In this document: positions 1-64,000 of the stretch, piece after piece
How the letters are laid out: each line of letters opens with the position of its first letter
How positions within the stretch are numbered: the first letter of the stretch is position 1
Source of the DNA: Bradyrhizobium sp. SRL28
GTDB lineage: Bacteria > Pseudomonadota > Alphaproteobacteria > Rhizobiales > Xanthobacteraceae
NCBI RefSeq assembly: GCF_018596315.1
Contig: NZ_JAHEAG010000016.1
Coordinates: 62,001 to 126,000 of the forward strand
Direction: 5' to 3'
Length of the DNA stretch: 64,000 nt
Notes under the pieces: model-generated
The model's input: only the letters and a program-made list of their open reading frames with translations
What the model was told of the DNA's origin: nothing
Databases searched by the model: none
Translations under genes and position numbers: made by a program

Positions 1-1029
1 TGCATCGAGAGGCGGGAAAATTCGTAGTCCTTGGAGTGGCCTTCGTAGTTCCGCGTGCGATAGATTAGATGGACGAGGCTGTGCACGTTGTGAGAGGCAG
101 CCGTCCTGAGCAGCCTGACGTCCTCTTGCTCGCGCAGATCTTCAGGCAGCCTGCTCAAGAGAGCTGCCAGTTCTCGCTGCAACCGGTGCAGGCTCTTGAA
201 CTGGTCTGTGCTCGCTCGCGTGCGGCTCGAGTATTGAATCTCCTTTTGACGCGTAACGACGTCGGCCATATTGCGCGGAATCTGGCCGCGTGCGCTCCAG
301 AGATCAACCTGAAACACGAGCGTGTCCTGACGGGCGCCACACTCAATCACCCACTGCAACGGAGTGTTGGATACGAGGCCGCCATCCCAATAATGTTCAC
401 CATCGATTTCGATCGCTGGAAAGCCCGGCGGCAGCGCCCCACTCGCCAGGATGTGCTCGGGCCGAATCGTATGCGTGGCAGTGTCGAAATAGACCAGATT
501 GCCGGTCCTCACATTGACGGCACCCGCGCTGAACCGCGTCATGCCGGCGTTGATACGATCGAAATCGACGAGGCGCTCCAGTGTCGTCTTCAGCGCGCCC
601 GTGTCGTAGATGCTGGTGGCGGCAAGCGTTCCACCCGCTTGCAGCCATGGCGCCAGTGGCCGCGCAGAAAAGAATCCGTTCGCGCCAAACACCGCCGCAA
701 AGCTCGCATTCACCTGATTGAGAAAATTGCGGGTGTGATCGCTATTCAACAAATCGGTGAACGGCGCGTCCAACGTCACCTGCGTCCAAAACTCGCGAAG
801 CCGGTCAACGCGGGAATTGGGAGGATTGCCCGCGATGATTGCAGCGTTGATCGCTCCAATCGAAATGCCGGCAATCCAATCCGGATGGATGTTGGCTTCG
901 GCCAGAGCCTCGTAGACGCCTCCCTGATAAGCCCCCAGAGCGCCGCCGCCTTGCAATAGCAACGCTATGCAATCGAATGGCGGGCGCCGGTCGCCGGTCG
1001 TGAGGTGAGGTCGAGGCTGAAAATTCATG
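1..1029 (-). CDS. Patatin-like phospholipase (3' end cut by window edge)
   Basis: The frame is open from an ATG at 1029 to the window edge (343 codons). It encodes a cytoplasmic patatin-type lipid acyl hydrolase. The three patatin hallmarks are visible: the oxyanion-hole glycine stretch QGGGALGAYQGG at about residues 30-41, the nucleophile elbow GISIG (GxSxG) at about 62-66, and the catalytic aspartate in DGGLVSN near residue 208. An AAGGG sits about 9 bases before the ATG. A long perfect palindrome 70 bp upstream suggests TetR repression together with the efflux operon. Substrate is unknown; related proteins act on phospholipids or neutral lipids. The true C-terminus lies outside the window. 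Confidence 0.9.
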
Positions 1030-1098
1030 ATTCGGTGCCCTTGATTTGCGATTGCTCAAACCCGCGTCCGTTCTGTCGAGAGCGCGGTCGTCGCTGTT

Positions 1099-1127
1099 TT
1101 AATAAACTATACGGTATAGTTTATTAA
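1099..1127. promoter_or_regulatory. Perfect 29-bp palindrome, probable TetR operator
   Basis: Two 14-bp arms flank a central G; the core is AAACTATACGGTATAGTTT. It lies 70 bp upstream of the patatin gene. Two related sites occur at 8126-8144 and 10442-10458, each in front of a gene start. A dimeric TetR repressor encoded at 8220 is the likely ligand (inference). Confidence 0.75.
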
Positions 1128-1258
1128 TGGCCTTGTCAAGCGAGCGCGTTCACAAGCTCGTGCTGGAACCAATTACTTAAGTCCCACGTTCGCCAGACGT
1201 TGTTGTCCCAACCAATTGGACACGCTGACGCAACGCCAAGGTTCGGAGTTCGTGATTG

Positions 1259-1777
1259 TTAGTTGCAAACCAGAACGCGTTGGTGGCGACTGTAGGTGTA
1301 GTAGCAGTCGCTATCGGAATAATTGTCACCGCTTGAGTTGCCATAGGTATAGCCGGCATAGGCGCCAGCGACGTAGGCTGCACCATAACCGTATCGCCGC
1401 CCGCCATAGCCATGGCTGAAGCTTCCGGAACGGCTGTGGCTGACCGATGCAGAGCGAGCCTGGACCGAGCGAGCGACCGCGGGTCCGTCACGACCGCCAG
1501 CGCGTACGCCGCCAAGCGCCCTTAGATCGCCGCGAGGACCAGCGCCGGCGCCCAGGCGAGGAGCCGGACCGCCGAAGCCGGCACGGGGCGCACCGCCAGG
1601 CCCCATGGGAGGAGGAGGACCTGCAAACGCCGGAGGACCGCCGGCCGCGATCGGCGGAGGACCGCCCGGCCCCATTGGAGGCGGACCGGGGAATTGCGCA
1701 AACACCGCAGTCGGCGCCAAGGAAATCGTGGCGAGCGTCGCGCTGACAGACAGCGTCAAGTGTATCTTCCAGGACAT
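1259..1777 (-). CDS. Gly/Pro-rich secreted protein
   Basis: A 172-residue protein with an N-terminal signal peptide (charged start, hydrophobic run, cleavage likely after AVFA at about residue 27). The mature part begins with a Pro/Gly-rich stretch of repeated GPPPxGPGG-like units, then a Ser/His and a Gly/Tyr-rich section, and ends with two cysteines near the C-terminus. No enzymatic domain is recognised. The start at 1777 was chosen because it has a GGAG ribosome site and lies 13 bp after the pump gene; longer forms would overlap that gene. It is probably the last gene of the efflux operon and likely sits in the periplasm or envelope. Function unknown. Confidence 0.75.
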   Translation of the reverse strand: MSWKIHLTLSVSATLATISLAPTAVFAQFPGPPPMGPGGPPPIAAGGPPAFAGPPPPMGPGGAPRAGFGGPAPRLGAGAGPRGDLRALGGVRAGGRDGPAVARSVQARSASVSHSRSGSFSHGYGGRRYGYGAAYVAGAYAGYTYGNSSGDNYSDSDCYYTYSRHQRVLVCN

Positions 1778-1790
1778 TATAGTCTCCGTT

Positions 1791-4700
1791 TTAGATTTGC
1801 GTCTCGAGCACCGGCACCGGCGCGGCCGGCGCGAGAGTCGGGTTCGACGAATGGCTGTCGTGCGCCGGATCAACGGTCTCACTCGTCGGCCGGCCATCGT
1901 CGTGTTCGGGGTGGATCCGGAACCACGCCACATAGAGCGCCGGCAGGAACAAGAGCGTCAGCAGTGTGCCGACGATGATGCCGCCCATCATCGCGTAGGC
2001 CATCGGGCCCCAGAAAATCTCGCGCGCTATCGGAATCAGCGCGAGACTAGCGGCAGCCGCGGTTAGGATAATCGGCCGCATGCGATTTTCGGTCGCTTCC
2101 ACCACGGCGTCCCAGGCTCGGCGCCCCTCCTTCCTCAGATCCTCAATCTGCACAATCAGGATCACGGAGTTTCGGACCAGAATGCCGATGAGTGCCAACA
2201 CGCCGAGGATGGCAACGAATCCGAGAGGCGAGCCGCTCGGCAGCATGGCCATGACGACGCCGATCACGGCAAGCGGCGCGACCGCAAACACCAGGAACAG
2301 GCGATGGAAGCTTTGCAGCTGAATCATCAGGATTGTGGCCATGACGAAAAGCATCAGCGGAACGATGGCGACGATCGGCGCCTGGCTCTTGGCGCTCTCC
2401 TCGACGGAGCCGCCGATCGCCACCGAATAATCCGCCGGCAGTTGTTTGGCGAACTCCGCCACCCTCGGCGCCAGCTGATCCATGATCGTCTTCGGCTGAA
2501 CGTTGGTGACGACGCCAGCCTTCAGCGTGATCGTGGGAATCCGCGCGCGGCGCCAGATCGTCGGCTGCTCGATCTCGTAGCGCAGATTGGCCACGGCCCC
2601 GAGCGGCACCGCCTGCCCGCCGAGCCCGGTTAACTGCAGATCTCGGAGCGTATCGATCGAGGCGCGCTCGACCGCAGTAGCGCGTCCAGTGACATTGACG
2701 AGATAGATGCTGTCGCGAACCTGTGTGATCGGCGTGCCCTCGAGCACCGAGTTCAGGGTCGTGGCGATGTCTTCCGAGGTCACGCCGAGCTGACGCGCCT
2801 TGTCCTGGAGAACGTCGACCTTGACGACGCGCGCAGGCTCCATCCAGTCGAACACGACGTTGCCGAGATCGGGGTTGCTCCGGACGATGCCGGCGAGTTC
2901 CTGCGAGAGATCCCTGACCTTCGCGACGTCTGGCCCGCTTACGCGGTATTGCACGGGACGTCCCACGGGCGGACCGACCTCGAGCAACTTGACGTAGGTG
3001 TCGGTGCCTGGAAACGTCTTCCTCAGATATTCCTCAAATTGCGCCTTGACGAGGTCGCGCGCCTTTATGCCGCCCTTGGTCACAACTATTTGCTGGCCAA
3101 ACCATGAATTGGCCGTCTGCACGTCGAACGACAGCACGAACCGCGGCGCGCCCGTGCCGACATAAGTCGACCAATGCTCCACGGAGCCATTGCCCTGCAG
3201 CTGTTCGCGCTCGAAGCGCGCCATTTGCGCATTGGTGTCTGCAATCGAAGCATTTTGCGGCAAGTTCCAGTCGATCACCAGTTCGTCACGGTCCGACGAG
3301 GGAAAGAACTGCTGCTGCACGAACGTCATGCCGAACAACGCGACGAAGAAGGCGGCAACCGTCACGCCGACAGTGATCCAACGGTGATGCATGCAGACGA
3401 GCAGCAGGCGGGCGAACATCTGCGCCAGCCGGCCCTTCTCCCCATGGTGCCCCTTCATCTTTGCGGGCAGGATGGTGACGCCGAGCAGCGGGGTAAACAG
3501 CACCGCGACGATCCACGACACGATCAGGGAGACCGCAATCACCACGAACAGGGTGAAGGTAAATTCGCCGGCATTGCTGCTGTTCAGCCCAATCGGGATG
3601 AAGCCCGCGACGGTGACCAGCGTGCCCGTCAGCATGGGAAAAGCGGTCGACGTATAGACGTGGGTCGCCGCCTTCTCCAGGGGATCGCCGGCCTCCAGTC
3701 GGGCCACCATCATTTCGACGGCAATCATGGCGTCATCGACCAGAAGGCCCAGCGCGATGATCAATGCACCCAGCGAAATTCTCTGCAATGAAATGTCGGC
3801 ATAGGCCATCACCACGAACGTAATGGCGAGAACCAGCGGGATCGCAATTGCGACGACCAGCCCGGCGCGCATGCCTAAGCTGAGGAAGCTGATGGCGAGA
3901 ACGATGACCACGGCCTCAAACAGCGCATGGGTGAAGCCCGACACGGCATGCTCGACGACGACGGGCTGATTGGCAACCAGATGAACGCCGACGCCGATCG
4001 GCAGGTCGGCAATGACCTTTGACATTTCCTCCTTCAGCGCCTCGCCGAAGTGAAGCAGGTTTGCGCCGGTCTTCATGCCGATGGCAAGCCCGATTGCAGG
4101 CTGGCCGTTGTACCTGAACAAGGTCTTGGGCGGATCGGCATAACCGCGTGTGATGGTTGCGACGTCGGTCAGCGGAAAGAAGCGGTCGTTGATACGGAGA
4201 TTGACCGCGTTCAGGCTTGCTTCCGACGTGAAACGGCCGTTCACCCGCACGCTGATCCGCTCGGGCCCCTCCTGGAGCACACCGGACGGCGCGACCGCGT
4301 TTTGTCCTTGCAGGGAAGTCATGATCGAGTGGACGTCAAGGCCAAGGGCCGCGATCTTCCGCGTGGAGAACTCGAGGTAAATCACCTCCTCCTGCGTTCC
4401 CAGAATGTCGACCTTACCCACGTCCTGCACGGTCAAGACCTTGGCGCGGATACCCTCGACCTCGTCGCGCAGCTGGCGCTGGGTCAAGCCGTCGCTGGTG
4501 AAGGCATAGATGTTACCGAACACGTCGCCGAAACGATCGTTGAAGCCCGGTCCGATCACTCCTTGCGGAAAATCGCCTTTGATATCCGCGATCATGTTGC
4601 GGACGCGGACCCAGGTCGGCTTGACGTCAGCCGCCTTTGTCGTATCTCGCAGATAGACGAATACGGTGGTCTGGCCCGCGACCGTCACGCTCCTGGTGTA

Positions 4701-4943
4701 GTCGAGGGATTCCAGCTCCTCGAGCTTCTTTTCGATCCTGTCAGTGACCTGGCGCGTCACTTCTTCGGGCGATGCGCCCGGCCACTGCGCCTGGATCACC
4801 ATTGTTTTGATGGTGAAGTCGGGATCTTCCTGACGACCAAGCTGAAGGTACGCAAAGAAGCCTGCCGCCATGAAGGCGATCATGAAATACCAGACGAGCG
4901 AACGATGTTCGAGCGCCCAGTCGGAAAGGTTGAACGACTTCAT
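1791..4943 (-). CDS. RND efflux pump, inner-membrane permease
   Basis: A 1050-residue proton-driven transporter of the AcrB/MexF (HAE-1) superfamily that expels drugs or other amphiphiles from periplasm and membrane. Seen in the protein: first membrane helix at about residues 14-31, large periplasmic loops, the proton-relay motif GLLVDDAMIAVEMM in the fourth helix (both aspartates kept), a second repeat beginning near residue 510, and GILVRNSVILIVQ in the tenth helix, where Arg replaces the Lys usual in AcrB. Length matches the family. It starts 2 bp after the upstream adaptor gene ends, so the two are one transcription unit. No outer-membrane channel gene (TolC/OprM) is present nearby, so one must be supplied from elsewhere. 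Substrate unknown. Confidence 0.95.
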   Translation of the reverse strand: MKSFNLSDWALEHRSLVWYFMIAFMAAGFFAYLQLGRQEDPDFTIKTMVIQAQWPGASPEEVTRQVTDRIEKKLEELESLDYTRSVTVAGQTTVFVYLRDTTKAADVKPTWVRVRNMIADIKGDFPQGVIGPGFNDRFGDVFGNIYAFTSDGLTQRQLRDEVEGIRAKVLTVQDVGKVDILGTQEEVIYLEFSTRKIAALGLDVHSIMTSLQGQNAVAPSGVLQEGPERISVRVNGRFTSEASLNAVNLRINDRFFPLTDVATITRGYADPPKTLFRYNGQPAIGLAIGMKTGANLLHFGEALKEEMSKVIADLPIGVGVHLVANQPVVVEHAVSGFTHALFEAVVIVLAISFLSLGMRAGLVVAIAIPLVLAITFVVMAYADISLQRISLGALIIALGLLVDDAMIAVEMMVARLEAGDPLEKAATHVYTSTAFPMLTGTLVTVAGFIPIGLNSSNAGEFTFTLFVVIAVSLIVSWIVAVLFTPLLGVTILPAKMKGHHGEKGRLAQMFARLLLVCMHHRWITVGVTVAAFFVALFGMTFVQQQFFPSSDRDELVIDWNLPQNASIADTNAQMARFEREQLQGNGSVEHWSTYVGTGAPRFVLSFDVQTANSWFGQQIVVTKGGIKARDLVKAQFEEYLRKTFPGTDTYVKLLEVGPPVGRPVQYRVSGPDVAKVRDLSQELAGIVRSNPDLGNVVFDWMEPARVVKVDVLQDKARQLGVTSEDIATTLNSVLEGTPITQVRDSIYLVNVTGRATAVERASIDTLRDLQLTGLGGQAVPLGAVANLRYEIEQPTIWRRARIPTITLKAGVVTNVQPKTIMDQLAPRVAEFAKQLPADYSVAIGGSVEESAKSQAPIVAIVPLMLFVMATILMIQLQSFHRLFLVFAVAPLAVIGVVMAMLPSGSPLGFVAILGVLALIGILVRNSVILIVQIEDLRKEGRRAWDAVVEATENRMRPIILTAAAASLALIPIAREIFWGPMAYAMMGGIIVGTLLTLLFLPALYVAWFRIHPEHDDGRPTSETVDPAHDSHSSNPTLAPAAPVPVLETQI

Positions 4944-4945
4944 GG

Positions 4946-6016
4946 CTACTGATCCTTTTTGATACGGACGTGCTGCCCCGGCGTGAGGCTGTGGATTCCG
5001 GCTGTCACGATGCGCGCACCGGGAGCAAGCCCGCTGGCGACGCGGGCATCTGCGGGGTCCCCGGCGAGATCGACCTTGTGCAGCGACACGGTGCTCTCGC
5101 GCTGATCGACGACCCAGACAAAATTAGCGTCATCCTTGGCGACCACCGCCGAGGTGGGGACGCGCAATGTCGGACTTTGCTCTTTGCCGAGCTTCGCCGT
5201 AACGGTCGTGCCTAAGCGAAAGCTTTCAGGGGGATTGTTCAGGGTGATGCGGACTCGCCGCAGGCGTGTCGCGGGGTCTGCTTGCGGGGCGATCTCGCGA
5301 ACCTTGCCTTCGACCTGAACGGCGGGGAGCAGCTGTAAGCCGACGGTGAATGGCAAGTTAATTTCAAGCGGCACCGGGAAATCCTCCCCGATATCGACCA
5401 CCGCCTCCCTGATGTCGGGATTCGCAACTGTCACGACATTCTGGCCAGGAGAGACCACCTGCCCGACTTCTGCACCCACCGCAGTGATGACGCCGGCGAA
5501 ATCGACCTTGAGCTGTGCATAGCCCCGTTGCTCGATGGCCTTGAACAGATTCGCCTGTGCGTGCGCCACCGACGCGGCGGCGCCGGCCCGCGCCTGCTCG
5601 GCATTGTCCAGTGTCTGCTTTGTGGTGGCGTCGGTTGTGATGAGGGTTCGCTGCCGCTGCTCTGTCGCCGTTGCAGTCGCCAGCAGCGCCTCGGCCTTCG
5701 TAAGCTCAGCCTTGGCCGAGCGCACCGCAAGCTCCAGAGCCGTGGAATCGATCACACCGACAGTTTGCCCTTCACCGACGAGGTCGCCAACGGAGACGGG
5801 ACGCCCGATCAGACGTCCCAAGACGCGGAACGCGACATTAGTCTTGTACCGCGACTCAACAACGCCCACGGCAACGATGCCGTCCGTGCGGCTCGGCTCA
5901 AGGACCATCGACAGCACGGGCCGCACGGGCTCGGGCGCTTTCGCGTCCTGCTGACATCCAGCCAGCACCAGCGCGGAAATAAACGTGCCGGTTGCAATCA
6001 TAGCGCGCTTCTTCAT
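4946..6016 (-). CDS. RND periplasmic adaptor (membrane fusion lipoprotein), second of two
   Basis: A 356-residue HlyD/AcrA-type adaptor that links the RND permease to an outer-membrane channel. It starts with a lipoprotein signal (lipobox LAGC at about 17-20), followed by a half lipoyl domain (GRLIGRPVSVGDLVGEGQ), an alpha-helical hairpin, the second lipoyl half and a beta-barrel region. Its ATG overlaps the stop of the preceding adaptor gene in an ATGA, so translation is probably coupled. Two different adaptors in front of one permease suggest a heteromeric adaptor ring or use of alternate adaptors (inference). Confidence 0.93.
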   Translation of the reverse strand: MKKRAMIATGTFISALVLAGCQQDAKAPEPVRPVLSMVLEPSRTDGIVAVGVVESRYKTNVAFRVLGRLIGRPVSVGDLVGEGQTVGVIDSTALELAVRSAKAELTKAEALLATATATEQRQRTLITTDATTKQTLDNAEQARAGAAASVAHAQANLFKAIEQRGYAQLKVDFAGVITAVGAEVGQVVSPGQNVVTVANPDIREAVVDIGEDFPVPLEINLPFTVGLQLLPAVQVEGKVREIAPQADPATRLRRVRITLNNPPESFRLGTTVTAKLGKEQSPTLRVPTSAVVAKDDANFVWVVDQRESTVSLHKVDLAGDPADARVASGLAPGARIVTAGIHSLTPGQHVRIKKDQ

Positions 6017-7146
6017 GACCGGTCTCCCTCATATGTCACGGCCTGGCCAACGCTCAGCAGCTTGCCGCCATCGATCACGACGCGCTCGCCCGGCTTGAGG
6101 CCCGCCTTGATCAGCACTTCTCGGGCTTCATAACCGCCGATCGTCACCGGCTTGAGCGCAGCCGTTTTAGTCGCCGGATCGACGGTCCAGACCGCGGGCT
6201 TCGATCCCGCCGCCGCCAATGCACTCCAGGGCAATGCGATCTGCCGCTGGGCCTTCGCTTTGACGGTTCCTGCAACAGCGCTTCCAAGCGTCATCGCTGC
6301 CGACGGATCCTGGATGGCAACCTTGACGCGGATGGTCGCGCTCTTCGCATCAATCGCGGGCGAGACTTCCCTTACATGTCCGTTCGCCGTCACGCCTGCG
6401 TCGTAGACAAGCGCCAGCGATACGTGGCTGTCGTCAAGATCGCCAAAGAAGAGGGATTCGTAGACGTCGAAGACGGCATCCCGTTCACCGTCCTGCGCCA
6501 GCGAGAAGACGGGCTGCGCGGCTTGTACGACCTGGCCGACTTCCAAATTGCGTGCGGTGACCACGCCTGTCGCTTCGGCGCGCAGCGCGGTAAAGCCAAG
6601 GGCGTCTTTCGACGTTCCGAGCTCCGCTTTTGCTGCTTCAAGCGCACCTTCTGCGGTTCGCAATCCTTCCTGCGCCTGATCGTAGACCGTCCGCGTGGTG
6701 TAACCGCTTGCGATCAGCGCCTTTTGCCGTTCGAAGGTCGCCCTGGCTACGCGTAGCTGAGACTCTCCGGCCAGCACCGCCGCAGTTGCGGCATCGACGT
6801 CGGCCTGCTGCTCGGCGGGATCGAGCAGAGCAAGGACCTCACCAGCCTGGACGCGGGCGCCGACATCGACATAGCGCGCGAGCACACGTCCGCTTACGCG
6901 GAACGAGAGGTCGGCGCGGAAACGGGCCTGGATTTCGCCGGTCAGGGTGACAGAGGCTTGTCGGTCCCGCGGCTGCACGACCTCCGTGCGCACGATCGCG
7001 GCACGCGTGACGGGAGCAGCGGTATGATCGTTGCAGCCACTCAGCGCGATTGCGACAAGCGCGGCCGCCAGGACGTTGGACCCTGTCAGCTTGCCGTTGC
7101 GGGCGGTTTTAACGATTTCAGTTTGGATCTCAGAGTGATGTTTCAT
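6013..7146 (-). CDS. RND periplasmic adaptor (membrane fusion lipoprotein), first of two
   Basis: A 377-residue adaptor protein of the AcrA/MexE family. The chosen ATG at 7146 is the A of an ATGA overlapping the stop of the upstream kinase gene; this gives a lipoprotein signal with lipobox LSGC at about residues 33-36, which a longer start would bury. Lipoyl (GRVLARYVDVGARVQAGE), coiled-coil hairpin (about 110-200) and barrel domains follow in family order. It ends in another ATGA overlap with the second adaptor. The overlaps tie kinase, both adaptors and the permease into one translationally coupled unit. Confidence 0.93.
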   Translation of the reverse strand: MKHHSEIQTEIVKTARNGKLTGSNVLAAALVAIALSGCNDHTAAPVTRAAIVRTEVVQPRDRQASVTLTGEIQARFRADLSFRVSGRVLARYVDVGARVQAGEVLALLDPAEQQADVDAATAAVLAGESQLRVARATFERQKALIASGYTTRTVYDQAQEGLRTAEGALEAAKAELGTSKDALGFTALRAEATGVVTARNLEVGQVVQAAQPVFSLAQDGERDAVFDVYESLFFGDLDDSHVSLALVYDAGVTANGHVREVSPAIDAKSATIRVKVAIQDPSAAMTLGSAVAGTVKAKAQRQIALPWSALAAAGSKPAVWTVDPATKTAALKPVTIGGYEAREVLIKAGLKPGERVVIDGGKLLSVGQAVTYEGDRS

Positions 7147-8096
7147 GACACGTGACCAGGTGACAACAACTCCCGCAGCGCATCCGGCGCTGGACGGGCA
7201 GAGATCGGTTGGGCTCCGCGAGCGGGATTCGGATCCGGTCGAGTTGCAACGGGGCGGCTGCCCCGATCCGGGCACTTCGCGCCTGGGTAAAGCGCCGAGG
7301 CATCGGATGGGCCGACTTTTGACCGGCTAGACGACCGGATGATGCGACGCTTCGCCATCGCCCAGTTCGCCTGCCGCTCACGCTCTGTCAGCGGAAACGA
7401 TAGGACGACGGATGTGAAATCCGTGCCGAAGCCGTGCTCGATCCGGCCGCCGATGCCCTTGGCAAGATCATTGCTGATCCGGACTCCGCGTCCCGCGGCG
7501 CCCCGTACCGACCGCGATCCATTGTCCAGGACGACGCAATTCACCACCGCGCCGATTCGTGTCAGCTTGACCTTGATTTCTCCGGTCCGCGCCTCGAAGC
7601 ACGCATGCTTCGCGGCCTCGGTTACGAGCCCGTGGACGATCAATGCCAGCCGCCGGCATCGCTCTGGTTGGAGCGGAAGAGATTCGGTGTCGAGTGCCAG
7701 CCGGATATTCATTCGATCCAGCAACGAACGGCGCATGGCGCAGCCCATCATGCGGATGTATGTCGCGGCGTCGATCAGCGCCTTGCCCCTGGGCATTTCG
7801 AGCGCCTGCTGCACATCGGCATAACCATGCAACAGTTCGACCATGTCGCTTAAGGCGCGCTTGGCCTCAGACCCCTCAGCTCGGACGGCCGCGGCCGAGA
7901 CCAGGTTGATCGCCAAGGCGAGCCCATTATTGATCCGGTGATTCAATTCGCGCAGCAGAATGCCCTGCTCCACTTTTGGCGAGTCCGGCCTGCACACAGT
8001 CACGACAATCTCCTCAGGTTGCACCGGATGAGCGGGGGCCGAACGCGCATGTGGCGGCCGGCCGGTCATCCGGATGAGCTGTCGCAGGCCTGGCAA
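7143..8096 (-). CDS. HWE/HisKA_2-type sensor kinase-like protein with degenerate N-box
   Basis: About 317 residues from a TTG at 8096 (ATG at 8069 is an alternative start, 308 residues). It contains a phosphoacceptor-type helix LLRELNHRINNGLALAINLV (about 47-66) and a HATPase_c fold with a VLDNGS segment. The N-box asparagine expected in the ATPase site is absent: the segment reads GLVTEAAKHA, where the paralogue at 30347 has LLTNVARHA. ATP binding is therefore doubtful. No input domain or membrane helix is seen; a basic, low-complexity tail of about 60 residues follows the ATPase fold. It is the first gene of the efflux operon and overlaps the first adaptor by ATGA. A palindrome at 8126 lies just upstream. 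Confidence 0.8.
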   Translation of the reverse strand: MPGLRQLIRMTGRPPHARSAPAHPVQPEEIVVTVCRPDSPKVEQGILLRELNHRINNGLALAINLVSAAAVRAEGSEAKRALSDMVELLHGYADVQQALEMPRGKALIDAATYIRMMGCAMRRSLLDRMNIRLALDTESLPLQPERCRRLALIVHGLVTEAAKHACFEARTGEIKVKLTRIGAVVNCVVLDNGSRSVRGAAGRGVRISNDLAKGIGGRIEHGFGTDFTSVVLSFPLTERERQANWAMAKRRIIRSSSRSKVGPSDASALYPGAKCPDRGSRPVATRPDPNPARGAQPISARPAPDALRELLSPGHVS

Positions 8097-8125
8097 TCAA
8101 AGCCGGCCCTCGACGAAGTTAAAGT

Positions 8126-8144
8126 AAACTATACCGTATATTTT
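8126..8144. promoter_or_regulatory. Probable TetR operator in the 8097-8219 divergent region
   Basis: AAACTATAC and GTATATTTT flank a central C, an imperfect copy of the palindrome at 1099. It sits between the leftward efflux operon and the rightward tetR gene, so one site could control both (autoregulation plus pump control). Confidence 0.7.
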
Positions 8145-8219
8145 CTTTTCATTGCATTTCCTGCTTGAGCGTGTCAAGTGGGATCTAGGCACGCACAAAC
8201 TCGTGATTAGGAGACGGTG

Positions 8220-8882
8220 ATGGCGAAGAACAAAAGCCCGAAACGCGGCAGGCCGCCCAAGGATCTTGCTGGCGACGTCCAGGCGCGGATTCTCGATGCA
8301 GCCCAGCAGCTCTTTCTCGAGAAAGGCTTTCGGAGTGCCAGCATCGACGATATCTCCGAGTTGGCCCCTGCGAGCAAACCGACCATCTACGCCCATTTCC
8401 CCGGCAAGGAGGCACTGTTCGTGGCTGTGGTGGCCCGGACCATCAACGGATTGACAGACTTCGAGGGATTCACGCCGGCAGGCCGCACCATCCAGGAAAA
8501 GCTTACCAATCTCGGAATCGAAATCGTGGAGAGATTCGTAGAGGACACGTTGGACCTCACGCGCGCGACGATCGCCGAGGCGCGGCGATTTCCCGAGTTG
8601 AGCCGAAATGTTCACGACGCGGCGCGCGACCGCGCGGCCGGGGCAGTTTCGCACCTTTTGAACGAGGCAACGCAGAGGATCGCGCGCTCATCTAAAGGAC
8701 CTTTCAGCGCAAAGCGGAGCGTTGCGACCGCGCAGATGTTCATGGATCTCATCCTGCTTCCGATGCTTATGAGATCTCTGATGGGTGAGGAACTGAAGGA
8801 TCTCAGAAAAGAGCTGCCGACGTTCTTGCACGAACGGGTCAATTTCTTTCTTGCGGCTTGCGAGGCCGACTGGAGGCCGTGA
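8220..8882 (+). CDS. TetR-family repressor (probable regulator of the pump regulon)
   Basis: A 220-residue TetR protein. A basic N-terminal tail (KNKSPKRGRPPK) precedes the helix-turn-helix at about residues 20-65, with the typical SIDDISELAPASKPTIYAHFPGKEALF pattern split over helices 2-4; the C-terminal ligand domain resembles the AefR/TetR_C group. The ATG at 8220 has AGGAGA six bases upstream; a GTG at 8217 is in frame but too close to that site. It is divergent from the efflux operon with a matching palindrome between them. Its 3' end meets a second, convergent tetR gene with a 1-bp gap. Confidence 0.93.
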   Translation: MAKNKSPKRGRPPKDLAGDVQARILDAAQQLFLEKGFRSASIDDISELAPASKPTIYAHFPGKEALFVAVVARTINGLTDFEGFTPAGRTIQEKLTNLGIEIVERFVEDTLDLTRATIAEARRFPELSRNVHDAARDRAAGAVSHLLNEATQRIARSSKGPFSAKRSVATAQMFMDLILLPMLMRSLMGEELKDLRKELPTFLHERVNFFLAACEADWRP

Positions 8883-8883
8883 A

Positions 8884-9555
8884 TCAGCCACAGACCCCGC
8901 TCGCTATCCTTGCGCCACGGCTTTTGGGACTCAAGTCGGCGGCCAGGTCGATCGACTGCCCCCATGGAGCATGACGCAGGGCGCCTGCACAGAAATCCAT
9001 CATCTCGTCAAACGCGGGCCGAACGGTAGCCGCGTTGATCCGCGACGGATTGAGATACCCGTCCATTGCTTCAAGCAGGCAACAGGTCATCGCCATCGGA
9101 CTTCCCGGTCGCAGTTCGCCGCTCGCCTGCCCACCAGCAATGATCACGCGCACAAGTCCCCGGATCCGGTCTGCGTAAGACTGGGCGATAGCCCAGTTCT
9201 CGCGTACTGCCGCAGCGGCCAATTCGTGTTGTTTGCTGTCGTTCTCCAGCCGATGTTCGTGCAGCCGCGAGATCGCCCTCAAAGCAGCCGTTAAGCGCTC
9301 CAGTGCGGAGCCGCTGCGAGCCGCAAGCGTTGCGGCCGCGGAGACGTGTTCGAACAGATCCGCCACGACCGCCTCTTCGATCGCCTGCTTTGAAGCGAAG
9401 AAGCGGTAAACGTTAGCGGGCGACATCGACGCTCCGCGAGCGATATCGGCGACGGTGGTCTTCTTGAAACCGATCTCGCGGTGCAATCGGATCGCTGCTT
9501 GTACGATCCGCCGACGAATGCACGACGATCCGCCTTGGCCTATCCGCTGCTGCAT
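8884..9555 (-). CDS. TetR-family regulator, second copy
   Basis: A 223-residue TetR protein, with the helix-turn-helix at about 14-60 (TTVADIARGASMSPANVYRF) and a ligand domain that is unlike the neighbour at 8220. A GAGG lies 9 bases before the ATG. It is the last gene of a three-gene leftward operon: GLG1-repeat protein (10296-10009), membrane protein (10004-9567) and this gene, with gaps of 4 and 11 bp. It may regulate that operon or share the palindrome at 10442 with the first TetR; the sequence does not decide. Confidence 0.9.
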   Translation of the reverse strand: MQQRIGQGGSSCIRRRIVQAAIRLHREIGFKKTTVADIARGASMSPANVYRFFASKQAIEEAVVADLFEHVSAAATLAARSGSALERLTAALRAISRLHEHRLENDSKQHELAAAAVRENWAIAQSYADRIRGLVRVIIAGGQASGELRPGSPMAMTCCLLEAMDGYLNPSRINAATVRPAFDEMMDFCAGALRHAPWGQSIDLAADLSPKSRGARIASGVCG

Positions 9556-9566
9556 CGCTTGGGACC

Positions 9567-10004
9567 TCAGCGAGATGGGATCGAATGCAATTCACGTCGG
9601 CAGGCTTCCCCGAAGCCACGCAAGGGATCCATTTCCTCCATGAACTCAGGCAGATCGACAAATTCGCGGTTGGGTGACAGGTAGGTTTCGATGATCACGC
9701 GACCTGCCCGCTCCGCGGCTTGAACAACTTGATTGCTGGACAGAATCCTCATCCGCCCTATCAGGGCATACAGATTGACCAGTTGCGGAATCTCGGATTT
9801 GTCGCTGACAAGCGCGTCGGCGTAGAGTCGGGAGGCTTCCTCGATGAAGCTTCGATAGAGCCGCTCGCGCTTGGAAATCGAGCGGGCGTAGTGGCGCTCG
9901 CCAAGCCTGCGGCGCCGGGTCACCCATCCAGTCACGATCGTGGAGATCGCTCCGAAGGCCGAGCCCCCGAACGCGGCGACAGCAGGAATATAAATCAAGT
10001 TCAT
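9567..10004 (-). CDS. Small membrane-anchored protein of unknown function
   Basis: A 145-residue protein with one N-terminal membrane helix (about residues 3-27, rich in Ala, Gly and Ile), then a basic segment WVTRRRRLGERHY and a helical cytoplasmic domain carrying an R-R-Y-x-x-F-I-x-E-A-S motif. It is clearly paralogous to the protein at 26747-27196: both share anchor, FI(E/D)EA(S/A)(R/K) pattern, LYA-(K/L)-(S/G)R-MR and the (E/D)-x-F-V-(D/E)-L end. Both copies are in an operon with, or close to, a GLG1-repeat protein. No known enzymatic motif is visible. Confidence 0.85.
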   Translation of the reverse strand: MNLIYIPAVAAFGGSAFGAISTIVTGWVTRRRRLGERHYARSISKRERLYRSFIEEASRLYADALVSDKSEIPQLVNLYALIGRMRILSSNQVVQAAERAGRVIIETYLSPNREFVDLPEFMEEMDPLRGFGEACRRELHSIPSR

Positions 10005-10008
10005 GCGA

Positions 10009-10296
10009 TCATTCCTCGTCCCTTGCGCCCCGGTACCGGCGCGATCCTATGGTCCTGACCGAAGCAGCTTCCGCAGCGTGATCGAAGACGGCTCTGCAAG
10101 CATCGCTCAGGTCTGATTTTCTTTGCCTGAGACAGGCCTCCACATTCGTGGCGTCAGGGATGTAGCTAAGGCACAGCCGGAAGGCGTCAGGCGCGCATGC
10201 GGCCCTCTGTTCGGGAGTGCCGCGGTTCTCCTGCGCAAAGGCAGTCCCATTGCCGAACAACGCCGCCAGCATGACGACTAATGTGTACTTGAACAT
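10009..10296 (-). CDS. Periplasmic protein with one GLG1-type cysteine-rich repeat
   Basis: A 95-residue secreted protein. A signal peptide (about residues 1-22, ending AFA-QE) precedes one repeat of the GLG1/Cys_rich_FGFR type: C-x3-D-x3-L-C, then C-L, then L-S-x2-C-R. The ATG at 10296 was chosen because it begins the signal peptide; longer starts add a cysteine-rich arginine tail with no signal. The stop is 4 bp from the start of the membrane protein gene. A paralogue lies at 29039-29320. The repeat family is known in eukaryotic Golgi protein GLG1 and in many short proteobacterial proteins of unknown role. Confidence 0.85.
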   Translation of the reverse strand: MFKYTLVVMLAALFGNGTAFAQENRGTPEQRAACAPDAFRLCLSYIPDATNVEACLRQRKSDLSDACRAVFDHAAEAASVRTIGSRRYRGARDEE

Positions 10297-10410
10297 AAAG
10301 AATCCTTTCTTCTGCTGAGGCATCGCTCTTTCGAACGGGAAACGCAGCGTCACGCTCCGATTCCCCCGCCCTTCAAAACAGTCTGAACACGCGCTTGTGA
10401 GTCTTCGCTC

Positions 10411-10460
10411 TTGACACATCCCGCAGTTCGGGATGTATATGAACTATACGGTTTAGTGTA
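10411..10460 (+). promoter_or_regulatory. Sigma70-type promoter with nested hairpin and TetR-like operator
   Basis: TTGACA (10411-10416) and TGTATA (10434-10439) are 17 bp apart. An inverted repeat ACATCCCG/CGGGATGT (10416-10423, 10429-10436) fills the spacer, and a third palindrome copy (AACTATAC-G-GTTTAGTG, 10442-10458) follows directly. The promoter points at the gene at 10476 and sits between it and the divergent operon at 10296. Confidence 0.65.
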
Positions 10461-10475
10461 TTTCGAGGTCGGAGA

Positions 10476-10685
10476 ATGTCAACACTTTTGTGGTCGCTCG
10501 CGAAGGAAAATCCGTGGCCGGGGCTTGCGCTCGCATCCCTGAACCTGGTCGTGGCACTGTCTCTCGTGGGCCTGAGCTTGCTGCTGGGCGTTACAATATC
10601 CTTGGTTGCCTGGCTGCACGCGGTCGTCGATCGAGAGGCGGTGCCGATCAAGCGGCAAGCCCAGCGGCGGCGGGCCACTCCATGA
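10476..10685 (+). CDS. Small inner-membrane protein
   Basis: A 69-residue protein with a short N-terminal lead, one long hydrophobic region (about residues 17-50, long enough for one or two helices) and a basic C-terminal tail (KRQAQRRRATP), which by the positive-inside rule should face the cytoplasm. GGAG lies 6 bases before the ATG, and a consensus promoter with operator is directly upstream. Not recognised as a named family; its place under the palindrome suggests an envelope role in the same response as the pump. Confidence 0.7.
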   Translation: MSTLLWSLAKENPWPGLALASLNLVVALSLVGLSLLLGVTISLVAWLHAVVDREAVPIKRQAQRRRATP

Positions 10686-10887
10686 CGTCAGCCCTCCTCG
10701 CTCGCGATTGCATCATCTATTCGGTCAACGCCTGGCTCGTGCCACGCCAAGCTCACGCAGCTGCATCGGCGGCCGTCCGCCTTCTGAAATCGAAACGGAA
10801 GCAATACAAGCCACCCGCATCAGGCCGAACAGCCGACGAACGGCCCTGGATCGCGTTTAATGGGCTTCAGCGCGGGGGCCGGGCGCT

Positions 10888-11322
10888 GTGAGCAGAACAT
10901 CCGTTTTGTCAATGCGTGCGCGCGGCTTAGTCGATGCTCAAACTCCCCTGCGGGGTTACTTTCTGTGGGTCGGCGGAGCGTTGCTCGCGCTGCTCTTTGC
11001 AGCCGATTCGCTGCTGCCCGCGCCCCTGCCAAGCAAGCTCATCGAATCCCATTCTACGCTTCCGCCAATCCGGATCACCTCCGAGCTGAAGGGACCGGAA
11101 GCAGTTGTCATCAATACCAGCCAGCCCGGCTTCCTGCCTATACTGCCGGACAAGGAGATTGCCGCGGCCCGTCGCCGCCGCTCGGCTCTGATGTGGCCGA
11201 TGCTGTACGACAGTCGCCCGCTTCATTGTCCGAGCAAGCCGCAAAAATACCTGACGAGCATGAAACAGGCGGTGAGAGACGTCGAACGTCGATGGTCGGC
11301 CGCGATCAGAGCGGCGGGGTAA
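10888..11322 (+). CDS. Hypothetical single-pass membrane protein
   Basis: About 144 residues from a GTG at 10888; an ATG at 10912 is a weaker alternative with no visible ribosome site. One membrane helix at about residues 25-43 (GYFLWVGGALLALLFAAD) is followed by a presumably periplasmic domain with a proline-rich linker (PAPLPSKL) and a C-terminal helix rich in Arg. No known domain. It follows the small membrane gene at 10476 after about 200 bp in which I see no gene. Confidence 0.6.
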   Translation: MSRTSVLSMRARGLVDAQTPLRGYFLWVGGALLALLFAADSLLPAPLPSKLIESHSTLPPIRITSELKGPEAVVINTSQPGFLPILPDKEIAAARRRRSALMWPMLYDSRPLHCPSKPQKYLTSMKQAVRDVERRWSAAIRAAG

Positions 11323-12345
11323 AGTCGCCTAACCAGTTCTGAAGACCAGTAGCGCTGAAGGATGAGAGGACGAGTCCGCCGATTTCTACGCTGGGGCACG
11401 CCGCCGCCCTCTCGGGGGCAAATAGCGGTTTTCCTTCGCGGGGTGTTGGTTCAAATGGAGATGCGACGACCACAAGAGCAAGCGCTCAATCAATGGGTGC
11501 AGGACTAGGTAGGGACGATTTGCGCGGAACAAATGTCCGCTGCGGGTAACAATATGGGGGAAGCGATCGCGAAAAGATTTTTCGCATCAATGACTTATGA
11601 CTCTGGTGCGCTCGGAGGGCGCACGCATTTGTTGCGATTTCAATGGGTTGCAAGGATCTGTCAAGGCATAAGGTGCATTTCGACCCCAAAAGTGCCTTTG
11701 AAAAGGTGACGCTTGGAGATCATCCCAAAGCCCGCACCCGCGCATGCGAACCTGCCGGGAGGCTCCCTGGCTTTGACCGAGCGTCCGATCGCCGGTGGCT
11801 GATACTAACGTCCTCTGGCTGTTCCAGACCATATCTTCAATCGAGAGCATGCGATCAGCTCCTGCGTCCGGCGCGTTGATGGTCCAAACAAGAGTCATGC
11901 CGCGAATCGTTGGACACCAACGACCATTCGATCCCACCGTCAAACCGATGATTTGATCCATCGATACTGAAAATAACGCAATGGTCTTGGTCTCGCCTAG
12001 AGCTGTGAAGAGCCATCGAGGAATCGGCGACGTTAGCATAGAAAACGCGCTGTGGCGAGGCCACCGGAATCAGCGCTCCTTGATCGGCTTACATTTCTGA
12101 GGGGGCGCAAAGAGGTCACGAGACTACCTGCAACATTGCGATCTGCGTCGTCACTGCTGCGACAACCTGAAACCGAACGATCAAGACTGAAACTCAATGC
12201 CACCACTAGCGCGCAGTGGACTTATTCTTCGGTCTCCAAGGCGGGTCTCCAAAAAACGGGAGTTTTCCTAGATTCGGCTGGAGACTTTCGGGAATTTTTG
12301 GCCAAAAAGTGCGAACGCCGGTCTCCGGAGACTTTCCAGGATAAG

Positions 12346-12370
12346 AAAAGCCCGCATTTGGTGGGCCTTT
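12346..12370 (+). terminator. Terminator-like hairpin
   Basis: AAAAGCCCGC, a 5-base loop and GTGGGCCTTT pair with two wobble or mismatch positions, followed by a short pyrimidine run. No gene obviously ends here, so it may be a remnant or may end an unseen RNA. Confidence 0.4.
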
Positions 12371-12449
12371 CTCGTCAAGAAAACGAAATTCTCTAAAAAA
12401 CAGGAATGGCTGGCTGGCGACGCAGTGGTGACCGCGCCTGTCTCCAGGC

Positions 12450-12592
12450 AGTTTCCCTGCTAACAGGGAATTCTACAGGGAAACCGCCCGGTTTTGGCGG
12501 CTCGGAGACATGACGTGTAGCCAAGAAAGCAGCTGCACTGCAGCGCTTCGCGTCAATTCCCTACTCCAGCTAACAGGGAAATATTTTAGGTT
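12450..12592. repeat. Short CAGGGAA repeats with hairpin
   Basis: TTCCCTG (12453-12459) and CAGGGAA (12464-12470) form a perfect hairpin with a CTAA loop; ACAGGGAAA recurs at about 12475 and GCTAACAGGGAA recurs at about 12569-12580, again preceded by TTCCCT. I have a general memory of similar motifs next to integrated elements in rhizobia, but cannot verify it here. Confidence 0.4.
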
Positions 12593-12991
12593 AATTGGGT
12601 ATCGTCACGACATAACAGGCAAATTCAGCCGGTCATCCGGTGCGGTCACCAGATTTGGCCGGGGATACAAAAACTCTAGGGCCCTCGGGTCAAGGATCGC
12701 GTCGATCAAACCAGCTGGTGCTCGTTGACCTTCCATTCGGCCAGCGCGCCGTCTGGAGGGGCCTGCATCCGCCTAGGGAGCGGACATCGCAGCATGGCGG
12801 CCGCCCCGGAAGAGGATCGGCCATAGCCAGCAGCTGGTAGGTCCCCTGGAGGACAAAGCTGTTCCAGCCGCGGCAATCGCATTCAAGACCATCGCCAGCA
12901 TTCGCATCACATTGCTGCGGAGCTCTTAGCGAGTTCGTGTCAGTCGATCATGCATGCGCGAGCCACCATGAACTCTTCTAGACGCATATGC

Positions 12992-13006
12992 GGAACCAGT
13001 GGTTCC
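12992..13006. promoter_or_regulatory. Small inverted repeat upstream of ctaB
   Basis: GGAACC and GGTTCC flank AGT, 62 bp before the ctaB start. It could be an operator for the oxidase operon; no regulator is known from the sequence. Confidence 0.3.
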
Positions 13007-13067
13007 CCACCGTTCGTCTGGTGCGACGATGACGTCTCTCATTTTCGGATCAACCGGAGCAAGCGCA

Positions 13068-14135
13068 ATGAACGTCAAGACCATCGCTGACCAATTTTGC
13101 GAAAGGCCGGCTGTTCCCGTGTCTTCTCATTCCGCGGACCGTCTCGCCGAACATCGGCGTTTGTCCGACTTCTTCGAGCTCACCAAACCGCGCGTCATGC
13201 TGCTCGCTGTCTTCACCGCGGTCGTTGGACTGATCAGTACACATGATCAGCTCGATCCCTTGCGCGCTTTTATTGCGGTTCTCTGCATCGCCGCCGGGGC
13301 CGGAGCCGCTGGCGCGCTCAACATGTGGTACGACGCCGATATCGATGCGGTCATGACCCGCACCGCGATGCGGCCAATTCCCCGGAGCAGGGTCTCGAAG
13401 GTCGAGGCACTCGTCTTTGGAGTTGTCCTTGGCACTATCGCAGTCGTGGCTCTCGCTCTCGCGACGAACCTCGCGGCAGCCGCGCTGTTGGCCTGCACGA
13501 TCCTCTTCTATGTTGTCGTGTACACGGCATGGCTGAAGCGCGCCACGAAACAGAACATCGTCATCGGCGGTGCCGCCGGTGCGCTGCCGCCCGTTATCGG
13601 ATGGGCCGCGGCAACGGGAGAAATCGGGCTCGAGCCGCTTACGCTATTCCTCATTATATTCCTTTGGACGCCCCCCCATTTCTGGGCCCTGGCGCTTAAT
13701 CGCACCGACGACTATGCGCGTGCAAGCGTGCCGATGCTGCCGGTTGTCGCCGGACGTGCTGCAACAACGCGCCAGATCCTGATCTATAGCGGTCTCCTGG
13801 TTCTTGCCTCGGAGCTGCCCTGGGTGCTCGGATTTGCAGGGACCATCTATGGCGCGATCGCCGCGATCTGCGGCGCGCTTTTCCTTCTGCTCGCACTTCA
13901 GCTGAACAGGAGCATTGGGACCGATCGCCGTGCTCCTCATAGGCTATTCGCGTTCTCCATCCCCTACTTGTTCGTGCTGTTTGCAGCGCTCCTGGTCGAC
14001 CACGGTGGTGGCTCATTGTCGCCCATGCGGTCGTCGCTTAGTGGCTACATCGTCGGATCGGTGCATGCCGAGCTCCTGCCAGGCGCCGTTCGCAGCACGC
14101 ACAGTTTCATCAACCTCAGCACAAGCGAGGTCTAA
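13068..14135 (+). CDS. ctaB: Protoheme IX farnesyltransferase (heme O synthase)
   Basis: A 355-residue polytopic UbiA-superfamily prenyltransferase that joins a farnesyl chain to heme B, making heme O for the quinol oxidase encoded next. The ATG at 13068 has GGAG 8 bases upstream. The Asp-rich motif NMWYDADIDAVM (near residue 86) and the second polar loop WLKRATKQNIVIGGAAGALPP split over about 150-170 are typical. About seven to nine membrane helices are visible. The last 35 residues extend past the usual family end. It is 1 bp from cyoA, so the cofactor enzyme is first in the operon rather than last as in the E. coli cyoABCDE order. Confidence 0.95.
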   Translation: MNVKTIADQFCERPAVPVSSHSADRLAEHRRLSDFFELTKPRVMLLAVFTAVVGLISTHDQLDPLRAFIAVLCIAAGAGAAGALNMWYDADIDAVMTRTAMRPIPRSRVSKVEALVFGVVLGTIAVVALALATNLAAAALLACTILFYVVVYTAWLKRATKQNIVIGGAAGALPPVIGWAAATGEIGLEPLTLFLIIFLWTPPHFWALALNRTDDYARASVPMLPVVAGRAATTRQILIYSGLLVLASELPWVLGFAGTIYGAIAAICGALFLLLALQLNRSIGTDRRAPHRLFAFSIPYLFVLFAALLVDHGGGSLSPMRSSLSGYIVGSVHAELLPGAVRSTHSFINLSTSEV

Positions 14136-14136
14136 C

Positions 14137-15015
14137 ATGCGATATGGTTTGCTTGCTGTGGTCCTGATCGGTGCCGCGACGCTCGGTGGCTGCACCGAAG
14201 GCGTGCTCGACCCAAAAGGGCCGATTGCCCTCGCCGAGCGACAAATTCTGCTCAACTCGCTCGGCATCATGCTGGCGATCGTTGTTCCGACGATCCTCGC
14301 CACGCTCGCCGTCGGCTACTGGTTTCGCGCATCGAATCGGCGCGCAGCCTACTTGCCGGATTTCGAGTATTCCGGGCGTCTCGAGCTGCTGGTTTGGTCG
14401 ATCCCCGCCATGACAGTGCTGCTCGTGGGCGGCGTCGCGTGGGTCGGCTCACACGACCTTGATCCAGGGAAGCCGATTAGTTCAACGGTCACGCCCATCA
14501 CCGTTCAGGTTGTCTCACTCGACTGGAAATGGCTCTTCATCTATCCCGAGCAGGGGATCGCGAGCGTCAACAAGCTGGTCGTACCGGTTGGCACGCCGAT
14601 CAGCTTCGAACTGACCTCATCGAGCGTCATGAACAGCTTCCACGTGCCTCAGCTCGGCAGCCAGATCTACACGATGTCCGGAATGGCGACGCGCCTCCAC
14701 CTGCAGGCCGACCATCTCGGAACCTATCCAGGGCTATCCACCATGTTCAGCGGTGACGGCTTTGCCGACATGCACTTTACGGTCGATGCAGTGACGGACG
14801 ACGGATTTGCGCAATGGGTTCGCCAGACCCGCGAGACTGGTTCGGCACTCGATAAGCAGGCTTATGCCGACCTGGTCAAACCGAGCAAGGCGGTCGCTCC
14901 ATTCACCTATCGCGCCGTCGCCTCCGGTCTGTTCGGCAGCATCGTCAACGCTGGCATGGGCACACAAGAATCCTCTCTATCAATTTGTTCAACATCGCAG
15001 AGGGCAGAACGATGA
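14137..15015 (+). CDS. cyoA: Cytochrome bo3 ubiquinol oxidase subunit II
   Basis: A 292-residue lipoprotein (lipobox LGGC at about 14-17) with two membrane helices (about 40-65 and 85-108) and a periplasmic cupredoxin domain. The CuA ligands of cytochrome c oxidases are lacking, as expected for a quinol oxidase ([15 protein letters not shown] region without the CxxxC pair). The C-terminal tail is shorter than in E. coli and overlaps cyoB by an ATGA. Confidence 0.95.
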
Positions 15016-16994
15016 ATCTCCTTGGCAAGCTTGATTGGAACGCGATTCCCCTCCATGAGCCGATCATCATGGGCGCAACAGCGTTCATGGTCCTTGTCGT
15101 GGTGGCTGTCCTCGGATTCATCACGATGAAGGGAGCCTGGCTCTATCTATGGCGCGAATGGCTCACCTCGGTCGACCACAAGCGCATCGGCGTCATGTAT
15201 TGCATACTGGCGCTCGTCATGATGCTGCGCGGCTTCAGCGACGCGATCATGATGCGCGCGCAGCAGGCGGTTGCCGCCGGCGGTGCACAGGGATATCTGC
15301 CGCCCGAACATTTTGACCAGATCTTCTCGGCGCACGGCACGATCATGATCTTCTTCATGGCGATGCCATTCGTGGTGGGAATCATGAACTTCGCGGTGCC
15401 GCTGCAGCTTGGCATTCGCGATGTCGCCTTCCCCACCCTCAACTCCGTCAGCTTTTGGCTGACCGCCTCGGGCGCGCTGTTGATCAACCTTTCGTTGGCG
15501 GTCGGCGAGTTCTCGAAAGCCGGCTGGTGGGGTTATCCGCCACTCAGCGAATTACAGTATTCGCCCGGCGTCGGCGTCGACTACTATCTGTGGTCATTGC
15601 AAATCTCCGGTCTCGGCACCTTGCTGGCGGGCATCAACTTCGTCACGACCATACTGAAGATGCGCGCGCCTGGGATGAGCTACATGCGCATGCCGGTTTT
15701 CTGCTGGACTTCGCTTGCCACCAATCTGCTGATTGTGGCGGCCTTTCCGGTGCTGACCGCGGTTCTCGCGATGCTGCTGCTCGATCGTTATCTCGGCTTC
15801 CACTTCTTCACGAACGACGCCGGCGGCAATCAGATGTTGTACGCCAACCTGTTCTGGGTCTGGGGACACCCGGAAGTCTACATCCTGGTCCTGCCGGCGT
15901 TCGGAATCTTTTCCGAGGTCATCGCGACCTTCTCCGGCAAGCCGCTGTTCGGATACCGCTCGATGGTGGCCGCGACCATGACGATCTGCGTCCTCTCCTT
16001 CCTGGTTTGGCTGCACCACTTTTTCACCATGGGCGCCAGTGCGAATGTCAACGGCTTCTTCGGCGTCATGAGTATGGTCATCGCTTTGCCGACGGGCGTG
16101 AAGATCTACAATTGGCTGTTCACGATGTACGGCGGCCGGGTTCGGTTCACGGTGCCTGTGCTGTGGTCGATCGGCTTCATGGTGACCTTCGTCATCGGTG
16201 GCATGACTGGCGTGCTCCACGCAGTGCCGCCGGTCAGCTTCCAGCTGCATAACAGCGTGTTCCTGATCGCGCACTTCCATAACGTCATCATCGGGGGCGT
16301 CGTGTTCGGATTGATGGCCGGATACAACTACTGGTTCCCCAAGGCTTTCGGCTTCGTGCTTGACGAACGCTGGGGCAAAGCCTCGTTCTGGTGCTGGTTC
16401 ATCGGGTTCTATCTCGCATTCATGCCGCTCTACCTGGTAGGCCTGATGGGCATGACCCGGCGCTTGCAGCATTACGACAATCTGGCTTGGCAGCCCTGGC
16501 TGATCGTAGCGATGGTCGGCGCCGTCGTTATCCTGGGCGGGATCGTCTGCCAGGTCGTGCAGCTCGTCGTATCGATCCGCGCCCGGGACAAGTTGCGCGT
16601 TACCGGCGATCCATGGAATGGCCGAACGCTCGAATGGGCGACGGCGTCGCCGCCGCCAGCCTGGAATTTCGCTCTCGCCCCGAATGTTACCGGAAAAGAC
16701 GCTTTCTGGACCAGCAAGCGGGAGCAGGCAAAGCAGGGCAAGCCGGGGCCATCACGTGCGTACGAGCCCATCGAAATGCCGAAAAACAGCGCCACCGGCT
16801 TTGTCAGCGCCTTCTTCGCCGTTGTCATCGGCTTCGCGATGATCTGGCACATCTGGTGGATGGCAGGTCTGGGTCTCTTGGGTGCATTCGTGACGCTGCT
16901 TGCCTTTGCATTCCGCAGACACACTGAATTCGAGGTGCCCGCCGAGCAGATTGCTCAGTTCGAACGGGCCCACCAGGCAGGAGCTGCAGTATGA
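15012..16994 (+). CDS. cyoB: Cytochrome bo3 ubiquinol oxidase subunit I
   Basis: The 660-residue catalytic heme-copper subunit, which oxidises ubiquinol, reduces oxygen to water and pumps protons. Ligand motifs are all present: HGTIMIFFM (low-spin heme His), [12 protein letters not shown] (CuB His and cross-linked Tyr), HHFFTMG (two CuB His) and HFHNVIIGG (heme o3 and low-spin heme His). About fifteen membrane helices. The ATG at 15012 overlaps the cyoA stop, and the gene overlaps cyoC by ATGA. Confidence 0.97.
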
Positions 16995-17623
16995 ACATCG
17001 CCACCGCAATCGATAGCGTCCCGCTAGAGGCGCTGCCAAGCGCAAGTGAAGCGGGGCCCGCTCCGAAGAGGATCGTGGTCGCCTATGGCTTCTGGATCTT
17101 CCTGCTGAGCGACATCGTCATGTTTGCCGCGCTGTTTGCGAGCTACGCGGTCCTCGTGCGCTCCACGGCAGGCGGTCCGAGCGGCGCCCAGCTGTTCAAT
17201 CAGGCCACCGTTGCGATCGAAACCGCCTGCCTGCTCGTCTCGAGCTACACCTGCGGACTGATGTCGCTCGCCATCAATTCGCGAAATCGTGTTGGGATGT
17301 ATCTAGGTGCCGTGATCACTTTCGCTCTCGGCGCTGCGTTTCTTACACTCGAGATCGGCGAATTCGCCGACATGATCGCTCGCGGCGCGACGCCGCAGCG
17401 CAGCGCTTTTCTTTCCGCCTTCTTCACGCTTGTCGGCTGCCACGGGCTGCACGTCACCCTCGGACTGATCTGGCTGATCGTGATGATGGTGCAGGCCTCG
17501 GTATTCGGATTTGCTGCGAGGGTGCAGCACCGCCTGCTCTGCTTCTCTTTGTTCTGGCACGCGCTCGACATCGTTTGGGTCGGGGTATTCACGGTGGTTT
17601 ATCTGATGGGAGTTAGCTCATGA
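16991..17623 (+). CDS. cyoC: Cytochrome bo3 ubiquinol oxidase subunit III
   Basis: A 210-residue COX3-family subunit with five membrane helices; the motif [13 protein letters not shown] near residue 150 and the C-terminal [16 protein letters not shown] are characteristic. It stabilises the oxidase core. Starts in an ATGA overlap with cyoB and ends in one with cyoD, so all four subunits are translationally coupled. Confidence 0.96.
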
Positions 17624-18015
17624 CCGAAGCTCGACACGAACGCGCACCCGGAGACAAGCCGAGCCGCGAGATGCATCCATCGGCTCCATCCGAATTTCTC
17701 GTCTACACGATCGGCTTATTTGTGGCGGTGCTTCTCACCGCGACATCGTTCTGGGCTGCAAACACGACACTGCTTTGGCCAGGCGGCGTATTCCTCGGGC
17801 TCGCTGTCCTCGCCATTACCCAGATGGGCATTCACCTGGTGTTTTTCCTGCACATCACCAGCGGGCCGGAAAGCACCAACAACGTACTCGCGCTCGCCTT
17901 TGGCGTGCTTATCGTATTCGTGGTGGTCGCCGGCACAATGTGGATTGTGGCCGATATGAACGCGAACATGACGATGCCGTCGGGCGAGCCGATGAGCATG
18001 AGGATGCAGCATTGA
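17620..18015 (+). CDS. cyoD: Cytochrome bo3 ubiquinol oxidase subunit IV
   Basis: A 131-residue COX4_pro-family protein with three membrane helices (about 27-47, 52-75 and 85-108) and the family pattern Q-M-x-I-H-L-V-F-F-L-H at about 68-78. An unusual methionine/asparagine-rich C-terminus (NMTMPSGEPMSMRMQH) could bind copper (inference). The ATG overlaps the cyoC stop. Confidence 0.95.
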   Translation: MTEARHERAPGDKPSREMHPSAPSEFLVYTIGLFVAVLLTATSFWAANTTLLWPGGVFLGLAVLAITQMGIHLVFFLHITSGPESTNNVLALAFGVLIVFVVVAGTMWIVADMNANMTMPSGEPMSMRMQH

Positions 18016-18044
18016 AACTGATTAAATGGATGGAGATAGCACCG

Positions 18045-18284
18045 ATGGCGTGCGCCAATTTCAGCAGCCTGGATCGTGACCTGCCATGCAATGGGCTGCT
18101 GGCCGCGCTTACCTTTGCGGCGGCTCTCGGAATGCTCGCGATCTCGTTGTTCTGGCCATACCTGCTCCCGTTCGCCTTCTCGATCGAACAGGTCGCGACC
18201 CCTCACTCGAAGCTCGCCTTCGTGCTACTGGCAGCAGGCACATTCATCCTACCATTGATGCTGCTCTTCACCGCGATCAACTAA
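18045..18284 (+). CDS. CydB C-terminus-like mini membrane protein
   Basis: A 79-residue protein with two membrane helices, 29 bp after cyoD and in the same direction. The segment from about residue 35 (LFWPYLLPFAFSIEQVATP then SKLAFVLLAAGTFILPL) matches what I know of the C-terminal helices of cytochrome bd subunit II: the YPY(L/I)LP turn, the SP/TP-x-S-L stretch and the P-L-x-L-x-Y/F-T-A end. The rest of CydB is absent. ATG at 18045 has GGAG 9 bases upstream; 18030 is an in-frame alternative. It may be a remnant recruited as an accessory subunit, or a pseudogene. Confidence 0.6.
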   Translation: MACANFSSLDRDLPCNGLLAALTFAAALGMLAISLFWPYLLPFAFSIEQVATPHSKLAFVLLAAGTFILPLMLLFTAIN

Positions 18285-18420
18285 CCGCGCTTTATGGCAA
18301 GTTGCGCCCTCGCGCAGCGATAATTCCGATGCGATCGGAGGACAGACCGACGAGATCAAAGTGGTCGCAGAGGCCAGCGCAATTGCGCAGCGAATGAAAT
18401 GGCCACGCCCGCACAAAAAA

Positions 18421-18442
18421 GGCCGATAGCGTTCTATCGGCC
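18421..18442 (-). terminator. Leftward intrinsic terminator
   Basis: A perfect 9-bp stem GGCCGATAG/CTATCGGCC with a CGTT loop. The T6 run is on the minus strand (AAAAAA at 18415-18420 on the plus strand), so it ends leftward transcription, yet no clear leftward gene lies to its right. Confidence 0.75.
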
Positions 18443-18791
18443 TGAACGATCTGGTCGACGTCGTGGTCCGTGTGCCGGCGTCAATACCTGAGCGTCTCGG
18501 GAGGACTGGCTCAATCTTGCAGGTCAAATGTCGGAGCCTTCGTCGATTCGAGGGCTATCGTCGAGGTTGATCCGACGCGATCAACCCTAACAGAGCGAGA
18601 CGCTCGCCTATTATACAAACCTGCCTCGAATTGTAGTTGCAATCCGCATCTGTCGACTTGGGGGCACACAGACCTCGTCTCGCAAATGCCTTTCGAACAA
18701 GCACGTCCCAAAGCCGGCAAAGACATTCGCGCGATCGATTCGCTGAAGCCATAAAAGTCATCGCAGCATCCCGCAACACTGGAGCTGCCCC

Positions 18792-19100
18792 ATGATGATC
18801 AGACTTGCCATTCTACTGGCGTCGGCGACAATCAATGCGTCCACCGTTCCCGCCGCCGCTTCGCAATGCGTGTCGCCGCCCGCAATCGCCGCCATTCGGG
18901 CGCACTGGGCTGCCGTACGCAGTCAGCTCAGCAAGGCCACGGACCCTGAAGCCGCATGCCGCGCCTACGCGGCTTCGTTCTATGAATCGGTAACGACGCG
19001 TCAGGCGGCTGCCGGCTGCACTGGTGATGCGGATATCACCGCGCTCGATTCAGAGATCAACGCCTTCAACGATCTGCTGGCGACCAGGTGCGGCGGCTGA
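18792..19100 (+). CDS. Small secreted four-cysteine protein
   Basis: A 102-residue protein with a signal peptide (about 1-22, ending PAAA-SQ) and a mature helical domain holding four cysteines that could form two disulphides in the periplasm. GGAG lies 8 bases before the ATG. No family recognised. It is followed after 40 bp by another very small frame and then by the acyl-CoA cluster. Confidence 0.7.
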   Translation: MMIRLAILLASATINASTVPAAASQCVSPPAIAAIRAHWAAVRSQLSKATDPEAACRAYAASFYESVTTRQAAAGCTGDADITALDSEINAFNDLLATRCGG

Positions 19101-19140
19101 GCGGTTGCCGCGGTGCCTTCGTTCTCGAGAGGTTGATCCG

Positions 19141-19287
19141 ATGATCCTCTTTCCACTTATCACGTTCTGGATCTGGCTTCAGGTCTTCGCCTCCACGCTC
19201 CTTCCGGAGCGGAAGCCAGCTTTGATTGCTGATGCAGGACCAAAAGCAGAGCAAGACCGTCCCGACGACGGCAATCCCATTCAATAA
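19141..19287 (+). CDS. Possible 48-residue membrane peptide
   Basis: A hydrophobic N-terminus (MILFPLITFWIWLQVFASTL) followed by a polar tail. A GAGAGG lies somewhat far upstream. No homologue recognised; could be a chance frame. Confidence 0.4.
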   Translation: MILFPLITFWIWLQVFASTLLPERKPALIADAGPKAEQDRPDDGNPIQ

Positions 19288-19365
19288 GGCGCAGAGCCGC
19301 TGCGTCACAGTCAGGCCTGAACGAGATCGACCTCACTTCGGATGAAAACGTACAAAGGTGAACCC

Positions 19366-20295
19366 ATGCCCAAAGTGGCCTTGAACATCGTCAAGAACGC
19401 AAGCACGCAAACAACGATCCCTCGCCTCTTCGTTCTTGAGATAAACGCGGGGAAAATTCATGTGATGAACACGGACGGTTCCGACCGCCAGACCATCGTG
19501 ACAGGCTGTCACCTTCCCGACGGCATCGTCGTTGATGTCGAGGCCGGTCATATCTACTGGACCAATATGGGCGTTCCCAACCTGAACGACGGGTCCGTCG
19601 AACGCGCCGATCTCGACGGCAAGAACCGCAAGGTCATTGTTGCAGTTGGAGACACCCACACCCCGAAGCAGATCATTCTCGATAAGAAAGCCGGCAAGCT
19701 TTACTGGTGCGACCGCGAGGGCATGCGCGTCATGCGCTGCGATCTCGACGGATCGAAACTAGAGACGCTTATCGAAGCGGGGCGTGGAGATGCCGACCGC
19801 CGCGATCAGACAAAATGGTGTGTCGGGCTCTCGATCGATCGAAAGGACGGGAAGATCTATTGGACGCAAAAGGGCCCCGACAACGCCGGGCGCGGCTCGC
19901 TCTTCCGTGCCAATGTTGAAATACCCGCCGGCGAAACGCCAACCAACCGCGCCGATATCGAGGTCTTCTTCGACGCGCTGCCGGAGCCGATCGACATCGA
20001 GCTCGATCACAAGAACCGCGTCATCTACTGGACCGACCGCGGCGATCCGCCGCGCGGCAACACGGTGAGCCGCGCTTCCATCGACAACAAGCCGGCTGAG
20101 CCCGAAATCGTCGTGACCCATCTCATGGAAGGGATCGGCATCGCGCTGGATGTGCCCGGCGATCGCATGTTCGTCACTGATTTTGCCGGCTCGATCTACT
20201 CCGCTCGCCTCGACGGATCCGGCGAGCGCAACTTCCTGTACGCCCAGGGCAACCTCACCGGCATCGCCTATGCCGAAATCCCGAAGGAGAAGTGA
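19366..20295 (+). CDS. YWTD-repeat beta-propeller protein
   Basis: A 309-residue protein built from LDL-receptor class B (YWTD) repeats: IYWTNMG, LYWCDREG, IYWTQKG and IYWTDRG, each followed by V/M-x-R-A/C-D-L-D-G-like strands, giving a six-bladed propeller. No signal peptide, so probably cytoplasmic. Start at 19366 has an AAAGGTG site. The stop is 1 bp from the following hydroxyacyl-CoA dehydrogenase start, so the two are co-translated. SMP-30-like lactonase and ligand-binding functions are possible; metal ligands of SMP-30 are not evident. Confidence 0.8.
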   Translation: MPKVALNIVKNASTQTTIPRLFVLEINAGKIHVMNTDGSDRQTIVTGCHLPDGIVVDVEAGHIYWTNMGVPNLNDGSVERADLDGKNRKVIVAVGDTHTPKQIILDKKAGKLYWCDREGMRVMRCDLDGSKLETLIEAGRGDADRRDQTKWCVGLSIDRKDGKIYWTQKGPDNAGRGSLFRANVEIPAGETPTNRADIEVFFDALPEPIDIELDHKNRVIYWTDRGDPPRGNTVSRASIDNKPAEPEIVVTHLMEGIGIALDVPGDRMFVTDFAGSIYSARLDGSGERNFLYAQGNLTGIAYAEIPKEK

Positions 20296-20296
20296 T

Positions 20297-21274
20297 ATGT
20301 CGCAAACCAAACCCATTCGTCGCATCGCCATCATCGGCACCGGCGTGATCGGCGCGAGCTGGAGCTCGCTGTTTCTCGCCAAGGGACTGCAGGTCGTCGC
20401 GACGGACATCGCGCCGAACGCAGAAGCCGCGCTGAGGAAATTCGTCGAGACCGCCTGGCCGGCGCTCAAGCGATTGGGCCTGTCGCCCGGAGCGTCGCAG
20501 TCGAACCTGACGTTCACGACCGACCTCGCGCAGGCGCTCGCCGGTGCTGACCTCGTCCAGGAGAATGGGCCCGAGCGGATCGATTTCAAGCAGAAGCTCT
20601 ATGGGCAGTTGGACGAGCTGCTGCCGCCCGACGTGATCGTGGCGTCGAGCTCGTCGGGGCTCACCATGAGCGAAATCCAGAAGGGCGCCGCGTCCCATCC
20701 CGAGCGCTGCGTCATCGCCCATCCGTTCAATCCGCCCCACTTGATCCCACTGGTCGAGATCGTCGGCGGGGCAAAGACCTCGGAAGCAACAATCCGGCGC
20801 GCAGCGGAATTTTACACGTCGATCGGGCAACGCACGGTGCGCCTCAATAAGGAAATGCCGGGGCATGTTGCCAACCGCCTCCAAGCTGCGTTGGCGCGTG
20901 AGGTCTATTACCTCGTTGCCGAGGGCGTCGTGAGCGCCGCCGATGTCGACACGGCTCTCTCCTGGGGCCCGGGCCTGCGCTGGGGCGTTATGGGCAACCT
21001 GATGCTCAACCATCTCGGCGGCGGTCCGGGCGGCATCGAACACTTCTTCCAGCAGTTCACCGGCCCAATGACGGCCTGGTGGAAGACCCTCGGCTCGCCG
21101 GTGCTGACGCCGGAAGTGCAAAAGAAGCTTATCGACAGCGTCCACGCTGAAGCCGGATCGCGCTCCATCAGCGAACTGGAAACCGAGCGCGACGAGATCC
21201 TGCTGGGCCTCATCGAGCTGCGCAGACAAGCCGGAAAAGCAAACTCTCCGAGATTGAGAGAGCGGGTTCTCTAG
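20297..21274 (+). CDS. 3-hydroxyacyl-CoA dehydrogenase family protein (carnitine dehydrogenase/lambda-crystallin-like)
   Basis: A 325-residue NAD-dependent dehydrogenase. Rossmann motif IGTGVIGASW at about 11-20, acidic VATD at the end of strand 2 (NAD preference), SSSSGL at about 118-123, the catalytic-His segment HPFNPPHLIPLVE at about 139-151 and an ANRLQAAL helix. Lone dehydrogenase without a fused hydratase; this type includes L-carnitine dehydrogenase, L-gulonate dehydrogenase and short hydroxyacyl-CoA enzymes. AGGAGA precedes the ATG. A strong terminator follows 21 bp after the stop, closing this two-gene unit. Confidence 0.9.
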   Translation: MSQTKPIRRIAIIGTGVIGASWSSLFLAKGLQVVATDIAPNAEAALRKFVETAWPALKRLGLSPGASQSNLTFTTDLAQALAGADLVQENGPERIDFKQKLYGQLDELLPPDVIVASSSSGLTMSEIQKGAASHPERCVIAHPFNPPHLIPLVEIVGGAKTSEATIRRAAEFYTSIGQRTVRLNKEMPGHVANRLQAALAREVYYLVAEGVVSAADVDTALSWGPGLRWGVMGNLMLNHLGGGPGGIEHFFQQFTGPMTAWWKTLGSPVLTPEVQKKLIDSVHAEAGSRSISELETERDEILLGLIELRRQAGKANSPRLRERVL

Positions 21275-21295
21275 GACCTGACGACTGATCCAATC

Positions 21296-21337
21296 AAAGC
21301 CCCGAAAGGCAACCGCCTATCGGGGCTTTTTCGTTTT
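21296..21337 (+). terminator. Intrinsic terminator after the dehydrogenase
   Basis: AAAGCCCCGA and TCGGGGCTTT pair around a GGC/GCC-containing loop, followed by TTTCGTTTT. Confidence 0.85.
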
Positions 21338-21467
21338 GAAGACTCGCAGAAGCGTGAACAGACAACAGGGCAAGAACGTCCCCGAGACCGCAAGCTGCTT
21401 CAAGAACGCTGAGCGCTTCCGCATCAAATTGGTTGTCAAGATCACTGCCTCACTCTGGAGACTAGAC

Positions 21468-22688
21468 ATGACCACAGCAACCACAGCCCGCAAGACTGAT
21501 GCCCCGAAGCCGGTGCCCGTCCCGAACGGCGACTTCTATCAGCTCGCCGAGGTTCTGGCCCCCGACGAACTGGCGCTGGTGAAGAAGGTTCGTACCTATC
21601 TGGAAGCCAACGTCAAGCCGATCATCAACAAATACTGGGCCGACGACGCGTTTCCTTTCGAGCTGCTGCCCTCGTTCAAGGAACTCGGCATCGGCGGGCT
21701 CGGCTTTGAGGGCTATGGCTGCGCCGGCGGCAGCCAGAAGCAGTTCGGCTTCGTCGCCATGGAGCTCGCGCGCATCGACGCGTCGATTTGTACGTTCTGG
21801 GGCGTGCATAGCGGCCTGGCGATGGGCTCGATCTATCTCGATGGATCGGAGGAGCAGAAGCAGAAATGGCTACCGCAAATGGCGCGTTTCGAAAAGATCG
21901 GATGTTTCGGATTGACCGAGCCGCTGGTCGGCTCGGGAACGAGCGGCGGTCTGACCACGACGGCGAAGCGTGAAGGCGATAACTGGATCCTCAACGGCCA
22001 GAAGCGGTGGATCGGTAACGCGCCATGGTGTGACCTCTCCATCATCTGGGCGCGCGATCTCGCGGACAACCAGGTCAAGGGCTTCATTGTCGAGAACAAG
22101 TCGACGCCCGGTTTCAGCGTCGAGAAGATCGAGCACAAGATTGCGCTCAAAGTGGTCCAGAACGGCCAGATTACCCTCAAGGATGTGCGGGTGTCTGAAG
22201 CGAACCGCCTGCAGGGCGGCAATTCATTCCGCGATACCGCGCGTGTACTGCGGATGACGCGATACATGGTGGGCTGGGCGTCGACCGGCATCCAGATGGG
22301 CGCATTCGAAGCAACCCTCAAATACGCCCAGGAGCGACTGCAGTTCGGCAAGCCGATCGCTTCGTTCCAGCTGATTCAGGATCTGCTCGCCAAGATGCTC
22401 GGCAATCTGACCGCGTGCCAATGCATGATGCTTCGCCTTGCCCAGCTCGACGACGAAGGCAAGCTCGGCGATCACCATGCGGCACTGGCGAAAGCGTTCT
22501 GCACAGCGAAATCGCGCGAAACGGTTTCATGGGGCCGCGAGGTCCTAGGCGGCAACGGCATCGTTGCCGACTACGATGTCGCGCGCTTCTTCGCCGATGC
22601 CGAGGCACTCTACTCCTACGAAGGTACGTATCAGATGCAGAATCTGATCGTCGGCAAAGCCATCACCGGTCACGGCGCGTTCGTGTGA
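21468..22688 (+). CDS. Acyl-CoA dehydrogenase (glutaryl-CoA dehydrogenase/ACX4-like group)
   Basis: A 406-residue flavoprotein. It has the FAD/substrate motif GCFGLTEP-x-x-GS near residue 145, the EVLGGNGI segment at about 358-365 and the catalytic glutamate in YEGTYQMQNLIVGKAITG near the C-terminus, all as in glutaryl-CoA dehydrogenase and peroxisomal short-chain acyl-CoA oxidase. The start at 21468 has CTGGAG 7 bases upstream; an earlier start at 21336 would run through the preceding terminator. Substrate chain is not known; the nearby type III CoA-transferase would fit a dicarboxylic or branched acid (inference). Confidence 0.93.
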   Translation: MTTATTARKTDAPKPVPVPNGDFYQLAEVLAPDELALVKKVRTYLEANVKPIINKYWADDAFPFELLPSFKELGIGGLGFEGYGCAGGSQKQFGFVAMELARIDASICTFWGVHSGLAMGSIYLDGSEEQKQKWLPQMARFEKIGCFGLTEPLVGSGTSGGLTTTAKREGDNWILNGQKRWIGNAPWCDLSIIWARDLADNQVKGFIVENKSTPGFSVEKIEHKIALKVVQNGQITLKDVRVSEANRLQGGNSFRDTARVLRMTRYMVGWASTGIQMGAFEATLKYAQERLQFGKPIASFQLIQDLLAKMLGNLTACQCMMLRLAQLDDEGKLGDHHAALAKAFCTAKSRETVSWGREVLGGNGIVADYDVARFFADAEALYSYEGTYQMQNLIVGKAITGHGAFV

Positions 22689-22744
22689 CATCCCAGCGAC
22701 GCCGGCGCTCCGCCGCCGGCTGCCCTTATCCAGGAGAGATGACT

Positions 22745-23596
22745 ATGGTTTCAGAAACTGCATCGTTGGCACCTTCGTCGGCAACGGTATCCAACCCCTT
22801 GCCCAGAGCAGCGTTGGCGCTTGCGAACGTCCAGTACGAGAAAATGGGTCCGATCGCCTACGTGACGGTCAATCGGCCCAAAGTGCTCAACGCGCTCAAC
22901 ACGCCAACCTGGACGGATTTGAAGGCAGCCTTCGAAGATGTAAAGGTTGATGCGTCCGTGCATGGCGTCATCCTCACCGGCGCCGGCGACAAGGCCTTCA
23001 TCGCCGGCGCCGACATCAGCGAACTCGCGCACGTCGATGCCTATGAGGCGGAGGAATCCAGCCGGTTCGGTCAGGGCGTGCTCGATCTGATCGAAAATCT
23101 CGGCAAGCCGGTGATCGCAGCTATCAATGGCTTTGCGCTTGGCGGCGGCTGCGAAACGGCGATGGCTTGCACCATCAGGATCGCCGTCGAACATGCCAAG
23201 TTCGGGCAGCCCGAGGTGAAGCTCGGGCTGTTGCCGGGCGGTGGCGGCACGCAACGTCTGCCGCGCCTGGTCGGCAAGGGCCGCGCGCTGCAACTCATCC
23301 TCACTGGCGAGACGATCTCTGCCCAGGAAGCCTATCGCATTGGCCTCGTCAACGAGGTCGTGCCAGCGGCCGACCTCATCGCTCGCGCCGAAACGATCCT
23401 GAAGCAGATCTCCGCCAACGCGCCGATCGCCGTAAAATTCTCACTGGAGGCGGCCAACAAGGGGATGGACACCAGCCAGGCCGAGGGGTTTGCGCTCGAA
23501 GCGTCCTATTTCGGCATCTGCGCGGCGACGGAAGACAAGAAGGAAGGCACCTCCGCCTTCCTCGAGAAACGCGCGCCACAGTTTCACGGACGGTGA
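22745..23596 (+). CDS. Enoyl-CoA hydratase/isomerase (first copy)
   Basis: A 283-residue crotonase with an extra 25-residue N-terminus. Oxyanion-hole segments AFIAGADISEL (about 82-92) and GFALGGGCE (about 124-132) are intact, and the catalytic glutamate position PEVKLGLLPGGGGTQRL (about 152-168) is present. It hydrates trans-2-enoyl-CoA in beta-oxidation. The ATG at 22745 has AGGAG 8 bases upstream; the in-frame ATG at 22739 is too close to it. 56 bp after the acyl-CoA dehydrogenase. Confidence 0.93.
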   Translation: MVSETASLAPSSATVSNPLPRAALALANVQYEKMGPIAYVTVNRPKVLNALNTPTWTDLKAAFEDVKVDASVHGVILTGAGDKAFIAGADISELAHVDAYEAEESSRFGQGVLDLIENLGKPVIAAINGFALGGGCETAMACTIRIAVEHAKFGQPEVKLGLLPGGGGTQRLPRLVGKGRALQLILTGETISAQEAYRIGLVNEVVPAADLIARAETILKQISANAPIAVKFSLEAANKGMDTSQAEGFALEASYFGICAATEDKKEGTSAFLEKRAPQFHGR

Positions 23597-23628
23597 CTCC
23601 CAAGCGCAACCGAAACTGGACATCTGCC

Positions 23629-24564
23629 ATGATAACGCCTCCTCCTGCCCCAGCTCCGAAAGAACGGTTCTGGCTGACCAGCTCCGACGGACTGTGCATC
23701 GCGTGCGCTCGCTGGGGAAGCCGCGGCCCGGTCCGCGCCGTTGTTCAGATCGCCCACGGGATGGGCGAACACGTGGGGCGCTACGCCGACACCGTCGATG
23801 CGCTCATTGCGGCAGGTCTCTCCGTCTATGCCAACGACCATCGCGGGCACGGCCTCTCGGCCCACTCGGAATTGGGAGAACTTGGCAGGGGCGGCTTTGA
23901 ACTTCTCGTCCAGGACATGGTCCGCCTGAGCGAGATCGCCAGAGAAGAAAATCCCGACCTGCCGCTGTTCCTCCTGGGACACGGGATGGGATCCTTTGCC
24001 GCGCAGAGATACGTCATCGATCACAGCCAGGAGATTGATGGTTTGATTCTCTCGGGGTCGGGAGCGCTTGACGGACTGGCGCGCGCCTCGCTTCTGGCAT
24101 TTGTGGGCCGAAATCTCCTCAACGCCGCATTCGAACCCGCGCGCACGCCCTTCGACTGGCGGAGCCGCGATCGGGCGGCCGTCGATGCGTTCATGGGCGA
24201 TCCCGACTGCTTCAAAGACCTTCACCCCGACTCTCTTGCGTCTTTCCTCGGCATTGCGCCGCGATTGTGCGATCCGGTCGCACTCCGCAAGATCCGGGGC
24301 GATCTCCCGATCTATCTGCTCTCCGGAAGCGAAGATCCCATCGGACAGCAACTGCGGGGACTCTACACACTGATCGGCCGCTACCGCGATGCCGGACTGC
24401 GCGACATCGCTTTCGATTTCTATCCGGGCGGCCGACACGAGATGCTGAACGAGACCAACCGCCGGGAGGTTCAAACCCGCCTGCTCGGCTGGATCTCCCA
24501 AACCCTGGAAGAACTGACCGACGACGATCGTCGCGTTTCAATCGTGCCTGAACTTCAACGCTAA
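23629..24564 (+). CDS. Alpha/beta hydrolase, monoacylglycerol-lipase-like, nucleophile serine replaced
   Basis: A 311-residue protein of the serine aminopeptidase S33/lysophospholipase group: HGMGEHVGRYAD oxyanion region (about 44-55), NDHRGHGLS (about 70-78) and a late SGSEDPIG (Asp of the triad) and GGRHEMLNE (His of the triad). The elbow that should read GHSMG is GHGMGS (about 122-127), with a GGG codon where a Ser codon is expected, so classical esterase activity is unlikely unless another residue substitutes. It lies between the hydratase and CoA-transferase genes, ending 10 bp before the latter. Confidence 0.85.
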   Translation: MITPPPAPAPKERFWLTSSDGLCIACARWGSRGPVRAVVQIAHGMGEHVGRYADTVDALIAAGLSVYANDHRGHGLSAHSELGELGRGGFELLVQDMVRLSEIAREENPDLPLFLLGHGMGSFAAQRYVIDHSQEIDGLILSGSGALDGLARASLLAFVGRNLLNAAFEPARTPFDWRSRDRAAVDAFMGDPDCFKDLHPDSLASFLGIAPRLCDPVALRKIRGDLPIYLLSGSEDPIGQQLRGLYTLIGRYRDAGLRDIAFDFYPGGRHEMLNETNRREVQTRLLGWISQTLEELTDDDRRVSIVPELQR

Positions 24565-24574
24565 GGAGACAAAA

Positions 24575-25801
24575 ATGCCGAACGACAACATTTTTTCCGG
24601 ACTCAAGGTGGTGGATCTCGCGAGCTTCATCGCCGGTCCGAGCGCTGCCGTGATCCTGTCCGACTTTGGCGCCGACGTCATCAAGGTGGAGCCGCCGAGC
24701 GGCGAGCTCTGGAGGCATGCCAACAAAATGCCCCCGCAGCCGGTCGCGGAGGATGCCTATCCCTGGCATCTGGCCAATCGTAACAAGCGCGGCATCGCGC
24801 TTGACCTGAAATCCCCGAGCGCGCAGCACGTGCTCGAAAAGCTCGTCAAATGGGCTGATGTGCTTATCGTCAATACACCACATCCCGCGCGGGCGCGATT
24901 GAAGCTCGAATATCAGGATGTGGTGCGGTGGAATCCGCGACTGATCTACGCGGACATTTCGGGCTTCGGTGACAAGGGGCCGGACGCAAATCTCCCCGGC
25001 TTCGACATCACTTCATACTGGGCACGTAGCGGCTTGTTGTCGATGACGCGCGATGCCGGGGCACCCCCCACCTGGCCGGTGGCCGGCAGCGGCGACAATG
25101 CCACCGCCGTCGGGCTCTATTCGGCGATCGTCACCGCCCTCTATCGCCGCGAGCGCACCGGCGAGGGAGCGCACGTCACGACGTCGCTGCTCGCCGAAGG
25201 CGTGTGGTCCGCAAGCGTCTCGATCCAGGCCGCGCTATGCGATGCGAAATTCTTCGGGCTGCACGATCGCAAGAATCCTGCAAATGCGGCGATGAACGTC
25301 TGGCGCACCAAGGATGACACCTGGTTCGTTCTCATCATCACACCTGACAAGCTGGCAGCCGTCGCCAAAGCCATCGGCCGGCCCGACCTTCTGACCGACC
25401 CGCGTTTCTCCGATCCGGCGAAGCTGATGGCGAATATGCCGCAGCTCACGGCGATCCTCGACGAGACTTTCTGTGCCGAGCCGATGGCGCATTGGTACGA
25501 GGTGTTCAACGGCGTTCACGTGACGTTCGGAGCGGTGCGTGGACCGCAAGAGGTGATCAACGATCCCCAGCTCCAGGCGAACGACATCATCGTTCCGCTC
25601 AACGGTGCCGGCGGCAAGCTGACGTCCACAATCAGCAGCCCGCTTCAGGTGCATGGCGTCGCCAAAGTGCCCGCGAAGCGCGCCCCAAAGATTGGAGAGC
25701 ATAACGAGGAAGTTCTCCGGCAGCTTGGATTTAGCGCAACCGAAATCGATGGTTTGCATGAAAGCGGTGCCATTCCGAAAGCAAAGGAGCATGCGGCTTA
25801 G
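24575..25801 (+). CDS. CaiB/BaiF (type III) CoA-transferase
   Basis: A 408-residue CoA-transferase that activates a free acid using another CoA thioester. N-terminal GLKVVDLASFIAGP and the DFGADVIKVEPP strand are typical, as is NKRGIALDLKS at about 70-80; the catalytic aspartate is in PGFDITSYWARSG at about residue 147-160. Starts with AAGGAG 6 bases upstream and 10 bp after the hydrolase. It probably feeds a substrate into the acyl-CoA dehydrogenase and hydratases of the same operon. Confidence 0.93.
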   Translation: MPNDNIFSGLKVVDLASFIAGPSAAVILSDFGADVIKVEPPSGELWRHANKMPPQPVAEDAYPWHLANRNKRGIALDLKSPSAQHVLEKLVKWADVLIVNTPHPARARLKLEYQDVVRWNPRLIYADISGFGDKGPDANLPGFDITSYWARSGLLSMTRDAGAPPTWPVAGSGDNATAVGLYSAIVTALYRRERTGEGAHVTTSLLAEGVWSASVSIQAALCDAKFFGLHDRKNPANAAMNVWRTKDDTWFVLIITPDKLAAVAKAIGRPDLLTDPRFSDPAKLMANMPQLTAILDETFCAEPMAHWYEVFNGVHVTFGAVRGPQEVINDPQLQANDIIVPLNGAGGKLTSTISSPLQVHGVAKVPAKRAPKIGEHNEEVLRQLGFSATEIDGLHESGAIPKAKEHAA

Positions 25802-25879
25802 CGTGACGAACTGTCGGGGCGGCGGGAGCCGCCCCGAAACCTCGCGGTGAAATTCACCAAAGGCACAAGGACTTCGACA

Positions 25880-26665
25880 ATGGATGAGATCGTTACCGAG
25901 CGCGCAGGAAGCATCCTTCGTATCCAGTTGAACCGTCCGAAACGGCGGAACGCGATGACCTCGGCCATGTACGTGGCCCTCTCGGACATCCTAAAGAACG
26001 CAGCCAAGGACGAGCACACCCGTGTCGTGCTCTGGCATGGCGCAGGCGATTCCTTCTGCGCGGGCAACGATATCGAGGATTTTCTCAAGAATCCTCCTGG
26101 GCCAGGAGAATCTCCGCAGGCGCAGCTCATGAATGCGCTGATCGATTTCGACAAGCCCCTGATCGCCGCGGTTCAGGGCGCTGCCATCGGTGGCGGCACG
26201 ACCATGCTGCTGCACTGTGACTTCGTCTATGCCGGCGAAAGCGCGAAATTCCAGATGCCTTTCATCAATCTCGCCCTGGTGCCGGAATTCGGATCGAGCT
26301 CCATCGTTCCCGCAAGGATCGGGCATATCCGTGGATCAGAGTTGATCTTGCTGGGATCGCCCTACGATGCCAGCCGTGCGCTCGAGTTGGGTCTCGTCAC
26401 CCAGGTCGTGCCCGATCAAGACCTCTTGTCGATCGCGATTGCGACGGCACAGAAGCTGGCAGCGAAGCCTGCTGGCGCCCTGCAAGCCAGCAAGCGGCTT
26501 ATGAAGCAGCCATTCCGCCAGCAGATCGCGGCCGCAATGAAGGCCGAGAACGAAGAGTTCAGCGCGCAGGTTCGTTCGGCGGACGCAAAAGAAGCGCTCA
26601 CAGCGTTTCTGGAGAAGCGCGCGCCTGACTTCACGAGGACCATCAAATCTCCAGCGACCGTATAG
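25880..26665 (+). CDS. Enoyl-CoA hydratase/isomerase (second copy)
   Basis: A 261-residue crotonase-fold protein. SFCAGNDIEDF (about 63-73) and GAAIGGGTTMLL (about 100-111) form the oxyanion hole; the third active-site region reads NLALVPEFGSS, where the usual glutamate of EVKLG is replaced, so isomerase or another crotonase reaction is as likely as hydration. AAGGA lies about 9 bases before the ATG. It is the last gene of the catabolic operon and is followed by a strong terminator. Confidence 0.9.
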   Translation: MDEIVTERAGSILRIQLNRPKRRNAMTSAMYVALSDILKNAAKDEHTRVVLWHGAGDSFCAGNDIEDFLKNPPGPGESPQAQLMNALIDFDKPLIAAVQGAAIGGGTTMLLHCDFVYAGESAKFQMPFINLALVPEFGSSSIVPARIGHIRGSELILLGSPYDASRALELGLVTQVVPDQDLLSIAIATAQKLAAKPAGALQASKRLMKQPFRQQIAAAMKAENEEFSAQVRSADAKEALTAFLEKRAPDFTRTIKSPATV

Positions 26666-26690
26666 ACGACGAAAGCGCTGGTTTGGCATT

Positions 26691-26720
26691 GCGGGCCCGC
26701 CTCGTCGGCGGGCCCGCTTT
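26691..26720 (+). terminator. Intrinsic terminator of the acyl-CoA operon
   Basis: A perfect 11-bp GC-only stem (26691-26701 with 26707-26717) and 5-base loop, followed by TTT. Confidence 0.85.
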
Positions 26721-26746
26721 CCATTGATCCTATCGCCGGCGCTACT

Positions 26747-27196
26747 TTAGAACTGCCGAGCCCGCAACTGTTCGAATTCGTCGCGACATGCGTTACTGAA
26801 TTCGTGCAACAGGTCGATCGAGCCATTGATCGCCATGTCGTGCAGTTCGACAAAGCTCCTGTCCGGCTCCAGATAGGTATCGAGAATTTTTCGGGCGATG
26901 TCTTCGGCCCGTTGCACCACCGGCTTGGAGGACGATACCCGCATCCGGCTAAGCTTTGCATAGAGACCGACAAGGCTGGAAACGTCAGCTTCATTGTGCT
27001 GGAGCGCATCGATGTAGCATTTTGCGGCTTCGTCGATGAAATCCCGGTAGAGGATCTGCCGGCGGTTCCTCTCGTGGTGAAGCCACTGGGCGCGAATCTG
27101 GCTCTTCTGGTTCAGCCAGTTCGCGACCACGCTTGTCAACCCTCCGATCGTGGTACCGGCCAGCGCAGCCAGGGCGGAGGTGATGGAAGTTTCCAC
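26747..27196 (-). CDS. Small membrane-anchored protein, paralogue of 9567-10004
   Basis: About 149 residues from a GTG at 27196 with AAGGA seven bases upstream. An N-terminal membrane helix (about residues 5-25) is followed by a basic segment and a helical domain with YRDFIDEAAKCYIDAL, LYAKLSRMR and DRSFVEL, matching the protein at 9567. It starts 41 bp after the ndh gene ends and is probably its operon partner. Function unknown; the repeated link with envelope genes suggests a membrane-associated role. Confidence 0.8.
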   Translation of the reverse strand: METSITSALAALAGTTIGGLTSVVANWLNQKSQIRAQWLHHERNRRQILYRDFIDEAAKCYIDALQHNEADVSSLVGLYAKLSRMRVSSSKPVVQRAEDIARKILDTYLEPDRSFVELHDMAINGSIDLLHEFSNACRDEFEQLRARQF

Positions 27197-27237
27197 GGAG
27201 CAATCCTTGACCAGGAGTGCGATCTGACGGCAGCCGA

Positions 27238-28572
27238 CTAGCGGGATTCCGGCGGCCGCGGCGCTTCCGAGATCAGGCGCGAGCTGCGCTGCCCGGTCAG
27301 GTACGACCAGAACCACTGCGTCTGAACACGAAACCGGTTCTGTAGCTGCGGCAGCGCAAGCACGTGCAGCGCCGCCCAGACCAGCCAGGTCAAGAAGCCG
27401 CCAGTGCGTAGCCAACCAACCTCGAGGACCGCAAAATTCTTGCCGACCACCGCCATGTTACCTTTGTTTCGGTACCGGAAGGGGCGGCCGTCCTTGCGTC
27501 CTTTGGCGCGGTGGGCAATCAAACGACCCACAAAGCGTCCCTGCTGGATGGCAGCTTGCGCGACGCCGGGCACGGGATGGCCGTCCTGGGTTATGGCGGC
27601 GGCATCGCCCGCCACAAACACTTCGGGCGCCTCGGGAATGTGCAGAAAGGGACCGACCAATGCACGTCCAGCCCGGTCCATGGTGGTGCCGAGCATCTTG
27701 ATGACTGGTGAAGCGGCAACGCCTGCGGTCCAGAGTACGGTCGCGCTCGGAATCCGTTCACCGGCCGCAATAACGCCCTGATCGTCGACCCTCTCGACCT
27801 TCACCCCAGTCAAGACTTCAACGCCGAGCTTATCAAGCCGCCTGGCGACCTTTTTCGACAAGGATTCCGCGAAGGTTGAAAGAACGCGAGCGCCGCCGTC
27901 GAGCAACACAATCCTGCTCTCGGCCGGATCAATGTTGCGGAAGTTCTTGCGCAGGGTCACCGAGACGAGTTGAGCGATCGAGGCAGCAAGCTCGACGCCG
28001 GTCGGGCCGGCGCCCACCAGGACGAAGGTCATCTGGCGGGCGCGTTCCTTCTCGTCGTCGGTCGATTCAGCCAGCTCGAATGCGCTCAGGATCTTGGTTC
28101 GGATCGTTTCAGCGTCGTTGAGGGTCTTGAGGCCTGGCGCAAACCGCGCGAACTCGTCATGGCCGAAATAGCTCGGACGCATGCCAGTGGCCACGACCAG
28201 AAAATCGTATTCGACTTTTCGGCTGCCGACGCCGGGGCAAATCACCTCGACCGCGCGAGCTGCCGGATTGATGGCCTTGACCTCGGCCAACAACACGCTG
28301 AGATTTTTTTGCTTCGCTTCAAGCTGGCGAAACGGCGCCGCAATCTCGGAAGGCGCCAGTACTGCAGTCGCGACCTGATACAGAAGCGGCTGAAAGATAT
28401 GATGGTTGCGCCGGTCAAGCAGCAGGATGTCGACATTGGACCGCTTCAGCGCATGCGCCGCTGCAATGCCGGCAAATCCGCCGCCAATAATCACAACACG
28501 TTTCTTCCGCGGGATCTCATTTGCTTCTGCAGGCTTTTCCTGCGGAAAGGATTTGGTCAGAACAGTACTCAA
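27238..28572 (-). CDS. ndh: Type II NADH dehydrogenase (NDH-2)
   Basis: A membrane-bound FAD enzyme that passes electrons from NADH to quinone without pumping protons. FAD-binding VVIIGGGFAGIAAAHALK (about 26-43 from the 28572 start), the quinone-site region FQPLLYQVATAVL, the second dinucleotide motif FVLVGAGPTGVELAASIAQ and the FAD/C-terminal VFVAGDAAA are all intact; a C-terminal amphipathic helix should anchor it. The TTG at 28572 is preferred because the usual family N-terminus starts near it, but an ATG at 28671 is in frame (477 residues) and the start is not settled. 41 bp before a small membrane gene. Confidence 0.92.
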   Translation of the reverse strand: MSTVLTKSFPQEKPAEANEIPRKKRVVIIGGGFAGIAAAHALKRSNVDILLLDRRNHHIFQPLLYQVATAVLAPSEIAAPFRQLEAKQKNLSVLLAEVKAINPAARAVEVICPGVGSRKVEYDFLVVATGMRPSYFGHDEFARFAPGLKTLNDAETIRTKILSAFELAESTDDEKERARQMTFVLVGAGPTGVELAASIAQLVSVTLRKNFRNIDPAESRIVLLDGGARVLSTFAESLSKKVARRLDKLGVEVLTGVKVERVDDQGVIAAGERIPSATVLWTAGVAASPVIKMLGTTMDRAGRALVGPFLHIPEAPEVFVAGDAAAITQDGHPVPGVAQAAIQQGRFVGRLIAHRAKGRKDGRPFRYRNKGNMAVVGKNFAVLEVGWLRTGGFLTWLVWAALHVLALPQLQNRFRVQTQWFWSYLTGQRSSRLISEAPRPPESR

Positions 28573-28610
28573 TGGTGCACCCGATGATGTTATATGCGCC
28601 CCGTTCGTTC

Positions 28611-28655
28611 CTATCGCGATGTCCAGCCCACTTCTTGAACTGCGTTGCGATGCAT
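28611..28655 (-). repeat. Mini-ORF repeat, copy 3
   Basis: Reads ATG-CATCGCAACGCAGTTCAA, with AAGGACGTTCT just before it, encoding MHRNAVQEVGWTSR and a stop. Near-identical starts occur at 29462 and 31417 on the same strand. It lies in front of the ndh coding region. Confidence 0.5.
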
Positions 28656-28737
28656 AGAACGTCCTTGTCACGTTGATGTGCGAGACGATTGCAGGGTGTC
28701 CGACTGGGGATGACGGGCGATGTTCGAAGGAGCCGGT

Positions 28738-29007
28738 TCAATCGCGCCATGCGCCGTCGAAGGCTGCTGACACGACATCGATGGTGAACTTCGGCAGCAC
28801 CATGAACAGAAAAACGAAATCGAAGGGATCCGCTTTTGCGAGCGATCGTACCGTGCTGCCGCCTGCACGACCGGCATAGCACTCGACGCTGCAATACCGG
28901 CTATGGGTGGACAGATCGCGCAAGTAGCTTCGCTGAAGCGGCCGCGAGCACGCTGCGCAGCAGGACGGCCTGCGCAGAGTTCTGTGGTTCACCAACACGA
29001 AATTCAT
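28738..29007 (-). CDS. Small protein with two CxxC-type cysteine pairs
   Basis: An 89-residue protein beginning MNFVLVNHRT. C-C-A-A-C and C-x3-C pairs at about residues 16-20 and 39-43 (YCSVEC) could bind zinc as a small ribbon; the rest is hydrophobic near the C-terminus. GAGGA lies upstream of the ATG at 29007. I associate this N-terminus with a small protein common in Bradyrhizobium, of unknown function. 31 bp downstream of the GLG1-repeat gene, so same transcript. Confidence 0.75.
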   Translation of the reverse strand: MNFVLVNHRTLRRPSCCAACSRPLQRSYLRDLSTHSRYCSVECYAGRAGGSTVRSLAKADPFDFVFLFMVLPKFTIDVVSAAFDGAWRD

Positions 29008-29038
29008 GGCTGTCCTCAGGTCGTTTTCGCTACCCGCG

Positions 29039-29320
29039 TCATCGTGCGATACGTCCTCGGGCTCCAACGCTGCCGCTACTGTCGGACGGTTTCATGCCCG
29101 CCAGGATGAACTGCCTGCATGGCTCGCTGAGCTCCGCATTCTTTTGTCTAAGACAGGCAGTGATCTGGTCCGAATCGGGGATGAACGCACTACAAAGGCG
29201 AAGCGCGTCGGGGGTGCACGCGCGTCGTTCCTCCGGAGTTCCTTGCGCGAATACAGAAGCGGGCGAAGCCAACAATGCTAGCCAAGCAACGCGCGCAAAC
29301 GCTTTCAACCCAAGTCGCAT
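29039..29320 (-). CDS. Periplasmic protein with one GLG1-type cysteine-rich repeat, paralogue of 10009
   Basis: A 93-residue protein with a signal peptide (about 1-26, ending SVFA-QG), then GTPEERRAC, D-A-L-R-L-C, A-C-L-R-Q and L-S-E-P-C-R, the same cysteine spacing as the 10009 protein. The start at 29320 begins the signal peptide. First gene of a leftward unit with the CxxC protein and probably ndh. Confidence 0.85.
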   Translation of the reverse strand: MRLGLKAFARVAWLALLASPASVFAQGTPEERRACTPDALRLCSAFIPDSDQITACLRQKNAELSEPCRQFILAGMKPSDSSGSVGARGRIAR

Positions 29321-29394
29321 CGATTTGTCTCCACCCATTCGAAAAGCCCCAAACCGAAACAGGACCCGTCAATGGTGTCCTGATAGTGTGCCCA

Positions 29395-29660
29395 CGAAGC
29401 CCCCTGCCCGATCCTTGGTATCGCGGCGCGGCCGACGCATATTGAACAGCGTTGCGATCCATAGAACATCCTTGCCGCCTCTCATTCGGGCGCGGGCAGA
29501 AAGTGCTCGAACAGTAGGCGCGGCAGGATCAGCCCCAGGGTCATGGCCCCGATAACCAGAAACGCTGTGGTCTCGTTCACGGCGACGCTGGTCAGCAGGA
29601 CCGCCGGCGCGCGCGGCCCGATCGAGACCAACTCGACAAGGGCGCTCGCGGCGCTGTCGC
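29395..29660 (-). pseudogene. Partial duplicate of the thrE-type exporter 3' end
   Basis: About 265 bp nearly identical to about 31365-31620: it encodes the last some 55 residues (LVELVSIGPRAPAVLLTSVAV, then the TM segment ending HFLPAPE) plus the downstream mini-ORF. The 5' part of the gene is missing and the upstream sequence becomes unrelated beyond 29660. A remnant of a segmental duplication. Confidence 0.75.
29430..29470 (-). repeat. Mini-ORF repeat, copy 2
   Basis: ATGGATCGCAACGCTGTTCA from 29462 with AAGGATGTTCT before it. The reading continues without the early stop seen in the other two copies. Confidence 0.5.
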
Positions 29661-29746
29661 AAGCGCCTACCCGACACGTATGTTCGAGCACAGGCGACCG
29701 ACGTTAACCCTCGGCGTCACGTCTGCCATGCTTCCCACAGTCAATG

Positions 29747-30043
29747 TCAGAGGTGGCACGCTGCAACACGATCGAGGTCGGCCAGCCGGTGCTCCGCACT
29801 GGCTCGAAAATCGAGGCTCGCGACCAAGTCGAGCAGGCGTTGATAGGCGCGATCCGCAACCGCGACAGGCAAAGGTTCCTCGTCAAAAGCCTCGATGTAG
29901 CCGCCGACCAAAGAGCTCAGCAACCGGCACAAGGCCCGTTGCCCGGGCTCCTCCCTAATCAAGGTTTCGATTTTTTGCTGGAAGGTGTGGAAGGTCCGCA
30001 AGCCGTGATGCTGCTGCGAAAGCCACGAGTGCAAGTCGTTCAT
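29747..30043 (-). CDS. Hypothetical helical protein
   Basis: A 98-residue, mostly helical, His/Gln-rich protein beginning MNDLHSWLSQQHHGLRTFHTF. A GAAGAGG ribosome site precedes the ATG. No signal peptide, membrane helix or known domain. It may be an ordinary small cytoplasmic protein; nothing in the context explains it. Confidence 0.6.
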   Translation of the reverse strand: MNDLHSWLSQQHHGLRTFHTFQQKIETLIREEPGQRALCRLLSSLVGGYIEAFDEEPLPVAVADRAYQRLLDLVASLDFRASAEHRLADLDRVAACHL

Positions 30044-30346
30044 GTCAGCCTCTTCAAGTCATGGAAGAAGCTACGGATTTATACAGTCGGCCAAGGCTTC
30101 GCGCCATGGTGAATCTCGCATCCCTGCGTCGCTCGTTATGCAGCCATCCGCTGACAGTGCCGCAGACTGAGCGTCCGCTCTTCAGACCTCGGGCAGGCCA
30201 GCCAGCCGCAGGCCTTTCCGCTGTTCGTCGTAGACCGGTTGATCCGTGTGGCTCTGCGAGTTGAGTCCGATCGTGGTCTGAAACGAGAATTATCGTCTGG
30301 CGATCAAGTCAGCCGAGGCAGCTTCGATCCGAAAACGCCACGTCGC
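30044..30346. other. 300-bp intergenic stretch
   Basis: No coding frame, hairpin or repeat that I can support lies between the small protein at 29747 and the kinase at 30347. Confidence 0.4.
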
Positions 30347-31078
30347 CTAGCTCGCCCCCAGATCCTGGGTTCCAGCCGCCTGCAACTGTTGAGGCCGGCG
30401 CATCCTCCTCCGCTTCAACCGAACAGCATGAGACGCGGCGGCGGCGCGTTGCTCGGCCTCAGTCAATGGGAAGGTGAGAAGGAAGGACGATCCTTCCGCG
30501 GCGCAAGACGTATGAACGCGGCCGCCCAGACTGTTGGCCAGCTCGCCGATGATCGCTAGCCCTCGACCGCGCCGGATCGATTCAGGTGCCGAGCCATTGT
30601 CAGAGACGCTGCACTTTACGACGTTGCCCGCAAGCTTCAGCTCCACTCGCAATTCTGGATGTCTATCGTCGAATTGTGCATGTCGTGCCACATTGGTCAG
30701 TAGCTCGGAAATGATCAGCCCAAGCTTCCAGCAGCGCTCTCCTTCAAGTTTCAGATCATCCGCTGAAAACAAGACACGTATCGCCAGACGGTCCAATCGG
30801 TATTTCGTGATGGAGAAGCAAAGCTGCTGGAGGTACGCCGCGGCATCGGTGAGGCTCCCCTGATCCGGCATGCGCAGCGCCCGATGAACATCGGCGCAAT
30901 GATGCAGGAGGTCTACGACATCGAGGAGCGCGGCCTTGACCGCCGCGCTATCTGACCGCACCGCTTTTGCCGAAACAACGTATATTGCGGAAGTGAGTTC
31001 GTTCTTTATTCTGTGGTTCAACTCGCGAAGAAGCAATGATGCATCGGGATTCGGTAACTGTACAAGGTGCTTTGTCAT
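30347..31078 (-). CDS. Soluble HWE/HisKA_2-type histidine kinase
   Basis: A 243-residue kinase without input or membrane segments. Phosphoacceptor helix LLRELNHRIKNELTSAIYVV at about residues 15-34, N-box LLTNVARHA with its asparagine intact, G1 SDNGSAPESI and GRGLAII. Basic C-terminal tail. The ATG at 31078 has GGAG 8 bases upstream; the in-frame ATG at 31090 overlaps that site. Paralogue of the degenerate protein at 7143. No response regulator lies next to it, so the partner is unknown. Confidence 0.85.
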   Translation of the reverse strand: MTKHLVQLPNPDASLLLRELNHRIKNELTSAIYVVSAKAVRSDSAAVKAALLDVVDLLHHCADVHRALRMPDQGSLTDAAAYLQQLCFSITKYRLDRLAIRVLFSADDLKLEGERCWKLGLIISELLTNVARHAQFDDRHPELRVELKLAGNVVKCSVSDNGSAPESIRRGRGLAIIGELANSLGGRVHTSCAAEGSSFLLTFPLTEAEQRAAAASHAVRLKRRRMRRPQQLQAAGTQDLGAS

Positions 31079-31366
31079 TGCGTGCTCCACGATTTGTTCG
31101 CTCTGGCTAAAACTGACGCTAGCGTCCGCCGCAGTTTCGTTCGGATAGCAATGCCGTTCCAGGCAGCTCGCGCAACGAATGGCCTCAGACAGGAGCGTCT
31201 ATAGTTCGACGCCGCGGTGTTCCAATTCGGCTTCAATCGCGTCAAAGACGATCTCGACTGGCATCACTGCAAGATTAGTCCAGAGGATGATCACAGCGCG
31301 CGCGCGGCGATTAGGTATTCGGTCATGCTAGCATTACTCCCAATACGAGAGCCCGTCTCTGCGCGA

Positions 31367-31417
31367 TCATTGGTATCGCGGCGCGCCCGACGTATATTGA
31401 ACGGCGTTGCGATCCAT
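31367..31417 (-). repeat. Mini-ORF repeat, copy 1 (possible 16-residue peptide)
   Basis: An AAGGA site followed by ATG and 15 more codons (MDRNAVQYTSGAPRYQ) then TGA, 19 bp after the exporter stop. Related copies at 29462 and 28655. Confidence 0.5.
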
Positions 31418-31436
31418 AGAACATCCTTGCCGCGCT

Positions 31437-32717
31437 TCATTCGGGCCCGGGCAGAAAGTGCTCGTACAGCATGCGCGGCAGGATCAACCCCAGGGTCATG
31501 GCCAGGATGACCAGAAACGCCGTGGCCCCGTTCACGGCGACGCTGGTCAGCAGAACCGCCGGCGCGCGCGGCCCGATCGAAACCAACTCGACAAGGCCGC
31601 TCGCGGCGTGGAACAAAAAGAAGCCCGGCATCATCGAGACGACGGCGGAGAAGCCGACTGCCGCGAACGGCAGATGCAGCCGGTCGGCAACCGGCGTGAC
31701 GATGACGCTGACGACGATGCAGGCGACGAAGGCACCGGTTGCAACATTTGCCGATGCCATCGAGATCGCAGCCCAGCGCACCGCATGCGCTAACATGCCG
31801 ACCCCGATCGGGACCGGCAGCAGACGCCATGGCATCGAGAAGAAGGTGCCGAACGCGGCGACGGCGCATCCTGCCGCAATCACGTCAGCAACCAGCGGCG
31901 TCGGCGCCGACGACCCGCCAGCCGGAAGAGTTGCGCCGGTGACGACGAGCCCGAACCATAGGCCGGCGCAGATCATCAGCACCACGACGTTCGCATAGGC
32001 CAGGCGCGCGATGCCGAGTGCGATGCGCGTGCGCGCGAGATCGATGGCGCCGTTGAGAAGATGCGGACCAGGCACCAGCACCATGCAGTGACAGAACGCG
32101 ATCAACGTTATCGCCTCCGACAGTTGCAAGCGGCCGGCGGCGCCAGCCACGGCACCGGCGATGGTTGCAGCGCAAAGCGGCTGGATCAAGGGATTACTGC
32201 TGAAGCCCGACAGCGATCGGCGCGCAAGCGCGCCGATCGCCGCGCTCGCGGCAATCAGCAGCAGGCTTATTGCATCGACCGCGCCGAAAATGACGCCAAG
32301 CGACGCCGCACCAACGGCCGCCAACAACGTGAATCGCAGCGTCGATACCGACGGCAGGTGGCCTGCCGCCGCCAGTGCGGACCGCACGGCGCCGGCCTCC
32401 AGCTTGCCATCGCAGACCTGATCGACCACGGTCGTGACAGCAAGGACCTTGCCCATATCGACGCCGAGCGGCTTTACGGGAACAATTTGTGACAGCGTTG
32501 TGCCGTCGATCTCAACCGTGAGCTGACCCCAGTATGGCAGCGCCGTCACCGGCACGCCGAGGGCGCGGCCAAGCCGCTCGGCAGCAATAACTATTCGTTC
32601 CGTGGTCTGCCCGTGAGCAAACAAAAGCGCTGCCGCCAGCGCAACTGCGTCCAATACCGCTTCGCGTGTCAGTGGCATTGGTTCAGGTCGCGATGATGGT
32701 TGATTGACGCTGACCAT
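31437..32717 (-). CDS. Threonine/serine exporter family protein (ThrE-like)
   Basis: A 426-residue inner-membrane protein with the ThrE layout: a soluble N-terminal domain (about 1-130) with H-G-Q-T-T-E-R-I-V and a middle VVDQV motif, then about ten membrane helices, including HCMVLVPGPHLLNGAIDL and the C-terminal LILPRMLYEHFLPGPE. The family exports threonine or serine. It starts 52 bp after the pyruvate oxidase gene ends, in the same direction. A duplicate of its last 55 codons exists at 29395. Confidence 0.85.
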   Translation of the reverse strand: MVSVNQPSSRPEPMPLTREAVLDAVALAAALLFAHGQTTERIVIAAERLGRALGVPVTALPYWGQLTVEIDGTTLSQIVPVKPLGVDMGKVLAVTTVVDQVCDGKLEAGAVRSALAAAGHLPSVSTLRFTLLAAVGAASLGVIFGAVDAISLLLIAASAAIGALARRSLSGFSSNPLIQPLCAATIAGAVAGAAGRLQLSEAITLIAFCHCMVLVPGPHLLNGAIDLARTRIALGIARLAYANVVVLMICAGLWFGLVVTGATLPAGGSSAPTPLVADVIAAGCAVAAFGTFFSMPWRLLPVPIGVGMLAHAVRWAAISMASANVATGAFVACIVVSVIVTPVADRLHLPFAAVGFSAVVSMMPGFFLFHAASGLVELVSIGPRAPAVLLTSVAVNGATAFLVILAMTLGLILPRMLYEHFLPGPE

Positions 32718-32769
32718 GACGAGTTATTACCGGACAAGCGCCTTGATCATCGATCATGACGACGCCTGA

Positions 32770-34477
32770 TCAGAGGAAATTCTCCTTCACCATCTCCCAG
32801 ACATCGTCTCCCCGGCCGTGCAGCACGGCGCGAGCCGAATAGAGCGCCATTCCGACAGCCGGCTCGACGGTCATGAACGGCGGCATCACGAGTTGCATGG
32901 GATTGACGTGCACGTGCAGGAGCGCAGGTCCCGGCTGGGACAGCCAGAGCTTGACGGCGCCCTCGAGCTGGTCCGCCTTGCAAACCGTTCGGCCCCATAG
33001 ACCCATCGCCCGTGCTACTTCCGCAAAATTAGGGTTCTTCAACTTGGTGAAGGTATCGAGCATGCCCTCGGCCTTTTGCTCGATCTCCACAAAGCCAAGC
33101 TTGCCGTTGTCGAACACCGCTATCTTGATCGGCAATTCCTGCTGGACGATGGTCATAAGGTCGCCGAACAGCATGGAAATTCCACCGTCGCCTGCCAGGC
33201 AGACGACCTGGCGATCAGGTTGCGATTTCTGCAGTCCTATGGATGACGGCATGCCGTTCGCCATCGTTCCGTGCAGAAGGCTGGCAAAGATTCGGCGCTG
33301 ACCGTTGGCTTCGATGTGGCGATAGGCCCAGGCGGCCGGGGTCCCGTCGTCGGCGGTGAACAGCGCGTCCTTTGCTGCATGCTGACTGATCACTCTTGTC
33401 AAATAGCTTCCGGGAATGCTGCCGTCGCGACCGGCGACGATCTTTTCCTTTTCCGCTTCCTTGTATTTCGCGTAGCGCCCTAGATATGCGGTGCGGAAAG
33501 AGCTATCGCTGCGTTCGTTCAGCTTGGGCAGCAACGCTTCCAGCGTTGCCTTGACATCGCCGACGACGCCCTTCGTCACCGGATGACGCCGTCCGAGATG
33601 CGTCGGGTCGATATCGATCTGCACGATCTTTGCCTTGCCTGGATAAAATTGCCGCCAGGCGAAGTCAGCGCCCAACATCAGGCACGTGTCGCAGTCGAGC
33701 AGCGCGTGATAGCCGTTTGCCGAGCATTCCGGTCATGCCAATGTTGTAGGGGTTGTCATGCTCGAGGAAATCCTTCGCGCGCGAGGTGTGCGCGATCGGC
33801 GCCTTCAGCTTTTCCGCGACAGCCAGGATCTCCTTGTGCGCTTCCTGGCAACCCGATCCGCCATACACGGCGATCCTTTCACCCTGGTTGAGAATGTCCG
33901 CCATTTCCGTGAGGTCGGCGTCGCTCGGCCGGACGACGGGATTTGAGACATGGATCGAATAGGGCACGTCCTCATGCACGGTTGAGGCCGACACGTCCGC
34001 CGGCACGATGAGAACGGCGACACCCCGCTTCGCCAAAGCGGTTTGGCAGGCAATGACGGTTTTGCGGCGCGCCTGCTCCGCCGTATAGATCATGTCGCAG
34101 AAGACGCTGCAGCTTTGGTAGACCTGCTTGAAGTCGACCTCCTGGATGAAGTCAAAGCCCAGCTCGTCGCGGATGATCTGGCTTGCGATCAGCACGACGG
34201 GCGCGCGGTTGCGGTTGGCCTCGAATATACCGTTGATGAAATGCAGACTGCCGGGGCCACAGCTTCCGGCCACAGCCGTCAAGTGACCCGTCACCTGTGC
34301 CTCAGCCTGCGCGGCGAATGCGCCAGCTTCTTCGTGGCGCACCGAGACCCACTCGATCTTGCTTCGTTCGAGCGAGCGAGCGATCAGATTGAGCGTGTCG
34401 CCCACGACACCGTAGCAATGCCTGACGCCTGCGCTCTGCAGGGTCTCAACTATGATATCCGCAACCTTCTTGCTCAT
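32770..34477 (-). pseudogene. poxB: Pyruvate oxidase / thiamine-diphosphate enzyme, frameshifted
   Basis: Two consecutive frames together give one PoxB-like protein of about 568 residues. The first (34477-33665) begins MSKKVADIIVETLQSAGVRHCYGVVGD, with the ThDP-binding glutamate in RHEEAGAFAAQAEAQ, and ends off-frame after GMTGMLG. The second (from about 33710 to 32770) carries MLGADFAWRQFYPG and the ThDP motif GDGGISMLFGDLMT ... NGKLGF. An extra A on the coding strand (TTT at 33716-33718 on the plus strand where TT would keep the frame) shifts AACGGC to AAACGGC. Without it the two parts join as NGYHALLDCDTCLMLGADF. PoxB oxidatively decarboxylates pyruvate to acetate and passes electrons to ubiquinone. 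Confidence 0.85.
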
Positions 34478-34602
34478 GGCATGCGACCCTGCTGTGGCTA
34501 TTTGTGTCACAGCATGCGCCATACCCCTGAAGCGGGCTTGCAGGTGATTGCGAGGATTTGTACGCGATTGCGCTAAAGACGAATTACCGGTCCGGAGTCG
34601 AT

Positions 34603-37467
34603 CTAGCCAGCAGCCATGGCGCCGGACTGGAACCGGCTGAGGATTTGTCGAGCGCGATCGTGAACCGGCGAGACGATCCCATCTGACGTCCGATTAAGAG
34701 CTGCGCTGATATGTTTGTATGCCACCGCCGTTCGCTTCTGTGACAGCAACAGCTCGGCAAGATCGATCGCCGACTTTAGTTCGAACAAGGTGGCCGACTG
34801 ACGCCTTGCCCACTCGATCGACGACAGCAGGCTCTTTTCTGCTTCGGGATAGTCCTCGGCCGACCTGGACGCCAGGATAAGGCCTTTCACCCTGAACAGG
34901 GCCGGCACATACAAGAATTTTCCTCCGCGCTTCTGGACATCGAGGGCATTCACCACCAGCGCCAGCGCCTCCCCGTGCTGGCCCAAGGCAGCAAGGCCCG
35001 CGCCGAGATCGCAGACAAAATCCATATTCAGCATTTCGTGACGTTGAGCCTCAAGCTTTTCCAGCGCGCTCTTCAGCAACGGGACGCCGTCGCGAATATT
35101 GGCTTGAAGGAGAAGCCACCGACCTCGCAACCCGGTCGCGACCGCACGGTATGGCTTCAAGGAGTGAGCTGCGGAAAGGACGGTCAGTTGCCCAATGTGC
35201 TGCTCTGATCTCTGCCAATCCTCCAACGCGAGATAGATAGGGATGATCAGGCTTAGCGACCGGCACAATGTCGCTGGATGGCCGGATTTTTCTCCTTCCG
35301 CTATCGCAAGCCTTGCGTAGTCCAGTGATTGGTCGAGCTGCCCCCTGTACAACAGCGAACGCGCCAAGCCGACAAGCAAGAGGCTGGTGTGATGAAACAA
35401 ATGGTGTCCATCGCGCAAGCGCCAGCCGGACGCCGAGTGGCGCAGGCCAGCCTCGAAATGCTTCTGTGCAACAAGATGATTTCCCGCCAAATGATTGGCG
35501 GCGCCCAGCATCGCTTCAGCAAGTGCCATGTCGCCGGGATCTTGCGTTTTCAAAGCCACTTTTTGACTTCGGATGGCGATATCGAGCGCGCCCGGAATGT
35601 CGGTTGTCCAACGCAAATACATGAAGAGCCCGCTCAGAAGCCTGAGCTCGTAGGCCAGGTCCTGCTGCACTACCACAACGTCGAGCGCCCGAGAAAAGGC
35701 CGAGCGGACGTGTGGATTGCTGCCTTCAGTGTGCATCAATGCCAGCGGCAGCGATGCGCAAATCTCCATCTCGCGGCGGGTGTTCTTATGCTGATCTCCC
35801 AGCCGGGCTATCGCCTGTTCTGCCCAGCTCTGGTATTCGATCAATAGCGACAGCTCCATGAATAGCTGCGTTGAAGCGGCCGCAAGTCTCGTCGCAATCT
35901 CGTCGTTGCCGTGTAGTCCAAAGCTCCATTCCAGCGCCGACCGAACATTGCCGAGTTGGCTAGAATAGGCCGCAACCCTTTCTGCCCTCGGCAGAGCCGA
36001 TAGCATCTCTTTTTGCGATTCGAGCTGTCGGGTGACGTATTCCGCGTGCCGCAGGGAGATCGCGTTGAATTCGTCATGCTCCTCCAATTTTTCGAGCGCA
36101 TAGGCGCGCGTCGTGTCGAGCAACCGATATTGTGGCTCTCCATGGTCAAGCTGAGTACATATCAACGACTTTTCAACCAGACCGGCGATTGCGTTACAAA
36201 TCTCTCCATCGTCGGAGCCTTTTTCGCCCGCGACATGCCTCGCTCCCTCAAGGCTGAACTGTTCTACAAACCGGGCAATTCGTCTGAAAACAATCCTCTC
36301 CGCACCCGTCAGCAGATCGTAGCTCCAATCCAGCGTTGCCTTGAACGTCTGATGCCTGGGGACCGCCGTCCGATGGCCCAATTTCAGCAATTCCAGCCGA
36401 GATACCAGGCGCGCCACCGTGCCCCTGACGCCCAGCGCGGCCACTGGTCCCGCGGCCAATTCGATGGCGAGCGGTAGACCATCCAATCTCCGGCACATAT
36501 CGGCGACCAACGGTGCCTCACGGTCCGTGAGAACGAAATTGCCGCCTCTCGCCGTTACGCGCTCGATAAAGAGCTGCACTGCCGGATAACGCAGCACGGC
36601 GTCCGCCGTCTGCTCCGCATCGGCGGGCGGAAAATCCAGCGGAAGGACACGATAGCAATGTTCGCCCTCCACCCTTAGCAATTCGCGACTTGTGGCCAGC
36701 AAATGGACTTGCCCGGCTTCTTGAAAGAGCTGCTCGGCGACCGAGGCGACTGCTTCGATCACGTGCTCGCAATTATCGAGGATGATGAGCAGCTTTCTCG
36801 AACGGATGAGATCGATGAGCTCCACGCTCGCTGCGTTCGATTTCAGCACAAGTCCCAAGGACGTCCCGATGGCCCGCACAACATGATCCGAATCGCTGAG
36901 GCTTCCCAGGTCAACGAAGTAGACGTCTCCGCCGAACTCCTCGGCAACGGCGTGGCCTGCGGCGACGGCGATAGTCGTCTTGCCGATGCCACCGGGTCCA
37001 AGCAGGGTCACGAAGCGCTCCACTCGGAGGTTGTCCATGACGTCGCTGAGCACCGGCTCTCGCCCGACCATCCTGCGCAGCCGCGGGGGAATTGCGCCCT
37101 GGTATCGCCGAGGGGCGGTGTCGGCCGCACCGTCGTCGACCCCGGCGACAGTCCCGACGAATGAGTAGCCCCGTCCCTGGATGTTCGCGATATACCGGTT
37201 GCCGAATTTGCCGTCTCCCAACACCTTGCGGATACCGGCCACGTGTACCCGCAGGCTCCCCTCCTCGACGGTCACATCGGGCCAGACGTGATCAAGTAGT
37301 TGCTGCTTTGAGATGACCTCGCCCGGGTGTTCGGAAAGATAAATCAGAATGTCGAGCGCCCGGCTGCCAAGGGGGAGCACCACACCATCGCGCCGAAGGA
37401 CCCTCTCGCTAACCGAAAGCTCAAAAGGGCCAAACTTCATTTCTTTGTGAACACTATCGCCATCCAT
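34603..37467 (-). CDS. Winged-helix/NB-ARC (STAND) ATPase regulator 1
   Basis: About 954 residues. The OmpR-type winged helix (FGPFELSVSERVLRRDG... VISKQQLLDHVWPD... YIANIQGRGYSFVG, to about residue 105) is followed by an NB-ARC ATPase with Walker A LLGPGGIGKTT, Walker B LLIILDNCEH, the sensor ATSRELLRVEGE and GLPLAIELAAG, then a helical TPR-like tail of about 450 residues. Such proteins are ligand-switched transcription factors; DNA target unknown. Start is uncertain: ATG 37467 (chosen), GTG 37482 or ATG 37440. It is divergent from regulator 2 across about 530 bp and lies upstream of poxB in the same direction with a 125-bp gap. Confidence 0.9.
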   Translation of the reverse strand: MDGDSVHKEMKFGPFELSVSERVLRRDGVVLPLGSRALDILIYLSEHPGEVISKQQLLDHVWPDVTVEEGSLRVHVAGIRKVLGDGKFGNRYIANIQGRGYSFVGTVAGVDDGAADTAPRRYQGAIPPRLRRMVGREPVLSDVMDNLRVERFVTLLGPGGIGKTTIAVAAGHAVAEEFGGDVYFVDLGSLSDSDHVVRAIGTSLGLVLKSNAASVELIDLIRSRKLLIILDNCEHVIEAVASVAEQLFQEAGQVHLLATSRELLRVEGEHCYRVLPLDFPPADAEQTADAVLRYPAVQLFIERVTARGGNFVLTDREAPLVADMCRRLDGLPLAIELAAGPVAALGVRGTVARLVSRLELLKLGHRTAVPRHQTFKATLDWSYDLLTGAERIVFRRIARFVEQFSLEGARHVAGEKGSDDGEICNAIAGLVEKSLICTQLDHGEPQYRLLDTTRAYALEKLEEHDEFNAISLRHAEYVTRQLESQKEMLSALPRAERVAAYSSQLGNVRSALEWSFGLHGNDEIATRLAAASTQLFMELSLLIEYQSWAEQAIARLGDQHKNTRREMEICASLPLALMHTEGSNPHVRSAFSRALDVVVVQQDLAYELRLLSGLFMYLRWTTDIPGALDIAIRSQKVALKTQDPGDMALAEAMLGAANHLAGNHLVAQKHFEAGLRHSASGWRLRDGHHLFHHTSLLLVGLARSLLYRGQLDQSLDYARLAIAEGEKSGHPATLCRSLSLIIPIYLALEDWQRSEQHIGQLTVLSAAHSLKPYRAVATGLRGRWLLLQANIRDGVPLLKSALEKLEAQRHEMLNMDFVCDLGAGLAALGQHGEALALVVNALDVQKRGGKFLYVPALFRVKGLILASRSAEDYPEAEKSLLSSIEWARRQSATLFELKSAIDLAELLLSQKRTAVAYKHISAALNRTSDGIVSPVHDRARQILSRFQSGAMAAG

Positions 37468-37996
37468 GGTCGCGATGCTCACTCAGTAAGGGCAAAACGA
37501 AGGTGCATGCACACTCTCGACGTGGGCCTGCTTCGGTTCCCGTGCGCAAGATAGTGCGCGCAGCTCTCTCATAACCAAACGGCCACATTTCCTGAGCATT
37601 CGCTCATGGCTGAAGCATATGTTCACAAACTCTGTTCCCACCAGTCAAATGTCCATTTGACCCGGTAAATTGGCATAGCGTCCGCTGCTGGCACGCCGCC
37701 GCAGGCGATATTCGACCACTTGACGAGGTTGGCGCCGCGGTCGGGCCAGAGCTTCCGAACGGGAGAGTCCAGCACTCCGCGAGGGATGCCCGCCCGCCGG
37801 GTCGCGAACACGGCAAATCCCAGTCACTACAATGACTAAGTCGCGCAACGAGCCGAACTGCGGTCGGTTCGGGCATCACCGCAATGACCGCCGGCCCTGA
37901 TCGATGCTGCTGCCCCTAATGTTCGCTTGCGGACCCGGGGCTGCCTCCGTCAAGTAAAATTTGGTAAAAGATGTGATCCATCCGGGGCCTCCTTCG
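37468..37996. other. Divergent intergenic region between two STAND regulators
   Basis: About 530 bp with no gene I can support; it must hold the promoters of both divergent regulators. A short minus-strand frame at 37623-37811 has natural-looking composition and could be a remnant, but has no recognised family. Confidence 0.4.
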
Positions 37997-40825
37997 ATGA
38001 ACGGACGCGCGATCTCGTTTGGCCCGTTCCGACTCCTTGCCGAGCAGCGGATACTGCTGGAGGGCGACAAGCCGGTGCGGCTCGGCAGCCGCGCCTTCGA
38101 CATTCTCGCCGCCCTGGTCGAGCGTGGCGGCGACGTGGTCGGCAAGGAAGAGCTGATGGCTCGCGCCTGGCCGCAAACGTTCGTCGAAGAGGCGAACCTG
38201 AAGATTCAGGTCAGCGCCTTGCGCCGCGCCCTTGGCGACGGCCAGGGTGGCAATCGTTACATCGTCACCGTGGTCGGACGGGGTTATAACTTTGTCGCGC
38301 CCGTGCGCATCGACGAGCCATCACGGACCTTGCCGCCTGCGACCGTCTCGCCGGCAGCGGTGCACAACCTGCCGCTCGCCGTGACGCGGATGATTGGCCG
38401 CGAGGAGACTGTGGAAGCGCTCATCTCGCGACTGTCGCGCGAGCGACTGGTGACGATCGTCGGGCCTGGAGGCATCGGCAAGACGACGGCCGCGCTCGCC
38501 GTCGCCGAGCGAATAACCTCCGAATATGAACATGGCGTCTGGCTGATCGACCTGGCATCGCTCGGTGACGCGCGCCTGGTGCCGAGCGCGGTTGCGACCG
38601 TACTCAATCTTCAAATCCCCGCCGAAGATCCGATTAACGGCTTGGTCGCTGCTGTCAGAGACAGCCGAATGCTCCTCCTCCTCGACAGCTGCGAGCATGT
38701 CATCGACGAGGTGGCGAACCTGGCGACGGCGCTTCTCAGCGGAGCGAAGGGTGTCGATATTCTGGCTACCAGCAGGGAACCGCTCCGAGTAGCGGGTGAA
38801 AACGAGTACCGCCTGGGGCCGCTCGGGAGTCCCCTGCCCTCCTCGAAGGTGTCCGCCGCCGAGGCGGCGGCCTTCCCGGCCGTGCAATTGTTCGTCGAGC
38901 GGGTGACCGCGATCGTCGAAGACTTCGCGCTGACCGACGAGAACGCTCCACTGGTGGTCAAAATTTGCAGTGGGCTTGACGGCTTGCCGTTGGCGATCGA
39001 GTTCGCAGCTCCTCGCGTCGCGGTGCTTGGCATTGAAGGCCTTGCCGCCCACCTGGACCACAACTTACGGCTGCTGGGGACGAGCCGCCGCGTAGCAACG
39101 ACGCGGCACCGCACGATGCGGGCCGTGGTCGATTGGAGCTACGGTATGCTGAGCGAGGACGAGCAACGGTTCTTCCGCGCTCTCGGCATCTTCGCGGGCG
39201 GCTTTACCGTGGAGGCGGCCGTAGCCGTTGCCATGGATGCGGCAACAACTGGCGTTGATGCGATCGACCGCTTGGCGGATCTGGTGGCGAAATCGTTGGT
39301 GGTCGCGGATGTCAGCGGCGCCAAACCGCGGTTCCGACTGCTCGACACGACCCGTGCCTACGTGGTCGAAAAGCTTGACGAGAGCGGGGAGCGCGAACGG
39401 CTCGCGCGCCGCCGCGCCGAGTACTACCGCAAGCTTTTCGAGCGCGCCGAGGGCGAAGCAGGAGCGCGGTCTGCGGGCGAATGGCTGGCCGAATACGCCT
39501 GTGAAATCGACAATTTGCGCGCGGCGCTCGACTGGGCCTTTGCGCCAGGCGGGGATGGATCGATCGGGGTGGCACTGACCACTGCCGCGGTGCCGCTCTG
39601 GATGGGTCGATCGCTGGTTGGGGAGCGCGGGAGCCGCGCAAAGCAGGCGCTTGGCGCTCTTGGAACCGGAGAGACCCGAAACCTGCGCGAGGAAATGAGG
39701 CTGCACGACGCGCTCGGCGTCTCGGCAACCGAGGCCGGCGAGATGGGCGCCGCATTCACGAAGGAACTCGACATCGCGGCGAGGCTTGGCGACCGGGAGT
39801 ATCAGCTGCGCGCTCTCCACGGCCTGTATTTCTATCATTCCGGGAGCGGTCGATACCGGGATGCGCTGCAGTCTGCGCAGAGATTCCATGATCTGGCAGC
39901 AAACCAGAATGCTCAGCTCTTGGGCGAGCGCATGGTGGGCGCGGCCAAACATTTTCTTGGCGACCAAATAAGTGCTCGGCGCCATCTCGAGAAAGCGCTG
40001 GCTCACTATGCTGCTACCGAACAAGAACGGGATGTTACCCGCTTCGGAACTGACCTGCGAATATCGCTGCTTGGATTCCTTGCGCGGGTACTCTGGATGC
40101 AGGGGCTTGCGGATCAAGCGATGCAAACTGCGGAAGCGAGTGTTGGAGAAGCGCAGGGGATCGGTCACGCAACGTCGCTTTGCTACGCCCTGGCTCTGGC
40201 GGCATGCCCGATCGCGCTATGGGTAGGAAACCAAACTGCCGCAGCACACTATACGCGAATACTGACCGACCAATCGAGACAGCATGGCTTGTCGCTCTTG
40301 AGCACGTTTGCTTCCCGGTTTCAAAGAGTTATCGCACTCAAGGGTGGCGATCTCGACACGGGATCGCGGCCGCTGCGTGAGATCGTCGATCCGAACGCCA
40401 GCTTTGGAGTCTTGACTGGCCTGACTGAGCAAGCGGAAGCCTTGGGCCACGCTGGGCGGATCGGCGAAGGGCTTGCGTTGCTCGAAGCAGGCATCGAGCA
40501 GTGCGAGACAGGCTGGCTCACGCCGGAGTTGCTACGCCTCAAGGGCGAGCTCTTGCTACTGCAGAGCACGCCTGCAGCCGTGGAAACGATAGAGGGCCTC
40601 TTCCGGCAGGCGCTGGACGAGTCGCGCCGGCAAGACGCTTTGTCCTGGCAGCTGCGTGCTGCGACAAGCCTCGCGCGCTTGCTGCGCGATCAGGGTCGAT
40701 GGGCCGAAGCGATTGCCTGCCTCCGTCCAATCTATGACCGATTTACGGAGGGGTTCGGCACCGCCGATCTGGTCGCGGCCAAACAGCTTCTGGATGAAGC
40801 GGATGATCTCGGGAACATCCCGTGA
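37997..40825 (+). CDS. Winged-helix/NB-ARC (STAND) ATPase regulator 2
   Basis: 942 residues: winged helix at about 7-103, linker, Walker A VGPGGIGKTT at about 155-164, Walker B MLLLLDSCEH at about 225-234, ILATSREPLR at about 255-264, GLPLAIEF at about 329-336, a winged-helix subdomain near 380-430 (VVDWSYGMLSEDEQRFFRAL), then TPR-like repeats to the end. Start fixed by identity with regulator 3, whose ATG has a GGAGG. Nearly the same as regulator 3 in the first 450 residues and diverging in the tail: a tandem duplication. Confidence 0.92.
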   Translation: MNGRAISFGPFRLLAEQRILLEGDKPVRLGSRAFDILAALVERGGDVVGKEELMARAWPQTFVEEANLKIQVSALRRALGDGQGGNRYIVTVVGRGYNFVAPVRIDEPSRTLPPATVSPAAVHNLPLAVTRMIGREETVEALISRLSRERLVTIVGPGGIGKTTAALAVAERITSEYEHGVWLIDLASLGDARLVPSAVATVLNLQIPAEDPINGLVAAVRDSRMLLLLDSCEHVIDEVANLATALLSGAKGVDILATSREPLRVAGENEYRLGPLGSPLPSSKVSAAEAAAFPAVQLFVERVTAIVEDFALTDENAPLVVKICSGLDGLPLAIEFAAPRVAVLGIEGLAAHLDHNLRLLGTSRRVATTRHRTMRAVVDWSYGMLSEDEQRFFRALGIFAGGFTVEAAVAVAMDAATTGVDAIDRLADLVAKSLVVADVSGAKPRFRLLDTTRAYVVEKLDESGERERLARRRAEYYRKLFERAEGEAGARSAGEWLAEYACEIDNLRAALDWAFAPGGDGSIGVALTTAAVPLWMGRSLVGERGSRAKQALGALGTGETRNLREEMRLHDALGVSATEAGEMGAAFTKELDIAARLGDREYQLRALHGLYFYHSGSGRYRDALQSAQRFHDLAANQNAQLLGERMVGAAKHFLGDQISARRHLEKALAHYAATEQERDVTRFGTDLRISLLGFLARVLWMQGLADQAMQTAEASVGEAQGIGHATSLCYALALAACPIALWVGNQTAAAHYTRILTDQSRQHGLSLLSTFASRFQRVIALKGGDLDTGSRPLREIVDPNASFGVLTGLTEQAEALGHAGRIGEGLALLEAGIEQCETGWLTPELLRLKGELLLLQSTPAAVETIEGLFRQALDESRRQDALSWQLRAATSLARLLRDQGRWAEAIACLRPIYDRFTEGFGTADLVAAKQLLDEADDLGNIP

Positions 40826-40883
40826 AGATGCGCTTCTGTGAGGCCGAGCCGATCACGGATGATCGATCCGGAGGCTTCCTTCG

Positions 40884-43742
40884 ATGAACGGACGCGCGAT
40901 CCTGTTTGGCCCGTTCCGGCTCCTTGCGGAGCAGCGGATGCTGCTCGAGGGCGACAAGCCGGTGCGACTCGGCAGCCGCGCCTTCGACATTCTCGCCGCT
41001 CTGATCGAGCGCGCCGGCGAGGTGGTCGGCAAGGAAGAACTGATGGCTCGCGCCTGGCCGCAAACGTTCGTCGAAGAGGCGAACCTGAAGATTCAGGTCA
41101 GTGCCTTGCGCCGTGCCCTTGGCGATGGCCAGGGCGGCAATCGTTTCGTCGTCACCGTGATAGGACGGGGCTACAATTTCGTTGCGCCCGTACGCGTCGA
41201 CGAACCATCGCGGAGCCAGCCGCCCCAAGTCGCCCCGTCGGTGGGGGTACACAACCTGCCGCTGACCGCGACGCGGATGATTGGCCGCGCAGAGGCCGTG
41301 GAGGCGCTCATCTCGCGGCTGTCGCGCCAGCGCCTGGTGACAATCGTCGGTCCCGGAGGGATCGGCAAGACGACGGCCGCCCTCGCCGTCGCCGAGCGAG
41401 TGATCACAGAATACGAGAATGGAGTCTGGCTGATCGACCTGGCATCGCTCGCTGACGCGCGCCTCGTGCCGAGCGCGGTTGCGACCGTGCTCAGCCTTCA
41501 AATCCCGGCCGAAGACCCGATTAACGGCTTGGTCGCTGCCGTCAGAGACAACCGAATGCTCCTTCTCCTCGACAACTGCGAGCATGTCATCGACGAGGTG
41601 GCGAGGCTGGCGACGGCGCTTATCGGCGGAGCGAAGGATGTCGATATTCTGGCTACGAGCAGGGAGTCGCTCCGGGTCGCGGGTGAAAACGAATATCGCT
41701 TGGGACCCCTCGGAAGCCCACCGGCCTCGTCCGGGCTGACGGCCGCTGAGGCGGCGACCTTTCCGGCCGTGCAACTGTTCGTCGAGCGGGTGACCGCGAT
41801 CGTCGAAGATTTCGCGTTGACCGACGAGAATACGGAGCTGGTGCTCGAACTTTGCCGTGGGCTCGATGGCTTGCCGCTGGCCATCGAGTTCGCCGCACCT
41901 GGCGTCGAGGTGCTTGGACTTGAGGGCCTTGTCGCCCGCCTGAAGGACAGCTTGCCGCTCCTGGGTTCGCGCCGTCGCGGGCGGGTCCAGCGGCACCGAA
42001 CGATGCGGGCCGTCATCGATTGGAGCTACGGCCTGCTGGGCGAGGATGAGCAACTTTTCTTCAGGGCTCTCAGTATATTTTCTGGCGGCTTTACGGTCGA
42101 GGCGGCCGCAGCGGTGGTGATAGACTCGGCAACGACAGGCTGCGAGGCAATCGACCGCTTGGCCGATCTGGTGACGAAATCGCTGGTCGTTGCGGATGTC
42201 AGTGGCACCAATCCGCGTTTCCGGCTGCTCGAAACGACCCGCGCCTTCGCGATCGAAAAGCTCGACGAAAGCGGTGAGCGCCGGGATATCGCGCGCCGGC
42301 ACGCCGCATACTACCGTCAGTTCTTCGAGCGGGCAGCAGCAGAAGCGCCGGTGCGAGCGACGAGCGACTGGCTGGCCGACTACACCCAAGACGTTGACAA
42401 TTTGCGCGCGGCGCTCGACTGGGCCTTCTCATCTGGCGGCGAGGCATCGACCGGTGTGGCACTGACGGCTGCGGCACTCCCGCTCTGGATTCGCTTATCA
42501 CTGCTCGAAGAGTGCTGCAGACGAGCCCGGCAAGCGCTCGGAGTCGCACCGACTGAGAACCCGCGGGAGGCAATGCAATTGCAAGCCGCGCTGGGCGCAT
42601 CGACGCCTGAGGCTTCCGAGATGGTCGCAGCGTTCACCAAGGTACTCGACATGGCCAAGCGCCTGGATGATGTCGAGTACCAGCTGCGCGCCCTCTGGGG
42701 ATTGTATTACTATTACACTGGCATCGGCCGCTTTCGGACCGCGCAACCCTTCGCGCTGGAGTTCCACTCACTTTCCCTGCGCGGCTCGGATCGGAACGAT
42801 CAGATGTTCGGCAAGAGCATGGTAGCAGTGGCCGAGCACTATGTCGGCGATCAGGTGAGTGCGCGTAGCCAGCTGGAGCAACTGCTGACGCAGGGTGCCG
42901 CTGGCGATCTCGGACGGGACGTCGTCCGCTTTCGATATGTCGTCCGATTCGGCATGGACTTTCGCCTCCAGGTCACCGTATTCCTGGCGCGAGTGCTCTG
43001 GCTGCAGGGATTTGCCGATCAAGCCATGCGGATGGCGGAGCAGAGCCTCCAGGAAGCTGACGCGACTGGCCACGCCATCTCACAGTGCTTTGTCCTTGCC
43101 CTCGCTTCATGTCCGATCTCATTCTGGGTTGGCGACCGAGTCGCCGCTGCCAAGTACACTGCCAAGCTGGTTGAGCTGTCGCGACAGCACGCCTTGCCGC
43201 ATTGGGCCGCTTTCGGCGCGCGGTTTGAACAAGTCCTCGTCATCAAGGCTGGTGACCGAGACGGCGGATCGCGGAGGCGGCCAAGCAGGCGGGAGGAAGT
43301 GACCGCGCCCAACTTCAGCTTTCGCTCCTTGAGTGGACTCACGCAGCTGGCGGAAGCCCTTGGCCAAGCCGGGCGCACTACCGAAGGGCTGGCGGCGCTC
43401 GAGGCCGACGTCGGACAGTTCGAAGACGGCTGCTTTTCGCCGGAACTCATCCGCCTCAAGGGCGAACTTACCATGCAACAGGACGTGCCCGGCGCCGCTG
43501 GATTTGCGGAGGCACTCTTGCGGCAAGCGCTTGATGGGGCGCGCGAGCAAGGAGCCCTGTCATGGGAATTGCGAGCGGCGACGAGCCTCGCCCGCTTGTT
43601 GCGCACTCAAGACCGCCCTGCAGACGCCATCGCCTGCCTCCGGCCGATTTACGATCGCTTCACGGAGGGCTTTGGTACCGCCGATCTTGTCGCGGCCAAA
43701 CAGATTCTGGATCAAGCGAACGATCCCGGCACCATCCGGTGA
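40884..43742 (+). CDS. Winged-helix/NB-ARC (STAND) ATPase regulator 3 (tandem copy of 2)
   Basis: 952 residues. Same order as regulator 2: winged helix (about 7-103), Walker A VGPGGIGKTT, Walker B MLLLLDNCEH, ATSRESLRVAGE, GLPLAIEF, helical tail. GGAGG lies 9 bases before the ATG. Even the sequences around start and stop repeat: GATGAACGGACGCGCGATC at the start and ATGCGCTTCTGTG after the stop. Differences concentrate in the C-terminal repeats, the likely ligand sensor, which suggests separate signals (inference). Convergent with regulator 4. Confidence 0.92.
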   Translation: MNGRAILFGPFRLLAEQRMLLEGDKPVRLGSRAFDILAALIERAGEVVGKEELMARAWPQTFVEEANLKIQVSALRRALGDGQGGNRFVVTVIGRGYNFVAPVRVDEPSRSQPPQVAPSVGVHNLPLTATRMIGRAEAVEALISRLSRQRLVTIVGPGGIGKTTAALAVAERVITEYENGVWLIDLASLADARLVPSAVATVLSLQIPAEDPINGLVAAVRDNRMLLLLDNCEHVIDEVARLATALIGGAKDVDILATSRESLRVAGENEYRLGPLGSPPASSGLTAAEAATFPAVQLFVERVTAIVEDFALTDENTELVLELCRGLDGLPLAIEFAAPGVEVLGLEGLVARLKDSLPLLGSRRRGRVQRHRTMRAVIDWSYGLLGEDEQLFFRALSIFSGGFTVEAAAAVVIDSATTGCEAIDRLADLVTKSLVVADVSGTNPRFRLLETTRAFAIEKLDESGERRDIARRHAAYYRQFFERAAAEAPVRATSDWLADYTQDVDNLRAALDWAFSSGGEASTGVALTAAALPLWIRLSLLEECCRRARQALGVAPTENPREAMQLQAALGASTPEASEMVAAFTKVLDMAKRLDDVEYQLRALWGLYYYYTGIGRFRTAQPFALEFHSLSLRGSDRNDQMFGKSMVAVAEHYVGDQVSARSQLEQLLTQGAAGDLGRDVVRFRYVVRFGMDFRLQVTVFLARVLWLQGFADQAMRMAEQSLQEADATGHAISQCFVLALASCPISFWVGDRVAAAKYTAKLVELSRQHALPHWAAFGARFEQVLVIKAGDRDGGSRRRPSRREEVTAPNFSFRSLSGLTQLAEALGQAGRTTEGLAALEADVGQFEDGCFSPELIRLKGELTMQQDVPGAAGFAEALLRQALDGAREQGALSWELRAATSLARLLRTQDRPADAIACLRPIYDRFTEGFGTADLVAAKQILDQANDPGTIR

Positions 43743-43831
43743 ACATGCGCTTCTGTGCGGTCGAGCTGACGCCGGTTGCGAAGATGTGCCACCGATCACG
43801 TATCAACCGAAGCATAGACCGGCAGAGGCGC

Positions 43832-46675
43832 TCAGCGGACCACCCTGACAACGTCAGCCTGCGAAGATGATCCGTTCAAGACCTGTATGGCCAACTGCAG
43901 GTCAAGTGTGTCGAACCCCTCCCGGAACTTCGTGTAAACAGCCTGTAACGTCTTCGACGCCGCCTCCTTTTTCTCAAGCGACTTCTCAGCGATCACCAGG
44001 CTGGTGGCAGCCCGGAGCTCCCATGACAAGCTCGCTTGCCTGGCGGACAAGTCGAGCGCGCGAAGAAAATAGTCTCTGCAAACAGCCAAGCCTTCGTTGT
44101 TGCTCAAGGCCAGTTCGCCCCTGATACGGAGCAATTCGGGAGCGTACCATTGGCCTTCATCAAGGTTGATTTTCGCCGTTTCGAAGATGTCGAGCGCCAG
44201 CCGCAGCCGGCCGGCGGCGGCCGTGGATCTCGCGAGTTCTGCCTGCAGGAACCAGTTGAAAACCCCATAGCGCGCCGCCGACAGCTTCTCCAGACCGGAG
44301 TAGAGCGTCGCGGCCGCCGCTTCAGCTTCGCCGCGCCTTGCCCTGCCGAGGGCCTGCATGGCGAGGCCGAACCCATGATAGCTTTCAACGGCGTATTTTC
44401 GGGCGTGTTCAACAAGTTCGTTGGCAAGCGCTTCGGTCTCATCATCATCCGGGCTTGTCAGATACATGTTGAAGCTCGCCCAGGTCAGCGCCACACACAG
44501 GGGCACCGCGTGATCGAGTTGGCGTGCTTCGGCGATCGACATTCGATTAAGCCGGCGCGCATGGTCGGGAGAGCCACGCAGCCAAACCAGGTTGGCCAGA
44601 ACGCCCAGAGCATCGGCTTTACGGTCGTAGCCAAATCGCTTGATAAGAGACTGTCGCGAGGCTTCGTCATCGCGATGCAGAGATAGTTCGAGACAGCCTT
44701 CGGCCTCCAGTATCCGCGCTGTGTGGTGGTAGGTGACTCCGCGCATGTAGTTGGCCATTGCGATGGCGCCGCGATCGCCACTCCGCTCCGCGACATCACC
44801 GCAGTGGTCGGCCAATCTGGTGGCCTCGGGATAGTTTGGGACGCGAATTTGGTGCGCCCAGAGAACAAGCAGGGAGACCAACTGGTGTTCGGCATCCTTG
44901 AGGCCCTCGGCAAGAAGGCGTGCTTTGGCCCAGGTCGCGTAGGACTCTTCGGTCATGCCACCGGTGAACATCATGCAACTCGCGAGGGCCGACTGAATAA
45001 CCATCTCTTGTCGTGTGCCCGAATTCACGTCGTCGAGGCGACTTATGGCCTTTCTCATCCACTCGCGGCATTCGGTGAGCAGCGACATACCCATCCAGGT
45101 GCCTGCCGATGCTGCGGCGAGTTCGATGCCGATTTCCGCATCACCCGCAGCGGAAAACGTCCAGTTCAGGGCGGCTCTGAGATTGTCGACCTCGATCCCG
45201 AGCGCCTTGGGCCAGCCCGACGCATCCATCGCGGCGCCCCGTCTGAACAAGTCACTGAAGTAAAGGGCGTGACGGCGGCGGAAAAACTGCCCATCGCTTT
45301 CAGGCAGGCGCTGCAAGGCAAAAGCGCGCGTGACGTCGAGCAACCGCAGACGCGATTCGTGTCCATAGGCTGCGATTAATGATTTCGACCGAAGCTCCCA
45401 AACGCAATCCGATACTCTTGCTTCATCAACCTTCTCATCGGCGACAACTGCGATCGCCGCCTCGAACGTGAATCCGCCCGAGAAAACGCCAAGCCTGCTC
45501 AACACGAGCCTCTCCCGCTCATCGAGCAGGCCATAGCTCCATTCAAGCGTGGCATTTAAGGTCTGATGCCTTGCCGCAGCGGTCCGACGGCCTGCCCATG
45601 TCAGATTGAGGTGGTCGTCAAGCAGGCTCGCAGTCTTGCCAAGACCGTAAATGACGACCCTGCAGGCCGCGAGTTCGATCGCCAGGGCGATACCATCCAG
45701 ACGCCGGCAGATGCCGGCCGCAATCGGCGCATCAGCATCGACCAGCTCGAATTGACCTCGCACGGCCCGCACGCGCTCGACCAACAGCTGAACGGCTGGA
45801 TATTCAAGCGCACGCGCCGCCGATATCCCCTGATCGTCCGGAGGACATGCAAGCGCGGCGAGTTCGTGGACATTCTCACCTTCGACACGCAACGCTTCCC
45901 GGCTGGTCGCGAGTATGTGCAATGCTGGCACGCGGCAAAACAGCCTTTCCGCGAGAGCGGACGCTCCATCGATTAGATGTTCGCAACTGTCGAGCACGAG
46001 CAACGTCGGAGCTTCCAGCAAGTGATCGATCAGGGCTGGCACAACATCGTTGGTTTGTATCGCCAGTCCGAATGAGCTCGCCACCGCGGACGCAACGAGG
46101 GAGGCGTCACCAAGAGAGCTCAGGTCAACGAAGCGAACCCGCCCGTCGAAGATGGAGCGCATCTCATGCGTAACAGAGATTGCAACGGTAGTCTTGCCGA
46201 TACCGCCAGGGCCAACGATCGTAACGAACTTCTGCGCGGCGAGCTTCGCCTGGATCGTGGCGATCGCGTCCTTTCGACCAACCATGCGCGTCAAACGGGC
46301 GGGTAGCCATGACGTCGCAGCCAAGTCGATCTCCGGCGTCTCGAGAGAAGGTGACGTTATCGGCACGATGAAACGGTAGCCGCGGCCAGGCACGTTCGCG
46401 ATGTATCGCCTGGTGGGGTCATTTTGAGCCAGCGCCTTGCGCAGCGCCGAGATGTGCACGCGGAGACTAACCTCATCGGCTCCCCGCTTTGGCCAAACGC
46501 GCTCGATCAAGGTCCTTCTGCTGACGACTTTGTTCGCTTGCTCGACGAGGACAACGAGGACGTCCATCGCCCGCGCTCCGAGTGGCACGACCTTTGTGCC
46601 ATTGGTCAGGAGCCTGTTACCGATCGATAACTCAAAAGGACCGAAGCTCAGGACTTTCCGGTTCTGACCGCTCAT
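43832..46675 (-). CDS. Winged-helix/NB-ARC (STAND) ATPase regulator 4
   Basis: 947 residues with the same architecture: winged helix (FGPFELSIGNRLL ... YIANVPGRGYRFIVP), Walker A VGPGGIGKTT, Walker B TLLVLDSCEHL, ATSREALRVEGE, GIALAIELAACRV in place of GLPLA, and a TPR-like tail. It is closer to regulator 1 than to 2 and 3 in the winged-helix ends. Its ATG lies 33 bp after an araC stop, so the two are probably one transcript. Confidence 0.9.
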   Translation of the reverse strand: MSGQNRKVLSFGPFELSIGNRLLTNGTKVVPLGARAMDVLVVLVEQANKVVSRRTLIERVWPKRGADEVSLRVHISALRKALAQNDPTRRYIANVPGRGYRFIVPITSPSLETPEIDLAATSWLPARLTRMVGRKDAIATIQAKLAAQKFVTIVGPGGIGKTTVAISVTHEMRSIFDGRVRFVDLSSLGDASLVASAVASSFGLAIQTNDVVPALIDHLLEAPTLLVLDSCEHLIDGASALAERLFCRVPALHILATSREALRVEGENVHELAALACPPDDQGISAARALEYPAVQLLVERVRAVRGQFELVDADAPIAAGICRRLDGIALAIELAACRVVIYGLGKTASLLDDHLNLTWAGRRTAAARHQTLNATLEWSYGLLDERERLVLSRLGVFSGGFTFEAAIAVVADEKVDEARVSDCVWELRSKSLIAAYGHESRLRLLDVTRAFALQRLPESDGQFFRRRHALYFSDLFRRGAAMDASGWPKALGIEVDNLRAALNWTFSAAGDAEIGIELAAASAGTWMGMSLLTECREWMRKAISRLDDVNSGTRQEMVIQSALASCMMFTGGMTEESYATWAKARLLAEGLKDAEHQLVSLLVLWAHQIRVPNYPEATRLADHCGDVAERSGDRGAIAMANYMRGVTYHHTARILEAEGCLELSLHRDDEASRQSLIKRFGYDRKADALGVLANLVWLRGSPDHARRLNRMSIAEARQLDHAVPLCVALTWASFNMYLTSPDDDETEALANELVEHARKYAVESYHGFGLAMQALGRARRGEAEAAAATLYSGLEKLSAARYGVFNWFLQAELARSTAAAGRLRLALDIFETAKINLDEGQWYAPELLRIRGELALSNNEGLAVCRDYFLRALDLSARQASLSWELRAATSLVIAEKSLEKKEAASKTLQAVYTKFREGFDTLDLQLAIQVLNGSSSQADVVRVVR

Positions 46676-46708
46676 GGGATGTCTCTCATCCGCGCTGACT
46701 CTCTGACC

Positions 46709-47254
46709 TCACTGCTCTATCTCGTGTTCGCGGCGCCAACTGGCTGGACTATGCCCAAAGGCTTGCCGGAATAGTCTGCACAGATGCGCCTGATCCGAAA
46801 ATCCAACGCCCAGCGCGATTTCGCTCAGCGAGGCTGAACTGGTTAGCATCAGATGGCAAGCTCTCTCCAACCGCCTCTTGACCACGTAAGCATGTGGCGG
46901 ATCTCCGAAGGTTAGCTTGAACGACCGCGAGAAGTGTGCCGGGGTCCGCCGCGCGACAGCGCTGAGGTCCTGGGTATGAATGGTACGGTGCAGATTCTTT
47001 TCGATGAAGGTTCGCACCCGCGCGATCTGCCAGCCGGCCAGCCCGGCCGTCCTGGATCGCTTCGCGCCGGAATGGCGTTCGATCTCCGATTGCAGGATGG
47101 TCGATGCCGTGGCCAGCGACGCCTTCGCCGCCTCGCGATCGTGCTCGAACTCGCGCCTCACCACTTCAAGGAGCTGGGCCAGGCTGCCCGCCAGATAGCC
47201 GAACCGGAGAGCGGCTGGCGAAGAATTCGATGCAGTACTCTGCGACCCTTCCAT
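46709..47254 (-). CDS. AraC-family regulator, short form
   Basis: 181 residues. The C-terminal double helix-turn-helix is complete (IHTQDLSAVARRTPAHFSRSF, then ASLSEIALGVGFSDQAHLCRLF and FGHSPASWRR). The N-terminal ligand cupin is missing; instead there is about 70 residues of helix with a short coiled segment. Upstream (47255-47434) is AT-rich and should hold the promoter. Cotranscribed with STAND regulator 4. Confidence 0.9.
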   Translation of the reverse strand: MEGSQSTASNSSPAALRFGYLAGSLAQLLEVVRREFEHDREAAKASLATASTILQSEIERHSGAKRSRTAGLAGWQIARVRTFIEKNLHRTIHTQDLSAVARRTPAHFSRSFKLTFGDPPHAYVVKRRLERACHLMLTSSASLSEIALGVGFSDQAHLCRLFRQAFGHSPASWRREHEIEQ

Positions 47255-47434
47255 ATCAATCCCTCGACGAGAATTCCGGCCCGGCAAGAGCATGGTGCAA
47301 GCGGTCCTGTTTGGCTTGTTAAGTAGCGTTCTGAACTATTAATTGCAGCGCAACATAAAATAACGTCGAAATATCAATAGCATAAACGGTCGACGACAAG
47401 CCGAGGAGCTATTTAGCCTGCCCTCAGGCTGCAC

Positions 47435-47638
47435 TCAGATCCAGGACGCCATAAGGCCGACGAGGATGCAGACGTAGAGGGCCGCCTCCGCAAGGGGCGG
47501 GTTGGCGAACATCGACCTCAATCCGAGGCGGCCGACGACAAACCGGATTACGATCAGGATGATCAAGGCGAGGAACAGACACCTCACAAAGGGGTCAATC
47601 AGGACGCCGCCCAGTTCGATATCCCTTGGCGCACGCAT
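47435..47638 (-). CDS. DUF1656 (AaeX-like) membrane protein
   Basis: 67 residues with two membrane helices (about 16-34 and 45-64) and the family N-terminus R-D-I-E-L-G-G-V-L-I-D-P-F. ATG at 47638 has GGTGA upstream; a GTG at 47647 overlaps the HlyD stop. Small subunit that accompanies FUSC-type aromatic acid exporters, here last instead of first in the operon. Confidence 0.85.
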   Translation of the reverse strand: MRAPRDIELGGVLIDPFVRCLFLALIILIVIRFVVGRLGLRSMFANPPLAEAALYVCILVGLMASWI

Positions 47639-47643
47639 CGGCT

Positions 47644-48591
47644 TCACCCAAGTCGGCTTATGAGCCGATCGAAGATTCCTCGATCGGGCTTCGGTGCAGG
47701 AGCTTTCTTCCTGCCGACAACGGAAACGCTGCAGGTCATTCCTGCAACGAGCGGCACGTCTTGCGGGACCTGGTCGATCCTGATCCGCACCGGAATGCGC
47801 TGCGCGAGACGAACCCAGGTGAATATCGGATCAACGTTCGGAAGGCCCTGCGTGCTGCTTGCGGCGTTCGCGGCACTGATACCGCCCGTGATGCTCTCGA
47901 TCCCGCCCTTGATCGGCATTTCATAGCCAAGCAACGTCGCCTCGACGTCCTCTCCGACACGGATGTTGGCGATCTTCGTTTCCTCGAAGTACGCGTCGAT
48001 CCAGTAGGAATGCTCGTCGATCACCGAAACATTGGGCGTTCCGGCCCGCGCAGAGTCGCCGACCCGCATCAGGAGGTTCGTGACGTAGCCGTCGACAGGC
48101 GAACGCACCTCCGTCCTCTGGAGATTGATGTCGGCTTGCGCAAGCGCGGCCTTGGCGCTCAAGAGGGCGGCATCCGCCATCTTCGCATTGCCGTCGAATA
48201 TCTGCTTCTCCTCAATCGAGGTGGACAGTGTCGTAAGAATCGCCCGCCGGGCGTTCTGTGCCTTCTTGACTTCGAGGTCAGCCTCACGGCTCAGGATGGT
48301 CGCTTTTGCATTCTCCAGCGCGACCTCGAAATCAAATTTTTCGATGACGTAGAGTATGTCGCCCTTGTGGACGTGCTGGTTGTCGGAGATTCGTATCTCC
48401 ACGATCTTGCCGGAAATCTGCGGCGCCACATTTGCGACCTGGACACGGACCATACCATCGCGCGTCCATGGCGCCGTCACATAAACGCGCCAGCCATAGC
48501 CCGCAGCAACAAGCGCTGCTGCGACAAGCACGCCGGTCGCAAGATATCGGAGCAGGTTGACCGCTATTCGCTTCTTTGTCGCTACGCCCAT
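47644..48591 (-). CDS. HlyD/AaeA-type membrane fusion protein
   Basis: 315 residues: one N-terminal helix (about 9-32), lipoyl halves (QVANVAPQISGKIVEIRISDNQHVHKGD), helical hairpin and barrel domain with TCSVSV at the end. Start ATG overlaps the FUSC stop by one base. Adaptor of the FUSC pump for export of aromatic or other organic acids. Confidence 0.93.
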   Translation of the reverse strand: MGVATKKRIAVNLLRYLATGVLVAAALVAAGYGWRVYVTAPWTRDGMVRVQVANVAPQISGKIVEIRISDNQHVHKGDILYVIEKFDFEVALENAKATILSREADLEVKKAQNARRAILTTLSTSIEEKQIFDGNAKMADAALLSAKAALAQADINLQRTEVRSPVDGYVTNLLMRVGDSARAGTPNVSVIDEHSYWIDAYFEETKIANIRVGEDVEATLLGYEMPIKGGIESITGGISAANAASSTQGLPNVDPIFTWVRLAQRIPVRIRIDQVPQDVPLVAGMTCSVSVVGRKKAPAPKPDRGIFDRLISRLG

Positions 48592-50543
48592 CACCCCTCT
48601 CCCTTGTTGACGAAGCCCCGGCCGGCGAAATGCCGGATCCTGCGCCCCTCGCGCTCCAGCACCACGCCCGCGGACCATAGGTCAGTTACCGCGGCCAACA
48701 TTGTTTCCTGCAGCCCGGCCTTGCCTTCCCGCTTGCGTCGAAGAATTGATCTGGCGCCGGCGTAAAGGCGCCGGCTATTTCCGGCCTGAAGAGCCCGTTG
48801 CAACGGGCCAAGCCCGGAGCGGATGGCCGGATCGTCCGAGCTCTGCTCCAGGTGAGCGTAGGCCGCAGCCGACGCGAGCGACAGGTCGTTGGTCGCGAGG
48901 AGGCCCTTAAGCACTTCCGGATGCGACCTATCCTTGTTAGTGGCCGCGGCAACATAGTCGGAAATCCTGGAGGCCAGCACCATGCTCAGCACCGGCAGGC
49001 TGTATTTCCTGCCGGTCATCGACGCCGCCAATGTTTCCTTCGTCGCCCTGACGACGGCCCGTTGCTTGTCGAGCTCCGATACTGGCCACACCAGGCGGGA
49101 CGCCAGAAATACGACGCCGAGGGCAAACGCCACGAACATGCATTGCGAAAAGAGGCTAAGCGCGTTGAACGATTGAGGGTTGGATGGCGCCAACAAAACC
49201 AGGAAAATGACGTTCATTGTGGTTCCGATACCAGCGATCTTCGGATTGGCGCTGAACAGGCAGCCAAAAATCAGCACCGGCGCGATCGCAATCGCAAGCC
49301 GGACAAAGTCCTGTGAGTCGGTGAGAAGATAGAAGTGAACGATACCGGCGCTTGGCGCGGCGAGCGCGAAGCTCACCATGGCGGCGACCGCGAATTTCGA
49401 CGGATTTGGCATTGTCGTGCTCAAAGCACACAGGTTTGCGGTGATCATCAAAGCCGAAACGGACGCCGGCCATCCTGCAAGCACGAGAAAAAGCGCTCCC
49501 GCTGACACCGCAATCCCGATACGAATCGCATTTTGCAGCGCAAAGAAGAACTCCTTGCGATGTGGCAATCGCACATCACGAGCCGGCTCGCTCCCTTCGC
49601 GCAGGGATAATTGCCCGTCCTTGAGCTGAGCCATGGCTTCCACGCAGCGAAGGCCCTGCTGAATCTGCCCTATGGCCGCGATAGTCACGTCAGGACGCGA
49701 CGTTTCGTCGTCGCGTAGCCTGGCCAGCAACGCCAGCGCCTCTGAGCGATCGCCATCGAGCGCAGCAAGACATTGGTCTCTGATGGTTACGGCCAAAGGA
49801 TCGCCACGCTCAAGCAAGCCCAGCAATCGAACCTGTTGGACAATCTCGACCAGCGCCAGCATCGCGCTCCGGGCGCCACCTGCCCGATGTCGCCCATCTG
49901 CCATGTCGTGAGCGACGATATCCACCTCATCCCTCAAGCCGGCAATCTGTGCGAAAAGCACCCCTGCTCTTTCCGAATCGTCCCTGGCTCCGCCTAACAC
50001 GTCGCGCGCGTAGTCGCGCACATCATGCCAGGCCTGGGTGATCCGGCGATCCAACCCTCGCCACACCGGCGGCGAACCGAAGAGATCGTTGATGAGTGTC
50101 ACGCAAAGGATACCAATCGTGATCGCGGCCACGCGATCGGTCATCGTTGTGAACACCTTTTGCGGCGTATCGATATTGACGACGGTAATAATTCCGACGG
50201 TGTAGCCGGACAAAACGGCGGCATAGGCCCGAAAGCCGCGGAAGTAGCTCCCGACGAAGACGCAAATGCATATCCAGAGAATGAAAGCCGCAAGCAGGCC
50301 GACACGCTCGCCGGGAAAGAGACCCGCGATCACGATTGACATCGCAGCGCCGATGAACGTCGCGGCAATCCTGTTGACGGCTTTCGCCAGTGCGGCCCCG
50401 CGTGTGGGCTGCGCCAGGATAGCGACAGTCACTGCGGCCGATGCCGCTCCTCCAAGCTGCAGCCAGAACGCCACGTAGAGCGCAGTCACCGCTGCCAGCC
50501 ATATGCGCAGCGCATGTCCCCATATGTGAACTGGTATCACCAT
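48591..50543 (-). CDS. FUSC-family efflux protein (AaeB-like)
   Basis: 650 residues with two blocks of membrane helices (about 8-160 and 350-500), separated by cytoplasmic helical regions. LGGAASAAVTVAILAQPTRGAALAKAVNRIAAT is the characteristic first-block pattern. Start at 50543 follows a weak GAAAGAAG. It is the permease of a p-hydroxybenzoate/organic-acid type exporter. The two decarboxylase-like genes lie upstream in the same direction. Confidence 0.9.
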   Translation of the reverse strand: MVIPVHIWGHALRIWLAAVTALYVAFWLQLGGAASAAVTVAILAQPTRGAALAKAVNRIAATFIGAAMSIVIAGLFPGERVGLLAAFILWICICVFVGSYFRGFRAYAAVLSGYTVGIITVVNIDTPQKVFTTMTDRVAAITIGILCVTLINDLFGSPPVWRGLDRRITQAWHDVRDYARDVLGGARDDSERAGVLFAQIAGLRDEVDIVAHDMADGRHRAGGARSAMLALVEIVQQVRLLGLLERGDPLAVTIRDQCLAALDGDRSEALALLARLRDDETSRPDVTIAAIGQIQQGLRCVEAMAQLKDGQLSLREGSEPARDVRLPHRKEFFFALQNAIRIGIAVSAGALFLVLAGWPASVSALMITANLCALSTTMPNPSKFAVAAMVSFALAAPSAGIVHFYLLTDSQDFVRLAIAIAPVLIFGCLFSANPKIAGIGTTMNVIFLVLLAPSNPQSFNALSLFSQCMFVAFALGVVFLASRLVWPVSELDKQRAVVRATKETLAASMTGRKYSLPVLSMVLASRISDYVAAATNKDRSHPEVLKGLLATNDLSLASAAAYAHLEQSSDDPAIRSGLGPLQRALQAGNSRRLYAGARSILRRKREGKAGLQETMLAAVTDLWSAGVVLEREGRRIRHFAGRGFVNKGEG

Positions 50544-50718
50544 CTGCGCTTCTTTCGTGAATGAACCGTCGACCAGGTATTCGGGCGCCGTTCGCGTTAT
50601 CCTTTTTCCAGAAACACTCCCTCGCGGAGGGCCTCCTTGGGACGGGGGATCCGAGGAGGCCGTCCCGGCAAAGCGAGGGGACTGCACGCTTCGCCGCAAG
50701 GCGGGAGAGTTGTTCAGG

Positions 50719-51522
50719 CTATTTGCGCGTGCGGTCCCCCAGGATCGTCAGGTCCGTGACGGAGTAGGCGAGCGAATAACGGAATCCGGACTCGATGCGC
50801 CTTGGCTCGAGGGCGTGCAGCTCTTCGCCTTGCGCGTCAGGAATATTCAATTCACCCTCCCCTACCCATGCGTCGGCGACCGTGAGATTGTCTGTGAGCG
50901 ACATCGCCAGCTCATCGACCGCCGGCTTGTCCTGATATCCGGCAGCCAGGCTCGGGAAATATCGCAGCAGGACCGTCGGCCGGTTCAGAAGCGACAATCC
51001 GTTTTCGACAGGCTTCCGCAGGGTAATACAGGCTTCCGCCAGACGCTGGCCGTGCGCGGAAAGGCTCGCGCCAAATCGGCCACCGGGCATGATCGGCGCT
51101 GCGGCAGGGCTTGCCGCGGCAAATGTGCGCGTTTGGAAAATGCTACCCATTTTCTTGGGAAAGCCTTGCGTCCACCCTCGCGCCAACGCGGCATCGTTGT
51201 CGACATAAATGTAAGGGCACCACATCACGGGTGTGTCGCGATGCATCGCGTCGAGCAGCACAAATGCCTCGCGATACTGATAACGGGCCGGATCGAGAAA
51301 TTCGTCGTCCTGCGCGGTGAACTGCCAATCCAGAAACATTATGACGGCATGGCCGTTCGACTTCGGATCGGGAGTGAGACCGCTCGGCAGCGTCGCGGCC
51401 GTCGCCTCGGGGTCGGTCCAGAACTCAACACCCACAACGTCGCTGGAGTAGTGCCAGGGCGGCGGTGGGGTCAGTGCCGCCTGACCGAATGGCGACTTGG
51501 GAACGGTAAAGCCCTTCAGCAT
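50719..51522 (-). CDS. Acetoacetate decarboxylase family protein, copy 1
   Basis: 267 residues of the ADC fold. PPPPWHYSSDVVGVEFWTDP, then ARYQYREA and the active-site lysine region WTQGFPKKMG are present. AGGAG lies 6 bases before the ATG. The family decarboxylates acetoacetate through a Schiff base with lysine; many relatives act on other beta-keto or cyclic acids. It is 175 bp before the FUSC gene. Confidence 0.88.
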   Translation of the reverse strand: MLKGFTVPKSPFGQAALTPPPPWHYSSDVVGVEFWTDPEATAATLPSGLTPDPKSNGHAVIMFLDWQFTAQDDEFLDPARYQYREAFVLLDAMHRDTPVMWCPYIYVDNDAALARGWTQGFPKKMGSIFQTRTFAAASPAAAPIMPGGRFGASLSAHGQRLAEACITLRKPVENGLSLLNRPTVLLRYFPSLAAGYQDKPAVDELAMSLTDNLTVADAWVGEGELNIPDAQGEELHALEPRRIESGFRYSLAYSVTDLTILGDRTRK

Positions 51523-51663
51523 TTTCAACTCCTGCGCATTATCGACGGATAGCCTATCGAAGCCAGCCGCAATTGATTTTATCGGCTTGCGTCGGCTTGT
51601 CTGTTCTTGCGGTTAGAAGAACTGCTTTCAGTGCATTCCCTGTTTGGGCCGGCAAGACGATCG

Positions 51664-52464
51664 CTAGACGGTCAAGTCGGCCAAAATCTCGCAATCGGAG
51701 ATCGAACAGGAAAACGAGAACCGGAAGCCGCGACCGACCTTGATCGGCCCCAACATGTCGAGCTCTTCGCCGTGAGCTTCAGGAAAACTCAGCTCTCCTT
51801 CACCGACCCATAGGTTCGAGATCAGGAAATTGTCCATCATGCACCGAACGAGCTCATCCACGGCCGGCTTGTCGTGCATGCCAGCACAAAGCCGCGGAAA
51901 ATATCGACGCGCCACAATCGGCCGATCAAGCAGGCCAACAAGATGATCTGCCCTTTCGCGCAGTATCACGCGAGCTTCTGCCAGCCGCTGTCCACGGGAG
52001 GATACGCAACCGGCAAATCTGCTCTTGCTGGCGAGCGGTGCCGAAGCCGCGCTGGCGGCGGAAAAACTGCGGGTCTGGTGCACGACGCCTAACTTCTTCG
52101 GATAACCCTGGATCCAGCCTCTCATGATCGCCGCATCGTTGTCGGCGTAGGCGTACGGGCACCAGGCTATTCGTGACCCCTGCCACGTTGCATCGAGGAG
52201 AACGATGAATTCGCGGCACTGATATCGCGCTGGATCAAGGTACTCGTCGCCGCTCGCGGTGAACTGACAATCGACGAAGAGCGCGACAGAGCGCCCCCAG
52301 CAGAGGGCATCCAGCTTGACGCCTCTGGGAAGAATGTCAGCCGACACATCCGGGTCGTTCCAGAACTCCACGGCCAGCACCTCACCAGCGTAGTGCCATG
52401 GAGGTGGCGGTGTTAACGACGCCGTCCCCAGAGGTGACCGCGGGACCGTAAAGCCCTTGAGCAT
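51664..52464 (-). CDS. Acetoacetate decarboxylase family protein, copy 2
   Basis: 266 residues, closely related to copy 1 over its whole length (MLKGFTVPRSPLG, PPPPWHYAGEVL, IQGYPKKLG with both lysines). GGGAAGG lies upstream of the ATG at 52464; longer starts (52509, 52635) add a tail absent from copy 1. First gene of the leftward unit, divergent from the PAS kinase at 52737. Confidence 0.88.
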   Translation of the reverse strand: MLKGFTVPRSPLGTASLTPPPPWHYAGEVLAVEFWNDPDVSADILPRGVKLDALCWGRSVALFVDCQFTASGDEYLDPARYQCREFIVLLDATWQGSRIAWCPYAYADNDAAIMRGWIQGYPKKLGVVHQTRSFSAASAASAPLASKSRFAGCVSSRGQRLAEARVILRERADHLVGLLDRPIVARRYFPRLCAGMHDKPAVDELVRCMMDNFLISNLWVGEGELSFPEAHGEELDMLGPIKVGRGFRFSFSCSISDCEILADLTV

Positions 52465-52736
52465 CTGAAGAACCTTCCCCGACAGCCTGGTCGCGACGTC
52501 ACCCGGCATTGTCCCTGAAGAGCTTAGGCGCAGCAGGGTTCCTGTCGCTTGTAAGCCCGTGCGACAACTTGAAGATTTCTGCTGATGCGACGTCGCTGTC
52601 CGTGAAAGCAACCCAATCGCCGCACGAACGTGCAAGTCGGAGCGTGCACGAACAAGCGGCCGCCCCGCGTCCCCGGCTAGATTGGAGCATGCGCCGCCGA
52701 GGCAGACTCAGTGACACCACCGCTCGAAAGAAGCCG

Positions 52737-54206
52737 ATGTCGGAACGACCATCTCGAATGACAAGCCGGCCAACCGGTCTCCAAGTCGCCCTGATGCTTG
52801 TTGGGGTGGCGATCATTTTTGCGATCGATACGTTCGCTCCGCTCGATATTGCGATCGCGGTGCTGTACGCCGTCGTGGTGATTGCATCGGCAGATTTCCT
52901 TGGCCGGCGCGGTATCCTGCTTGTTTGCGCCGTCTGTGTCCTGCAGACCCTCCTGAGCTTTGCAATCGTTCACGGCGAATCGCTTCAAAGCGGGCCGGTG
53001 CTCCGCGCCTTGATCGGCCTTTGCGCGATAGGCATTGCGACGCTCGCCGCGCTCAGGAACCGGAAAGCGGCGGAAAGCCTGAGCGATCAGGCGGCGCTTC
53101 TCGATTTGAGCCATGATGCGATCTTCGTGCGCGACGCAACCGATGTCATCACCTATTGGAATGCCGGGGCTGAGGAGCTTTACGGCTGGCCACGAAAGGA
53201 GGCGCTGGGACAGAAATCCCACGCGCTACTGAAGACAAAGTATCTGCCGTCGGCCGGCACCATGGAGCAGCTCGACGACTCCAACCGTTGGCAAGGAGAG
53301 CTCGTTCACACCCGACGCGACGGCACAGAAGTATGGGTCGTAAGCCGTTGGGCGGTGCAACGCGACGAACGCGGGCGCCCATTCGCAACCATGGAGACCA
53401 ACAGCGACATCACGGAGCAGAAGCACGCGGAGGATGCGCTGCATCACGCACGCAGCCAGCTCGAGCACGTCACGCGCATCAGTACCCTGGGCGAGCTCAC
53501 CGCGTCGATTGCTCACGAGGTCAACCAGCCGCTTGCGGCGATTCTGACAAATGGCGAAGCTGGTTTGCGATGGCTGCTGCGGGACAAACCCAACCTCGAA
53601 GAAGTGCGTCGGGCGCTCGAGCGGATGATCAGCAACGGCCGGCGCGCGAGCGAAGTCATCACTCGTCTTCGTGCTCTGGCCCGGAAGAGCAATCCATCCC
53701 ACACGGTACTGACCCTGAACGATATCGTTGCTGACGTCATTCCGCTCGTCGAGCGCGAGATGCTTAACAATGATGTAGGACTTAGGCTTGATCTTCAGGC
53801 GCCCGCGCCGCCCGTCCTCGGCGACCGCGTGCAGCTTGCGCAGGTCGTCATCAATCTCGTCGTCAATGCAATACACGCGATGTCGCAGATCGACGATCGG
53901 AGACGGCTGTTGTCGATCAATTCCGGGACGTCGTTGGAGGATTCAAACTCCCAAATGGCCGTCCTGGAGATCGAGGACACGGGAACCGGAATTGATCCTA
54001 AGATAGCCGGCGATATCTTTACCGCCTTCCAAACGACAAAGGCTGACGGAATGGGCATGGGACTCTCGATCAGCCGTACCATCGTGGAGAGCCACGGCGG
54101 ATCGATCTCTGCGACGTCCGGCGACCGCTGGGGAGCCATGTTCAGAATCCGCCTTCCTGCCCTGCAACAAGATGAGGTGGCAGCGGCTGCCCAGCAAGCT
54201 TACTAG
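52737..54206 (+). CDS. PAS-domain membrane histidine kinase
   Basis: 489 residues. Membrane helices at about 15-110, PAS domain at about 115-235 (AIFVRDATDVITYWNAGAEELYGW), HisKA with the phosphoacceptor GELTASIAHEVNQPLAAILT near residue 250-269, and HATPase_c with N-box NLVVNAIHAM, DTGTGIDP and GMGMGLSISRTI. FixL-like output; no heme-binding His pattern checked. Two receivers follow at 54948 and 55649. Its 3' end overlaps the convergent araC by 4 bp. Confidence 0.92.
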   Translation: MSERPSRMTSRPTGLQVALMLVGVAIIFAIDTFAPLDIAIAVLYAVVVIASADFLGRRGILLVCAVCVLQTLLSFAIVHGESLQSGPVLRALIGLCAIGIATLAALRNRKAAESLSDQAALLDLSHDAIFVRDATDVITYWNAGAEELYGWPRKEALGQKSHALLKTKYLPSAGTMEQLDDSNRWQGELVHTRRDGTEVWVVSRWAVQRDERGRPFATMETNSDITEQKHAEDALHHARSQLEHVTRISTLGELTASIAHEVNQPLAAILTNGEAGLRWLLRDKPNLEEVRRALERMISNGRRASEVITRLRALARKSNPSHTVLTLNDIVADVIPLVEREMLNNDVGLRLDLQAPAPPVLGDRVQLAQVVINLVVNAIHAMSQIDDRRRLLSINSGTSLEDSNSQMAVLEIEDTGTGIDPKIAGDIFTAFQTTKADGMGMGLSISRTIVESHGGSISATSGDRWGAMFRIRLPALQQDEVAAAAQQAY

Positions 54207-54670
54207 GGACTCGACCAGCGATAGTCGCGTGGCGACATTCCGACATGTTGACGAAAGCGGCGGGCAAAATGGCTTTGATCTGCAAAGCCCGCAGCAAGCG
54301 CGATTTCCGACAGGGGCATGTCGGTGCCCGAAAGCAGCTGCTTGGTCCTCTCCACCCGCTGCCGTATCAGGTAGTCGTGAGGCGTGACACCCATGGACTG
54401 CTTGAAGGCCCGCACGAAGTAGCAGACTGACAAGTTTGCGAGGCCTGCAAGCAACTCGACGCTGATCCGCTGGTCAATGTTGCCGTCGATATAGTCACGA
54501 ATCCGCCGCAGCACCCTTGGAGCCAAGCCACCCCGGGCGACGCCCGCCGACACGGTCGTGCCAGACGGAAGCAGGCGCGGCACCGGCAAATCCGATTCCG
54601 GTTGGAGAAGGACTGGCCGAAAAGCCTCTCTGGAACATTCGCTTTCCGGATCGTTCATGGTCCTCAACAT
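54203..54670 (-). CDS. AraC-family regulator, short
   Basis: 155 residues: ISVELLAGLANLSVCYFVRAF and MPLSEIALAAGFADQSHFARRF form the two helix-turn-helix units, ending GMSPRDYRWSSP. The sensing N-terminus is only about 45 residues. AGGAG lies 6 bases before the ATG at 54670. It is divergent from the response regulator at 54948 across a region with a palindrome at 54793. Confidence 0.9.
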   Translation of the reverse strand: MLRTMNDPESECSREAFRPVLLQPESDLPVPRLLPSGTTVSAGVARGGLAPRVLRRIRDYIDGNIDQRISVELLAGLANLSVCYFVRAFKQSMGVTPHDYLIRQRVERTKQLLSGTDMPLSEIALAAGFADQSHFARRFRQHVGMSPRDYRWSSP

Positions 54671-54792
54671 CGGCTGCTCCTGGTTTCACTTACCTGGCGG
54701 TGACCCACGCAATGCGAGGTCCGTTGCCTCATCGTGAGACCAAGGATGGCTGCCGCCTCACGCGGCGCCAATCGTGCATGCGTCTCATCACC

Positions 54793-54810
54793 CTCACACC
54801 TTGGTGTGAG
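54793..54810. promoter_or_regulatory. Inverted repeat in the araC/response-regulator divergent region
   Basis: CTCACACC and GGTGTGAG flank TT (perfect 8-bp arms). A related half site CGTGTGATG occurs at about 54889. Likely operator for AraC or the response regulator (inference). Confidence 0.5.
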
Positions 54811-54947
54811 CGGGGTGAGGATTCCACGCGGGCGGCAGTCTGCTGCCGGAAAGCCGCCTGCCCTCATCGACCATACCTTCGTGTGATGACATTGGCGGCT
54901 TTTGCCGTGCTATGGAGGCTTACTCTCACTAGTGGGTGGAATGCCGC

Positions 54948-55577
54948 ATGCCCAACACGCCAAACGAATCTTCCGTCGTGCACATCGTCGACGACGATGT
55001 GGATCTGGGTGATGGGCTCAGCAGCGTGCTGCGCTCCGTGGGATTGAACGCGAAGACGTACCGTTCAACTCAGGAATTTCTGAGGGCTGACGACCTGGAC
55101 GCTCCGGGATGCATCGTTCTCGACATCCGCCTGCCTGGGACCAATGGCCTCGACTTTCAGGAGGAACTCGTCGGGCTCGGAGTACGCTTGCCGGTGATCC
55201 TAATGACGGGACACGGCGACATTCCGATGTCGGTGCGTGCGATGAAGGCCGGCGCGGTCGATTTCCTGCCAAAGCCATTCCGCGACCAGGACATGATCGA
55301 CGCGGTGACCGCCGCGATCAACCGCGACCGACTGCAACGCGCCAGTGAGCAGCAAGCGGTCGCCATCGTCGATCGTTACGCAACGCTGTCCCCACGCGAG
55401 CGCGAGGTGATGGCGCTGGTGACCGCAGGCAAGATGAACAAGCAGATCGCGGGTGAGCTGGGCTTGAGTGAGGTAACGGTCAAAATTCATCGCGGCGCAG
55501 GGATGCGAAAGATGGGAGCCCGTTCGTTGGCGGATCTTGTCCGCATGGCGGATACATTGAAGGACCGGACACGTTGA
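54948..55577 (+). CDS. FixJ/NarL-type response regulator
   Basis: 209 residues. Receiver with acidic pair DDD at about 15-17, phosphoacceptor in VLDIRLPGTNG, TGHGD and KPF; C-terminal LuxR-type helix-turn-helix (SPREREVMALVTAGKMNKQIAGEL split over two helices). Start at 54948 follows GGTGGA. Probably activated by the PAS kinase at 52737. Confidence 0.93.
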   Translation: MPNTPNESSVVHIVDDDVDLGDGLSSVLRSVGLNAKTYRSTQEFLRADDLDAPGCIVLDIRLPGTNGLDFQEELVGLGVRLPVILMTGHGDIPMSVRAMKAGAVDFLPKPFRDQDMIDAVTAAINRDRLQRASEQQAVAIVDRYATLSPREREVMALVTAGKMNKQIAGELGLSEVTVKIHRGAGMRKMGARSLADLVRMADTLKDRTR

Positions 55578-55648
55578 GAGCGCTCATGCATGTGCATTCG
55601 TCATGCCAATGGACAATTTCAGCGGCCAGCTCGCAAGGAGACCAGTTG

Positions 55649-56017
55649 ATGGCGGCCGGACACCTGATTTCGATCGTCGATGACGACGCTGCTATGCGCG
55701 AGGCGCTGGTCGGGCTCGTTCGCTCGCTGGGCTACGAAGTGCGCGACTTTGCATCGGCCGAGGATTTTCTCGCATCGAACGATCTTGGACAATTTTCCTG
55801 TGCCATCACCGACATCCAAATGCCCGGGATGAATGGCTTCGAACTGAAACGTGAGCTCAGCACTCGTCATGGTTCGCTGCCGGTGATCATGATTACCGCC
55901 CGCGCCGAACCCGGCATCGAGGAGAAAGCGATGTCCAGCGGGGCGACCTGCTTCCTCCACAAGCCCTTCGAGGCACAAACTTTGGTGAGCTGCCTGCAAC
56001 GAGTTCTGAGTATCTAG
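55649..56017 (+). CDS. Single-domain receiver protein (CheY-like)
   Basis: 122 residues: only a receiver, with DDD, the phosphoacceptor in ITDIQMPGMNG, ITAR and KPF. No output domain; ends shortly after the last helix. AGGAGA lies 7 bases before the ATG. 71 bp after the FixJ-like gene. Such proteins act as phosphate sinks or as anti-adaptors, or bind another kinase. Confidence 0.9.
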   Translation: MAAGHLISIVDDDAAMREALVGLVRSLGYEVRDFASAEDFLASNDLGQFSCAITDIQMPGMNGFELKRELSTRHGSLPVIMITARAEPGIEEKAMSSGATCFLHKPFEAQTLVSCLQRVLSI

Positions 56018-56132
56018 GCTGTTTGGGCTGCTATTGAAGGTTCGGCTACGATTGAAGCAGATTTGAACAAGCCCTGGCGTCATCCTTCCCATATATCCGT
56101 GGCAACGCTGATAACGCTTCGGAGATATGACG

Positions 56133-56495
56133 ATGAAGAATCCTTTACTCGGCATGACAGCCGCCGCAGTCTCTCTTGTTGCTTTGATCTCGGTCGCGCA
56201 GGCTCGCTCGACCTACGACGGATCCTGGGACCTTCTCTTCGTGACGCAGAGAGGCGCGTGCGACCCGACCTATAACTTTTCCGTCAACATCACTGATGGA
56301 ATCGTCACCCATCCAAATCTGGTGAGGTTCAGAGGCTATGTGGCGCGCTCGGGTGCCGTTCGCGCATCGGTGACCGTTCACGACAAGTACGCTTCCGGCT
56401 CAGGCCGGCTCTCGAGCAATTCCGGCGGCGGCAGGTGGACCGGCTATTCGGGAAGTGCGCGCTGTTTAGGGTACTGGACCGCTCAGCGGAACTAG
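56133..56495 (+). CDS. Secreted small protein
   Basis: 120 residues with a signal peptide (ending VAQA-RS at about 24), then a beta-rich domain starting [20 protein letters not shown] with two cysteines and a Ser/Gly-rich stretch [22 protein letters not shown] lies 7 bases before the ATG at 56133. I recognise this as a type common in Bradyrhizobium; no function is known to me. Confidence 0.75.
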
Positions 56496-56595
56496 CGCCT
56501 TCCCACTGATGGTCGGCGACCCGGACCAGCCACGGCTGATCGCTCAACTCCCCGCGACATTCGCAGCGTCAAACAAACTCAGTTGGAGCTTCACA

Positions 56596-57195
56596 ATGAG
56601 CAAAGTTCTCGTTCTCTACTACTCCTCGTATGGACATATTGAGCAGATGGCCCAGGCAATCGCTGAAGGCGCGCGCAGCGCAGGCGCGCAGGTCGACATC
56701 AAGCGCGTTCCCGAAACAGTCCCTGAAGCGATCACCAAAAGCGCCCACTTCAAACTGGACCAGAATGCGCCCGTCGCAACGGTGGCTGAACTCACCAACT
56801 ACGACGCGATCATCGTCGGGACCGGCACGCGGTTCGGACGCATGTCATCGCAAATGGCTGCCTTCCTCGATCAGGCAGGTGGGCTGTGGGCGCGCGGCGC
56901 GTTCAACGGCAAGGTCGGTGCCGCTTTTACGTCAACTGCTACTCAACACGGCGGCCAGGAAACGACCCTGTTCTCGATCATCACCAACTTGCTGCACTTC
57001 GGTATGACCATCGTCGGGCTTCCATACAGCCACCAGGGGCAGATGACCTTGAGCGAAATCGTCGGCGGCGCCCCCTATGGAGCGACAACCATCGCCGGCG
57101 GCGATGGCTCGCGCCAACCCACGGAGATCGAATTGGCGGGCGCCCGTCACCAGGGGGAGCTTGTCGCCAAGACGGCGAACAAGCTTTTTGGATGA
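56596..57195 (+). CDS. wrbA: NAD(P)H:quinone oxidoreductase, WrbA family
   Basis: 199 residues, flavodoxin-like with FMN loop [12 protein letters not shown] at about 8-19, [19 protein letters not shown] (about 77-95) and [14 protein letters not shown] (about 115-128), the WrbA-specific patterns. It makes two-electron reductions of quinones, limiting oxidative stress. GGAG lies upstream. The last normal gene before the IS element. Confidence 0.95.
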
Positions 57196-57314
57196 GAACA
57201 AATGACAGGCAACTGAGATGTCGAATTTCGGCGCCCGCTACTGTCCGAAGGCCGGCGGCGTTCTCCTTCCGCGAAAAGCCTGTGCCGCGGGTCTGCGGCG
57301 AACGTCCGTTTTGC

Positions 57315-58544
57315 GCGGCGGGTTCAACCGATCGCTGCAACACATTCTGCGAACTTCTCAGCCGGCGTCTGATAGAGAAAGGTCTTTCTCGGCCGTTCAT
57401 TGAGCTGCCTTGCGATGGCACTGAGCTTAACCTGGCTGTGCAAGGACAGATCGGTGCCGCGCGGAAGGTACTGGCGCAGCAATCTGTTGGTGTTTTCGTT
57501 TGATCCGCGCTGCCAGGGAGATCGAGGATCACAAAAGTAGACCTCGACCTCGGTGGCCAATGTCAGGCGTTGATGGTCCGCGAGTTCCTTGCCTCTGTCC
57601 CAGGTCAGCGACCGGTAAAGTTCGCTGGGCAATCGCTGCGATTGCTTGATCAGTGCCGAGACAACGCTTTCGGTATCTTTGTTCGCAACCTTGACCAGCA
57701 TCACGTAGCGCGAATGGCGCTCGACAAGCGTTGCGACATAACTATTCCCCGATCCACCGATCAGGTCGCCCTCCCAATGGCCTGGCACCGCACGATCTTC
57801 AACCGACGGCGGTCGCTCGCTAATGGATACGGCATTCTTGATCTGGCCGAGCCCGTTTCGTTTCATGCTGGCGTGCCTGGACCGGCGGACCGTGCGCCTC
57901 GCCCTCAGGTGCTCAAGAAGCTCCTTTTTCAGCACGCCGCGGGCCTGAATGAACAGGCTGCGATAGATCGTCTCGTGTGACACCTGCTTTTCAGGTTCCC
58001 CCGGATATGTGCGCTTGAGCCAGCCGGCAATTTGCTCCGGTGACCATTGCCGCTGCAGCAAGGCTGATACTGTCCGCCTCAAGAACGGACGGCAAGCCAG
58101 CTTGCAAAGCTTCGGGCGCCGCGCCCGATCCCACCCGGCCTGATCGGACCTCGCAGCCCGATAGCGATCCGCCCCGCCATTACGCTGGACTTCACGGCTG
58201 ATGGTTGACGGAGATCGTCCCAAGTGGCGCGCGATCGACCGCAACGAGCAACGCATGCTGAGCCATCGAGAGATCTCCTCTCGTTCAGAAGGGCTGAGTG
58301 TCCGCTTGGAACGGCGGCGATCTGGAGGACGAATTCCGCCCGTTGGCGAGATTACCGAGAAGACAGAAGAGGACTCCCGGTCAAACCGGCGCCCGATCGC
58401 ATTCATCGGCTCCCCAGCCTGCCAGCGATCCCAGATCTCTGACCGCTGCGCTGCCGAGTAATAGATGCGACGCCGCTGTTTCATGACTACACTCCATCTT
58501 TGGACAAGGATTAGAGTGTTGCGTTGATCAGTTGAACCCGCCGC
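57315..58544 (-). mobile_element. IS30-family insertion sequence
   Basis: About 1.23 kb with imperfect terminal inverted repeats of about 27-29 bp: left 57317-57343, right 58516-58542. Both read GGCGGGTTCAAC at the outer end and GCAACAC at the inner end. A single transposase gene fills the element. The insertion is about 120 bp downstream of wrbA and just before a broken integrase; no clear gene is interrupted. Confidence 0.88.
57324..58484 (-). CDS. IS30-family transposase
   Basis: 386 residues. N-terminal helix-turn-helix (RSIARHLGRSPSTISREV), then DDE catalytic core with GHWEGDLIGG (first Asp), LTWDRGKE (second Asp) and SPWQRGSNENTN (Glu). The stop codon is within the left inverted repeat. 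Chosen ATG at 58484 begins MKQRRRIYYS. The frame is intact, so the element may be active. Confidence 0.95.
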   Translation of the reverse strand: MKQRRRIYYSAAQRSEIWDRWQAGEPMNAIGRRFDRESSSVFSVISPTGGIRPPDRRRSKRTLSPSEREEISRWLSMRCSLRSIARHLGRSPSTISREVQRNGGADRYRAARSDQAGWDRARRPKLCKLACRPFLRRTVSALLQRQWSPEQIAGWLKRTYPGEPEKQVSHETIYRSLFIQARGVLKKELLEHLRARRTVRRSRHASMKRNGLGQIKNAVSISERPPSVEDRAVPGHWEGDLIGGSGNSYVATLVERHSRYVMLVKVANKDTESVVSALIKQSQRLPSELYRSLTWDRGKELADHQRLTLATEVEVYFCDPRSPWQRGSNENTNRLLRQYLPRGTDLSLHSQVKLSAIARQLNERPRKTFLYQTPAEKFAECVAAIG

Positions 58545-58608
58545 CATAAGCTGCCGGTCGCGAATTCTGTTTGGGGGAGCCAGACTGCTCAGTCGTTATA
58601 GATAATTC

Positions 58609-58657
58609 GCTCGCGATAGAGCGACGCGGAGGGCGGGTTGGCGGAGGAGCTCTCATG
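58609..58657 (+). repeat. Conserved 40-bp leader-like repeat, copy A
   Basis: Contains AGCGACGCGGAGGGCGGG and TGGCGGAGGA, matching 63577-63625 with few differences. It lies upstream of the broken integrase. Confidence 0.5.
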
Positions 58658-58695
58658 CTTGTACGCCTGTCGGCAGTGCCCAACGACCTTGGAAT

Positions 58696-59357
58696 ATGGG
58701 ATTGCTCATCGGTCAGAAGAAACCTCTTGAACCGAAGCACGTATGGTCCATTCCCGTTCGCCTAGAAATCGCACGATCGTGGCGCGACCTAGTAATCTCT
58801 AACCTGGCCATCGACAGCAAGCTTCGCGCCTCCGACCTAGTCAAACTTCGATTAGACGACATTTGCTCAGGAGCAAAGGTGTGGCAACGAGCAACTATTG
58901 TTCAAAAGAAAACAGGTCGACCAGTTCAGTTCGAGATCATGGAGCAGTCGAGAAGCTCCGTTGAAGCCTGGTTGCCAATGCTCCGGGCCACTGGCTCCCG
59001 ATATCTCTTCCCAAGTCGACTTCATGCAAGCCCCACATATCGACCCGCCAATATGCACGGCTGGTGCATCACTGGGTCGAGAGCATCGGCTTAGAGTCGG
59101 CCTCTTATGGCACGCACTCGATGCGGCGCACGAAGGCCGCCCAGATTTACCGTAAGACTAACAACTTTCGCGCAGTGCAAATCTTCCTCGGACATACGAA
59201 GCTGGAGAGCACGGTCCGATATCTCGGGATTGACGTGGATGACGCTCTAAATATTGCCGCAGATCGAGCTCTAATCGTCGACCACCGGCATCGCGCCGGT
59301 GGTCACTTAGCGCCAGCAGCGGACTCTCCGGCCAAGTCAAATTTTGACCTTAGCTGA
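58696..59357 (+). pseudogene. Tyrosine recombinase/integrase, frameshifted
   Basis: First frame (58696 to about 59040) begins MGLLIGQKKPLEPKHVW and has the first catalytic-Arg helix region KLRASDLVKLRLDD. The second frame (to 59357) carries HSMRRTKA (His-x-x-Arg) and LGHTKLESTVRYLG with the nucleophile Tyr. The C run at 59031-59034 has four bases; a fifth would join them as HISTRQYARLVHHWVESI. Typical rhizobial phage-type integrase of about 200 residues. Adjacent to the IS30 copy. Confidence 0.85.
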
Positions 59358-59567
59358 CTTGGTCCCGCGCCCCCGCCCGGCCGCACAGACTCCTGCTGAC
59401 CGTTGTCTGTAGTCAATGTGAGCAGGACCGCGCATGTCACCCGCCCCATATGTGATTGTGATGGGCCCAAAGCCGACTTCGTGGCGGCAAGCAGGCTTGT
59501 CTCGATGTCTTCGATTGGCTGTCTTGCACTCATCGAGAGGTCGACATTAAGTCTGCGCGGGGACCTG

Positions 59568-60200
59568 TTAGGGCTTCACGAACCGATAGGCGAAGCGATC
59601 GGTCTCGCCCTTGATCGAGGTATCGAACACCTTGATCGAGTGCGGATCGTCCTTGTTCGCGAGCATGGCGCTTTCCGCGTCCAGTACGAAGCCGACCGCC
59701 TCCACCTCCGCACGAACGGATGCAGGCTCAATCCGATGCAGCGACTGGGCGTCGCTAGTGCCCGCTCCGACGGCGGCGGCGTGGTCCACGATGACGTAGG
59801 CCCCACCGGGCTTCAGCCGCTCGTAGACGGCTCGATTGAACTGAGCCGCCGTCGCGCCCCTGGCCTGGATCAGTTCAGTGTGGAGATCGTGGTAGAACAG
59901 GTGCAGCCACAGGACGTCCGCTGGTTGCGTGGCCTCCGGCATCGCCACGAGGTCCGCCGAGACGGCTTCGACGTTCTCCCGGCCCGGCTCCTTCGCAAGC
60001 GTCCGCATGCGGCCGACCGGGTCGTTCTTGAAATGGGCGACTTCGGCCGGCACGAAGCTGTAGACCCGTCCTTCGGGTCCCACGACGTCGGAGAAGAGAC
60101 GGGTCCAATCGCCGTCGCCTGGGTAAACGTCGATGACGGTGGCGCCGGCATCCACGCGTGCGAACCGGATCAACTCGGATAGCTTGGATTGGTCGTACAT
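59568..60200 (-). CDS. Class I SAM-dependent methyltransferase
   Basis: 210 residues. Motif I region VIDVYPGDGDW, with VYPGDG in place of the more usual E/DxGxG, then VEAVSADLVAMPE and YVIVDHAA. Start at 60200 (MYDQSKLSEL) has GGAG six bases upstream; 60212 overlaps that site. Substrate unknown. Last gene of the leftward redox operon, 100 bp after the nitroreductase. Confidence 0.85.
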   Translation of the reverse strand: MYDQSKLSELIRFARVDAGATVIDVYPGDGDWTRLFSDVVGPEGRVYSFVPAEVAHFKNDPVGRMRTLAKEPGRENVEAVSADLVAMPEATQPADVLWLHLFYHDLHTELIQARGATAAQFNRAVYERLKPGGAYVIVDHAAAVGAGTSDAQSLHRIEPASVRAEVEAVGFVLDAESAMLANKDDPHSIKVFDTSIKGETDRFAYRFVKP

Positions 60201-60300
60201 TGGGATCTCCATTACGTTTGGGGATTCGACGAGCGTGCGGAACGGCGATCCACGGCTCATTCACCGTCGACCCCGAAAAGCTCCCGCTAGACGGGTGGGC

Positions 60301-60894
60301 CTAGGCCCAGCGACCGGCCTCCTCAAAACTAAGGCGAGGGTTGCGTGGAAACAGGGAAGCCGGATCGCCGTAGCCAATGCTGCAGATAAAGTTCGACCGG
60401 ATCCGCGTGCCGGCAAAAAAGACCTTATCCACGCCAGCGTTGTCGAAGCCCGACATGGGGCCGCAGTCCAGTCCCAACGCGCGTGCAGCGATGATCAGGT
60501 AAGCACCCTGCAGCGTTCCGTTTCGCATTGCCGTCGCCTCGCCCACGCCTGGCGCCGCGAAATACTTCTGCATGACCTCGGCATTATGAGGCAGAAGCTT
60601 TGGTAGCTCGCCGGCGAAATCCAAACCGTGGGCGATGATGACCGTGACGGGAGCCTTCAGAATTTTGGGCTTGTTCGGCTCCGCGGCAAGCCCGGCGAGC
60701 GTTGCCTTTCCGTCGGCGCTACGCATCCAGACAAACCTGGCGGGACTGCTGTTCGCGGATGTCGGTCCCCATTTCATGAGATCATAGACTTCGCGTACCA
60801 GAGTGTCCTCAACAGGACGATCAGCCCAACCGTTCGGGGTGCGAGCGGAGCGAAAAATCTGGTCAAGCGACTGACCGTTTAAAGCGGAAGTCAT
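60301..60894 (-). CDS. RutE-like nitroreductase/malonic semialdehyde reductase
   Basis: 197 residues, FMN-type. [35 protein letters not shown] split over helices 2-3, [12 protein letters not shown]-like [24 protein letters not shown] and SGFD are almost as in E. coli RutE, which reduces malonic semialdehyde in pyrimidine breakdown. No other rut gene is nearby, so another role such as quinone or nitro reduction is as likely. Confidence 0.9.
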
Positions 60895-60952
60895 GGATAG
60901 AGCCCATTTAGATTAGAGGATGTCAGGCAGCATAAATCACCGTCGAACTCGA

Positions 60953-61362
60953 CTACGTCTTTGCGTCGGTCTGCGAGGCCCGCGCCAGTGCTCGCGTGTC
61001 GATGTATTCCTGGATGCGGGCGACTTTGCCGTCTCGAACGGTTATGTCGAAGACCCACTCGTCCTTGAACGGCCTATTCGTGGCTTTGATTTTTCCCGTT
61101 GCGACGCCGACGACCATAACCCGGTCTCCCTGCGCCACGAATTCTGGGGGCCTCGGGTACTGCGTTTCCACCTCTTCGGACGCCTTCTTGAGCACAGCCG
61201 CCAACTCCGCGTGCCCGCAGTGCGTGCCTGCCAGCGGCCAGCCTTCGCCCGGAATGATCCACTCGATGTCTTCAGCAGCCAACGCCAGCAGATCGCGCGC
61301 GTTGCCGCTGCCCATGGCTGCAAAGAAATTCTTCACAAGCGGATATTCTCTTCGGTGCTCAT
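60953..61362 (-). pseudogene. SnoaL-like/NTF2-fold protein, frameshift near its start
   Basis: The long frame encodes VKNFFAAMGSGNARDLL, then AAEDIEWIIPGEG and FKDEWVFDITVRDGKVARIQEY, a full SnoaL-type fold of about 127 residues. The only well-placed start (ATG 61362 with GGAGAG) reads MSTEENIRL and meets TGA. One missing G at about 61336 would make RLVKNFF and join the two. A GTG at 61336 could start a shortened, still functional protein. Second gene of the leftward operon. Confidence 0.75.
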
Positions 61363-61392
61363 CGTATCTCTCCGTTTTGGCTCTGAGTGAAT

Positions 61393-62127
61393 TCAGATGG
61401 CCGAGAAGCCGCCGTCGACGGACAACTCCACCCCATTCACGAAGCTCGAATCGTCTGAAGCAAGAAACAGCGCGGCTGCCGCAATTTCCTCGGGACGACC
61501 CATCTTTCCCCGCGGGATCAGGGATTCGAACATCTGCTTCGCTTCGTCGCTGAGAACCTGGTCCTGCATCGGTGTGGCGATCGGCCCTGGGTGCAGCACG
61601 TTCACCCGGATATTCCTGCCCTTGAGTTCGTTGAGCCACCCGCGTGCGAATGCGTGCAACGCCGCCTTGCTCGCCGCATACACGCTGTAACCAGGAAAAC
61701 CTTTCAACGAAGCAACTGACCCAGTCATGAAGATGGATCCGCCATCGTTGAACAGCGGCAACGCCTTCTGGACCGTAAACAGCGTGCCGCGCGTATTCAG
61801 GCCGAAGGTCGCGTCGAAATGCTGCTCGGTAATCTCGCCCAGTGGGACGGCTTCGCCCGTGCCAGCGCTCGCATACAGGATGTCGATCCTGCCCTTTTCC
61901 CGCTTGACCGTGTCGAACAGACGGTCGAGGTCGTCGAGATTGGCCGCGTCGCCGCGCACGCCGGTCACGTTCCGGCCGATCAGCTTGACGGCCTCGTCCA
62001 GCGCCTCCTGTCTCCGGCCCGTGATGAAAACATAGGCGCCTTCCTCAACGAACCGCTGGGCGCTCGCCAGCGCCATGCCGCTCGATCCACCCGTGATGAC
62101 TGCAACCTTACCTTCAGGCTTTCCCAT
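61393..62127 (-). CDS. Short-chain dehydrogenase/reductase
   Basis: 244 residues, classical SDR. TGGSSGMALA at about 12-21 is the cofactor loop, with the third glycine lost (usual TGGSSGIGLA). ITGRR at the end of strand 2 suggests NADP. ASAG replaces NNAG; the catalytic Ser (GSVAS), Tyr and Lys (YAASK) are present. AGGGAAG precedes the ATG at 62127. First gene of the operon, divergent from lysR, so the LysR protein probably controls it. Confidence 0.92.
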   Translation of the reverse strand: MGKPEGKVAVITGGSSGMALASAQRFVEEGAYVFITGRRQEALDEAVKLIGRNVTGVRGDAANLDDLDRLFDTVKREKGRIDILYASAGTGEAVPLGEITEQHFDATFGLNTRGTLFTVQKALPLFNDGGSIFMTGSVASLKGFPGYSVYAASKAALHAFARGWLNELKGRNIRVNVLHPGPIATPMQDQVLSDEAKQMFESLIPRGKMGRPEEIAAAALFLASDDSSFVNGVELSVDGGFSAI

Positions 62128-62406
62128 GACTGCTTCCCTTCCAGGCTTCCGCCTCTGATCGTTTGGGGACGCCCCCGAGAACCTCGACATAGGTCCGCCG
62201 GGGTCAGGCGTTGAGTGCGGAAAAGCGCACATCTGTGGTGCGAAAACGATCCGGGTCGATAATTGACGCCGGCCGCGATTATCGGAGGTTGCCGGTCCGA
62301 ATTGGGCCGCGCTCATCGCTGGAAGCTATGATTTCAGCCAACACCGCTATACGATCCGTTAGATACGGGCTTTTGGAACGCGCACCGTGTGGTGCTGGAT
62401 TGCACC

Positions 62407-63303
62407 ATGATCGACTGGGATGACATTCGCTACTTTCTCGCCGTCGCGCGCGGCGGCTCGGTGCGGGCTGCCGCCAAAAATCTTGGAGTGAACCACGCGA
62501 CCGTGCTGCGACGCATCGCCCAGCTTGAGGAACGCCTCGGGGCGCTCATGTTCGAAAAGCTGCCTGCGGGCTACCGCCTGACGGCTGCGGGCGAGGAGGT
62601 CCTCGAACTCGCAAAGCAGATGGAAGCGTCGTCGCTCAAACTGGAGACGCGCGTCTTGGGTCGGGACCAGAGCGTGCGCGGGCTCCTACGGGTGACGCTG
62701 GCGCCACCCCTCGCGACACACCTGCTCATGCCGGACCTCGCCGATTTCGCGGGTCTGCATCCGGACATCGAGATGGAAATCTTGTCGTCCGGCGAGCTGG
62801 CAAATCTGACCAACCGAGAGGCCGACGTCGCGATCCGCGTCGTTTACGACCGCAAGACCCTGCCGCTAAATCTTCACGGCCTGAAAGGACCGGAGGTGTT
62901 CGGCGGCGTCTACATGTCTCGCGATCGACTGGCCGCATGGCGTGCGGGCGCGCCTGATCCTGTCCGGTGGATCGTCATAAGCATTCATGGAATTCCGGAT
63001 TGGGCCACCGAAGGTGAGGTTCGCGCCACGGGGGTTCCGTTCAGGACCACGGACGCCGAGACGCAGTTGGTTGCTGTACGGCAAGGTCTCGGGATCACGA
63101 CACTGCCGTGCTTCATCGGAGATACGGACCCTGTGCTGGTGAGGGTGCCCGGCACCAATCTGCACATGTACGGAACGCTCTGGCTTCTCACCCAGGGGGA
63201 GACACGCAAGACGAAGCGCGTGCGGCTCTTCACGGAGTTCGCATCCCGCAGACTCGCCGCATACGCTCCGCTTTTCGCGGGGCAGTCTGTATCGCGCGAC
63301 TGA
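62407..63303 (+). CDS. LysR-family regulator
   Basis: 298 residues. N-terminal helix-turn-helix (YFLAVARGGSVRAAAKNLGV, then HATVLRRIAQLEERLG), short linker helix and substrate-binding domain (DVAIRVVYD, GITTLPCFIGD). An upstream GTG at 62389 is in frame but unlikely. It is divergent from the SDR operon with 279 bp between, the classic LysR arrangement, and probably regulates that operon. Confidence 0.92.
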   Translation: MIDWDDIRYFLAVARGGSVRAAAKNLGVNHATVLRRIAQLEERLGALMFEKLPAGYRLTAAGEEVLELAKQMEASSLKLETRVLGRDQSVRGLLRVTLAPPLATHLLMPDLADFAGLHPDIEMEILSSGELANLTNREADVAIRVVYDRKTLPLNLHGLKGPEVFGGVYMSRDRLAAWRAGAPDPVRWIVISIHGIPDWATEGEVRATGVPFRTTDAETQLVAVRQGLGITTLPCFIGDTDPVLVRVPGTNLHMYGTLWLLTQGETRKTKRVRLFTEFASRRLAAYAPLFAGQSVSRD

Positions 63304-63576
63304 TCTGCAGCAGGTCGCCATCGACGCTTGCAATCGGCAAGTGCCTGCGAGCGCACACCCCGCAGCGTACGCATTGAAATTTCCGGAGTCACAGCACCGT
63401 GCCGGCCTCTCAAAGACTCAGGGACATCACGATCGGAGCAAGTCTCGGGAGGTGTTTGTTGCCTCATTGGCACTTAGCCGCCGGCCGGCGTTCGGCCTAT
63501 GTCCGCCTTGCGCCACAAGCGGCCGATCAGAAATGGCCGCTTGGGCGAGAACAAAGGTCGAGTTTTGACGCGATTC

Positions 63577-63625
63577 GGCTCGCTATAAAGCGACGCGGAG
63601 GGCGGGATGGCGGAGGACTGTCATG
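63577..63625 (+). repeat. Conserved 40-bp leader-like repeat, copy B
   Basis: Matches 58609-58657; here TATAAAGCGACGCGGAGGG, with TTTTGACG a short distance upstream. Confidence 0.5.
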
Positions 63626-63744
63626 CCCACGCCGCCGTCGGCGTCCCGGGACTGCCGCGGAAGTTCGGCGGCCCCGACTTTGCAAGGGGAAGCGTTTCAA
63701 TTCGGAGATAATTTCATCAATGATCGAATCGCTGATTTACGGCA

Positions 63745-63771
63745 GTTCGAGGCGGGCGACCCGCCTCGAAC
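63745..63771. promoter_or_regulatory. Perfect 12-bp hairpin before the last gene
   Basis: GTTCGAGGCGGG and CCCGCCTCGAAC flank CGA, ending 37 bp before the ATG at 63809. No T run follows, so it is more likely an operator or leader structure than a terminator. Confidence 0.5.
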
Positions 63772-63808
63772 GTGTCAGTGACTGGCAGCCTTTGCAGGGA
63801 GAACACGT

Positions 63809-64000
63809 ATGACGAATTCCGAGGATAATCCGCCTCCCGCTGTCGGGGCCTATTGGATCAAGGAGGAAGATTATCCAGCGCTGGTGCAACTTCTCGACGA
63901 TGGCGACAAGATGCCACCGAGCTGGAAAGAATGGCTGAAGATGGCCGAGGAAATGGAGCAAGGGCTCAAGGCCTATGGACACGTCGTGCTGCGTGTTTAC
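63809..64000 (+). CDS. Unknown acidic protein (3' end cut by window edge)
   Basis: 64 codons visible, beginning MTNSEDNPPPAVGAYWI. Acidic and helical, with AYWIKEEDYPALVQLLDD and WLKMAEEMEQGLKAYG segments. AGGGAGA lies 7 bases before the ATG. No family recognised. A hairpin precedes it. Confidence 0.75.
   Translation, partial: MTNSEDNPPPAVGAYWIKEEDYPALVQLLDDGDKMPPSWKEWLKMAEEMEQGLKAYGHVVLRVY

Follow-up and report, generated by a model that had tools for sequence, protein, structure and literature searches.

Gene content of the locus

The window, a 64,000-nucleotide stretch of the Bradyrhizobium sp. SRL28 genome (contig NZ_JAHEAG010000016.1, positions 62,001 to 126,000), opens with a gene for a patatin-like phospholipase (PF01734 and DUF3734; 1-1029, minus strand), ortholog of blr7027, which heads an operon with genes for acetoacetate decarboxylase (ADC) and hydroxybutyrate dehydrogenase (BDH). 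This operon leaves the window at its left end (unit at about G000:C68:60168-63029). On the same strand lies a pump operon headed by the gene of a HisKA_2-type kinase-like protein (7143-8096; ortholog of bll7022), whose best NCBIfam match is PhyK (E 3e-11, 42.6 bits versus a cut-off of 750). The other members, all minus-strand, encode two membrane-fusion proteins (6013-7146 and 4946-6016; orthologs of bll7021 and bll7020), an RND permease (ACR_tran; 1791-4943; ortholog of bll7019) and a Gly/Pro-rich small protein that matched nothing in Pfam up to E 5 (1259-1777; ortholog of bll7018). TriABC-type RND pumps have two membrane-fusion proteins, and the window pump resembles them in gene layout, its operon encoding a single permease together with two fusion proteins.

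Next to the pump operon, on the plus strand, is the gene of a TetR-type repressor, here the 8220 protein (8220-8882; ortholog of blr7023), with a TetR_N helix-turn-helix (PF00440, E 2.5e-15) and a TetR_C_7 domain. The gene of a second TetR, the 8884 protein (8884-9555, minus strand; TetR_C_27; ortholog of bll7024), belongs to a leftward unit with a small-protein gene (9567-10004, minus strand; ortholog of bll7025, without a Pfam hit above the cut-off) and, at its head, the gene of a small Cys-containing protein (10009-10296, minus strand). The latter had been labelled a GLG1-repeat protein from its sequence, a label that found no backing in Pfam (no match up to E 5) or NCBIfam (none up to E 0.01); its ortholog is absent from the gene list of the USDA110 paper (PMC4070704). 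A rightward unit starts with a small protein, by eye probably a membrane protein (10476-10685, plus strand), and continues with a second small protein (10888-11322, plus strand).

A shared palindrome before the transcription units

Three copies of AAACTATAC-N-GTATAGTTT occur in the window, with 0, 1 and 3 mismatches. Candidate operator C (1099-1127; TTAATAAACTATACGGTATAGTTTATTAA) is a perfect 29-bp palindrome (14+1+14) located 70-75 bases before the patatin start; candidate operator A (8126-8144) lies between the leftward pump operon and the rightward 8220 gene, and candidate operator B (10441-10459) between the leftward small-protein/8884 unit and the rightward small-protein unit. Searching the window for AAACTATACNGTATAGTTT with up to 3 mismatches returned these places only, at 1104-1122 (the core of C, 0 mismatches), 8126-8144 (1) and 10441-10459 (3), and the mean was 0.00 matches in 100 shuffled windows (largest 0). 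The perfect copy and two imperfect ones described in the sequence-only reading were thus confirmed. The genome-wide scan proposed there found AAACTATACNGTATAGTTT at five places in 9.65 Mb (262 contigs, up to 3 mismatches), compared with 0 for the reversed control and 0.16-0.52 sites expected by chance from base composition; at this threshold, random occurrence of the sites is therefore ruled out by the shuffles, the scan and the composition estimate. The two places beyond the window belong to a sister locus. A promoter scan of the region gave one promoter-like match, fewer than the 1.7 obtained in shuffles.

We explored the conservation of the sites in named Bradyrhizobium loci, which were collected through the TetR and therefore all contain it by construction. 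Site A was kept in 57/57 core loci (0-3 mismatches) and site B in 56 (0-4 mismatches). Across these loci the real palindrome scored 137 hits, versus a mean of 0.7 for about 200 permuted palindromes; three of the permutations reached 40, 40 and 52 hits, probably owing to their resemblance to the real sites. Operator columns carried 1.74-1.87 bits and the flanks 0.32-1.28, with site A at 1.87 bits per column versus 0.32 in its 5' and 1.28 in its 3' flank. Genus-wide (265 genomes), the strict 17-base site-A pattern ACTAWACSGTATATTTT, without mismatch, was present in 63 of the 72 genomes with an 8220-type TetR and in none of the 193 genomes lacking one (Fisher 1.1e-51, relatedness ignored). One genome, G210 (identity and position equate it with locus L119), has its 17-base match elsewhere than directly before the TetR, where no site was found up to 4 mismatches. 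The conserved palindrome stands beside the 8220-type tetR and before the putative targets, as in a local TetR regulon.

Site positions and published induction in USDA110

The locus itself is already known: it corresponds to BjG30 (bll7017-bll7033), described in Bradyrhizobium diazoefficiens (japonicum) USDA110 by Takeshima et al. (2013, PMC4070704) as induced 25- to 214-fold after 30 minutes of genistein. BjG30 is large and not part of the symbiosis island. The window shares with it the orthologous pump genes bll7018-7021, bll7022, both TetRs (blr7023 and bll7024), bll7025, blr7027-7029 and the same three sites; gene content and order of bll7018-bll7025 were established by tblastn and primer mapping. 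The blr7027-7029 operon is linked to these genes in the window too, in another place and orientation: the window has the patatin operon on the minus strand, to the left of the pump operon, whereas USDA110 has it on the plus strand, to the right of the small-protein unit and behind the PepSY gene blr7026.

In a USDA110-like genome (G157), to which 33 of the 34 published primers matched exactly, a search allowing up to 3 mismatches gave five sites, of which three lie inside BjG30. These three precede the units bll7022-7018, blr7023, bll7025-7024 and blr7027-7030, which comprise all 12 induced genes, and none of the five uninduced BjG30 genes is directly behind a site. The published co-induction fits the pattern predicted from site positions. 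The earlier proposal of one regulon behind the palindrome is supported for the units with USDA110 orthologs induced as the sites predict, and less so for the rightward unit at 10476: no primer pair in Table 1 of PMC4070704 falls within its ortholog, and blr7026, located past site B on that strand, was reported as not induced, a misfit with a long rightward unit. Induction was likewise absent for blr7031, some 60 bases behind blr7030, which makes spacing no guide to where the patatin unit ends.

The main text of PMC4070704 contains no word starting with "palindrom" or "operator"; the paper suspects a TetR for BjG30 and leaves unnamed which one. A search of print by locus tags and by the titles of the matches listed found no such operator (Wenzel 2012, on FrrA sites, and PMC2575884 could mention these sites), and passages of PMC5591287 contain nothing on these locus tags or efflux. 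What is new here is the candidate operator, the regulon map and the sister regulon.

Which TetR probably acts on the palindromes

Either TetR had been considered a possible regulator in the sequence-only reading, and the loci favour the 8220 protein. The 8884 protein is encoded in the same stretch, and in USDA110 its ortholog belongs to the induced unit that follows site B, as would be expected if it owned the palindromes and the 8220 protein were a mere neighbour. However, eight core loci (L108, L120, L121, L138, L141, L148, L150 and L156) keep sites A and B and have no 8884 copy (tblastn, E 1e-8, 35% coverage), which points to the 8220 protein as the likely regulator; moreover, in the 49 core loci with both TetRs the 8220 protein is the better conserved in 49/49, and site A adjoins its gene. 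Ownership by the 8884 protein is thus very improbable and was set aside, and this protein is more probably a target.

The best PDB sequence matches of the 8220 protein are FrrA chains, from entries titled FrrA with genistein and FrrA with naringenin. FrrA with FreCAB (blr4322, bll4319-bll4321) is a flavonoid-responsive TetR beside an RND pump; it is 29% identical to the 8220 protein and 33% to the USDA110 ortholog of the latter, too little for a flavonoid ligand to follow from homology. Orthology with FrrA (blr4322) was rejected, since FrrA itself (100% over the 189 residues searched) is present in G157 next to a separate protein that is 77% identical to the 8220 protein, and the two share 33% identity; the TetR tree is unsure, with very long branches for FrrA and the sister TetRs. 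For the 8220 protein, the AlphaFold model is weak (pLDDT 69, pTM 0.55), and its fold ranks therefore serve as support only: the top match was NalC, a TetR repressor of Pseudomonas aeruginosa (Z 16.1, rmsd 4.9, 198 residues, 25% identity), and FrrA scored Z 13.4-13.8 over 190-193 residues. The targets and ligands of NalC differ from those proposed for the 8220 system.

A putative flavonoid-induced regulon

Taking site conservation, co-occurrence with the 8220-type tetR and the USDA110 induction pattern together, we consider it highly probable that the three palindromes are operators of the 8220 TetR, the blr7023 ortholog, in a local TetR-repressed and flavonoid-induced regulon. In the absence of ligand, the 8220 protein would occupy all three palindromes, on or next to the promoters that serve four units, repressing the HisKA_2-pump operon and its own gene from site A, the leftward small-protein/bll7025/8884 unit and possibly the rightward small-protein unit from site B, and patatin-ADC-BDH from site C. 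A plant-type aromatic ligand, which for the USDA110 ortholog would be a 5-hydroxyflavonoid such as genistein, would release it, and the pump, the lipase/hydroxybutyrate operon and the envelope proteins would rise together; we infer that the window strain responds like USDA110.

An envelope-lipid stress response rather than plain drug efflux had been suggested from the gene content, with membrane damage as the signal and the pump secondary. Patatin-type lipases are indeed found repeatedly next to other TetRs that have near-identical sites, and the stretches fetched there contain no relative of the pump. Against this, the inducers published for BjG30 are 5-hydroxyflavonoids, active within 5 minutes, in a panel outside which membrane-active agents lie, and a bll7019-7021 deletion grew to 2.0% versus 57.9% for the wild type at 5 uM genistein (PMC4070704); pump loss impairs both genistein resistance and nodules, and the patatin unit carries ADC and BDH, interpreted there as PHB/acetone metabolism. 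We consider the stress reading improbable. The lipase assignment behind it stood in part: the patatin gene does follow site C, not as a lipase alone but as the first gene of patatin-ADC-BDH.

Shared operators of the 8220 protein would explain a published plant-signal response whose switch is left unnamed in PMC4070704. The map singles out blr7023 as candidate regulator and predicts the responding promoters, assigns the "hypothetical" blr7027 to the patatins and brings in one small protein from outside the gene list of that paper, and NodD-independent flavonoid sensing in a soybean symbiont becomes testable.

Sister loci and the patatin link

The sister-locus site, AAACGATACNGTAT(A/G)GTTT, is just 1 or 2 mismatches from the window site, and the sister TetR (C13) shares the TetR_C_7 domain with the 8220 protein. 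Furthermore, the upstream region of FrrA contains a palindrome, read here from its sequence (AAACTGAACCGTTCAGT), in the same frame as the window sites; its core is CTGAAC, versus CTATAC in the window, and the FrrA gene has no site of the window type within 3 mismatches. Such similarity would fit cross-talk, in which the 8220 protein shares sites with one or more TetRs of near-identical operator (sister C13 or FrrA). When 30 fetched match loci (L048-L077) were sorted by site type, however, the types tracked their own genes: 17 had a CGATAC/GTATCG core, all 17 with a sister-type TetR or patatin, and 12 of the 13 with the other type had an 8220-type TetR, a BjG30-type patatin or PepSY (L058 had none). 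The strict site-A pattern is also missing from all genomes without an 8220-type TetR. Cross-binding is compatible with both results; overall, sharing of sites between regulators seems rather unlikely. Inclusion of the sister sites in the same regulon was set aside, given their association with sister-type genes.

In the sister locus and the TetR-PepSY loci of other Bradyrhizobium, a TetR with a near-identical palindrome is accompanied by a patatin and a PepSY protein, and no relative of this pump occurs within the stretch that was fetched. Tentatively, as a minor possibility, the patatin could be the old, constant operator target, to which one branch added the flavonoid pump, the PhyK-like HisKA_2 protein and ADC-BDH; if true, the regulon would serve to alter envelope lipid and storage polymer in response to a plant signal, efflux having been added later.

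Within the named loci, a site (0-2 mismatches) is directly before the patatin gene in 13/13 cases where the gene is oriented as in the window, and 22 of 45 loci have such an own site overall. The other 23 have none before patatin, up to 4 mismatches; close coupling to PepSY accounts for 22 of them, the patatin following 37-78 bases behind the PepSY gene in the direction of the site-B unit. It does not account for L134, the sole exception, in which a 411-base gap before patatin contains no site up to 4 mismatches. Six loci with an own patatin site after PepSY have a spacing of 143-515 bases. The patatin gene occupies two different places in the locus and retains its link to the site, being either behind one or close-coupled in the site-B direction in 44 of the 45 loci.

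A palindrome before three transcription units

A sequence-only reading had placed a perfect palindromic 29-mer at 1099-1127 and further copies at two other positions, and this was borne out: AAACTATACNGTATAGTTT, with up to three mismatches, had three matches in the window (1104-1122, 8126-8144, 10441-10459) and no match in any of its 100 shuffles. The genome-wide motif scan that it had proposed gave five places in 9,651,211 bases, with 0.16-0.52 expected by chance from base composition and 0 for a reversed control pattern; both matches outside the window lie on contig C13. In a promoter scan of the window sequence alone, matches did not exceed chance.

Site C (core 1104-1122) precedes a patatin gene (PF01734 with DUF3734), with same-strand genes beyond the window's left end for an acetoacetate decarboxylase (PF06314; NCBIfam PRK02265, 427 bits, cut-off 150) and then a 3-hydroxybutyrate dehydrogenase (TIGR01963, 373 bits, cut-off 307). 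Site A (8126-8144) lies between a tetR gene (8220-8882, forward strand; C-terminal domain TetR_C_7) and the pump operon, which encodes a HisKA_2-type protein, two membrane-fusion proteins, an RND permease and a Gly/Pro-rich protein; the second TetR (8884-9555, reverse strand) carries TetR_C_27. Site B (10441-10459) separates divergent units of small proteins, and those at 10009-10296, 10476 and 10888 matched no Pfam family (threshold E 5). The HisKA_2 protein heading the pump operon (7143-8096) had PhyK as its top NCBIfam match (E 3e-11, far under cut-off); by eye, the N-box Asn of its USDA110 ortholog is replaced by Glu, so in this strain the protein may be a degenerate kinase.

The sites agree with the published genistein response

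This locus is already known as BjG30 (bll7017-bll7033) of USDA110. As described in the main text of PMC4070704, BjG30 is induced by genistein from 5 minutes, 12 of its 17 genes having risen 24.6- to 213.9-fold at 30 minutes, while bll7017, blr7026, blr7031, bll7032 and bll7033 were uninduced; nearly all of the 5-hydroxyflavonoids were inducers, with naringenin inactive and 5-deoxyflavonoids mostly inactive. Deletion of the pump led to genistein sensitivity and to more numerous but lighter nodules, complementation by cosmids being unsuccessful. Its authors suspected a TetR regulator; words starting "palindrom" or "operator" are absent from that main text. The USDA110 ortholog of the small Cys-containing protein at 10009-10296 is absent from the paper's gene list.

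Among 265 Bradyrhizobium genomes, one blr7023 primer had an exact match only in G157 (at 7,738,787 of a 9,105,828-base contig). Of the published primers, 33/34 matched it exactly, the exception being one of the blr7031 pair, and they spanned 7,729,966-7,748,486 (published interval 7,729,680-7,748,456; agreement reported as within 50 bases); from these matches we infer that G157 is USDA110. It holds five sites with up to three mismatches, three of them inside BjG30. One separates bll7022 from blr7023, one lies between a rightward small gene and the small-protein gene that precedes bll7025, and one separates blr7026 from blr7027. Because of these positions, all 12 genes given as induced in the main text of PMC4070704 fall in units behind a site, and no uninduced gene is directly preceded by one. 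Two genes reported there as uninduced count against this simple reading, namely blr7026 (PepSY protein), although downstream of the rightward small genes, and blr7031, although only ~60 bases after blr7030.

In the proposed mechanism, the 8220 protein would occupy the sites as a repressor, from which a 5-hydroxyflavonoid-like ligand would free it; by analogy, the regulon of the window's strain would behave as in USDA110. The sequence-only reading had favoured envelope-lipid stress over plain efflux; such a stress role is possible for part of the regulon, whereas the phenotype described in the published main text is pump-based flavonoid resistance.

The sites are conserved across the genus

Scanning named genomes yielded 67 loci, and the 57 with a pump permease above 80% identity were taken as the core set. 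These contained 137 sites with up to three mismatches (mean 0.7 matches for ~200 permuted palindromes, three of which scored 40-52, probably through resemblance to the real one). Site A was present in 57/57 (0-3 mismatches; the window's exact 19 bases in 38) and site B in 56/57 (0-4 mismatches), L160 being rearranged. Mean column information was 1.87 bits for site A (flanks 0.32 on the 5' and 1.28 on the 3' side), 1.74 for site B (0.93 and 1.11) and 1.76 for site C (0.72 and 0.46; profile of 20 sites before patatin). Conserved TTGAC-type elements flank site B on either side, and less strictly conserved ones precede site C, which fits operators located at promoters; coding constraint may account for the right-hand element of site B, since it overlaps the small gene's start codon. 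In most core loci, the first gene to follow site B encodes the Cys-containing protein.

The patatin gene, found in 45 named loci, had an own site in two arrangements, to the left of the pump (13 loci) and to the right of PepSY (six loci; PepSY-patatin gap 143-515 bases), and lay directly behind site B in three. No own site with up to four mismatches was found in the remaining 23; in 22 of these, patatin comes 37-78 bases after PepSY and is oriented like the site-B unit, the exception being L134, with a 411-base gap and no such site. The link of patatin to the operator is retained through rearrangement of the locus.

The sites co-occur with the 8220-type TetR

An 8220-type TetR (E 1e-65 or better) was found in 72/265 genomes. 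All 63 genomes with ACTAWACSGTATATTTT without mismatch were among them, and none of the 193 lacking this TetR had it (Fisher 1.1e-51, uncorrected for relatedness). The match in G210, one of these 63, does not directly precede the TetR; at least one of the nine TetR genomes without ACTAWACSGTATATTTT (G025) has a variant site, a perfect ACTATACCGTATAGT ~120 bases before the TetR match. No second TetR was found in 8/57 core loci, all of which kept sites A and B; where both TetRs occur, the second was the less conserved in 49/49 loci.

The best PDB sequence matches of the 8220 protein were 6g87/6g8g and 6g8h, titled FrrA, FrrA with genistein and FrrA with naringenin. FrrA (189 residues searched) is 100% identical to a G157 gene at 4,774,797; since G157 carries both, the 8220 protein is, by sequence, a relative and not an ortholog of FrrA.

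A second 8220-type copy (91-92% identity) lies ~4 kb from the first in Bradyrhizobium sp. CSA112 (L101) and G125. In a groundwater Bradyrhizobium MAG (L119), the fetched stretch has an 8220-type TetR (85%) with no site directly before it, and lacks the window's pump; a site with three mismatches (1235-1253) precedes a different pair, a fusion protein and an RND protein (34% and 42% identity; 10001-11606), as if the operator had recruited another pump.

Sister systems and FrrA carry similar palindromes

The two near-identical C13 palindromes, AAACGATACCGTATAGTTT and AAACGATACGGTATGGTTT (L006 6528-10881; G000:C13:178527-182073 and flanks), flank genes for a patatin-like lipoprotein, an FAD-dependent oxidoreductase (DAO) and a TetR 26% identical to the 8220 TetR, with a PepSY protein behind the second site; sister TetR, patatin, PepSY and two sites also occur in the USDA110-like G157 (L173). 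Of 30 fetched match loci, 17 had a CGATAC/GTATCG core, all with sister-type TetR or patatin, and 13 the other site type, with BjG30-type genes in 12. The thirteenth, a 3-kb locus (L058, G107:C61) with a GAACTATACGGTATAGTAT site, had none of six query proteins (TetR, patatin and PepSY of both types), and its site is possibly a further target or a chance site.

Six loci (L153, L157, L158, L159, L161 and L164), several of them from photosynthetic strains, encode TetRs 48-62% identical to the 8220 TetR, with sites of 2-4 mismatches, an adjoining sister-type PepSY in 6/6 and patatin in 3/6; no relative of the window's pump was found in their fetched 11.6-20.6 kb stretches. These loci and the sister systems underlie a bolder reading, in which lipase control would be the older theme and pump control the later one; the TetR tree is too uncertain for ordering the steps. 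Upstream of FrrA (L174 1238-1308) lie a palindrome AAACTGAACCGTTCAGT, with the BjG30 operator frame and a different core, and a second, CAACGATACTGAAC-N-GTTTAGTTTCGTTG, sharing that frame.
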